From Saprospiraceae bacterium (GTDB taxonomy: Bacteria > Bacteroidota > Bacteroidia > Chitinophagales > Saprospiraceae): 37,007 bases of DNA. The DNA lies in NCBI GenBank assembly GCA_021299835.1, contig JAJTER010000031.1, positions 1 through 37,007 of the forward strand, given 5' to 3'. Below are positions 1 through 37,007 of this stretch, one piece after another (the stretch's first letter is position 1; every line of letters starts with the position of its first letter). Made by a program: the position numbers and the translations under genes. The notes under the pieces were generated by a model. It was not told the DNA's origin and did not search any database. It worked only from the letters and a program-made list of their open reading frames with translations.

Positions 1-1
1 A

Positions 2-58
2 GATCCCGATGGTCATCAATGGGAAGTCCTTTTTTCGGATATGTCTTTGTTAGGATAA
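2..58 (+). CDS. C-terminal end of a VOC (glyoxalase/bleomycin-resistance) family protein, partial
   Basis: Only the last 18 codons of a gene that starts left of the window are present. The frame begins DPDGHQWEV and ends with TAA at 56-58. The string DPDGHxWEV is the typical last strand of vicinal-oxygen-chelate proteins, where the final Glu is often the fourth metal ligand. The substrate cannot be told from the fragment. A strong hairpin follows directly, so the gene converges on the peroxidase gene. The identification rests on this short motif alone. Confidence 0.6.
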   Translation, partial: DPDGHQWEVLFSDMSLLG

Positions 59-93
59 AAAAAAACACCTTAAGTACAGGGACTTAAGGTGTT
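56..93 (-). terminator. Intrinsic terminator of the peroxidase gene
   Basis: A perfect 12-bp stem is formed by AACACCTTAAGT (64-75) and ACTTAAGGTGTT (82-93) with a 6-nt loop. Read on the minus strand it is followed by a run of nine T (the A-run at 57-65), as expected for a Rho-independent terminator of the gene ending at 128. It may also stop the plus-strand gene ending at 58. Confidence 0.85.
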
Positions 94-127
94 AAAAAAG
101 GCTATGTTTTTATTAGACAAAGGCTAA

Positions 128-2152
128 TTATTTGCTCATTTTTATTACTTTGAATACATCCCATTTGTGATCACGGGAAACTTGCAGATAATAAATTCCT
201 ACCGGTAGATCTGAAACAGACATTTCATAATATCCGGCACCACTTTGGGTTTGCATGGTTCTTAAAACCCTTCCATATTGGTCGGTTAATCGAAGTGTTT
301 GCCCTTCAATACTCTCTAATTGAATATTTAACAAGTCATTTACTGGATTAGGATAAATATTTACACCTTCTTTGGCTTTTACAGGTGATTGGATGTAATT
401 TTCAACCACAGCTACAAGCGGTGTTTCATTCACATCTTCTCCATTTTCTCCAGGACATGGATTGGTAATAAATACATTCGACTGTAGGTTGGTAAGGGTT
501 GTATTTCTTTTAATTACATCGGATAATCTGGTATTGGACACCTGTGTTTTGATAGCTGCAGGAAGATTTGGATCTGATTTATAAAAATAAAAATCACCAT
601 CTCTTAGTTTTTCAAACTGAGCTTTTAACAACGCATGCATAGTTTTTCCCACTGATTTACCTGGGAGTAAATCTTCTGCCAGTAAGCCAATCCATACATC
701 AATATTGTCAATGGTTCCATACTGTGTTTGAAGAGCAGCTGCCAAAGTAGTATTTTTGGTTATATCAGCAAAAGTTCTGGCAGGGGTTCCTGTATAAAAT
801 TTACGGATATCATTATAATCAGGTAATCCGTGATCTCTTCCTCTTTGAATATTTAGCGCAGCTAAATCAAGACCGAATCGAACAGGAGCAGTAGGACTAC
901 CAAATAAGAAATTCCGGAGTATGCTATTTATCTTAGTATCAGTTTCATATTGTTTATGCGTTGCAAATCCTTTTAAAAACGATTCTAATCCAAATTCATC
1001 AAATAAACCAGTATTGAAAAAAGCATCAATCAATTCAACGCCACCGCCGCCAACAACAGTACAATTATTATCTCGCATGGGGAGTAAATCAACAACCTGG
1101 GTATGCCCAATTCTGTATCCGGCGGTAGCGAAGGAATTTAATATATCAGGTCGAACAGAGCTATTGTACCTTGAATAATTGTTTAGGGTAATACCCATGG
1201 CCGGAAGGAATTCCTGATAGGTTATGGCTTGAATTAAAGCGCCAACTTCTTTTCTTGCTTTTTGAAATATTTCTTCATCATTGGTTAAACCCTGTGTTCT
1301 TAACCTATCACAAATGCGGTTATGTTCTCTTACAAAAATTAAATGCATTCCTGAAATTCCCGGATGTTCAGCGCCTCTTACATCACCGGTTACAAAGGTT
1401 TTAATAGTATGGTTTCCGTCATTTGCCATACTCGGAGCCGTGGCATCCAAAGCTCCTGTTGATTCTCCATTTACCGTATTCCAGGGAAGGTTATTACCCG
1501 CTGAAGTTTTTAATTTGCCATTTACTTTAGTTCTCAACCAGGATGCCCTGATACTATCAGATCCGTAAACGACTGATCCATCAATCCATGAGGTGTTCAG
1601 ATTCATCTGCTGACGTTGTGAATTGACTCCGCTTCCCGGGAAAATGGTACTTCTGGTAAATGAGATGGGAACCGTGAAAAGCGGTTCATTCGCTGGTAAG
1701 GTAATGGGTACTGATTCTGTGGTGCTACTTGGAGTAAGTACTACATCGTGATCTATGAACTGCCCCCAGACATAAACATAAGTACTTAAATTTTTTGCAC
1801 TGAAGGCCGAAACTGGTTCATCACAAATAGCATTTGAAATTTGTCTGGCAGAGGGACGGTTGGTTCCGCCCATCGCATTTTTGGTATCAGTAGCACCATA
1901 TTCAGCCGGAATTTCTCTGGCCAACGCAATATTGGTTGCACCCCATTCTGCCTTTGTTCTTGAAATGTTATTATTGGTTCCGTCAATAGTCCGGTATATT
2001 GGTTGTGTACTCACAGGTCCGGGAGCATTTCTTCTGTTGGCATCAAAGCGTCCTGGCATACCATCAGATGAATGAGTTTGTGCAAAAGAGGAAATTGAAA
2101 TGCTTAGGAATAAAAGAATGGTAGTATTCCTAAAAATAAAGTTAGATTTCAT
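128..2152 (-). CDS. Secreted animal-type haem peroxidase with T9SS C-terminal sorting domain
   Basis: The 674-residue product belongs to the peroxidase-cyclooxygenase (animal haem peroxidase) superfamily, which uses H2O2 to oxidise halides or organic substrates. Residues 1-25 are a signal peptide ending SSFAQ. The distal haem motif WGQFIDHD lies at 129-136 (catalytic His135), the catalytic Arg in FVREHNR at about 275, and the proximal His350 in GYRIGHTQV. The family block NIQRGRDHG is at 434-442. From about 597 (VNIYPNPVNDLL) to the end is a type A T9SS sorting domain finishing KVIKMSK, so the enzyme should cross the outer membrane and be released or anchored at the surface. All haem-pocket residues I can recognise are present, so it is probably active. 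The gene stands alone: a strong terminator follows and 84 nt separate it from the sulfatase upstream. The natural substrate is unknown. Confidence 0.92.
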   Translation of the reverse strand: MKSNFIFRNTTILLFLSISISSFAQTHSSDGMPGRFDANRRNAPGPVSTQPIYRTIDGTNNNISRTKAEWGATNIALAREIPAEYGATDTKNAMGGTNRPSARQISNAICDEPVSAFSAKNLSTYVYVWGQFIDHDVVLTPSSTTESVPITLPANEPLFTVPISFTRSTIFPGSGVNSQRQQMNLNTSWIDGSVVYGSDSIRASWLRTKVNGKLKTSAGNNLPWNTVNGESTGALDATAPSMANDGNHTIKTFVTGDVRGAEHPGISGMHLIFVREHNRICDRLRTQGLTNDEEIFQKARKEVGALIQAITYQEFLPAMGITLNNYSRYNSSVRPDILNSFATAGYRIGHTQVVDLLPMRDNNCTVVGGGGVELIDAFFNTGLFDEFGLESFLKGFATHKQYETDTKINSILRNFLFGSPTAPVRFGLDLAALNIQRGRDHGLPDYNDIRKFYTGTPARTFADITKNTTLAAALQTQYGTIDNIDVWIGLLAEDLLPGKSVGKTMHALLKAQFEKLRDGDFYFYKSDPNLPAAIKTQVSNTRLSDVIKRNTTLTNLQSNVFITNPCPGENGEDVNETPLVAVVENYIQSPVKAKEGVNIYPNPVNDLLNIQLESIEGQTLRLTDQYGRVLRTMQTQSGAGYYEMSVSDLPVGIYYLQVSRDHKWDVFKVIKMSK

Positions 2153-2236
2153 GGGGTGTTTTTTATAATGGTTAATAAAGCGAACAACCCATTAAGCAGA
2201 CTAATTTTCTTTTGTACTCATTTCCTTATTATATTT

Positions 2237-3703
2237 TTATTTCCCCCTATCTTTTTGATTTGGTTTTCTTCCCCAGTTCGTTAGATTGATATCCAGGTCG
2301 TCATGGGCTGCAATCATTTCCTGTCGGCAAATATTTCTCATGTTTAATATAGTTGACTGATAGGCAGGTTTTCCTGAAAGATCGACTGTTTCCATGGGAT
2401 CTTTTTTCAAATCAAATAATTGCGTCGTTTCCTTTCCAGCCACATTATAAACGATTAACTTCATACCATCTGCCGTTTTCACACTTCGGCTCCAATGTCC
2501 ATAAACGTTATATATATTTTCCCGAACTTTTACCTTTTGATCTTTAATAATAGGCATTAAAGATTTTGCTTCCACCGTTTTAGGGGCAGGTATTTTTAAA
2601 TATTCATAGATGGTTGGCGCTATATCACTTAAATAGACAAAACCATCTGCTTTTTTATTTTTTGGGATACCTGGTCCTGAAAATATCATGGGCACACGAA
2701 TGCTGTGTTCGTATAAATTTTGTTTTCCCAGTAATCCATGCTGACCTACTGCAAGGCCATTATCTCCTGCAAATACTATCAGCGTATTTTCCATTAATCC
2801 CTCCTTTTCAAGGGTTTCCAGTATTCTTCCCACCTGTGCATCCATTTCTGAAATCATGCCATAATAAAGGGCTATTTCTTTTTTGATTGCTTCCGGAGTT
2901 CTCGGCGTTGGTAGTAATTGTTCATCGCGAACATTCAAATCGCCATTATCAAATGGATGTTTCGGCAGGAAATTTTTTGGTAAAGGAATTTTTGTTGGAT
3001 CATATAAGCGGTCATAAGGTGGAGGTGGTGTCCTCGGGTCATGCGGGGAGGTCAATGCAACATAGCACATAAAAGGTCCGAACTTCGCCTTGTCACTTCG
3101 AAGAAATTCAATAGCATTATTGGTGTATAAAGTGCTGCTATAAATATCACTTTGTCTCTTAGTTGATTCTGGAAAAATGCCAGTAGGGTCAAACTCTTGA
3201 ACCATAGGTTTAAATTGGCCACCGTCTTTTTCAAAATGCATGCCACCAAAATAGATGTCCCCGCCGTCACTGAACATTCTGTGATGGGAGGCCTTATCGC
3301 TATGCCATTTTCCTGTGTGATAGGTTTCATATCCATTTTCGCGAAGTGTCTCAGGCAGACTAATCAAACTGTCGGGTATCACCCCTCCGTCAGAAGGAAG
3401 GCGATTCACATAACGTCCTGTCATTAACATTGCCCGGCTTGGTACACACACCGCTCCATGATGTCCACCCATAACGTGGGCCTGGGTAAATAGGAGCCCC
3501 GATGCTGCAAGTTTATCCAGGTTAGGTGTGGAAATAATTTTATTTCCCATAGCACCTAATGCCTGATAAGTATGATCGTCTGAATAGATGATGAGTACAT
3601 TTTTATTTAATGAATGACCACTTATTTGTCCCTGAACCGAAGGACTAAAAAGGAAAGCAATGAAAATTTGAAATAAAAAAGTTGATTTTTGTGAAAATTT
3701 CAT
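2237..3703 (-). CDS. Exported sulfatase (type I, formylglycine-dependent)
   Basis: The 488-residue protein is an arylsulfatase-superfamily enzyme that removes sulfate esters, probably from a glycan. Residues 1-26 form a signal peptide. The metal-binding Asp pair is in IIYSDDH (42-43). The maturation motif CVPSR is at 86-90, where Cys86 would become formylglycine. GKW (131-133), the His of SPHDPR (about 221) and the late metal site GDN (313-315) complete the active site. The general pattern resembles iduronate-2-sulfatase/choline-sulfatase-like subfamilies, but substrate cannot be assigned from sequence alone. The gene is divergent from a GH20-like hexosaminidase 99 nt away, suggesting that the pair acts on a sulfated amino-sugar glycan. 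No recognisable sulfatase-maturing enzyme lies in this window. Confidence 0.93.
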   Translation of the reverse strand: MKFSQKSTFLFQIFIAFLFSPSVQGQISGHSLNKNVLIIYSDDHTYQALGAMGNKIISTPNLDKLAASGLLFTQAHVMGGHHGAVCVPSRAMLMTGRYVNRLPSDGGVIPDSLISLPETLRENGYETYHTGKWHSDKASHHRMFSDGGDIYFGGMHFEKDGGQFKPMVQEFDPTGIFPESTKRQSDIYSSTLYTNNAIEFLRSDKAKFGPFMCYVALTSPHDPRTPPPPYDRLYDPTKIPLPKNFLPKHPFDNGDLNVRDEQLLPTPRTPEAIKKEIALYYGMISEMDAQVGRILETLEKEGLMENTLIVFAGDNGLAVGQHGLLGKQNLYEHSIRVPMIFSGPGIPKNKKADGFVYLSDIAPTIYEYLKIPAPKTVEAKSLMPIIKDQKVKVRENIYNVYGHWSRSVKTADGMKLIVYNVAGKETTQLFDLKKDPMETVDLSGKPAYQSTILNMRNICRQEMIAAHDDLDINLTNWGRKPNQKDRGK

Positions 3704-3802
3704 AGTTAGAAGATTGATTTTTTTAAATTTAGTAGTTTATGGTCATTATTTCTGCAATTTATTAATATTTTTAGTTGGTTCTTTTTCTCTCTAAAAAACA
3801 CA

Positions 3803-6247
3803 ATGATGAATCATTCCCCATGGGTTATATCCTTTTTTCTAAGTATAAATTTTTTAATAGCTCAATCTACGAATGTCCATTTAATTCCCAAAAAAGGTTT
3901 GGTTTTAGAAAGCCAGAGTATTAAATGGGGAAATGGTTCGGAATTAAATTTTTTTAACAGCGATAAATCAAAACACCATTATTATTTTACCTGGTGGGAG
4001 CAGGATATGGATAGTTCTCAACCGGATGTGGACAAATTACTCATCGGTTCTGAAAATACTGCCGTTTCAGGATTTTATCAACTTAGGAAATCAAAACAGC
4101 TATTTGAAATAGAAATTAATTGTAAATGGAACAGACTGGATAGTGGATTGGTAGATATTGTACACAACAAATGGTGGTTTCCATTTATTGAAAATGCGAC
4201 TTTTGAAAGTCCACAAGGTGTATTTTCCTTTAAGGAATTGAAAGATTTTTCTGGATCAAGTTTAATTATCCATACCTCCTGGGGCTCCTTCGAAATTAAA
4301 AGTTCCCATCCTTTTTCGCTGGTAAAACAGGTCGAGATACCCGTGCTGGCAGATCAGTTTTCAAGAAGAGACCAATATTTATTATTAGAGGAACGGAATA
4401 TTCCCATCTTACCCGGAGGTTCCATAAAAAGATTTTTTTCGATAAGGGAATTAAAAGCAAATGCGGTTATTTCAAATAACAGTATTATCTCAAGTTCCTT
4501 TATTGCACAAGTTAAAGATGCCTGGCAAGCTCCTTTTCAAGAATTTCCCGAGGTATTGCCGAAGCCTAAGGAGCTTGTTTTCCATAAGGGATTTTATGTA
4601 TTTCCTGACATCGAAAATACAGTGTTGAACGAAACCCAAAAGGAATTCCTGAAAATTATTTCTTCCAAATGGCAATGGAAAAAGAAGTATGCACCACAGA
4701 TAAATACACGTAAAATTCCTTTAGGGCATGAGGAGGCTTATAAGATTCGAGTGGAAAATAAAGGCATTTTTATTGATTATGAGACTGAAAAGGGGCTTCA
4801 GCACGCATTATACACGTTACAACAGCTAACGGTAGCCCAAAACGGAAAATTACAGATTCCGCTCCTATCATTGTCTGATCAGCCATCAACCGATTGGCGG
4901 GGTATCCATTTGTTTACCGGACCTACTTCCCTGAATTTTCACAAACAACAATTTGAAAGAATATTATTGCCTCTAAAAGTGAATAAAGTGGTGGTTCAAT
5001 GTGAGCAGGCCGAGTGGAAAAGTTTTCCAAATATTCATAATCCCATTTCTATTTCTTTGAATGATTTAAAGGCGTCCTTTGATTTTTTTAATAAAAACAG
5101 GGTAGAACCCATTCCCCTTATTCAAAGTCTGGGTCACATGGAATGGTTCTTTAAATCTAAAGAAAACCGATTCATGGCAGTTAATCCTGCATACCCTTAC
5201 ACGCTTAATCCAACCTTAGAAAGTTCAAAACTGGCAATCCTGAATATTTGGGAAGAAGCCATCTCTCTTTTAAAGCCCAAAACAATTCATGTTGGTTTTG
5301 ATGAGATTGGAATGATTGGCTTTAATGAACCCAGGGAAAAGGAAATAGATTATTGGAATATTCAGATGGGATTATTGGATAGCTTGACCAAAGCCAGAAA
5401 ACTAAATCTTATGATTTGGGGCGACATGGGTTTGGCTCCTTCCGATGGTCCCGATGCTTGTAATGGTATTACCTCTGAACGTGCCAGAAAAATTCGGACT
5501 TCCATTCCCAAAGGCACCTGGGTGGCAGATTGGCATTATTTGAACAACGCAGATCCATCTGTATATTTGCCTAATCTGAATATTTGGAAAGAAAATGGGA
5601 ATATCCCATTGGCAAGTACCTGGTTTTATCCCCAAAATATCAAAGGTTTTGTATCTGCAGCACAAAAAGTGGGAGCTGGTGTGCTACAAACCACCTGGGC
5701 CGATTTTGAAAGCAGTGAATACAATATGCTGCAAAATATGGAACAATTCGGTGCATATATCCTCGCACTCGATTATGCCTGGAGTGGTCGGAATGAAATG
5801 TCGGAAAAATTACCATATCATCCTATTGAAAAGTGGGCACAGCTTTATTATAATGATCCATTACCCATTTATTCGATGACAGGTATGGATATCTTAGCTG
5901 AAAAGAAGGGAATATTAATCCAAAATTTCCGTTGGGAAAACAAAAAAGCTTTACCTGTAAGCGGCTTTTCTTTAGCTATTAAAACAGATAAAATTCTTCC
6001 CGAAGGAACGCCCGTCATTAAAATTTCATACATGGATGAGGGTATTGAAAAAAGTATTTTATTGCGATATGGGGTAGAAATAAGAGGAGAGCAGGATGAA
6101 AGGCCTATATTCGACCATATTTCAAGGAAGGGAAAAAATATATGGCACCATTTCTTGCCTGAATCTATTTCCCTGAATCAATTAACCATTGAAAGTATTC
6201 ACCCACTTGTTCTTTTTAAAATGAACCAATTTCATTTTTTGGAATAA
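3803..6247 (+). CDS. Exported GH20-like beta-N-acetylhexosaminidase (divergent)
   Basis: The 814-residue protein starts with a signal peptide (to about residue 21, ending FLIAQ). Residues about 25-240 form an accessory region that I do not recognise. About 255-350 resembles the alpha/beta GH20b domain that precedes GH20 barrels. The barrel begins near DWRGIHL (about 364), and the catalytic Asp-Glu pair is D500-E501 in HVGFDEIG. GH20 enzymes release terminal GlcNAc or GalNAc by substrate-assisted catalysis with this pair. The protein is divergent: the usual DxxR after DWRG, whose Arg holds the sugar, is replaced by FTGPT, and the usual HWHLTDD strand reads VVQCEQAEW. The family call is fairly safe; the exact substrate is not. 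It heads a plus-strand group with an outer-membrane barrel 16 nt downstream and a PQQ dehydrogenase beyond. Confidence 0.8.
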   Translation: MMNHSPWVISFFLSINFLIAQSTNVHLIPKKGLVLESQSIKWGNGSELNFFNSDKSKHHYYFTWWEQDMDSSQPDVDKLLIGSENTAVSGFYQLRKSKQLFEIEINCKWNRLDSGLVDIVHNKWWFPFIENATFESPQGVFSFKELKDFSGSSLIIHTSWGSFEIKSSHPFSLVKQVEIPVLADQFSRRDQYLLLEERNIPILPGGSIKRFFSIRELKANAVISNNSIISSSFIAQVKDAWQAPFQEFPEVLPKPKELVFHKGFYVFPDIENTVLNETQKEFLKIISSKWQWKKKYAPQINTRKIPLGHEEAYKIRVENKGIFIDYETEKGLQHALYTLQQLTVAQNGKLQIPLLSLSDQPSTDWRGIHLFTGPTSLNFHKQQFERILLPLKVNKVVVQCEQAEWKSFPNIHNPISISLNDLKASFDFFNKNRVEPIPLIQSLGHMEWFFKSKENRFMAVNPAYPYTLNPTLESSKLAILNIWEEAISLLKPKTIHVGFDEIGMIGFNEPREKEIDYWNIQMGLLDSLTKARKLNLMIWGDMGLAPSDGPDACNGITSERARKIRTSIPKGTWVADWHYLNNADPSVYLPNLNIWKENGNIPLASTWFYPQNIKGFVSAAQKVGAGVLQTTWADFESSEYNMLQNMEQFGAYILALDYAWSGRNEMSEKLPYHPIEKWAQLYYNDPLPIYSMTGMDILAEKKGILIQNFRWENKKALPVSGFSLAIKTDKILPEGTPVIKISYMDEGIEKSILLRYGVEIRGEQDERPIFDHISRKGKNIWHHFLPESISLNQLTIESIHPLVLFKMNQFHFLE

Positions 6248-6263
6248 ATAAACTATATACATC

Positions 6264-7061
6264 ATGAAATTTTACCTTAACATTTTTATCTGTTTACTCC
6301 TTTCCAGCTATCTATACAGTCAGGATTCACTTGGTGTGCTTGCCCCTGACAGACCTGGTTTTGGTGATGCCGTTTTTATAACGCCCAAAAAGTATCTAAT
6401 GATAGAAACCGGATTTTGGACCGAAAATCAAAAGGAAGTTGGTTCCGTTATTCAAAATACCAGGGGAATAGGTCTCAATTCCACCTTGCTTCGATATGGG
6501 GTTTCAAAAAAAATGGAACTCAGATTTGATTATTCGCTTTGGCAGGAAAAATTAAACAATGAAGCGTTTACCACTGGTTTCCAACCTGCCAGAGTAGGGG
6601 TAAAACTTGCTTTACTGGAAAATAAGGGAGCTATACCTGCCGTAACATTTATCGGGATGACGGGATTTCCTTTTTCAACCTCAAAGGTATTTAGGACTAA
6701 TTCGGTAAATCCAAGCACGGAATTGTCCTTTGCCAATCCATTAACCGATTGGCTAACGCTTTGTTATAATCTGGGAGCTGCATGGGATGGTGAAAATAAA
6801 AATCCTGCTTATTATTATGCCCTTTCACTGGAAATGTCTCTTTCTGATAAATTGGGTTGTTATATTCAAGGACATGGAGATTCCCAAAAGATGGATTTAC
6901 CTGGAGATTCAAATCAGTTGAACCAATCTTTTGTTGAAGGTGGAATCGTTTATTACCCAAAAAATAATATGCAGTTTGATATTTCGTCAGGGTCAAGTGT
7001 AGGAACTGCCAATACCTATTCTTTTTTGACCCTTGGATTCTGTCTAAGATTACCAAATTAA
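6264..7061 (+). CDS. Outer-membrane beta-barrel protein (MetA-pathway/transporter-like)
   Basis: The 265-residue product has a signal peptide (about 1-19, ending YLYSQ). The remainder is alternating hydrophobic/polar strands with many aromatic residues, typical of an outer-membrane barrel. The opening LAPDRPGFGD followed by short amphipathic strands matches the family often annotated as transporter or Phenol_MetA_deg-like (PF13557). Members are presumed outer-membrane channels, and their cargo is mostly unknown. It begins 16 nt after the GH20-like gene and is probably co-transcribed with it, so it may help the uptake or sensing of the released sugars. That role is inference from position only. 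Confidence 0.7.
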   Translation: MKFYLNIFICLLLSSYLYSQDSLGVLAPDRPGFGDAVFITPKKYLMIETGFWTENQKEVGSVIQNTRGIGLNSTLLRYGVSKKMELRFDYSLWQEKLNNEAFTTGFQPARVGVKLALLENKGAIPAVTFIGMTGFPFSTSKVFRTNSVNPSTELSFANPLTDWLTLCYNLGAAWDGENKNPAYYYALSLEMSLSDKLGCYIQGHGDSQKMDLPGDSNQLNQSFVEGGIVYYPKNNMQFDISSGSSVGTANTYSFLTLGFCLRLPN

Positions 7062-7064
7062 AGG

Positions 7065-7072
7065 TATATTTG
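7065..7072 (+). promoter_or_regulatory. Candidate -7 element (TATATTTG) upstream of the PQQ dehydrogenase gene
   Basis: TATATTTG matches the Bacteroidota primary-sigma -7 consensus TAnnTTTG exactly and lies in the 45-nt gap before the ATG at 7107. I see no TTG at the usual 17-23 nt upstream, so it may be a weak internal promoter. Confidence 0.4.
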
Positions 7073-7106
7073 TTAAACTAATTTGTAACCCTTAATTTCT
7101 ACTTAA

Positions 7107-8258
7107 ATGAAACTTAAATATTTCTTTTTGAGTTGTTTCGCCCTCGTTTTTTATAACGCTTGCAAACAATCTGATGCTGTTATTTTATCTGAACCATCTC
7201 CTGCCAATAATCCTGAAATCACGGTAACAACCGTTGTTACTGGCAATGATGTTATCTGGGGAATGGAACTTTTACCCAATGGTGATTTGATTTACGGAGA
7301 AAAAAAGGGAAAAATTTATATTAAAAGAGGCGAACAGACTATTCCCCTTGAAGGTTTCCCAACCGTAAAAACTGGAGGTCAAGGTGGCTTTATGGATTTA
7401 AAGGCGCACCCGAATTATGTTAAAAATGGCTGGATTTATGCTACGTTCACTTCCCTTGTCGCTGAAAAAGACTCAGAGGTGAAACTGGTTCGATTCAAAG
7501 TTAAAAATGATAAAATTCAGAACGTAGAGAATATTTTCGCTACAGGCGGTGGTAATACTTTTAACAATCACTACGGTAGCCGAATTGCCTTCGATAAAAA
7601 TAATTATTTGTTCGTAAGTATTGGCGAAGGGGGCGGTTCTAGTTTAGGTGGCCCTAATTCTACGAATAAAAATGCCCAGGACACCAAGTTAAATTGGGGA
7701 AAAGTTCATAGGATGAAAGATAATGGGGACGTACCTTCAGATAATCCAGTACTTCCAGGGAATACCAAGCCAACAACGATGTTTTCTTACGGACACAGGA
7801 ATCCACAGGGTTTGACATTGAATCCTCAAACAGGTGATATCTGGGAGACTGAACATGGTCCAAAAGGTGGCGATGAGATTAATATCATATCTAAAGGGGA
7901 AAATTATGGTTGGCCAACCTATTCTATTGGCATTAATTATAATGGAACCACCGTTTCAAACGACCATAAAGCGGAAGGGATTAAAGAACCTATTTTTACC
8001 TGGACACCTTCTATCGGCGTGTGCGGTATCACTTTTATCAATTCCGACAATTTCAAATCGTGGAATGGTAATTTTTTGGCAACAGGCCTTGCGGGTCAAA
8101 AATTATATCGTTTTGTTATTAAAGACAATAAAATTGTTGAAGAAAATATCTGGATGGAAAAAATGGGGCGCTTTAGAAACGTTATCCAAGGTTCCGACGG
8201 AGCAATTTATATTTCTCTCGAAAGTCCAGGAAGAATTCTAAAGGTTACCGCTAAATAA
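7107..8258 (+). CDS. PQQ-dependent sugar dehydrogenase lipoprotein (GSDH family)
   Basis: The 383-residue protein is a glucose/sorbosone dehydrogenase-type six-bladed beta-propeller that oxidises aldoses at C1 with PQQ. A lipoprotein signal peptide ends FYNAC (Cys19), so the enzyme is probably lipid-anchored in the cell envelope. Signature segments are present: HYGSR with the likely catalytic base His155, the GHRNPQG strand with Arg231 that would contact PQQ, and the block ETEHGPKGGDEIN followed by GENYGWP. Length is normal for soluble GSDH-type enzymes. It lies 45 nt downstream of the outer-membrane barrel gene in the hexosaminidase group. PQQ biosynthesis genes are not in the window, so cofactor supply is unknown. 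The family call is strong and the sugar substrate is not known. Confidence 0.9.
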   Translation: MKLKYFFLSCFALVFYNACKQSDAVILSEPSPANNPEITVTTVVTGNDVIWGMELLPNGDLIYGEKKGKIYIKRGEQTIPLEGFPTVKTGGQGGFMDLKAHPNYVKNGWIYATFTSLVAEKDSEVKLVRFKVKNDKIQNVENIFATGGGNTFNNHYGSRIAFDKNNYLFVSIGEGGGSSLGGPNSTNKNAQDTKLNWGKVHRMKDNGDVPSDNPVLPGNTKPTTMFSYGHRNPQGLTLNPQTGDIWETEHGPKGGDEINIISKGENYGWPTYSIGINYNGTTVSNDHKAEGIKEPIFTWTPSIGVCGITFINSDNFKSWNGNFLATGLAGQKLYRFVIKDNKIVEENIWMEKMGRFRNVIQGSDGAIYISLESPGRILKVTAK

Positions 8259-8281
8259 TCATTGGGATAAAATATATAGTT

Positions 8282-8313
8282 AAAAGGGCTGTCTAAAAAT
8301 GACAGCCCTTTTT
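8282..8313. terminator. Bidirectional intrinsic terminator between convergent genes
   Basis: The stem AAAAGGGCTGTC (8282-8293) pairs with GACAGCCCTTTT (8301-8312) across a 7-nt loop, with T residues on the right arm and A residues on the left. It lies between the stop codons of the convergent PQQ dehydrogenase and DUF2911 genes and should serve both. Confidence 0.9.
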
Positions 8314-8316
8314 CCG

Positions 8317-8907
8317 TTATATAGTGGTAAATGGAACAGAAAAGCTAAGATTTTCCCATTTGAAAATGAGTTCTCCCTCCTTTTTGGATGTTTCCTTCAA
8401 TTCAAAGGTTAATCTTGGGGTTGCTTCACTCTTTGTTGGCGTAATGTCAACGCGTAAAACGTCGTCTTTTTGGTCGTAATCGTCGGATAAATGTTGCTCA
8501 TGGTTTGTATTGAGTATGAAAGTCCATTTATCCTTTCCAGGAATAGTGAATAATCCATAAATGCCTGGCTTAATGACCTGACCATTGATTTTTATATCAC
8601 TACTTATTTCAAATTTGTTGGCACTGTGAGCACCAGTAACCCAAACCTGATCAAAAGGGACCAATCCACCCCAAATAACTCTTCCTCTTACGCCTGGTGC
8701 ATAGTAGTTTAATGTTAATTGCGTCTTTCCTACTTTTACAGAGGTTACCCGGGGAGTACTTGCTTTTTTTAGATCCTCTTTAATTAGCCCGGAATTTATA
8801 CTGTCGGCGTAGGTAAGCTTTACGTTTTTTGAGGATGTCTGACCGAAAGCCAAAACTTGCATAAAGCAAGATATAAATAAGGCGAAAATCAGTTTATTCA
8901 TTACCAT
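8317..8907 (-). CDS. Exported DUF2911 family protein
   Basis: The 196-residue protein has a signal peptide (about 1-23, ending VLAFGQ) and a DUF2911 domain. Its hallmarks are YYAPGVRGRVIWGGLVPF, VWVTGAHSANK and KPGIYGLFTIPG followed by a Trp-rich strand. DUF2911 proteins are common envelope proteins in Bacteroidota with no established function. Its ATG overlaps the stop of the preceding barrel gene by one base (TAATG), suggesting translational coupling. An in-frame Met two codons later (ATG at 8901) is an alternative start. It is the last gene of a four-gene group that begins with metal-binding proteins, so a role in envelope metal handling is possible but unproven. Confidence 0.88.
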   Translation of the reverse strand: MVMNKLIFALFISCFMQVLAFGQTSSKNVKLTYADSINSGLIKEDLKKASTPRVTSVKVGKTQLTLNYYAPGVRGRVIWGGLVPFDQVWVTGAHSANKFEISSDIKINGQVIKPGIYGLFTIPGKDKWTFILNTNHEQHLSDDYDQKDDVLRVDITPTKSEATPRLTFELKETSKKEGELIFKWENLSFSVPFTTI

Positions 8908-9719
8908 TATTTTTTGAAGTTAAAAAAGGTGTACTCGAAATTAAGATAAATCCCGTTTGGTGCTGATCTTAACATATTACTAAACAAAGATTTCCGATAG
9001 GCCAGATCAATGCGGCTTTGACTGTTGACAATAAATTGAATGGCCGCCGTTCCGTCTATAAAGGTCTTTCGGTTATCACTCAAGGTTTGACCCAAAAACT
9101 CAAACATAAGATTGATGTTGGTCTGTTTGTAACTTTTATACGTTTTTGGATACATCAATCGTCCCCAGGACAGCGAATAATTGATAGCTGTGTTATCTTG
9201 CATTTCAGGGAAAACATAATTTGGATCGTTATTCGTTGCTTTTTCTAAACTGATAGAGCTACTAATGGCGGTTTTATGGACCAGCTTTGTGGCAATTAGT
9301 CCTAGTTCGGCACCACTGTTGTGTCCCATCGTTTCGATTTGTTCCTGATGTATGTCTGCCCTGTTTTTACTCACCCGTCCGTAAGCGGCCAATCTGAAAT
9401 GACTGTGAATGTCATCAGAGGAGAAAAAGCGATATTTTACAAAAAGACTTCCACCTTCTAAATACAACCTGTTGCTTCGGTTACTTACAAAACTGGCTGC
9501 TCTGACCATGAGGTTTTTATTAATCCCGTAAGAAAGCTCCGGCATTAAATGATAATTGTAGCCGTCCTCCAAAAGTTCTTTAAAAAGGGATTGGGATAAT
9601 CGAATATTGCTTGATCCTGCAGGCATATTGCTTGCAGGATCAGTTACAACGAACAATTCTTGTGCCCCTAAAAAAGAAATGATATAAAGAAGACCTACGC
9701 TCAATAGGTACTTCTTCAT
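8907..9719 (-). CDS. Putative outer-membrane beta-barrel protein of a metal-linked operon
   Basis: The 270-residue product has a signal peptide (about 1-19, ending SFLGAQ). The rest is mostly short amphipathic strands with polar turns, ending FEYTFFNFKK, as in an outer-membrane barrel. I recognise no specific family. The gene starts inside the end of the HMA-protein gene (4-nt ATGA overlap) and its stop overlaps the DUF2911 start, so the three are almost certainly one transcript. Context suggests a channel or receptor working with the exported metal-binding HMA protein. That role is inference. Confidence 0.75.
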   Translation of the reverse strand: MKKYLLSVGLLYIISFLGAQELFVVTDPASNMPAGSSNIRLSQSLFKELLEDGYNYHLMPELSYGINKNLMVRAASFVSNRSNRLYLEGGSLFVKYRFFSSDDIHSHFRLAAYGRVSKNRADIHQEQIETMGHNSGAELGLIATKLVHKTAISSSISLEKATNNDPNYVFPEMQDNTAINYSLSWGRLMYPKTYKSYKQTNINLMFEFLGQTLSDNRKTFIDGTAAIQFIVNSQSRIDLAYRKSLFSNMLRSAPNGIYLNFEYTFFNFKK

Positions 9720-10216
9720 TTGTTTTCTATTTTATAATGAAAAACATCAGGCTTTTTTTGTGCATAAGTTCCAACAGAAGCGTACGTTTTTAAGTACTTC
9801 TTATGTTCCTTTTGCGTTACATAGCCTTCATCGAAAATTTTAATGGAGATTTCTTCTCCATTAATGGGAGAACCCTTACCTAAAGGTATAAATTGATTGG
9901 CGTTCCCTGAAATAACCGAACCTGGAACAGTCACGATCAATGATCCGATAAAAAAGCCAGCTTTTTCTATGTTTTCCTTAAATAAATTGGGGGCATATTT
10001 ATTGTCAGGTTTAAGAAAAACGGTAAAGGTGTTGGTATTTAAATCCGTAAGGACACTATCTACGCCAACGATGGTATTCAGCTGTTTATAAATCGCATTG
10101 GAACACATAGAACAAGTCAATCCTGTGGCTATGATTTCTGCCTTTTTCACCTGGGCAAATGTTGCGTTAGCTGTTAATATGCAACAGGCTAAGGTTATAA
10201 AAAATATATTTTTCAT
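9716..10216 (-). CDS. Exported heavy-metal-associated (HMA) domain protein
   Basis: The 166-residue protein has a signal peptide (about 1-21, ending ATFAQ) and then an HMA ferredoxin-like fold at about 24-95. The metal-binding loop is GLTCSMCSNAI with Cys35 and Cys38. HMA domains bind Cu(I), Zn(II) or similar ions and pass them to partners. Most are cytosolic or part of P-type ATPases, so a free exported copy is less usual. The C-terminal 70 residues show no motif I know. It overlaps the downstream outer-membrane barrel gene by 4 nt and sits 79 nt after a small Cys-rich exported protein, pointing to an envelope metal-trafficking unit. The metal is not identifiable from sequence. Confidence 0.88.
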   Translation of the reverse strand: MKNIFFITLACCILTANATFAQVKKAEIIATGLTCSMCSNAIYKQLNTIVGVDSVLTDLNTNTFTVFLKPDNKYAPNLFKENIEKAGFFIGSLIVTVPGSVISGNANQFIPLGKGSPINGEEISIKIFDEGYVTQKEHKKYLKTYASVGTYAQKKPDVFHYKIENK

Positions 10217-10295
10217 TGGTTAATTATTAAGTTGTTCCCTAATTGTCAAACAATTAAAGGAGGTTAAAATAAATGTTGAATAAAAGAATTAGATG

Positions 10296-10652
10296 CTAAG
10301 ATATCTTTGGTGGCAACCAAATATCGGGATGGTTAATATTTAAATAGCCGTTCAAATAATAGAAACTGGCTTTATCCATTATATCTGAATAGGTGTATAA
10401 CGCGTCATTTACTCTTGGGGGAATGGTTTTTTGTATGTCTGAAATAGGGCAATGACACAAGGGATCACCGCATTTACCCCCACATCCATTGTCCTCGCAG
10501 TCTTTTTTTTGATTTTCAATACAACACGGAGAAATGTGCTCTTCCATTTTGTTTTCTCTCATTTTACAGCACATCATCTCCTGCTCCACAGGCATACCTG
10601 GGAGAATTTGGTTGAAAAGGCTTAACAAAATGATAAAAAACATATTTTTCAA
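10296..10652 (-). CDS. Small exported Cys-rich protein, probably metal-binding
   Basis: The 118-residue product starts with a hydrophobic signal-like segment (MKNMFFIILLSLFNQILPG). It has a dense Cys region at about 28-68: MMCCKM, SPCC, then Cys-x5-Cys, CGGKC, and GDPLCHC, nine or more cysteines with Met and His neighbours. This resembles soft-metal binding rather than an enzyme. The C-terminal 45 residues have no cysteine. I do not recognise a named family. It is the first gene of the HMA / barrel / DUF2911 group. A TAATTTTG sequence at 10664-10671 (minus strand) fits a -7 element, although no good -33 partner is seen. Confidence 0.7.
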   Translation of the reverse strand: MKNMFFIILLSLFNQILPGMPVEQEMMCCKMRENKMEEHISPCCIENQKKDCEDNGCGGKCGDPLCHCPISDIQKTIPPRVNDALYTYSDIMDKASFYYLNGYLNINHPDIWLPPKIS

Positions 10653-10721
10653 ATCTCTTCTTGCAAAATTAAACTAAAATTAAATAAGAAGTTGAAAAAA
10701 ATCAAAAGATCGACTCCATCT

Positions 10722-13700
10722 TTACCCACAAACAATCTTACTGTTACCTCCCAAGGTAGGAATAACCTTTATTTGGGTGGTAATCCTATCCTTCAATTCT
10801 GAAACATGGCTAATGATGCCTATGCTTCGTCCTCGTTTGTATTGAATTTCCTCTAACATGGAGATGGCACTTTCCAGGGTGGCGGGGTCTAAACTTCCAA
10901 AGCCTTCATCGATAAATAAATTACCCAATTCAGCCTTTCCCGATGCCAAATCACTCAATCCAAGGGCCATGGAAAGGGATACTAAAAAGGATTCACCTCC
11001 CGACAAGGTGCTTTTGGCAGCCCGACGGTTATTTCCCATATATTGATCTATCACATATAGATGGTTCATGTCTTCTCCTTCCTGATGCATATCCAATAAA
11101 TAACGCGCATTAATTAAAGCAAGATTGCTATTTGTCGCCTGTAATAATCTCTTCAAAGTCAATTCCTGGGCATATTCATTAAATCTTTTACCTTGTGCAT
11201 CGCCTATCATATTGTTCAATAACTCAAAAGGTTTGATTTCCTTTTTCTTTTCTTCAAGGGCAATCAGCTCCTTTTTATATTTGCTTCGGGCATGTTGGTC
11301 TGTCTCAATAATCTGTCCAATGCTTCCCTTTTTTGAGTGATGTCCTGAAATGGTATCTTCTAATATTTTCAAATCGTCGATGATTTGATCCAGTGCTATC
11401 TCTGTTTGATCCTGTTGTCTCAAGTTTTGCAGCTCTTTCTCGAAATTTGTTTTATTCGTATCCAGTGAAGTTTTCTGCTGAGATAATTCATCTTTTTTAT
11501 GTCGAAGCCTGATTCTCTCGTCAGACGAAAGATTGATACTTTCCAGCGCTTCAGGAGATAAAAATCCAGCGTCTCTAAGGTTTTGCAGAAAAAGGGCATT
11601 TTGATTTGAAAATTCTATCCTTAGGGTCGCTGCCTCTTTCTGATATTCAGCTATTTGGTCGGTCAGAAAGGTTGAATCGGAAAGTAACTGCTGCATTTGT
11701 AGCGTTTCCTCCCGAGATGTAGTCAAGGGTTCTTCAATACTAGGAAGTTCGTTTAAGGCTTGAGAAGCGGCCTGAAAAGAATCATTGGCGACGTTAACTA
11801 CGCTTATTCTGGCATCTAGTTCCTTTTTTTCCTTCTCAGCACTAAGAATGGCGGTTTCAAGTAACTTACTTTGGACGTCCAGCTCCTTTTCCAATGGTCG
11901 GTATTCGTTCTCCAGTTTCTTAAATTCCTCTTGTTTTTTCGACAGATCTTGCAGGAAAGGTTTTATTTCATTAAAATCGGAAATATTTAAATTTTCACTG
12001 AAATAGGTAAGTATCTCTGCTTTTTTAATTTCAAGGTCATCAAATCGATTCAATTTATCCTTTTCACCTTGCCATTTGAGCTGAAGATCATCCAGTTTGT
12101 TTAATGCTGTTTTTAAGTCTTGTAACTGACTTTTCCTTGTGACAGTTTCTTTGAGGGTCTGCTGTAAATTTTCGTGTGTTTGAGAATGAGATTCAGCATG
12201 GACTAAAAATTTAGCCGTTACAGGCTCATGGCTTAAAACATGGATTTTTTGTTCAATATCCAGTATTCTGCCGTCATTTCCTTCTTTTTTGGCTATTAGA
12301 GCCGTTATTTTTCTGTCTTTTTCCTCTTTTTTATCACCCGAAATTTTAAGAGAAGACTGATGCCACAACTGTTTAACAGACATAACCTGGTCGGATATAC
12401 TTGAATGGCCCGGATGATGAACGGAGCCGCATAAAGGACAGGGTTCACCATCTACCAGATGTTCTCTCAGGACAGCCAGGTCCTTTTCCTTTGCGGCCAA
12501 GGCCAGTATTTTTTCGATTTCAGCCAAGGCATCTCTATGTTGTTGTATCTCTACTTCCAACATCTTGCAATGATTAATTAAAGGAGGTAAGGATGCGTCA
12601 ATATTTATATTTTCCTGAAGTAAAAGGTTTGATTCTTTTTCAAAAGAAATGATATTTTCTAACTGAAAGAGTACTTGTCGAAGTTGACTTTCCAGGTTCT
12701 GCGCTTCATCGTAATCTTTTTCAATTTTATCCCGTTGACCTAATTTTCGTATCGCTTCTAATTGAAAAAACAGGTTTCTCTCTTCCTTTTCAATGATGTT
12801 TCTGGCATCTTCCAGTTTTATATGAAGATCAATCCCTAACTGCTGAAAAATGGAATTTCTATAATTCACTAAAGATTGGAAATATTGTTGTCCGACAGCT
12901 AACTTTTCAAATAAGGGGATATTCTCCTTAAAAGTCTCCATTTTTGCTCCAATCTCCTCTTTTTTTTCTCCTATTTGAAGAATTAAGGCTGATTTGTCCG
13001 TCTTTTTCTTTTCTGCATCCAGATAATTTTGATCTGCTCTTTCTTTTTCGTTAAGGGCTGTTTGATAAGCAGTATATTTTTGGGCCTTATTATCAATGGC
13101 TGCTTGTATGGCTAACAGTTTTTGTGAAAGCTGCTCGATGAAATTATCCTTCGTAAGATGAACACCTAACAGGTCAGTCCAAAAAGTTAATTTATCATGA
13201 ATCTCTTTTCCTTTGCTTTCCAGAGAAATCTTATTTTCATTGATTTTAATATCCAATGAATGAATGGCATCTTCCTTCTGCTTTAGAGCATCCCGGTCAT
13301 TTAAAAGGGGATGGAAACTGTCATATCGTTCCAGGCGCTCCCTATTGGGTTGGAAAACCGTATTTTCCTGTTCCCACTGCATCAGATCAGTCTTCACATT
13401 CTCCAGTAAGGAGGATTTAGTTACTATTTGCTCTTTAATTAATTTTAAGGCTGTTTTCTTCTTTTTTTCCTCTATAAATTGGTTCAATTCATTTTCGAAA
13501 GTATTCAATTGATCTTTCAAATCACTTAACTCAGTATCGGAAAGCAGTTGGATATTTTTCAGCCCTTTTTCATCCTCTTCCATTTTAATTTTCAAGGCAC
13601 TATATTTCTCGTACACTTTTTTACCCACTTTTCTATAGACATCATCTCCCGTTATTTTCTCCATTAAGGTATATCTTTCCTCTTTATTTGCATTTAGTAA

Positions 13701-14195
13701 GGCAGAAAATTGACCTTGAGCCAGCAGTACACTTCGGGTAAACTGGACAAAATCGAGAGAAGTAATTTGCGTGTTTCTGGCGGGTACTTTGGTATTGGTC
13801 TCTAAAAGAACCCATTCATTTTTGTCTATGTCAAATGTCGATAGTTCTTGTTTTCTTTCATTCAGATTATTATTCCTGTTATAGGCAATCGACCACTGGC
13901 TTTTATACAAATCCTCGCCCTGCGTATATTCGACACTTACTAAAGCCTCGGTTGCCCCTTTGCTGATTAACGCCCCAGATTTTAAAAGTAAACCACTGGT
14001 AATACTTTGATCCAGACGGGGTGATGCATTGTAAAGTGCAAGGCAAATGGCATCCAGAATAGTACTTTTACCTGAACCGGTAGGTCCTGTTATGGCAAAT
14101 AAAGTACTGTTAGCCAAAGGTTGTTTATTAAAATCTATTGGATGATCGCCTGCCAGTGAATTCAGGTTTCGGATGAATATTTTTTGGATTTTCAT
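10722..14195 (-). CDS. sbcC: SbcC, ATPase subunit of the SbcCD (Rad50/Mre11-type) nuclease
   Basis: The 1157-residue SMC-like ATPase has Walker A GPTGSGKST at 37-45, then long coiled coils. A zinc hook CPLC (Cys586, Cys589) sits mid-protein for dimer joining. The second coiled coil leads to the ABC signature TLSGGES (Ser1065) and Walker B LFIDEG (Asp1096, Glu1097). With SbcD it cleaves DNA hairpins and processes double-strand breaks and protein-blocked ends. The length is normal for SbcC and all motifs are intact. It starts 4 nt after the sbcD stop, so the two subunits are co-translated. Confidence 0.97.
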   Translation of the reverse strand: MKIQKIFIRNLNSLAGDHPIDFNKQPLANSTLFAITGPTGSGKSTILDAICLALYNASPRLDQSITSGLLLKSGALISKGATEALVSVEYTQGEDLYKSQWSIAYNRNNNLNERKQELSTFDIDKNEWVLLETNTKVPARNTQITSLDFVQFTRSVLLAQGQFSALLNANKEERYTLMEKITGDDVYRKVGKKVYEKYSALKIKMEEDEKGLKNIQLLSDTELSDLKDQLNTFENELNQFIEEKKKKTALKLIKEQIVTKSSLLENVKTDLMQWEQENTVFQPNRERLERYDSFHPLLNDRDALKQKEDAIHSLDIKINENKISLESKGKEIHDKLTFWTDLLGVHLTKDNFIEQLSQKLLAIQAAIDNKAQKYTAYQTALNEKERADQNYLDAEKKKTDKSALILQIGEKKEEIGAKMETFKENIPLFEKLAVGQQYFQSLVNYRNSIFQQLGIDLHIKLEDARNIIEKEERNLFFQLEAIRKLGQRDKIEKDYDEAQNLESQLRQVLFQLENIISFEKESNLLLQENINIDASLPPLINHCKMLEVEIQQHRDALAEIEKILALAAKEKDLAVLREHLVDGEPCPLCGSVHHPGHSSISDQVMSVKQLWHQSSLKISGDKKEEKDRKITALIAKKEGNDGRILDIEQKIHVLSHEPVTAKFLVHAESHSQTHENLQQTLKETVTRKSQLQDLKTALNKLDDLQLKWQGEKDKLNRFDDLEIKKAEILTYFSENLNISDFNEIKPFLQDLSKKQEEFKKLENEYRPLEKELDVQSKLLETAILSAEKEKKELDARISVVNVANDSFQAASQALNELPSIEEPLTTSREETLQMQQLLSDSTFLTDQIAEYQKEAATLRIEFSNQNALFLQNLRDAGFLSPEALESINLSSDERIRLRHKKDELSQQKTSLDTNKTNFEKELQNLRQQDQTEIALDQIIDDLKILEDTISGHHSKKGSIGQIIETDQHARSKYKKELIALEEKKKEIKPFELLNNMIGDAQGKRFNEYAQELTLKRLLQATNSNLALINARYLLDMHQEGEDMNHLYVIDQYMGNNRRAAKSTLSGGESFLVSLSMALGLSDLASGKAELGNLFIDEGFGSLDPATLESAISMLEEIQYKRGRSIGIISHVSELKDRITTQIKVIPTLGGNSKIVCG

Positions 14196-14199
14196 AAGC

Positions 14200-15435
14200 T
14201 TAATTTTCAGTTTGTACTTCTTCCATGATTAAATTAAAGACAGTCAGGCAGGCTTCCTTATCTTCTGTTATTAGGGTGTTTGATTGCAGAATATTTTGGA
14301 AAACCTCGGCAGGTTTTATATCGGCTAAGGTTAAAACATCTGTTAAACTGGAAAGGGAAGCCAGGCTATTCTTGAAGGCATATCGGTAATTCGCAATGCG
14401 TAAATCCTCTTTTTTCTCCATTGTTACCTGGTCTATAAACGCAGATATGTCTCTTCCAATAGCTGGATTATAATCTTCTTCAATAATGACAATATCTATT
14501 AACAGGGGTAACAATTTATCATTCGTCAGATGGTTGATTTCATTTTTGACTGATAAAAAATCTCCTTCGACCCTTTTAAGTTCGCGAAAAACAGGAATTT
14601 TAATGGCTTCACTTTTTATATCTTTTCCATCAATGGTAAGTAAGCGAATTATTTTTTGCTGTTTTCTTTCAGAAAAACTGAGGGCTATGGGTGAGCCACT
14701 GTACCAGATATGGTTCGATCCCTGTACATTTTGGGGTAAATGGATATGACCCAGGGCTACGTAGGCAAAATATTCTATTGGAAAACACTGGGCATCAACA
14801 CTACCCAGATTACCTACCTGTATCTGGCGTTCAGAATCTGAAACAGAGACACCACTGGCAAATAAATGGCCCATGGCAATAACTGGAATCTCTTTTTCTT
14901 GATATTCTTTTGATGCTTCGGCTACTTGTTGATAGTAAGCTTTTATACCGTTTTTAACCGCTTGCTCTACCGATTCAGTAGTTGCATCTAATCCTGGTGT
15001 TCGAATATCCTGGTCCTTTAAAAATGGAACTGCGGCAACAACAACCGTCGGCTGGTTTTCATCATTTATTGAAATAGGTATAAGGAGATTTTCTGTTTCA
15101 GTCGGCGCATGGCCAACTACGTGAATATTTAGATATTGTAAAATTTCCTTTGGCGCTTCAAGCATTGCGGCAGAATCATGATTACCTGCTGTAATGATTA
15201 TCTTCTTTATTCCTAAGGGAATAAGTTGAGCCAAAAATTGATAATATTGTTGTCTGGCGTAAGTGGGAGGGTTAGCCTTATCAAAAATATCGCCTGCAAT
15301 GAGGAGGGCGTCCGGCTTGTGTTCAGGAATACAAGTGTTGAGTAGCCAGGAAATAAATAATCGATGGTCTTCTTCTAAGGATTCATTATATAGATTTATT
15401 CCTAAATGCCAGTCGGCTGTATGTAATATTTTCAT
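14200..15435 (-). CDS. sbcD: SbcD, Mre11-type nuclease subunit
   Basis: The 411-residue metallophosphoesterase has the Mre11 motifs in order: HTADWHLG (Asp8, His10), AGDIFD (48-49), AGNHD (Asn85-His86), MGH (His190) and LGHIH (His230, His232). These bind two Mn ions and cut DNA ends or hairpins when SbcC hydrolyses ATP. The capping region follows from about 240. It is upstream of sbcC in a two-gene operon. A terminator lies 19 nt before its start, separating it from the fasciclin gene, so its promoter must lie in or overlap the short gap at 15436-15453 or the terminator region. Confidence 0.97.
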   Translation of the reverse strand: MKILHTADWHLGINLYNESLEEDHRLFISWLLNTCIPEHKPDALLIAGDIFDKANPPTYARQQYYQFLAQLIPLGIKKIIITAGNHDSAAMLEAPKEILQYLNIHVVGHAPTETENLLIPISINDENQPTVVVAAVPFLKDQDIRTPGLDATTESVEQAVKNGIKAYYQQVAEASKEYQEKEIPVIAMGHLFASGVSVSDSERQIQVGNLGSVDAQCFPIEYFAYVALGHIHLPQNVQGSNHIWYSGSPIALSFSERKQQKIIRLLTIDGKDIKSEAIKIPVFRELKRVEGDFLSVKNEINHLTNDKLLPLLIDIVIIEEDYNPAIGRDISAFIDQVTMEKKEDLRIANYRYAFKNSLASLSSLTDVLTLADIKPAEVFQNILQSNTLITEDKEACLTVFNLIMEEVQTEN

Positions 15436-15453
15436 TTTTAAGCTAAATTAAAC

Positions 15454-15491
15454 AAAAAAACCACCGGAACTTTTATTTCCGATGGTTTTTT
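15454..15491 (-). terminator. Intrinsic terminator of the fasciclin gene
   Basis: The arms at 15454-15469 and 15477-15491 pair (AAACCACCGGAA with TTCCGATGGTTT, one C-A mismatch) around a 7-nt loop. On the minus strand the stem is followed by seven T. It sits just after the fasciclin stop codon and before sbcD. Confidence 0.85.
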
Positions 15492-15513
15492 CCAAACGTA
15501 GTTTAAAAACTAT

Positions 15514-16026
15514 TTATTTTGGCAATACTACAGCGTCAATAACGTGAATAACGCCATTGTCAGCTTTCAAGTCTGTTACTAAAACAGTAGCTACACCACC
15601 ATTTTCGTCTGTAAGAATCACTTTACCGTCTTTCAGGCTAACGGTTAATTTTCCACCGCTTACAGTAGTTACCACTACTTTACCACCGCCGTCAGTGATA
15701 GCTTTTACTACTGTTGCAGCATCTAAATTTCCAGCTACTACGTGGTAAGTAAGAACTTTAGCCAAAGCAGCTTTATTCTCAACTTTCAACAAAGTAGTAA
15801 CCGTTCCTTCTGGAAGTTTCGCAAAAGCAGCATTAACCGGAGCAAACACTGTGAATGGACCTGTACCTTGTAAAACCGCTACTAAATCAGCAGCGGTAAC
15901 TGCTGCTACTAAAGTAGTGTGATCTTTTGAACCCACTGCAATATCAACGATTGTTTTTTGTGCATGAAGTACAGAAAACAAAGAGCTAACAGCTAAAAAT
16001 ACTAAACTTAATAATTTGAATTTCAT
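15514..16026 (-). CDS. Secreted single-domain fasciclin (FAS1) protein
   Basis: The 170-residue protein has a signal peptide (about 1-22, ending VLHAQ) and one FAS1 domain covering the rest. The two conserved FAS1 boxes are visible: FTVFAPVNAAF at about 58-68 and VIHVIDAVVLPK at the C-terminus, with the intervening YHVVAG motif. FAS1 domains mediate cell-surface or matrix adhesion. Bacterial single-domain forms are secreted, and their ligand is usually unknown. The codons are rich in GCT/ACT, perhaps reflecting high expression. The gene is monocistronic, ended by a strong terminator. Confidence 0.93.
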   Translation of the reverse strand: MKFKLLSLVFLAVSSLFSVLHAQKTIVDIAVGSKDHTTLVAAVTAADLVAVLQGTGPFTVFAPVNAAFAKLPEGTVTTLLKVENKAALAKVLTYHVVAGNLDAATVVKAITDGGGKVVVTTVSGGKLTVSLKDGKVILTDENGGVATVLVTDLKADNGVIHVIDAVVLPK

Positions 16027-16163
16027 GATTTTGTTTTTGATTTGAGAAAACCAAACGGGAATGGAATCAAATGGTTGCAGAATAATGAATTATTATGAGT
16101 GGTATTTTAATTCTTTAGGCTGTAATTCATATTAATTGGTCATTTCTACTCATCTTTGTAGCG

Positions 16164-17489
16164 ATGGAAATAAATAATAAAATAAAAGAAGTACTGGGAA
16201 ATCTCAATATTTCTGAGCTAAATGAAATGCAGGAAGAAGCATTTCAAGCAATAAAAGAGGAATCGGAGGTTATTTTATTGGCACCAACAGGTTCTGGCAA
16301 GTCACTGGCTTTCCTATTGCCCGTTTTTGAACTTATAGACTCGAATAATAAGGATGTTCAAATCTTAGTCCTGACCCCAACCAGGGAGTTAGCTATACAG
16401 TTGGAACAGGTTTGGCAAAAAATGAAAACGGGATACAAAGTTAATACCTGCTACGGAGGTCATACAATGTCCGTTGAAATTCAAAATCTATCCCAGCCTC
16501 CTGCCATTATTATCGGTACGCCAGGTAGAATACTGGATCATCTGGGTAGGAGGTCGTTTGATCAAAGAAAGGTTAAAATTTTAATCTTAGACGAGTTCGA
16601 TAAGTCCTTAGCCATGGGTTTTCAAAACCAAATGGCACACATTATAAAAACGCTCACTGGCTTAAAAAAGAGGGTGCTTGTTTCTGCTACGCAAAAATTG
16701 CAAATTCCTCCCTTTGTGGGCATAACTACTCCTGTAACGTTGCTTTTTTCAACGATTGGCGAAAAAACAACAGAAGGGTTAAATCTTAAGGTCATTTATG
16801 GCGAAACGGACGATAAACTGGACCTTTTATTTGATTTACTATGCTACCTGGGGGCATCTCCTACGATTATTTTTTGTAACCTGAGGGGAACTACCGAAGA
16901 TGTTAGCGCAAGGCTGGCCGAAAAGGGAATAGTCAGTGCTTGTTTTCATGGGGGTATGACGCAGACAGATAGAGAAAAAACCTTGATTTCTTTTAGAAAT
17001 GGCAGTCTTATTTTTCTCATTTCTTCTGATCTCGCCGCCAGAGGTTTAGATATTCCCGAAGTGAAAAATATCATTCATTTTGAAATTCCGTCGAAAAACA
17101 CAGACTTTATTCATCGAAATGGTCGAACAGCAAGAATGCATGCGGAAGGTAATGCCTTCCTCTTGATAGGTAAAAATGAAAGGTTGCCCGTATATTTATC
17201 AGAGCCTCCCGAAACATTTGAAATTCCAATCGTTGACTCGCTTCCTGACCAATCACCCTGGATTACCTTATATATTAGTGGCGGTAAAAAAGATAAAATT
17301 AGTAAAACAGACATTGTTGGTTTCTTAGTAAAAAAGGGTGGGCTGGAATTGCATGAAATTGGTAAAATTGAAGGCATGGATTTTATGTCATTCGTAGCCG
17401 TCCACCGAAATAAATTGGAGGAGTTGTTGCTAAAAGTAAAAGATGAGAAACTAAAGGGTAAAAAATATCAGATTAGATTGGCAAGATAA
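16164..17489 (+). CDS. DEAD-box RNA helicase with DbpA-type C-terminal RNA-binding domain
   Basis: The 441-residue protein contains the helicase motifs in order: Q-motif region, APTGSGKS (motif I, 40-47), PTRELAIQ (Ia), TPGR (Ib), DEFD at 143-146 (motif II, a variant of DEAD), SAT (III), IIFCN (IV), ARGLDIP (V) and HRNGRTAR (VI). Residues about 365-441 (from WITLYISGGKKDKI) match the DbpA/CsdA RNA-binding domain. DbpA-like enzymes unwind RNA during large ribosomal subunit assembly or cold adaptation, so that is the likely role. Ten nucleotides separate its stop from the ATG of the first membrane regulator, suggesting possible co-transcription, although functions need not be linked. Confidence 0.93.
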   Translation: MEINNKIKEVLGNLNISELNEMQEEAFQAIKEESEVILLAPTGSGKSLAFLLPVFELIDSNNKDVQILVLTPTRELAIQLEQVWQKMKTGYKVNTCYGGHTMSVEIQNLSQPPAIIIGTPGRILDHLGRRSFDQRKVKILILDEFDKSLAMGFQNQMAHIIKTLTGLKKRVLVSATQKLQIPPFVGITTPVTLLFSTIGEKTTEGLNLKVIYGETDDKLDLLFDLLCYLGASPTIIFCNLRGTTEDVSARLAEKGIVSACFHGGMTQTDREKTLISFRNGSLIFLISSDLAARGLDIPEVKNIIHFEIPSKNTDFIHRNGRTARMHAEGNAFLLIGKNERLPVYLSEPPETFEIPIVDSLPDQSPWITLYISGGKKDKISKTDIVGFLVKKGGLELHEIGKIEGMDFMSFVAVHRNKLEELLLKVKDEKLKGKKYQIRLAR

Positions 17490-17499
17490 ATTATTGATA

Positions 17500-19053
17500 A
17501 TGTATAAATTATGTGTATTCCTTGTATTATTAGGTATTAATATACCATTATTTGGAAGGGATACAACGCTTTACAAAATAGTAACATCGACAAAGCCAAT
17601 TAGAAGTCTGGCAAAATTAAATGGTAATATTATTGTTACCCGGTATGATGGTGTGTTTGAATTTGATGGTGATAATTTCTTTAAAACAAGTATTAATAAG
17701 GAAAAGGTAAAGGTTACAAATAATGGAAACGAGAATTGGGCAAAATTGGTCAATTCAAAGTTAGATTATACTCAGGTGGAACTTTCAAATGATGGTATTT
17801 ATTGGGTACTGGTTAAAAATAAATTTATTTATGGGTTTAAGGTAACCGACAAAATTAAAAAATCATTGCCAGATCTGGCTATTAGAGGTATATACGCAAA
17901 CAATCATTCTTTACTTATCTCCACCTATAAAGGTTTTTATTTAAATCAAAAGCCAGTTTTTTCCGAAACCCTTTTTTTTTCAAATAGCAATATTATTGAA
18001 GAGAAGGGGCATTTTTATTTTGTGGCTAATGGCGAAATAATCTATAAAATGAGCATGGATGGATCAGAACTTGAAGAAATATTAGATCGTAGAAAATTAG
18101 AGAAGATTAATCAGCCTGCTGTGATTATTTTCCATAAGGGAATACTCTACATAGGAGGTGATAAAGGATTGGCCTTATATGGAATAAATAAAAAAATCCA
18201 ATTTCTTAGAGAAGGAATAGCCATTCATAATCTAAATATTATAAACGATAAACTTTGGATATCTGCAAGTGATGGCGTGTATATTCTTGAAAATAAAAAC
18301 CTTAACAAGGTTTTTAAAATCAATAATAGCACTGGTGTTTTTAATTTAGATGATTTGATCGTTTCTACCAGCTTCGAAGGACTGTGGACCTATGATATTA
18401 AAAAAAATAGATTAAAAAATGTCTTGTTAGGTTCCCCTTATGAAAAAATAGAAACGGATGCGTTTTATGAGGATAATTACGGTAATTTTTGGATAAGTAC
18501 TGTCAATGGATTAATTAGATACCATAGAGATAATAAAAATATTTCTGCCTTTTTGGAAGGAATAGAATTCAACAGGAGATCCTATTTTTTTTTAGGGGAT
18601 ACCATCTACCTTGGAAGTAATGGAAATGGATTAATCAGTTTCGATATCAAGGAATTGATTGCTGAAGATGGAATTAATACTCCCCCAAAAGAAAATTTCA
18701 GTTTTGTTTACCTGGGGTCTATCATTTTTATGGTTGTTTTGTTGATTGTGTTTTTCATTAGAATTATATTTAAACCGGTTGCTATAATAGTTGACCCTCC
18801 GAAAGAGAAAGTGGAAGCGGATGAAAATATATTTTTTTCATCTCTGGAAAATTATATCAGAGATCATATAGATGAGGTTAATATCGATCAAATCAGATAT
18901 CAGTCCGGTTTGACGAAATATGCTTTTTACACAAAATTTGTGAATCACTTTGGAAAAAAACCTAAAGAGTATCTGTCAGAAATAAAAATAAAAATTCTGC
19001 AAGAAAAGCAAAACCAGTTATTTAGGAAAAGAAATTCGGTGGAAGAAATATAA
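17500..19053 (+). CDS. Membrane-spanning one-component regulator: beta-propeller sensor + TM + half AraC domain (paralog 1)
   Basis: The 517-residue protein uses the ATG at 17500; an upstream in-frame TTG at 17494 is a less likely start. A signal peptide (about 1-20) precedes a sensor of repeated strands with the pattern hhxSTxxGhxxY, for example NFWISTVNGLIRY and LWISASDGVYIL. These resemble Reg_prop propeller blades (PF07494) of Bacteroidota hybrid two-component sensors. One transmembrane helix lies at about 403-426. After a linker, residues about 445-505 form a helix-turn-helix like the first half of an AraC domain (YQSGLTKYAFYTKF, FGKKPKEYL). No kinase, receiver or second AraC HTH follows. 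Likely topology is sensor outside the cytoplasmic membrane and HTH inside, so ligand binding could act directly on transcription. Ligand and targets are unknown. A close paralog follows 33 nt downstream. Confidence 0.8.
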   Translation: MYKLCVFLVLLGINIPLFGRDTTLYKIVTSTKPIRSLAKLNGNIIVTRYDGVFEFDGDNFFKTSINKEKVKVTNNGNENWAKLVNSKLDYTQVELSNDGIYWVLVKNKFIYGFKVTDKIKKSLPDLAIRGIYANNHSLLISTYKGFYLNQKPVFSETLFFSNSNIIEEKGHFYFVANGEIIYKMSMDGSELEEILDRRKLEKINQPAVIIFHKGILYIGGDKGLALYGINKKIQFLREGIAIHNLNIINDKLWISASDGVYILENKNLNKVFKINNSTGVFNLDDLIVSTSFEGLWTYDIKKNRLKNVLLGSPYEKIETDAFYEDNYGNFWISTVNGLIRYHRDNKNISAFLEGIEFNRRSYFFLGDTIYLGSNGNGLISFDIKELIAEDGINTPPKENFSFVYLGSIIFMVVLLIVFFIRIIFKPVAIIVDPPKEKVEADENIFFSSLENYIRDHIDEVNIDQIRYQSGLTKYAFYTKFVNHFGKKPKEYLSEIKIKILQEKQNQLFRKRNSVEEI

Positions 19054-19061
19054 TAATTGTT

Positions 19062-19069
19062 TATATTTG
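19062..19069 (+). promoter_or_regulatory. Candidate -7 element (TATATTTG) before regulator paralog 2
   Basis: TATATTTG matches TAnnTTTG exactly in the 33-nt gap between the paralogs, 17 nt before the ATG at 19087. No TTG at the usual distance upstream is seen. The second gene may therefore be expressed separately from the first, with a very short leader. Confidence 0.4.
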
Positions 19070-19086
19070 GAAACATAACATCCAAA

Positions 19087-20622
19087 ATGATTAAATATTC
19101 CTTACTTTTTATATCCTTTTTTTGCCTAGTCACTCTATCAGGAAGAGATACTACCCTTTTTAAAATCATTACTTCTCCTACGCCCATAAGACACATGGTC
19201 AAAATTGAGGGGAAAATTATTTTGGCACGTTATGATGGTATTTTTGAATTTGATGGGGAAAATTTCAATAAATCCAGTTACGAATACAGTGATTTATCTG
19301 CATCCCTTGAAAAAAATGAGCAATGGGCTAAATTGGCAGACCCTAAAATAGATGTTGCACAAGTTGAGTTATCCAGCGGCGGTATATATTGGGTTCTTAT
19401 CAGAAATAAGTTTTTATACGGTTTTCGAATTATAGAAAAAATTAAAAGAATTCTCCCTGAATATTCCATACGGGGTATTTATGTTTCAGGGGACTCTACT
19501 TATGTAGCCACTTATAATGGCTTCTATTTAGGAAATAAACAAATATATAAGGATACACTTCTTTTTTCAAATTCTAATTTCTGGATAGATAAGGAATACA
19601 TTTATTTTTCAGCAAATTATGAAGATCATGTTTATCGGGTCGATAAGCAATTCTCAAATTTGAAAATAATAATGCCAGGGGAGCTTAAAAATAAATTTAT
19701 CGCTCATATCTCGAGTGTATCCATATTTAACGAGTATTTATATGTTGGGGGAGAGAGAGGTTTTGGAAGGTTTAATGAAAAATCTGGCTTTGAATTGATG
19801 GATAAAAATATCGAGGTATCGAGTATTCAAATTTTTAAAGGTAAGTTATGGTTGGCCTGCGTAGATGGGATTTATGTGTTGGAAGCTGGAAAATTAGTCA
19901 GGAAATTCAATGAGGGTAGCACAGGTCTTTTTCCCGTAGGCAATAAATTGTTTTCAACCGGTTTTGAAGGACTTTGGGAATATGATACAGCGCTCAATAA
20001 GTGGACCAATATTTTAAAAGGAACCGTTTATGAGGATATTGAATCCGATGCCCTTTACGCTGATCTGTTTGGAAATTATTGGATAAGTACCATTGATGGA
20101 ATACTGAAGTACAATGTTAAAGATAAAAAGATAACGACTACCCTGGAGGGAACAGAATTTAATAGAAGATCTTACTTTTTTAAAAGGGATACCTTATATT
20201 TTGGAAGTAACAGTAATGGTCTGATTAGTTTTGAGGTAGAAAATATGATTTCTGATGATGTCATGAATTCTATTGAAGGTAAAAAGGGAAAATTTGGCTA
20301 TTTCCTTATGTTTTTATTTCTAATAAGTTTTCTGATTACTTTTTTTATATGGTGGTTCAAAAGAAAGCAAATGCCTGCTTATAATCAGGATACTAGTAAG
20401 CAAAATAAAAGAACAGACACGAATAAAATATTTTCAGAACTTGAAATTTATATCAGAAATAATATTGATGATTTGAATGTAGATCAAATTAGATATCAGA
20501 CGGGATTAACTAAATATGCTTTCTACACAAAATTTCAAGAATATTTTGGTAAAAAACCAAAAGAATTGATAGCTGAAATTAAAGAACAGATTTTGTCTGA
20601 AAACCAAAGAGTTACAAAATAA
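19087..20622 (+). CDS. Membrane-spanning one-component regulator: beta-propeller sensor + TM + half AraC domain (paralog 2)
   Basis: The 511-residue protein is a tandem paralog of the preceding gene, with the same order: signal peptide (about 1-20, from the ATG at 19087; the upstream TTG at 19057 would spoil it), exported propeller-like sensor with blades such as NYWISTIDGILKY and LWLACVDGIYVLE, one TM helix at about 401-424 (rich in Phe, ending WWFKRK), then a half AraC HTH at about 448-508 (YQTGLTKYAFYTKF). By eye about two thirds of the 60 HTH residues are identical to paralog 1. The sensor is clearly related but more divergent, so the two may read different ligands but similar DNA sites, or form heterodimers. 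Function and targets are unknown. Confidence 0.8.
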   Translation: MIKYSLLFISFFCLVTLSGRDTTLFKIITSPTPIRHMVKIEGKIILARYDGIFEFDGENFNKSSYEYSDLSASLEKNEQWAKLADPKIDVAQVELSSGGIYWVLIRNKFLYGFRIIEKIKRILPEYSIRGIYVSGDSTYVATYNGFYLGNKQIYKDTLLFSNSNFWIDKEYIYFSANYEDHVYRVDKQFSNLKIIMPGELKNKFIAHISSVSIFNEYLYVGGERGFGRFNEKSGFELMDKNIEVSSIQIFKGKLWLACVDGIYVLEAGKLVRKFNEGSTGLFPVGNKLFSTGFEGLWEYDTALNKWTNILKGTVYEDIESDALYADLFGNYWISTIDGILKYNVKDKKITTTLEGTEFNRRSYFFKRDTLYFGSNSNGLISFEVENMISDDVMNSIEGKKGKFGYFLMFLFLISFLITFFIWWFKRKQMPAYNQDTSKQNKRTDTNKIFSELEIYIRNNIDDLNVDQIRYQTGLTKYAFYTKFQEYFGKKPKELIAEIKEQILSENQRVTK

Positions 20623-20716
20623 AAAGAGTAAGTTCAGAAAAAAGTTTGATGAAATTCTGAAAAAAATCCGACGTCATTCAAAATATTTGGACATTTCACC
20701 CATTTTTTATCGCTAA

Positions 20717-20750
20717 TTGTTTTATTAAAATTTTGATAAAGCTATATTTG
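20717..20750 (+). promoter_or_regulatory. Candidate Bacteroidota promoter for a possible small RNA
   Basis: TTG (20717-20719) and TATATTTG (20743-20750) are separated by 23 nt, within the range for Bacteroidota -33/-7 promoters. Transcription would start near 20757, 130 nt before the next gene, and run into a terminator-like hairpin at 20821-20859. Confidence 0.5.
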
Positions 20751-20756
20751 TATAAT

Positions 20757-20859
20757 CTAAAGAAATCAGGGCTAAAAACTAATAAAAATATAAAGATTTA
20801 TAACTGGGAGTAATTTTGGAAAAAGGGGAATGCCTGCGGGTTATTTCCCTTTTCTTTTT
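20757..20859 (+). ncRNA. Possible small RNA of about 100 nt between promoter and terminator
   Basis: The interval between a well-formed promoter and an intrinsic terminator contains no reading frame of note and could be an independent small RNA. I recognise no known RNA family in it (no 4.5S, 6S or tmRNA signature). The alternative is that the hairpin only ends the regulator transcript and the promoter is fortuitous. The start coordinate is estimated from the -7 element. Confidence 0.35.
20821..20859 (+). terminator. Intrinsic terminator after the regulator pair / possible small RNA
   Basis: AAAAGGGGAA (20821-20830) pairs with TTTCCCTTTT (20844-20853) including one G-U pair, with a 13-nt loop, followed by C and five T. 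It lies upstream of the SRPBCC gene start at 20889. Confidence 0.7.
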
Positions 20860-20888
20860 GTAGGAAAAGGGATTATCTTTAGGAAAAA

Positions 20889-21392
20889 ATGAAATCTTCA
20901 GTTCAAATTTCTACCATTTTTCCAACAACTTTAGAACGCGCTTTTAAAACCCCGATGCTTTGTGATGTCACGAAAATACATACTGGCTATAGCGTGACGC
21001 CTAAAGTGACTCATTGCACAGAAGACGAAACCTGGGGTAAAAAAGGTGGAACCCGCAAAATATTCATGGCAAAGACGTCATCTTTTAAAGGAGGAGAAGC
21101 TTCGTTAGATAAAGTATTGGAAAGAAGAGAAAATGAATATTGGAAAATTGAAATTTCTGACTTCAAAATGCCTTCTATGGGTTTTGAGAAATTTCAGGGA
21201 GAATGGTTCACCAATCAAATCAAGGAAGGGGAAGTGGAAATTATTTATAAATATACCATGTACTCCAATAGCCTGATGCTCTATCCCTTCCACTGGCTTT
21301 TTACCAAAATTATCTGGAGGAATTATATGAGACACGTATTGGAGAACGTTAAAAAACTAGCTATTTCAGAGGCTCCTTATGTAAATTTATAA
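20889..21392 (+). CDS. SRPBCC (START/Bet v1-like) superfamily protein
   Basis: The 167-residue cytosolic protein opens with VQISTIFPTTLERAFKTP, the typical first strand and helix of SRPBCC ligand-binding folds. It ends with a long helix (NYMRHVLENVKKLAISEA). Such proteins bind hydrophobic ligands or act as cyclases or hydrolases; nothing here indicates a substrate. It has no signal peptide. The gene is preceded by a terminator, so it is likely its own unit. TATCTTTA at 20874-20881 is a near-match to a -7 box and would give an almost leaderless message. Confidence 0.75.
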   Translation: MKSSVQISTIFPTTLERAFKTPMLCDVTKIHTGYSVTPKVTHCTEDETWGKKGGTRKIFMAKTSSFKGGEASLDKVLERRENEYWKIEISDFKMPSMGFEKFQGEWFTNQIKEGEVEIIYKYTMYSNSLMLYPFHWLFTKIIWRNYMRHVLENVKKLAISEAPYVNL

Positions 21393-21483
21393 TGATTAGC
21401 AAGACGTTAATATAGTAAGATATGTCTATTATTTTGCATGTTTGTTGGAATGGCGCATAAAGAGGTTCACTGGGTATTTCCTT

Positions 21484-21972
21484 TTACAAAATCTTTGTTT
21501 TCTTCAAATCATTCTTTTTGCTTAGTTGATCAATGTATTTCAACATCATTTTTACTTGTTTATCTTCCGATGTTAAAGACGTAATTTTTCCTGTCATTTC
21601 TTTTTTTTCGTTTTCCGATAGCTTTTTGAATGCTTCTAATACTCCAGCGTCTTTAAAGGTATCTAAAATTTCCTTTTCACTAATCTCCTCCGTTGAAGTC
21701 AACAAGTATAGGGTAACAGTTACCGTGTCACCACCCTTTTTGTTGATTGATTTTCTGATATTGTTATTGATTGAAATGAGTTTGTCCTGTCCTGTGATGG
21801 TAAACAGATTGATGCGCTCAATTTTATAATGGTCAATAGTACCTGATACTTTTAAAGTTCCCCATTTCCCAATAATGTGTTTCGTATTGGGAATTTGTAT
21901 GTGATATGTCCAGGCGCCTTTACCTGGTTCATATTTTAATTCAAGTTTTTTATCTTTTACTATGTATTCCAT
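21484..21972 (-). CDS. DUF1905 + YdeI/OmpD-associated domain protein
   Basis: The 162-residue cytosolic protein has two small domains. Residues about 5-88 match DUF1905 (PF08922), seen in GKGAWTYHIQIP, the central GKWGTLKVSGTID strand pair and the end KKGGDTVTVTLYL. Residues about 100-155 match the YdeI/OmpD-associated helical domain (PF13376): LEAFKKLSENEKKEM followed by a basic helix. This domain pair is widespread, and its biochemical role is not established. The start is the only ATG consistent with the DUF1905 N-terminus. Its 5' end abuts the remnant of a monooxygenase-like gene on the other strand. Confidence 0.8.
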   Translation of the reverse strand: MEYIVKDKKLELKYEPGKGAWTYHIQIPNTKHIIGKWGTLKVSGTIDHYKIERINLFTITGQDKLISINNNIRKSINKKGGDTVTVTLYLLTSTEEISEKEILDTFKDAGVLEAFKKLSENEKKEMTGKITSLTSEDKQVKMMLKYIDQLSKKNDLKKTKIL

Positions 21973-21985
21973 TTTTTTTAGTTGT

Positions 21986-22150
21986 CCTTTAACAATAATA
22001 GAAGTTTATGCCAATTTGAAGGCTTATCAATCTCATATACTGACCCCTCATTTTAAAAAATACAAGGATACTGTCAAGGATATGGTTTTGTCATTAGAGC
22101 TAATTGATACCGAATTGATTGAAAGAGTGAATAAAGACGATTTCAAATGA
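21986..22150 (+). pseudogene. C-terminal fragment of a putative quinol monooxygenase (ABM domain)
   Basis: The frame ending at TGA 22148-22150 encodes LTIIEVYANLKAYQSH, then TPHFKKYKDTVKDMV and SLELIDTE. This closely follows the second half of small antibiotic-biosynthesis-monooxygenase (PF03992, YgiN-like) proteins, which are usually about 100 residues. The first half, about 45-50 residues, is missing: upstream sequence runs directly into the start of the DUF1905 gene on the opposite strand. An in-frame ATG at 21962 would give a 62-residue product, but the fold would be incomplete. I read it as a decayed remnant. Confidence 0.7.
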
Positions 22151-22196
22151 ATTAGTACACTGTTTTATTTTAAAATAAGTCAATCCGACCGAGGTA

Positions 22197-23372
22197 TTAA
22201 AGTTGAAATTTGTACAAATTGGCTATACCTTGTTGGTATTCCAATTCTAGTTGCAAATACTTATCATAAGATGAATAATAAAAATTTTCTTCGTAGAAAT
22301 ACTGAATCATCGTTAACTGCCCCATTTTCAATGCCTTATTTAAAAGACCTGTATCACTTATCGATAATAACATCTGATGGTATTCCCGCAAAGCATTCAA
22401 TCTTCCAACCACTTTATCATAATAGCCTTTTTTTTCCAGTTTATACCCAACGAATTGCATCTCAGCATTGGCATTTGCAAAATCAAGGTTTGCCCGAGCA
22501 GCATTCACTTTATTTTTATTTTCCCACAAAGGAATAGTAATACCTGTGTGCACCCCTTGATAACTCTGTCCCAAAATACTCTGAGCGTGATAACCTGTTT
22601 CAATCTTTGGCAATACCATAGCCTTTTGAACCAAAAGTTGTCTTTGCATAATTTCAATTTCCTGTTGGAAAATCTTCAAAACCGGATCATTGGCTTTAAT
22701 CATACTATCTAAAACGCTAAATTCGGGTAAAGCAACTTCTGATGGATAAATGGTATCTGTGACAACCAGCGGAATTCCCCCATTTAATTCTGTAAGTTTT
22801 GTAGTGTTTGCTTGAATTAAATGGTTATTTAATGAGGTATCATTTCGAATATTTAGCCATTGCAATTTTGCTTTATTTAGATCTAATATTATTGCATCCC
22901 CTTGAATCATTTTCTTTTGATAGTCATTAACCAACTCGCTTGTATTGGTTAATCTTCGATGTAATTCTACAGCCTTTTTATTTAAAAAAATGAGCTCCAG
23001 GGTGATTAACTTGGCTTGTAATAAAATTTCCTGTCTATGCACTTGTTGTTGCATTTCCGTATGTAGCACCTGAGAAACAGATAAAGAATTTTTTCGGCGA
23101 TACGTGGTAGGAAAGTCAAATCTTTGGGTAATTGAAAAATCCTTTTGATTTCCTGCCCCTGCTGGGGATCCAAACAGAAAGTCGTATTCAATCTGCGGAT
23201 CATAAGGAGTAAGTCCTGTTTTGAATTCTTCCCCTTTAGCTTGCCAGAATTTAGCATTCGACTGAATAGACTTATTATTTTTTTCAACGTTTTTTAATAC
23301 ACTATCAATGATGGATTGAGCATTTATTCGATTGAACGAGAAAATGGCTAACATGATTAGGATATTTCTCAT
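22197..23372 (-). CDS. TolC-family outer-membrane channel of a heavy-metal RND efflux system
   Basis: The 391-residue protein has a signal peptide (about 1-19, ending RINAQ) followed by long alpha-helical hairpins and short barrel strands, typical of the outer-membrane efflux protein family (CusC/CzcC-like). The strand segments FSITQRFDFPTT and GVHTGITIPLWENK and the helical stretches fit the duplicated TolC pattern. It would form the outer-membrane exit duct for the RND pump encoded just upstream. Its ATG overlaps the pump stop by 4 nt (ATGA), so the two are translationally coupled. It is the last gene of the efflux operon. The size is slightly short for TolC but usual for Bacteroidota metal-efflux members. 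Confidence 0.9.
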   Translation of the reverse strand: MRNILIMLAIFSFNRINAQSIIDSVLKNVEKNNKSIQSNAKFWQAKGEEFKTGLTPYDPQIEYDFLFGSPAGAGNQKDFSITQRFDFPTTYRRKNSLSVSQVLHTEMQQQVHRQEILLQAKLITLELIFLNKKAVELHRRLTNTSELVNDYQKKMIQGDAIILDLNKAKLQWLNIRNDTSLNNHLIQANTTKLTELNGGIPLVVTDTIYPSEVALPEFSVLDSMIKANDPVLKIFQQEIEIMQRQLLVQKAMVLPKIETGYHAQSILGQSYQGVHTGITIPLWENKNKVNAARANLDFANANAEMQFVGYKLEKKGYYDKVVGRLNALREYHQMLLSISDTGLLNKALKMGQLTMIQYFYEENFYYSSYDKYLQLELEYQQGIANLYKFQL

Positions 23373-26300
23373 TTTATTTCTGTTTTATTATTTGCTAAAT
23401 AATATACAATGGGAACCACAAACAGGTTTAGTAATGTGGAACTCAATAAGCCACCAAGTATGACTTTTGCCATTGGGCTTTGAATTTCATTTCCAGGCAA
23501 ATCACCACCCATTGCCAAAGGAATCAATGCTAGTCCAGCGGTAAGAGCGGTCATCAATATTGCACTCAATCTGTCTTTTGACCCGTTGATAATGGTGTCT
23601 TTCAATGCCATTCCTTGTTTTTGAAGCATTTGGTAATGTGAAACCAATAAAATTCCGTTTCTGGTTGCTATACCAAACAAGGTAATGAACCCAATAATTG
23701 CAGGAATACTTAGCATACCTGATGTGAGCCAAACGCTTAACACGCCACCGATTAAGGCTAAAGGAAGATTCAATAGAATAATTGTAGAGATTTTTACTGT
23801 TTTAAACTCCTGATAGAGCAAAAAGAAGATAACTAAAAGGGCTAATATGGAAGTTAATACTAAAGTTCTTGATGCTTCTTTCTCCGCTTCAAATTGTCCA
23901 CCATATTCTATCCGATAACCTTCAGGTAGTTTAACCTCAGTTTCAATCTTAGTTCTCATTTCATCAACCACACTTTTTTGATCTCTGCCTGCAACATTCG
24001 CAGAAACTACGGTTTTTCGTTGAACGTTTTCTCTGTTTATGGTATTCGGTCCAAGGGTTGAAACAACTTCAGCAACATAACTTAAAGGGATTTTCTGTCC
24101 ATCTCCTGCATCAATCAGTGTATTTTTGATATGCTCCATTTTGCCTCTGTTATCCTCATCAAATCGAAGTATTAAATCAAAACGTTTATTTTCCTCATAT
24201 ACTTCAGAAACCTTTTCTCCGGCAAATGCAACGTCTGTAAATTCTGCAAATTCACCTATGGTAATACCGTATTTGCCCAACATACTTCTATTAGCTTTAA
24301 TTTGGATCTGTGGTATTTGAATTTGAGGCTCTGAATTTAAATCAACCATACCCTCAATACCTTCTATGGATTTTTTGACTTCGTTAGACAAATTTTGTAA
24401 GGTGCCTAAATCTGTTCCGAAAATCTTAATGGCTATATTTGCTCTGGTACCAGAGAGCATGTGATCAATTCTATGGCCAATAGGTTGTCCAATGGTAATA
24501 TTAGCGCCAGAAATACTTGCCATTTTTTGACGCACATCCTTCATGAAATCATCTCTGTTTCTGTCTTTGAGTTCAAATGGAGCGTCAATTTCAGATGCAT
24601 TTACACCTTGAGCATGTTCATCAAGTTCAGCCCTGCCAGTGCGTCTCGTGGTAATTTTAATTTCAGGAACTGTCAATAATGTTTTTTCAACCTGAACGCC
24701 AATTTTATTGCTTTCCTCCAGAGAAATCCCTGGCATACTTGTTACGCTGACTACCAACGAACCCTCATTAAATTCAGGCAAAAAACTCCGACCTAAGGAC
24801 CCAAGTAAAATCAGTGAGGCTACAAAAAGAGCCAAGGAAACACCCAGGATGGGCTTTTTGTATCTCATGGCCATATTCAAGCTATTCTCATACAAACTGC
24901 TGAGTTTCCGAACCAGCCAGCTTTCTTTGTGCTGTCTTTCCAGCATCTTATCTCCAGTGAGAAGATAACTACAAAGTACTGGCGTAATAGATATTGCGAC
25001 AATGAGCGAAGCAAATAAAGCAACAATAAATGCAATGCCTAATGGCGCCAATAATCTTCCTTCCATTCCAGATAAAAAGAAAAGTGGAATGAAGGCGACA
25101 ATGATTATGAAAGTTGCATTTATAACCGATGTTCTTATTTCAACGGATGCATCATAAATTACTTTGATTTTGTTTTTTTGTAACTCACGAGGTTTAGCCG
25201 CATTTTCTTTTAGTCTCCTGAATACATTTTCAACATCTATAATTGCGTCATCTACCAAATCGCCAATGGCAATGGCCATACCACCTAAACTCATTGTGTT
25301 GATGGTAAATCCAAACCATTTCAAAACGAGAATAGCAGCTATAAGTGAGATTGGAATTGCGACAAGAGAAATCACTGTTGCCCTCCAATTCATTAAGAAT
25401 AAAAATAGTATCAATACCACGAATAAAGAGCCTTCTATGAGTGTTTTCTTAATATTCCCAATGGAGGCATTTATGAAATCGGATTGACGAAATATATGAG
25501 TGTTTATTTGTAGATCTCCAGGTAAGCTTTTCTTTAATTCAAAAAGGGATTGATCGATTTTGTCTGTCAATGCTAAGGTATTAGTGCCTGGCTGTTTCAT
25601 TACAGTCATGATTACTGCCGGACTACCCTTTAAGGATCCGTCACCAATTTTAATGGACGAACCAATTTTAAGTTCAGCAACATCCTCTAGTTTTATAGGG
25701 ATGCCATCCTGAGTTTTTATAACCGATTTCCCTAAATCAATCAAGTCGTTGGTTCTGCCAATGCCTCGAACAATATACTCATTTCCATATTCCTGCATGA
25801 ATCCACCGGATGCATTTGTGTTCGCTTCTTTTGATGCTTTTAAAAGTTCAGACAATGAAACATTATATGATTTCATTTTTTGTGGCGAAGCCAGAATTTG
25901 ATACTGTTTATACTCTCCACCAATGACAACTACTTGAGATACACCACCAATAGATAATAACAGCGGTCTAATATTCCAATCGGCAATAGTCCTAATATCC
26001 AGTTGATTCATTTTTTTAGCAGTGACACTAATCAACATAATTTCTCCCATAATTGAGGATTGGGGAGCCATGATGGGTGCACTTACACCACTTGGCAGCT
26101 GATTTGCGACGATACTAATTTTTTCACTTACAATTTGTCTGGCTTTATAAATATCAGTTCCCCAATCAAATTCTACCCAAACAATGGATATACCGGCAGA
26201 TGATGATGAACGAACTCTTCTTACGTTGCCTGAACCATTTACGGATGTTTCTATTGGAAACGTTACCAGACGTTCAACTTCTTCAGGGGCCATTCCATGC

Positions 26301-26458
26301 GATTCTGTAAGCACAACAACAGTTGGAGCTGTTAAATCAGGAAATACATCAACTTCCATTTTTGATGCAGAATATGTCCCCCAAAAGATGAGAATTGCAG
26401 ATACAGCAATAACTAATAAGCGATTGTGTAGAGAATAACTTATAATTCTATTTAACAT
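23369..26458 (-). CDS. CusA/CzcA-family heavy-metal RND efflux pump
   Basis: The 1029-residue inner-membrane proton antiporter shows the HME-RND pattern: a first TM helix, the segment KMEVDVFPDLTAPTV (32-46) and large periplasmic loops. A charged TM4 motif GDLVDDAIIDVEN begins at 399, with Asp403, Asp404, Asp408 and Glu410 the likely proton-relay residues. A duplicated second half follows. Such pumps extrude Cu(I)/Ag(I) or Zn/Co/Cd from periplasm or cytoplasm through the adaptor and TolC-like channel encoded beside it. The specificity residues cannot be settled by eye, so neither cusA nor czcA is assigned. It lies 11 nt after the adaptor gene and overlaps the channel gene. Confidence 0.95.
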   Translation of the reverse strand: MLNRIISYSLHNRLLVIAVSAILIFWGTYSASKMEVDVFPDLTAPTVVVLTESHGMAPEEVERLVTFPIETSVNGSGNVRRVRSSSSAGISIVWVEFDWGTDIYKARQIVSEKISIVANQLPSGVSAPIMAPQSSIMGEIMLISVTAKKMNQLDIRTIADWNIRPLLLSIGGVSQVVVIGGEYKQYQILASPQKMKSYNVSLSELLKASKEANTNASGGFMQEYGNEYIVRGIGRTNDLIDLGKSVIKTQDGIPIKLEDVAELKIGSSIKIGDGSLKGSPAVIMTVMKQPGTNTLALTDKIDQSLFELKKSLPGDLQINTHIFRQSDFINASIGNIKKTLIEGSLFVVLILFLFLMNWRATVISLVAIPISLIAAILVLKWFGFTINTMSLGGMAIAIGDLVDDAIIDVENVFRRLKENAAKPRELQKNKIKVIYDASVEIRTSVINATFIIIVAFIPLFFLSGMEGRLLAPLGIAFIVALFASLIVAISITPVLCSYLLTGDKMLERQHKESWLVRKLSSLYENSLNMAMRYKKPILGVSLALFVASLILLGSLGRSFLPEFNEGSLVVSVTSMPGISLEESNKIGVQVEKTLLTVPEIKITTRRTGRAELDEHAQGVNASEIDAPFELKDRNRDDFMKDVRQKMASISGANITIGQPIGHRIDHMLSGTRANIAIKIFGTDLGTLQNLSNEVKKSIEGIEGMVDLNSEPQIQIPQIQIKANRSMLGKYGITIGEFAEFTDVAFAGEKVSEVYEENKRFDLILRFDEDNRGKMEHIKNTLIDAGDGQKIPLSYVAEVVSTLGPNTINRENVQRKTVVSANVAGRDQKSVVDEMRTKIETEVKLPEGYRIEYGGQFEAEKEASRTLVLTSILALLVIFFLLYQEFKTVKISTIILLNLPLALIGGVLSVWLTSGMLSIPAIIGFITLFGIATRNGILLVSHYQMLQKQGMALKDTIINGSKDRLSAILMTALTAGLALIPLAMGGDLPGNEIQSPMAKVILGGLLSSTLLNLFVVPIVYYLANNKTEIK

Positions 26459-26469
26459 ATCATCTTATT

Positions 26470-27987
26470 TTAATGCTCATGACCATGGGCAGGCATAGTG
26501 CCGCTTGCCTGTGATAGTTTAATTTGGTAAGCCCCTTTGGTTACTAATCGCTCACCTTCAGAAAGTCCACCTATTACCTGAACGAGAAACCCATTATTTA
26601 CCCCTAATTTTAATTCACGTTTTTGAAAACTTTCTCCTGACGTTTGTACATAAGCGAAAAATACGCCTTGTTCTTCAATGAGTGCTGAGGTAGGAATAAC
26701 TAAAGCATTATTTATGGCTGTTGTATTTAAAAAAACCTCCGCAAATGACCCTGGAATAATTTCAGGTTTTCCGTCTATTTGAAAATAAATGGGCAGGTAG
26801 GGGATATTTACTTCGGTGGTTTTACCAATGGATAACAAATGCCCATTGAGCTCTTTGGTATTAAAAGTTTTATTGTTTTGAATGAGCCTGAAATTGGCAT
26901 CCGTTATACTGGAAATTTGATCAGTATATTTCAGAGATAACTCAGCTTTCAAAACAAGTTTCTGATTTTTGCTAACTACTGCCAATGGCTGTCCTGCAGT
27001 TACGTATTGTCCTTCAGTTACTAATACATTTTTAATAGTCCCGTCCATTGGTGAATCCGCCCTTTTGCCACCAGAATAATAATTTCTCTTTAGGTTACTT
27101 AAACTGATTTTTGCATTTTCCAGACGCAGCTTAACCGTTTGAAATTCGCTTTGAGTGACTAAACGGTCCTTAATCAATTCCGCTACCCTGTCAAATTCCT
27201 TTTGAGCAGTTAATAATTCTGCATCAGCTAATTGTTTAGTTGCATCAACATTTTCAAAAGGAATTTCTCCTCCTGAAATTGAAAATAATGATTGTCCTTT
27301 TTTCACCGATACTCCAAGTAAAAGGCTGTTACCTGAAAATTTGACTATGCCATTAGATTTAGCAACAATGGTCATTGCGTCACCAGGCGCAGACATAATT
27401 TCTCCCGTAGTTTTGATAACATCAAAAATGGTCTGCTTCACTATAGGCGCATTGGCAAATGCTACTTTCCAGGCCTGTTCCTTTAAATAAGAAATATCAC
27501 TGTTATTCGATGTTTCTGATTGGGCAGAAATGGCGGTTTTTTCATCATTGAAAACTTGTATGCTATCAATGATCATCTGATCGGTAAACGTTTGTGTTTT
27601 AATATTAAACAACAGTTTAGCCCACCCAGCTTTTTGGGGTTGCAGAGCTAAACGAAAAATTCCTGGTGAACTTGGTGCCATTGTTGAATTTTTCAATCCC
27701 GATGTACCTATAATTAAACTTACCGTTACTTCCCCTTCAGTGTAAGGAATAAATTGTTCTCCCAATTGAGTCAAGTGGGTAGCAAAATTTGATGTGCTAC
27801 CCACTACCAATGGTTTAAACTCTACAAAAAGTTCCGATTTTTCTGAATAAACTGTATATGAGACAGATTTTAAACCTTCTTCTCCTGGATGGCTACCGTC
27901 TGGCGCATGTACATGCTCTTCTGAAGTTGACTGTTCGCAGGATAATAAAATACACCCAAGGAAAAAGATTACTAAAAGCTGTTTCAT
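26470..27987 (-). CDS. Periplasmic adaptor (membrane-fusion) lipoprotein of the RND efflux system
   Basis: The 505-residue lipoprotein (lipobox LLSC, Cys17) begins with a His-rich stretch EEHVHAPDGSHPGEEG. About 45-145 looks like a small beta-sandwich (YtkA/FixH-like, my inference). From about 185 come the HlyD/CusB elements: a barrel-sandwich segment (GIVKFSG, LFSISGGEIP), a helical hairpin at about 245-300 and the second half SPMDGTIKNVLVTEGQYVTAG, with the beta-barrel and membrane-proximal parts after it. The C-terminus ends PAHGHEH, again His-rich. It would bridge pump and channel and hand over metal ions. It sits 16 nt after the small His-rich lipoprotein gene and 11 nt before the pump. 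Confidence 0.92.
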   Translation of the reverse strand: MKQLLVIFFLGCILLSCEQSTSEEHVHAPDGSHPGEEGLKSVSYTVYSEKSELFVEFKPLVVGSTSNFATHLTQLGEQFIPYTEGEVTVSLIIGTSGLKNSTMAPSSPGIFRLALQPQKAGWAKLLFNIKTQTFTDQMIIDSIQVFNDEKTAISAQSETSNNSDISYLKEQAWKVAFANAPIVKQTIFDVIKTTGEIMSAPGDAMTIVAKSNGIVKFSGNSLLLGVSVKKGQSLFSISGGEIPFENVDATKQLADAELLTAQKEFDRVAELIKDRLVTQSEFQTVKLRLENAKISLSNLKRNYYSGGKRADSPMDGTIKNVLVTEGQYVTAGQPLAVVSKNQKLVLKAELSLKYTDQISSITDANFRLIQNNKTFNTKELNGHLLSIGKTTEVNIPYLPIYFQIDGKPEIIPGSFAEVFLNTTAINNALVIPTSALIEEQGVFFAYVQTSGESFQKRELKLGVNNGFLVQVIGGLSEGERLVTKGAYQIKLSQASGTMPAHGHEH

Positions 27988-28003
27988 GATACACTTATTA
28001 ATA

Positions 28004-28231
28004 TTAATGACTATGTTTTACTCCACCTTCATGGGTGTGCTCCTTTGAAATGGTATCTGAATTGATTGTGTCACTAACTACAAATTCCTCCTGCTCTGGT
28101 TTCTTTGTGTCGTGATCAGCATGGGTAGAACCATCTTCGTGCGTATGGGTTTTGCTTTCAGTATTGTTTCCACAGCTTACCATTGAAAATAATGCAATGC
28201 AAATTAGGGCAGCTAAAATTGTGTTTTTCAT
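28004..28231 (-). CDS. Small His-rich lipoprotein, first gene of the metal efflux operon
   Basis: The 75-residue product has a lipoprotein signal ending SMVSC (Cys20). The mature part is strongly hydrophilic with clusters THTHEDG, HADHD, KEHTHEGG and KHSH, nine His with acidic spacers. This is a typical low-complexity binder of Zn, Cu, Co or Ni rather than an enzyme. As first gene of the efflux operon (16 nt before the adaptor, which has a similar His-rich N-terminus), it may capture metal at the periplasmic face and feed the adaptor. No named family is recognised. Confidence 0.75.
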   Translation of the reverse strand: MKNTILAALICIALFSMVSCGNNTESKTHTHEDGSTHADHDTKKPEQEEFVVSDTINSDTISKEHTHEGGVKHSH

Positions 28232-28280
28232 TTTGCTTTTATTTAAATGTTATAAATTGCTTGGGATACTCTCCATCAAT

Positions 28281-28288
28281 CAAAGTTA
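28281..28288 (-). promoter_or_regulatory. Candidate -7 element of the metal efflux operon
   Basis: Read on the minus strand the sequence is TAACTTTG, an exact TAnnTTTG match, 50 nt before the ATG of the His-rich lipoprotein. A -33 TTG is not evident at the usual spacing, which could fit an activator-dependent promoter. Confidence 0.4.
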
Positions 28289-28484
28289 ATTTAATAAATA
28301 ATTTTTTTTCCATCATCATTACCCTTTATTTATAGGAAACGTAAAATCAGGAATAATTTAATGGTTAGATAAGACAATACTTTAAATAATCAACGGACTA
28401 CAGCCATATAAAATAATAGTAAATAATTAAGATCGAAATTAATATAAGTACTAAACCATGGTAAAGATTTCAGTACAATAATTC

Positions 28485-28492
28485 TATTTTTG
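28485..28492 (+). promoter_or_regulatory. Candidate -7 element upstream of the VOC gene
   Basis: TATTTTTG matches TAnnTTTG exactly, 68 nt before the ATG at 28560. A clear TTG upstream is lacking, so the call is weak. Confidence 0.3.
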
Positions 28493-28559
28493 TATTGAAT
28501 CTAAAATTATTTAATACTTAAGTTGCATTTGTGACTTTAATCCAGCGTAGAATTAATAT

Positions 28560-28967
28560 ATGTCCCATCGTATTCCAAATTCAGGCATTCAATCCCTGCA
28601 TCATATTGCTATTATTTGCTCAGATTATGAGAAGTCAAAACGATTTTATACAGAAATTTTGGGCTTTCAGGTGAAAAATGAGGTCTATAGGGAGGAAAGA
28701 CAATCATTTAAACTGGATCTCTCTTTGAATGGGCATTATTTGATTGAACTATTCTCCTTCCCAAATCCTCCAAATAGATTATCCAGACCGGAATCAACCG
28801 GGTTAAGACATATTGCTTTTGGGGTAAATAATATAGAGGAGTCTTGTCTTTTTTTAAAAGATAACCATATAGATACAGAAGAAATTAGGATAGACGAATA
28901 TACGGGTAGGAAATTCACTTTTTTTTCTGATCCCGACAATTTACCTATTGAGTTGTACGAAATATAA
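28560..28967 (+). CDS. VOC family protein (glyoxalase I-like, YaeR/GloA2-type)
   Basis: The 135-residue cytosolic protein has a complete vicinal-oxygen-chelate fold of two beta-alpha-beta-beta-beta units. The first begins SLHHIAIICSDYEKSKRFY and the second GLRHIAFGVNNIEES. The four likely metal ligands are His15, Glu63, His84 and Glu131 (IELYE end). The pattern is closest to the YaeR/GloA2-type VOC proteins (lactoylglutathione-lyase-like), whose true substrates are mostly unknown. It stands alone and converges on a decayed frame starting 7 nt beyond its stop. Confidence 0.85.
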   Translation: MSHRIPNSGIQSLHHIAIICSDYEKSKRFYTEILGFQVKNEVYREERQSFKLDLSLNGHYLIELFSFPNPPNRLSRPESTGLRHIAFGVNNIEESCLFLKDNHIDTEEIRIDEYTGRKFTFFSDPDNLPIELYEI

Positions 28968-28974
28968 CTATGGG

Positions 28975-29148
28975 TCAGTAAGTATTCATTACCACATCTT
29001 CCAGATTTGCTGCTTCCTCATTTGAAAAAAGTCGATAAATCACCTTAAATGTTTTGCCATAAGCGGTTTCTAATGAAAATCCATCGGCTCCAACACCATC
29101 AATCGCATCAGGGGTAAAAGGCGTAAGTTCCAAATGTCTAAAAAATGT
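28975..29148 (-). pseudogene. C-terminal gene fragment, family not recognised
   Basis: A 57-codon minus-strand frame without a start codon reads protein-like: HLELTPFTPDAIDGVG, then DGFSLETAYGKTFKV and RLFSNEEAANLEDVV, ending NTY and TGA. It is bounded upstream by an in-frame TAG at 29149-29151. The composition and secondary-structure pattern are unlike random frames of this AT-rich DNA, so it is probably the tail of a lost gene. I do not recognise the family. Confidence 0.5.
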
Positions 29149-29183
29149 CTAATAATGACTTCCTATTCGGGTTTAGACATTTT
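29142..29183. repeat. Inverted repeat with an extra half-copy (TGTCTA motif)
   Basis: AAAATGTCTAA (29142-29152) is the exact inverse of TTAGACATTTT (29173-29183), 20 nt apart. Another AAATGTCTAAA copy lies just left at 29132-29142 in direct orientation. It could be a weak hairpin or a footprint of past rearrangement. There is no T-tract typical of a terminator. Confidence 0.45.
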
Positions 29184-29407
29184 CCGTATTTTACCTTTTA
29201 TGTCAATTTTACCTCGTTTTCCCTCCCCGAACTTCTCCAAACAGTTTAGGATCATCTTTTGGCAATGCCAGCCGATGTATGAAAGTTTGGCTTTCGGCCT
29301 TCAATTAACTGTTTGTCCTTCAGTATTAAAGAAGCTTATCTGGCTGCTGGTTTCAATAGCTTTCCCTTTATCCATCTGCATTCAAAGAAAGTGATATATA
29401 ATTCAAT

Positions 29408-30661
29408 TTAGAGGCCGCCGCGGTTGGCTTTTTTTCTTCGCGTATGTATGCCTAGTATCTTGCGGCTTTCTTGCTCAACCAACGCATGTTTTCGGTGAGA
29501 CCATATTTGTTCCCTCGCCATTTTTCCCGCTTTTTCTACGTCAACAATGGGAAATGGGTAGTCAAAACCTATGTTTACCCGATAAATGGATTGCTCTATT
29601 AATGTCATTTTGTGCGGTTCGTGAATTAACTCACCGGGTAAATTTGAAAGCTCAGGTACCCATTGTTTTATGAAAATTCCATCCGGGTCATGGTCCTTAC
29701 TCTGCTTGACTGGATTATACATTCTCACAATATTAATACCCGTTGTACCTGCCTGCATTTGAAATTGTGGATAATGAATGCCGGGTTCATAATCTAAAAA
29801 TAATCGGGCTAAATGCTTTGTACCAGATCGCCAGTCCTGATATAAATGATGGCAAAGAAAACTGACCAGCATGGCTCGCATCCTGAAGTTTATCCATCCC
29901 GTTTTTTGCAAACATCGCATACAGGCATCCACTAATGGATAACCTGTTTCACCCTTTTCCCACGCGGCTATAAAGCCGCAGGAAGTTCGGCTGGCCAATG
30001 GTTTACTGATCGATTTACTATACGTTTTACCCCTTTCCAACACAAAACTTTGCAAATATTTCCAGGCATACTGCTCTCCGGCTGGCTGATATGTGGAAGG
30101 ATAGGCTAATAACCTGTCCAGTAATTCCTGAGGTAAAATGAAAGGATGTTCAACCTTAATTTTAGTGCCAATGTGGTAAATGTTCTCTTTGATAGGTGTA
30201 TGCATGGTGATGAACCAGTTTTTATCCCAGTTATCCCTGTTTTTTATTCCCCTAACCACTCCATCCCGTTGGTATTCATGCCAGATTATTTGTTGGGATT
30301 TGCAAAATGTAGCTATTTTTTTATCTCTCTCATAAGTTAGGGAAATCCCTGATTCCTGATAACTGAACAGGTTTTTTATGGAAAAATTAATGGCTAAATG
30401 GTTAAATACATCCATGGCTTCTCCATAAAAAATATGCGCTTTTTTATGAAATGGTTCCAGTGTTTTATTGAAGTCTTGTAAGGAGTAATACTGAAATTGC
30501 AAATGCCTGTCGCTTACATCGCCATAGTTAATATGTTTAGGTTCAATGATAAATATAATAATATAGGGCAATCCCGCTTCTTCTGCCCGTTGAAGGGGCT
30601 GGTGGTCCTGCGTTCGAATATCTCTCTTGAGCCAAACGATATTTATGCCCGACGTATTCAT
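29408..30661 (-). CDS. Cryptochrome/photolyase family protein with an apparent internal deletion of the FAD cradle
   Basis: The ATG at 30661 gives a normal photolyase start ([18 protein letters not shown]); an upstream ATG at 30685 adds eight residues. Numbering below is from 30685. The N-terminal antenna-type Rossmann domain (about 14-140) is complete. In relatives, the segment after KPxASRxSC continues with RLSPYLAWG and about 70 more residues that hold FAD contacts. Here SC (235-236) is followed at once by [20 protein letters not shown], which normally lies after that block. The rest ([27 protein letters not shown]) is intact. So about 75 residues of the FAD-binding domain seem lost in frame. 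DNA repair activity is doubtful. A perfect 6-bp palindrome (29964-29979) lies exactly at the join. A natural deletion or a sequence artefact is possible. Confidence 0.8.
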
Positions 30662-30832
30662 ATTAAATGATTTCTGACAAGGCAACGTAAAATGAAGGGC
30701 AATGTTCTGAGGCTAAGCGTTTACTTTTTTGTACCATGGATTCTTTTCTCGAATTTTATAGGAGTATGCCTGAAAAATCTTACTTTGCATCTAAATAGAC
30801 GATATTACCAACAATTCAAAAATTAAAAAAAG

Positions 30833-32446
30833 ATGAGGTTAAAAGGACTGTGTTTTATCCTGACTATTGTATCATTCTCACAGATAAATGCTCAAAATGA
30901 GGTGACCCTGAGGCATAGGGATTCCATAAGAATTTCTCAGTTTATTATCAATTATGTGAATTCCCTGAATAATTATGCCCAAAATAATTATCCTACAGAG
31001 GAACGGATAAATATTGAAAAAGAATACTTCCTGTATGAAGGCGAGGGAAATGTGGTGCTCGATTTTCCTGATATACAACATCAGCAGAATTATCTGATCA
31101 GGGATTATTTGACAAGTATGAAAAATGAATCTATCATTTTACAATACGAAATAAATCAAATAGATATTTTAGATTGTACTTTCAAAGAGGATCATTTTTA
31201 TGCGGTAAGAATTAACAAATTTGTCGTAAATAAAATGACAAATAAGATTTTATCTGCCAGGGAAATATTTAATTTAAAAATAGGCGATGATGGAAAAGTA
31301 AAAATTAATTATATTATTTCGTCTGTATTTCCTGAAATTTTTGCCTCGGCAACCTGTGTAAAACCAATTGTTTTAGCTCCTTTTGACATACAAATAATGA
31401 CGGGGATAGCCACTTTTCTGGAAGATGGGAAGATAGGTTTTTCTGGAAATATTATGGCAAATCGCCCAAGTGCCATCACTGAAACAGGTATCGTTTGGAG
31501 TTATCTCCCCAATCCTTCCTATAAAGATTTTAAAATGCCTGCCATCAATTCTATTGATCTGCTATTCTTAAATATTACAGACCTTAATCCCGGGAAAGAG
31601 GTATTTTATAATGTGTACGCCATCGCAGAAAATGAAGTTTTTTACGGGGAATCCAATTCTTTTTTAGTGCCAAATGAGGTCAAAAAACTAAATATTGATA
31701 CACCGAAGGTGATAGATGTTCAGGTTCCTGCTCAGGTTTCTTCTCCTACAACTAAACCTTCCATTGAATGGGTGGAAATTCCTGGAGGCACTTTTTTAAT
31801 GGGTAGCCCCGCCAATGAACCTGGCAGGCAGGGCGACGAAGATCAGATTCAGATAACTATCAGCCCGTTTAAAATGTCAAAATACGAGATTACTTTTGCC
31901 CAATATGATCTTTTTTGTGAAGAATCAGGTAGAGCTAAACCTAAGGATAATACCTGGGGAAGGGAAAACAGACCTGTTATCAATGTAAACTGGGTGGATG
32001 CCGATGCTTTTGCCAAATGGTTGGGTTGCAGATTGCCTACTGAAGCAGAGTGGGAATATGCTTGTAAAGCAGGAAGTGATACGCCTTTTAATACCGGAAA
32101 TAATCTGACTACCGATCAGGCTAATTATGACGGAAATTATCCCTACAATGGAAATGCAACAGGGTCATATAGACAGAAAACCTCCCCCGTAGGTAGTTTT
32201 GCCCCTAATGCATGGGGTTTGTACGACATGCATGGCAATGTTTGGGAATGGTGCAGTAACTGGTATGGGGATTATCCCAATGCTCCCGCTAATAATCCTC
32301 AAGGTCCGTCGGAGGGACAGGTAAAAATTTATAGAGGCGGAAGCTGGGGTAGTGACGCCGAAGTTTCCCGCAGCGCTTATAGAAATCACCTGAATCCAAA
32401 TAATAAATCGGACTTCATTGGTATAAGACTGGTTCTGGTGGAATGA
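30833..32446 (+). CDS. Exported FN3-like + SUMF1 (formylglycine-generating-enzyme-fold) protein, probably not an FGE
   Basis: The 537-residue protein has a signal peptide (about 1-20, ending QINAQ), an unrecognised N-terminal region to about 185, an FN3-like segment at about 200-285 (GIVWSYLPNP, GKEVFYNVYAIAENE) and a SUMF1 domain from about 312. SUMF1 hallmarks are WVEIPGGTFLMGS, RLPTEAEWEYACKAG, GLYDMHGNVWEWCSNW and YRGGSWGSD. True formylglycine-generating enzymes carry two catalytic cysteines shortly after GGS. Here that stretch reads WGSDAEVSRSAYRNH with none, so it should not mature the nearby sulfatases. SUMF1-fold proteins without these cysteines serve in varied roles such as lipoprotein or binding modules. 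It appears monocistronic. Confidence 0.85.
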   Translation: MRLKGLCFILTIVSFSQINAQNEVTLRHRDSIRISQFIINYVNSLNNYAQNNYPTEERINIEKEYFLYEGEGNVVLDFPDIQHQQNYLIRDYLTSMKNESIILQYEINQIDILDCTFKEDHFYAVRINKFVVNKMTNKILSAREIFNLKIGDDGKVKINYIISSVFPEIFASATCVKPIVLAPFDIQIMTGIATFLEDGKIGFSGNIMANRPSAITETGIVWSYLPNPSYKDFKMPAINSIDLLFLNITDLNPGKEVFYNVYAIAENEVFYGESNSFLVPNEVKKLNIDTPKVIDVQVPAQVSSPTTKPSIEWVEIPGGTFLMGSPANEPGRQGDEDQIQITISPFKMSKYEITFAQYDLFCEESGRAKPKDNTWGRENRPVINVNWVDADAFAKWLGCRLPTEAEWEYACKAGSDTPFNTGNNLTTDQANYDGNYPYNGNATGSYRQKTSPVGSFAPNAWGLYDMHGNVWEWCSNWYGDYPNAPANNPQGPSEGQVKIYRGGSWGSDAEVSRSAYRNHLNPNNKSDFIGIRLVLVE

Positions 32447-32450
32447 TAAA

Positions 32451-32481
32451 TTGAAATAGATTTAATAAACGCTTATATTTG
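32451..32481 (+). promoter_or_regulatory. Bacteroidota promoter of the toxin-antitoxin pair (TTG-N20-TATATTTG)
   Basis: TTG at 32451-32453 and TATATTTG at 32474-32481 are 20 nt apart, a near-ideal primary-sigma promoter. The start point would fall near 32487, giving a leader of only about five nucleotides before the antitoxin ATG at 32492. Confidence 0.7.
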
Positions 32482-32491
32482 TAATAAACCA

Positions 32492-32737
32492 ATGGAAGAA
32501 ATGCAAATATCTGAACTCAACAAAAAAAAACTTGATTTGATTGACTGGATTAATCAGCTCTCAGATAAAAATACGATTGAGCTTCTTGATAATCTGAAAA
32601 GTGCATCATCGAAAGATGATTGGTGGGATGAACTGTCAGATAATGAGCAAAAAAAATTACAAAATGGAATGAATGATATTAAGAAAGGAAATGTAATTTC
32701 GTCAGCTCAGTTTTGGAAAGAACTGAAAAATGTCTGA
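32492..32737 (+). CDS. Antitoxin of a type II toxin-antitoxin module
   Basis: The 81-residue acidic, helical protein has no signal peptide. A first helical part (KKLDLIDWINQLSDKNTIELLDNL) precedes the conserved type DDWWDELSDNEQKKLQNGM and ends GNVISSAQFWKELKN. This layout fits the small antitoxins paired with ParE/RelE toxins in Bacteroidota: the C-terminal part would wrap the toxin. It overlaps the toxin gene by 8 nt. A clear DNA-binding fold is not evident, so any autoregulation is uncertain. A second in-frame ATG at 32501 is an alternative start. Confidence 0.8.
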   Translation: MEEMQISELNKKKLDLIDWINQLSDKNTIELLDNLKSASSKDDWWDELSDNEQKKLQNGMNDIKKGNVISSAQFWKELKNV

Positions 32738-33035
32738 GAAAAAAAAGCGAATCGTTGAATATTCTAACCAATCAATAGAGAACGCAAAAGAAATAGTTTT
32801 TTACTTAAAGACAAGATTTGCTAAAAAGGAATTAGATAATTTCTTTAAATCCTTAATAATTTTTGAAAAAATAGTAATCTTCTATCCAAATATATATCCA
32901 GCTTCTCAGAAGAAGAGGATAAGAAGAGCGGTTCTTAGTAAAGTACTCTCTGTTTATTATTCTGTTACTAAAAATAGTATTTCAATCATTTCAATCTTTG
33001 ATAATCGATGGGATGAAACAAGCAAACTCAAATAG
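32730..33035 (+). CDS. RelE/ParE-family toxin
   Basis: The 101-residue basic protein matches the ParE/RelE fold: N-terminal strand and helix (RIVEYSNQSIENAKEIVFYL), a second helix, the loop FYPNIYPAS, the basic strand KRIRRAVLSK, then VYYSVTKNSISIISIFDNRWD. The final xxFDNRWD motif is typical of ParE-like toxins that poison gyrase, although RelE-like mRNA cleavage cannot be excluded from sequence. It starts inside the antitoxin gene (8-nt overlap) and is ended by a strong terminator. Confidence 0.87.
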   Translation: MSEKKKRIVEYSNQSIENAKEIVFYLKTRFAKKELDNFFKSLIIFEKIVIFYPNIYPASQKKRIRRAVLSKVLSVYYSVTKNSISIISIFDNRWDETSKLK

Positions 33036-33069
33036 GACAACCTATAAGAGCAGTTTCGTTTATTAGCAG

Positions 33070-33107
33070 GATTGGTTTTATGAAAACCAATCTTTCAGTT
33101 TTTTTTT
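33070..33107 (+). terminator. Intrinsic terminator of the toxin-antitoxin operon
   Basis: A perfect 10-bp stem GATTGGTTTT (33070-33079) / AAAACCAATC (33083-33092) with a 3-nt loop is followed within 6 nt by nine T. The T-run overlaps the 3' end of the convergent GH16 gene. Confidence 0.88.
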
Positions 33108-33963
33108 ATTTCAACTGCCAAACCCGGACATAATCAGTGGAAAAAACAGAGGGGAGATCTGCCACGTTGGGAAGTCCAACCCAGTCTTCCATAATTTCTG
33201 CATCAAAAACAATATGAAGAGGTCTGTGGAAATAATCGTTGATTCGTTGAAAAACTTCTTTCCCATCAATATACCAGACTAATTTTTCTGGCGTCCAAAG
33301 AAATCCGACAACATGAAAATCGGCGTAAAAATCGTAAGGCATTAATTGTTTAAATGAATAATTGGGCAATTTGGTCTTCTTCTTATTAACCACCGATTCT
33401 ACATAAGGTGTTTCATATCGGTGAACGGTAGCCCAAAAAGTACGTTGAAGCTGAGGATCAGGCAGTTTGCCAAAAAGTTCAAAAATATCAATTTCCTCGG
33501 AAGCATCCCCCTCCCGATATTTTTTATCGGCATCAAGCGGATCGTATAACCAGAAAGCATTACAAACCCCCGAACGCATAGACCGGCTTCGGGCTTCAAA
33601 ATAACCGTACAAAATCCGGTGCTTACTTTTTACTATGGCGGTAGAAAACTTATCCAGCCCCCGCGCTTTGTTCTCCACACTCACTTCAGATGGATCAAGG
33701 CTTTTAGCTGATAATTCAAGATGACCATTTTTTACGGCCACATTGTTCCTATCAAAATAAGCAGGTTTTCTACCTACCCAGGCAGGATTAAAATCCCACC
33801 ATTTTTCATTATTCAGCGTGGTGCCTTCAAATTCATCACTGAAGGCAGGTACCCATTTCCACTCATTTCCTAAAGGGCAGACAGGTATTTCCGTGTCGGA
33901 TTGTGCCATTAACTGAACTACCACAAATAGGAAGAGACTGATACATTGAATAGCCTTTTTCAT
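33106..33963 (-). CDS. Secreted GH16 family glycoside hydrolase
   Basis: The 285-residue protein has a signal peptide (about 1-21, ending VQLMAQ) and one GH16 jelly-roll. The catalytic motif EIDIFE lies at 157-162, with nucleophile Glu157, Asp159 and acid/base Glu162. The one-residue bulge before the last Glu is typical of the laminarinase/agarase/carrageenase branches. Substrate-facing Trp residues (WKW, FWLY, FLWTPEKLVWYIDG) are present. GH16 enzymes cut internal beta-1,3 or beta-1,4 bonds of glucans or galactans, and the exact polymer cannot be told. It starts 4 nt after the GH78-like gene and is co-transcribed with it. Sulfated algal or plant glycan is a plausible target given the nearby sulfatase, by inference. 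Confidence 0.92.
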   Translation of the reverse strand: MKKAIQCISLFLFVVVQLMAQSDTEIPVCPLGNEWKWVPAFSDEFEGTTLNNEKWWDFNPAWVGRKPAYFDRNNVAVKNGHLELSAKSLDPSEVSVENKARGLDKFSTAIVKSKHRILYGYFEARSRSMRSGVCNAFWLYDPLDADKKYREGDASEEIDIFELFGKLPDPQLQRTFWATVHRYETPYVESVVNKKKTKLPNYSFKQLMPYDFYADFHVVGFLWTPEKLVWYIDGKEVFQRINDYFHRPLHIVFDAEIMEDWVGLPNVADLPSVFSTDYVRVWQLK

Positions 33964-33967
33964 GATA

Positions 33968-35827
33968 TTATTTTTTTAATGTAACCCGTATTTTTCTCTG
34001 AATATTTTCAAAAACCCATTTCCCATTTTTTAAGGTCGGAGAAATAGAGGTCCCTGCTATTTGAATGTTGTCTATTCCTTTTTGAAAAACAGGTAGTTCT
34101 AACCGTGCTTTCATTCCTTTAGGCAGCTCCAGATCTACCTGATAATTCTTTTCATCCTGTGTGATTTTCTCATAAATGGAGCCAAGGGCAGTAGGAACAC
34201 GAATCTCTGCCAGGGTTAAGGTGCCAATTTCAGGTTTGATAGATGCCTCGGCAAATCCGGGAGCAGACGGTTGAATGCCCATCAAACGGAAGGCAATAAG
34301 ATTGGAAGGGGCAGCTCCCCAGGCATGATTCCAGTCCAGATTGGGCTTAAATTTCAAATCCCAGGCCTCCATGGTCATACCTGCACCGACTTCGATCATG
34401 TGATACCAGCCTCTCTCATCTTTTTTTGTAAGCATTTCCAAGGCATAATCGCCCATGCCTTCATTGTATAAAGCGTCCATAAAAAATTGTGATGCATAAA
34501 CACTGCAAGCCATATCCTTCGATTTGAGAAAAGTCTTCACCTTTTCCTTATGCTCATCCATGACCAAACCAAAACAAAGCGCAAAGAAATTGGCATGGAA
34601 AGAACAGTGAGAAGTGGTGTCCCCGTCCTTCATCAGGCCTGTTGAAGGTTCAACAAACTGATTATTATAATTTTGGAATAAGTTTTTGACTTTTTGATCA
34701 TAATATTTTACATCATCCTGATGACCGGTTATTTCGGCAAATTTTTTCATCAGCACTATCGATTGGTAATAATAGGCGTTGATCACACTGTTATAATCGC
34801 AAAAAACAAAATTATCAGATTCTCCGATATATTCCGGTCCTGCTACCTTATTTCCCCTCTGCGGCCAGTCTGTAATATCAAGAAGACTTTCTTTTCTATC
34901 AAAAGTTATATAATGGATGGAATCGAGGAATGATTTTCGCTGCGGCTTTGCGGTAGTGCTAATAAGTCCATTGGGTTGTTCAAAGGCTTCCAGTGTTTTA
35001 AGTTTAAGCAGATCATAGTATTTTTTAATCAAAGCCGTATTTCCTGAATATAGATAGTCATACCAGGCAATCTGATGCATTTGCAAATGCCATTCGGTGG
35101 GCCAGGTTGGATGAAGCATGAGGTGTTCAAAGGTATTTCGGGCAAGGCTATATTCCGTGTCCAACGCATAATGGGACAGTTGATTGATCAGGGCATCTGC
35201 CTCATAAGGTATCCTTTCCCTATCCCCGTCGATATATAAACCCATAAAAGAGGTCGCTTTAATGGTGTGTTTACACAAATCCCAAATGGCATTCAAAGCC
35301 TTGTCATTACTTTTAAAGGAAGAAGCCTGCTCGTTAAACCGGTAATGAAAATATTCTCTGGACAGGTTTATTTTACCTGCATAAGGGCTTTTTTCAATTT
35401 CTGCATACCTGAATGGCGCCACAATCCCCATAGAAATGGGAAGACGGATAGCATTGCCCGAGGTATTTTTCTTATCTGGTACATTGGGCAGAAAAAGGAT
35501 ATCTGCTGTATTTTTTGTCACCATATAACGGTAAAAGCGAATATTTCCACCCGGTTTCCTGTCAATTTTACCTGATTCATCTAATTTTTCCCCAATATAA
35601 ATGACAGCGGTATCACCCGAAGAAAGCATAGAGATATCCACCCTTAATTTTCCAAAAAAATCTTTTTCAAAATCATATAAGATATTTCCGTTGGGAAGAT
35701 TTATCTTTTTCGCACTGGATTGTACCTTTTTTTCAATCAGGAGGCTATCCATTTTAGACTGGGAAAACCCGGAAATGGAAAGAATAATTCCCAATGAAAT
35801 GCAGAAAAATTTATAAGACATCATCAT
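33968..35827 (-). CDS. Exported GH78-like (alpha-L-rhamnosidase-type) glycoside hydrolase
   Basis: The 619-residue protein has a signal peptide (about 1-22, ending SGFSQ), a beta-sandwich region (about 40-165) and an (alpha/alpha)6 barrel with a C-terminal beta-domain. GH78 marks are YIDGDRERIPYEADAL at 198-213 (acidic residues Asp200, Glu204, Asp211, replacing the commoner DCPQRxERxGWxGD) and TMEAWD with Glu487, followed by LDWNHAWGAAPSN. Classical GH78 enzymes are 900-1000 residues with extra N-terminal carbohydrate modules; this one is a minimal form. The likely activity is removal of terminal alpha-L-rhamnose, but the altered motif leaves the sugar open. It precedes the GH16 gene by 4 nt. 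Confidence 0.85.
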   Translation of the reverse strand: MMMSYKFFCISLGIILSISGFSQSKMDSLLIEKKVQSSAKKINLPNGNILYDFEKDFFGKLRVDISMLSSGDTAVIYIGEKLDESGKIDRKPGGNIRFYRYMVTKNTADILFLPNVPDKKNTSGNAIRLPISMGIVAPFRYAEIEKSPYAGKINLSREYFHYRFNEQASSFKSNDKALNAIWDLCKHTIKATSFMGLYIDGDRERIPYEADALINQLSHYALDTEYSLARNTFEHLMLHPTWPTEWHLQMHQIAWYDYLYSGNTALIKKYYDLLKLKTLEAFEQPNGLISTTAKPQRKSFLDSIHYITFDRKESLLDITDWPQRGNKVAGPEYIGESDNFVFCDYNSVINAYYYQSIVLMKKFAEITGHQDDVKYYDQKVKNLFQNYNNQFVEPSTGLMKDGDTTSHCSFHANFFALCFGLVMDEHKEKVKTFLKSKDMACSVYASQFFMDALYNEGMGDYALEMLTKKDERGWYHMIEVGAGMTMEAWDLKFKPNLDWNHAWGAAPSNLIAFRLMGIQPSAPGFAEASIKPEIGTLTLAEIRVPTALGSIYEKITQDEKNYQVDLELPKGMKARLELPVFQKGIDNIQIAGTSISPTLKNGKWVFENIQRKIRVTLKK

Positions 35828-36020
35828 ATTTTAATTTTCAAATTAAGGTTGATCATCCTAATATAGGTAATAACCTTTGCACCAAAAAAATAAGTACGGC
35901 TTATTTTTATTTGTATACCTATTTATACTTGCATAAAATGATATCATGGGTAAATGAATCGTCGAGTTTACTTTTTAATATAATATGCTTTTAAGAATAA
36001 AAAAAAACTTACTTTTAATC
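35828..36020. other. Intergenic region between the GH78-like gene and the sigma-factor remnant
   Basis: This AT-rich 193-nt region should contain the promoter of the GH78-GH16 operon. TTAATTTG, one base off a -7 box, lies just upstream of its ATG on the minus strand. A 10-bp palindrome ATGATATCAT is at 35938-35947. I see no coding potential. Confidence 0.4.
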
Positions 36021-36119
36021 ATGGAACAACAAAGGGAACTGGAATTATGGCAAGCTTTTACGGAAGGTGATATTTCAGCTTTCGAAGCCATTATGTTGGA
36101 AATTTTCATCGGCGCCTAA
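36021..36119 (+). pseudogene. Truncated ECF sigma factor N-terminus
   Basis: A 32-codon frame starts at ATG 36021 and stops at 36117-36119. It encodes LELWQAFTEGDISAFEAI, the typical first helix of region 2 in Bacteroidota ECF sigma-70 factors (usual form: LWxAFxxGDxxAFExIY). After AI the family match ends abruptly (MLEIFIGA). None of the three plus frames continues the expected YxxYYxxLFxYG sequence, so the remaining roughly 150 residues are gone. The break lies about 65 nt before the next sulfatase gene, indicating a deletion that joined a regulator head to the sulfatase upstream region. Confidence 0.65.
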
Positions 36120-36155
36120 TTCATGGCTTTTTAACGCTATCTTCAATCAAAATCT

Positions 36156-37007
36156 ATGAAAAATCTTCTCTTCCTATTGCTTTTTCTTTCTATAGGGCAT
36201 ATCTCAACGGCCCAAAAAACGAAAAAGCCTAATATTATTTTTATTCTTGCCGATGACTTAGGTATTGGAAACATCAGCTGCTATGGCTCAGATCAGTTTA
36301 AAACACCGAATATTGACAAACTGGCCAGCACCGGTATGCGTTTCACTCATGGTTATACAGCTCCATTGTGCGGCCCTTCCAGAGCGTTGATTCTGACCGG
36401 TCGCCAACCTTTTCGCACGGGAACAACAAATCAGGATAGGGTTGGTAAATTGGAACCTGCGAAAGAAATTTGTTTGCCAAGTGTGTTGAAAACAGCAGGT
36501 TATACCTCTCTAATGGTGGGAAAATGGTCCCAATTTCCCTTGCAGCCTTCTGATTTTGGTTTCGATGAATATATGCGCTTTCAAGCCAGTGGTAAATACT
36601 GGAATACCCAGCCTTCAAATAAATCTTATACAAAAAACGGGAATGTGGTGCCTCTTCTGGATGGCGAATATCTTCCCGATCTGATGCATAATCAAGTGGT
36701 TGATTTTATTTCGAAAAATAAGAAAAATCCTTTCTTTGCTTATTATTCCATGTCCCATATCCATGGTGAAATTTTACCAACTCCAGATAGTAAACCCGAT
36801 AGTAAAGACCTTTACACCGATAATATTAATTATATGGACAAGCTGGTCGGAAAATTAGTTAAGGCATTGGATAGCTTGAAAATGAGGGAAAATACATTAA
36901 TCGTTTTTATGGGTGACAATGGTACAGCAGCAGAAGGTGCTACCAGAGCTACTGTAAATGGTAAAAAGTTGTCAGGTAAAAAAGGGGATATGCTCGAATG
37001 TGGTAGC
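36156..37007 (+). CDS. Exported sulfatase, partial (cut by window end)
   Basis: The first 284 residues are present and the frame stays open to the last base. Residues 1-20 are a signal peptide (ending HISTAQ). The Asp pair is in FILADDLG (33-34), the maturation motif LCGPSRA has Cys72 as the formylglycine precursor, GKW is at about 142-144, and the metal site GDNGT occurs near 250. A type I sulfatase acting on glycan sulfate esters is likely. It is divergent from the GH78-GH16 operon and may complete a small sulfated-polysaccharide locus. The substrate is not assignable. It is not closely similar to the sulfatase at 2237-3703. Confidence 0.92.
   Translation, partial: MKNLLFLLLFLSIGHISTAQKTKKPNIIFILADDLGIGNISCYGSDQFKTPNIDKLASTGMRFTHGYTAPLCGPSRALILTGRQPFRTGTTNQDRVGKLEPAKEICLPSVLKTAGYTSLMVGKWSQFPLQPSDFGFDEYMRFQASGKYWNTQPSNKSYTKNGNVVPLLDGEYLPDLMHNQVVDFISKNKKNPFFAYYSMSHIHGEILPTPDSKPDSKDLYTDNINYMDKLVGKLVKALDSLKMRENTLIVFMGDNGTAAEGATRATVNGKKLSGKKGDMLECGS

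Follow-up and report, generated by a model that had tools for sequence, protein, structure and literature searches.

Introduction

Regulators of the AraC type carry two helix-turn-helix (HTH) units in one domain, and the membrane regulators of the co-component and CadC/ToxR types combine other sensor folds than the propeller treated here with an HTH that is not of the AraC type. In general plan the latter resemble the proteins of the present study, with a sensor outside, a transmembrane (TM) helix and an HTH output inside, as far as the available part of the source describes them (PMC9214523). Hybrid two-component sensors (HTCS), e.g., BT4663, likewise possess a propeller sensor outside, a TM segment and an AraC-type HTH inside, but are distinguished by two propeller blocks' length, by Y_Y_Y, kinase and receiver domains and by an AraC domain with both HTHs; these extra parts were not found in the two proteins presented here. 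For HTCS, transcription was reported to be activated when AraC DNA-binding domains are brought next to each other (PMC11253607, available text). Membrane-bound AraC-type regulators are already in print for Saccharophagus degradans; compared by the partial description at hand only, they share with our proteins the AraC-type DNA-binding part, the membrane location and the lack of a kinase (PMC2386152). In Rob and MarA (AraC/XylS) DNA recognition is driven by the first HTH, according to the accessible portion of PMC8279559, but these proteins are soluble and have both HTHs. SusR, which a sequence-only reading of the locus had named as a partial precedent, is alike by description in its sensor outside and its DNA-binding part near the C-terminus inside, and is a weak precedent inasmuch as its DNA-binding domain reportedly shows no significant similarity to other known ones in the part of PMC3878776 available. 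In the titles and abstract openings searched, a coverage mostly outside the subscription literature, neither a propeller-TM-AraC class nor a single-HTH AraC class was described.

In the present study two adjacent genes, A and B, were analyzed in a window of 37,007 nucleotides from a Saprospiraceae bacterium, which makes up the entire contig C127; the genome measures 4.04 Mb and is 96.5% complete. The sequence-only reading had seen in them two paralogs with an exported propeller, a single TM helix and one half of an AraC domain, a layout that it could not match to a described class.

Results and Discussion

Gene layout and domain structure

Both open reading frames were found where the reading had placed them, and the features of the locus are as follows.

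16164..17489, + strand: DbpA-like DEAD-box helicase gene (Pfam DEAD, Helicase_C, DbpA)
17500..19053, + strand: gene A, predicted propeller-TM-single HTH regulator, 517 aa, ATG start
17560..18651, + strand: propeller of A, residues about 21-384 (AlphaFold2 strands; Foldseek match to BT4663)
18697..18768, + strand: TM helix of A, residues 400-423 (AlphaFold2; hydropathy scan)
18823..18951, + strand: HTH helices of A, residues 442-484 (AlphaFold2; first-HTH HMM, E 2.2e-6)
18961..19047, + strand: long last helix of A, residues 488-516, 29 residues (AlphaFold2)
19087..20622, + strand: gene B, paralog of A, 511 aa, ATG start
19147..20238, + strand: propeller of B, residues about 21-384 (AlphaFold2 strands)
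20284..20364, + strand: TM helix of B, residues 400-426 (AlphaFold2; hydropathy scan)
20419..20547, + strand: HTH helices of B, residues 445-487 (AlphaFold2; first-HTH HMM, E 2.5e-8)
20557..20616, + strand: last helix of B, residues 491-510, 20 residues (AlphaFold2)

Helicase, A and B lie on the same strand, with gaps of 10 bases between the helicase stop and A and of 33 bases between the A stop and B, and the helicase gene and A are likely to be on one transcript. A TTG codon is situated at 19057, 5' of the ATG of B. In both proteins the chain runs from a hydrophobic N-terminus through propeller, one TM helix, variable linker and one HTH to a last helix, which in A occupies the place of the AraC linker helix that would lead into a second HTH. 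A and B are identical at 41 of 60 HTH residues (68%), at 168 of 362 residues of the propeller (46%) and at 14 of 56 in the TM/linker region, in agreement with the earlier estimate of HTHs about two-thirds identical over 60 residues and more divergent sensors.

The HMM and monomer modelling checks proposed by the sequence-only reading gave the following results. Reg_prop was matched in A below threshold (17.4 bits, Pfam cut-off 20.4), and in B no Pfam match to it was obtained and a PorZ propeller match was sub-threshold only; the NCBIfam scan of both proteins yielded 0 matches above cut-off. The HTCS-type propeller, weak in Pfam, is present in the AlphaFold2 models of both proteins (mean pLDDT 67 in A, 70 in B), and with the A model the best PDB match of Foldseek was the periplasmic domain of the hybrid two-component sensor BT4663 (E 1.3e-14, TM-score 0.41 of the query). 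Hydropathy scanning detected a single TM helix in A and in B and, at the threshold used, flagged an N-terminal hydrophobic stretch in A and left it unflagged in B, while an N-terminal helix of residues 2-14 is present in both models alike. The exported propeller with its single TM helix is thereby supported. Kinase, receiver and Y_Y_Y were absent from A and B in Pfam, kinase and receiver being looked for at E values up to 1; membership in the HTCS was rejected, kinase and receiver being present in the two HTCS scanned. By prediction, A and B fit a membrane one-component regulator composed of sensor, TM helix and DNA-binding domain, without phosphotransfer parts.

The single HTH as first half of the AraC pair

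Pfam matched PF00165 in B below threshold (13.6 vs. 26.6 bits) and found no HTH in A, and in single-HTH relatives HTH_18 was matched at profile positions 6-38 or 4-39 of 80 only. Half-specific HMMs were built separately from both halves of the two-HTH sister clade (see below). The first-half HMM matched 12/12 single-HTH tails (E 6.6e-16 to 2.2e-6), the second-half HMM none of these 12 (best E 0.062), and no second half was found in six frames over the 300 nt 3' of either stop (best E 0.22), so that the claim of only one AraC HTH was upheld. A second HTH hidden by a frame change or by faulty assembly was rejected because this six-frame search was empty and the 12 full-length proteins have like endings.

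A profile from ten single-HTH tails retrieved AraC-type chains from the PDB, namely XylR (best, E 1.4e-4), an HTCS AraC domain, SoxS and MarA, with TetR-type chains among the weaker matches. Against this profile the HTCS AraC chain scored 22.7 bits with its first and 1.7 bits with its second HTH, and the HTHs of XylR scored alike (11.0 and 11.9 bits, respectively); the identity of the HTH as the first one is settled better by the half-specific HMMs than by the PDB search. Homology to AraC HTHs is indicated by the first HTH of the two-HTH kin and by the PDB matches, with Pfam sub-threshold, and of the two HTHs joined by a helix that define an AraC/XylS domain only the first occurs in all 12 proteins. 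In ten-residue blocks pLDDT over the HTH reached 68-83 in A and 67-79 in B, save for a single block in B, at the border with the linker, which had 49. The tails are balanced in charge (K+R vs. D+E: 13 vs. 12 in A, 11 vs. 11 in B). In HTH helix 2, the residue after the conserved hydrophobic is Arg in 12/12 single-HTH proteins, Ile in 6/6 members of clade 3 and Ala in 3/3 distant members, Arg thus occurring in 0/9 two-HTH proteins; this Arg might provide an extra contact or upset the packing of the HTH.

The family within the genus

A and B share full-length homology, the motif EFN[KR] at the end of the propeller and, after it, TM helix and HTH, the features by which the family was delimited, and members were present in 7/7 genomes of the genus examined. 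Of 29 distinct matching frames in the loci, 19 were kept, the other 10 being two proteins of kinase type, edge pieces and partial copies; one of the 19 (L031) was excluded from the trees because of an internal stop, leaving 18 proteins, 12 with a single HTH and six with two, and a further clade-3 member (G005, contig C142) stands outside the trees. Single-HTH proteins comprise clade 1 with the types of A and B, clade 2a (L003, L018, L030) and clade 2b (L021, L025), and the two-HTH sister clade in the genus is clade 3 (L023, L026, L010, L032, L024, L027), which was assigned two HTHs on grounds of the alignment and of sub-threshold HTH_18 matches reaching positions 59-75 of 80 in 4/5 proteins scanned. 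The genome of the window also harbors a clade-2a paralog, the family match found in it besides A and B, which has a single HTH.

The unrooted full-length tree separated single- from two-HTH proteins with a support of 100/100. Rooted with 22 proteins from other genera (five shorter matches dropped), the propeller tree gave 87/83 for the single-HTH and 100/100 for the two-HTH clade, with bootstrapping incompletely settled; three outgroup proteins scanned were two full HTCS with a two-HTH AraC end and one kinase without an AraC end. A tree rooted on two distant family members, with long branches flagged, resulted in 89/85 and 97/100, respectively. Since the genus itself and three further genomes have two-HTH family members, the half domain has the look of a loss. 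These trees give moderate support to the view that the second HTH disappeared in the common ancestor of the single-HTH clade, one event being the simplest history. The single-HTH form is a conserved state, kept in 12/12 full-length proteins of the clade to which the window belongs.

Three further loci were observed: a second tandem pair in the family, consisting of two-HTH members behind two Fib_succ_major genes (G001:C3:138260-141829, L142), a two-HTH member with an internal stop ahead of its HTH region (G004:C128:9632-11179, L145), and a stray piece that matches the HTH end of the family alone and has a stop inside (G005:C120:4094-4213).

Relatives outside the genus

The family-level profile search, which covered 199 genomes (three of this genus) and scored up to seven candidates per genome, yielded, among the matches listed, propeller-part matches in other genera. 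On phylum level 1/295 other genomes gave a full-length match with an E value of at most 1e-25; within the order to which that genome belongs a match was present in 1/147 other genomes (E 1e-20), and on class level in 2/394 (E 1e-35), one of which was already in the profile. Owing to overlapping draws, few candidates scored per genome and strict thresholds these counts are minimum values. The three distant members, L196 (541 aa), L201 (560 aa) and L204 (550 aa), are, like clade 3, full-length homologs of A and B with the EFN[KR] motif in the last blade, but have kept the second HTH, which in these three is shortened and stops soon after the recognition helix (HTH_18 in L196: 33.0 bits vs. cut-off 33.6; HTHs of L201 and L204 read by eye). 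The second HTH would thus form a graded series, longer in clade 3, shortened in the distant three and missing from the single-HTH clade. Short-frame propeller matches were read for six proteins (L190-L195), others, e.g., a 482-aa frame in G138, being left out; by eye none was accepted into the family, two having OmpA-like ends and one a kinase-like end, two running off the contig and one lacking a TM-HTH end.

The proposed search for the same architecture disclosed single-HTH kin in the genus, together with two-HTH members in the genus and in three distant genomes. As far as these sequence comparisons reach, neither a full AraC domain or a non-DNA-binding C-terminus nor an established family of identical architecture emerged. 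The earlier remark that the layout could not be matched to a described class stands in so far as no propeller-TM-AraC class was found described, and has to be narrowed because a small family exists and membrane-bound AraC regulators are already in print: among membrane one-component regulators the type of A and B is an unusual variant, real and conserved, and not categorically new.

Synteny and selection

Helicase and A adjoin in the same order in five other genomes of the genus, and A and B are adjacent in five others, several of these copies being interrupted by masked bases or the end of a contig; in G003 (88% complete) a clade-1 copy was not found. Among orthologs A is 79-85% identical, vs. 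97-99% in the helicase. In A, dN/dS against orthologs from five genomes was 0.13-0.26 for the propeller, 0.38-0.72 for the TM/linker region and 0.18-0.28 for the HTH, which is no tighter constrained than the propeller. The corresponding values in B were 0.12-0.22 (four genomes), 0.32-0.37 and 0.02-0.07 (two genomes), and for comparison the helicase gave 0.02-0.05 and a phosphoesterase neighbour 0.10-0.13; these estimates come from short regions, and the partial A of G005 gave an outlying dS of 0.96. Purifying selection acts on the propeller and the HTH of either gene, and the linker is loosest.

Fib_succ_major neighbours

Diversity-generating retroelements count Fib_succ_major among their target domains, as stated in the available part of PMC4159848. 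Neighbour counts for this domain (PF09603) were based on 150 of 165 matches and are therefore lower bounds, in which orthologs and tandem copies are not independent. At least 9/11 members of clades 2a and 3 are near a Fib_succ_major gene, i.e., within 4 kb at least 3/3 in clade 2a and at least 6/8 in clade 3 (a broken copy counted), and the genes are on the same strand as the family gene in the eight loci mapped; at most 4.3% of these genomes lies within 4 kb of a listed Fib_succ_major gene. Among the matches listed, no such neighbour occurs within 4 kb of clade 1 (0/12), the A-B pair of the window included, of clade 2b (0/2) or of a partial gene (0/1). In the same genomes, AraC proteins with frames of 365-430 aa were within 4 kb of Fib_succ_major in at least 15/42 cases, those of 250-345 aa in 0/58 among the matches listed, and those of 500 aa or more in at least 1/13, that one being a family member; 14 proteins read in the 365-430 aa class have 2-6 hydrophobic segments each. 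Loci with Fib_succ_major beside membrane-type AraC genes (clades 2a, 3 and multi-TM proteins of ~400 aa) are L134, L136, L137, L140, L142-L144 and L146 as well as L176-L187.

These neighbourhoods suggest that membrane-tethered AraC proteins of the genus often control Fib_succ_major surface proteins, and that in single-HTH clade 2a, which has this neighbour in common with two-HTH clade 3, one HTH would be enough in this setting.

Mechanism and rival explanations

We regard it as probable that A and B are kinase-free transmembrane one-component regulators, dimers of which (A-A, B-B or A-B) pair the single HTHs on DNA. The exported HTCS-type propeller would sense a ligand or partner protein, the one TM helix would pass the signal inward, the cytoplasmic AraC-type HTH would bind DNA, and the dimer would replace the lost second HTH, for which it could stand in because two adjacent chains supply two HTHs. 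In favour of this reading are the domain layout, the kinship and the conservation that the computations show, with only the first HTH present throughout the single-HTH clade, two-HTH kin inside and outside the genus, purifying selection, the kept gene order and the Fib_succ_major neighbour common to clades 2a and 3; a precedent is the activation reported for juxtaposed AraC DNA-binding domains in HTCS (PMC11253607). Against this reading speak the low or absent Pfam scores of the HTH, the second HTH of XylR scoring like the first, the TetR chains and the helix-2 Arg, which possibly harms packing, furthermore the HTH of A, unconstrained beyond its propeller, the balanced tail charge and the pair's lack of a listed Fib_succ_major neighbour. 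The lasting adjacency of the two genes and the similarity of their HTHs make an A-B heterodimer attractive; that A and B are a split AraC reader, i.e., an obligate membrane heterodimer that rebuilds the two-HTH unit and has both propellers jointly gate one promoter, is a tentative and rather doubtful proposal.

It is unlikely that each chain binds DNA alone with its one HTH and needs no dimer: tight binding through a single HTH was reported for Rob in the part of PMC8279559 available, yet Rob still carries both HTHs, and tandem pairs, which occur twice in the family (window type; contig C3 of G001), suit pairing without showing it. There is little probability, too, that the single-HTH proteins have ceased to bind DNA and pair as co-receptors or inhibitors with other family members, as could be read from the lost second HTH, the helix-2 Arg, the balanced charge, the clade-2a paralog in the genome of the window and enteric membrane pairs with one non-DNA-binding partner (PMC9214523, available part). 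The low dN/dS of the HTH, particularly the two comparisons for B, argues against it, as does the fact that this paralog is itself single-HTH and that clade 2a resembles two-HTH clade 3 in the type of gene it adjoins. Decay of A and B as copies on their way out would agree with their faster change relative to their neighbours, seen in the identities of A, and with the internal stop in a two-HTH copy elsewhere; since the dN/dS values of both genes, for the propeller as for the HTH, stay far under 1 and the frames are open in all complete clade-1 copies read, the pseudogene reading was rejected and is most improbable. Hardly to be expected at all is an HTH with RNA or a protein as its ligand that acts together with the adjoining DbpA-like helicase, an adjacency kept in six genomes of the genus, the window's included, but a propeller gene was present in 0/25 helicase loci of other genera, flanks being read up to about 1.5 kb, which discards the helicase as an old partner, and clades 2 and 3 are not beside this helicase.

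A clade that has lost one HTH, and whose genus also includes two-HTH kin, offers a natural experiment on the purpose of the second HTH and on the ability of a membrane dimer to take its place. The family represents a kinase-free way of wiring HTCS-type propellers to transcription, and its clades 2a and 3 point to Fib_succ_major surface proteins as possible targets.

A recurrent motif and the region downstream of B

The motif AAATATTTGG has eight matches in 396 kb on both strands, six of which lie after B (three orthologous places) or upstream of clade-2a Fib_succ_major genes (three orthologous places), namely at 20681 in the window and at L129:15154, L130:12709, L134:8625, L136:10946 and L137:8610. 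As it was chosen after the fact, it is only a lead to a shared DNA motif, and its recurrence may be chance; the place in L134 has an inverted repeat by eye.

Positions 20623-20888, which separate B from the gene that follows and are strongly conserved in three genomes, have a T-rich hairpin-like end by eye, and Rfam gave 0 matches at gathering thresholds for RNA elements in the window, this stretch included. The gene that follows on the same strand (20889-21392) encodes a 167-aa protein without a Pfam match, which is 93-94% identical in two relatives. Further on, a block of DUF1905, OEP, AcrB-type and HlyD genes (21484-27987) was gained or lost between the genome of the window and G005, since its flanking genes adjoin in the latter (L130).
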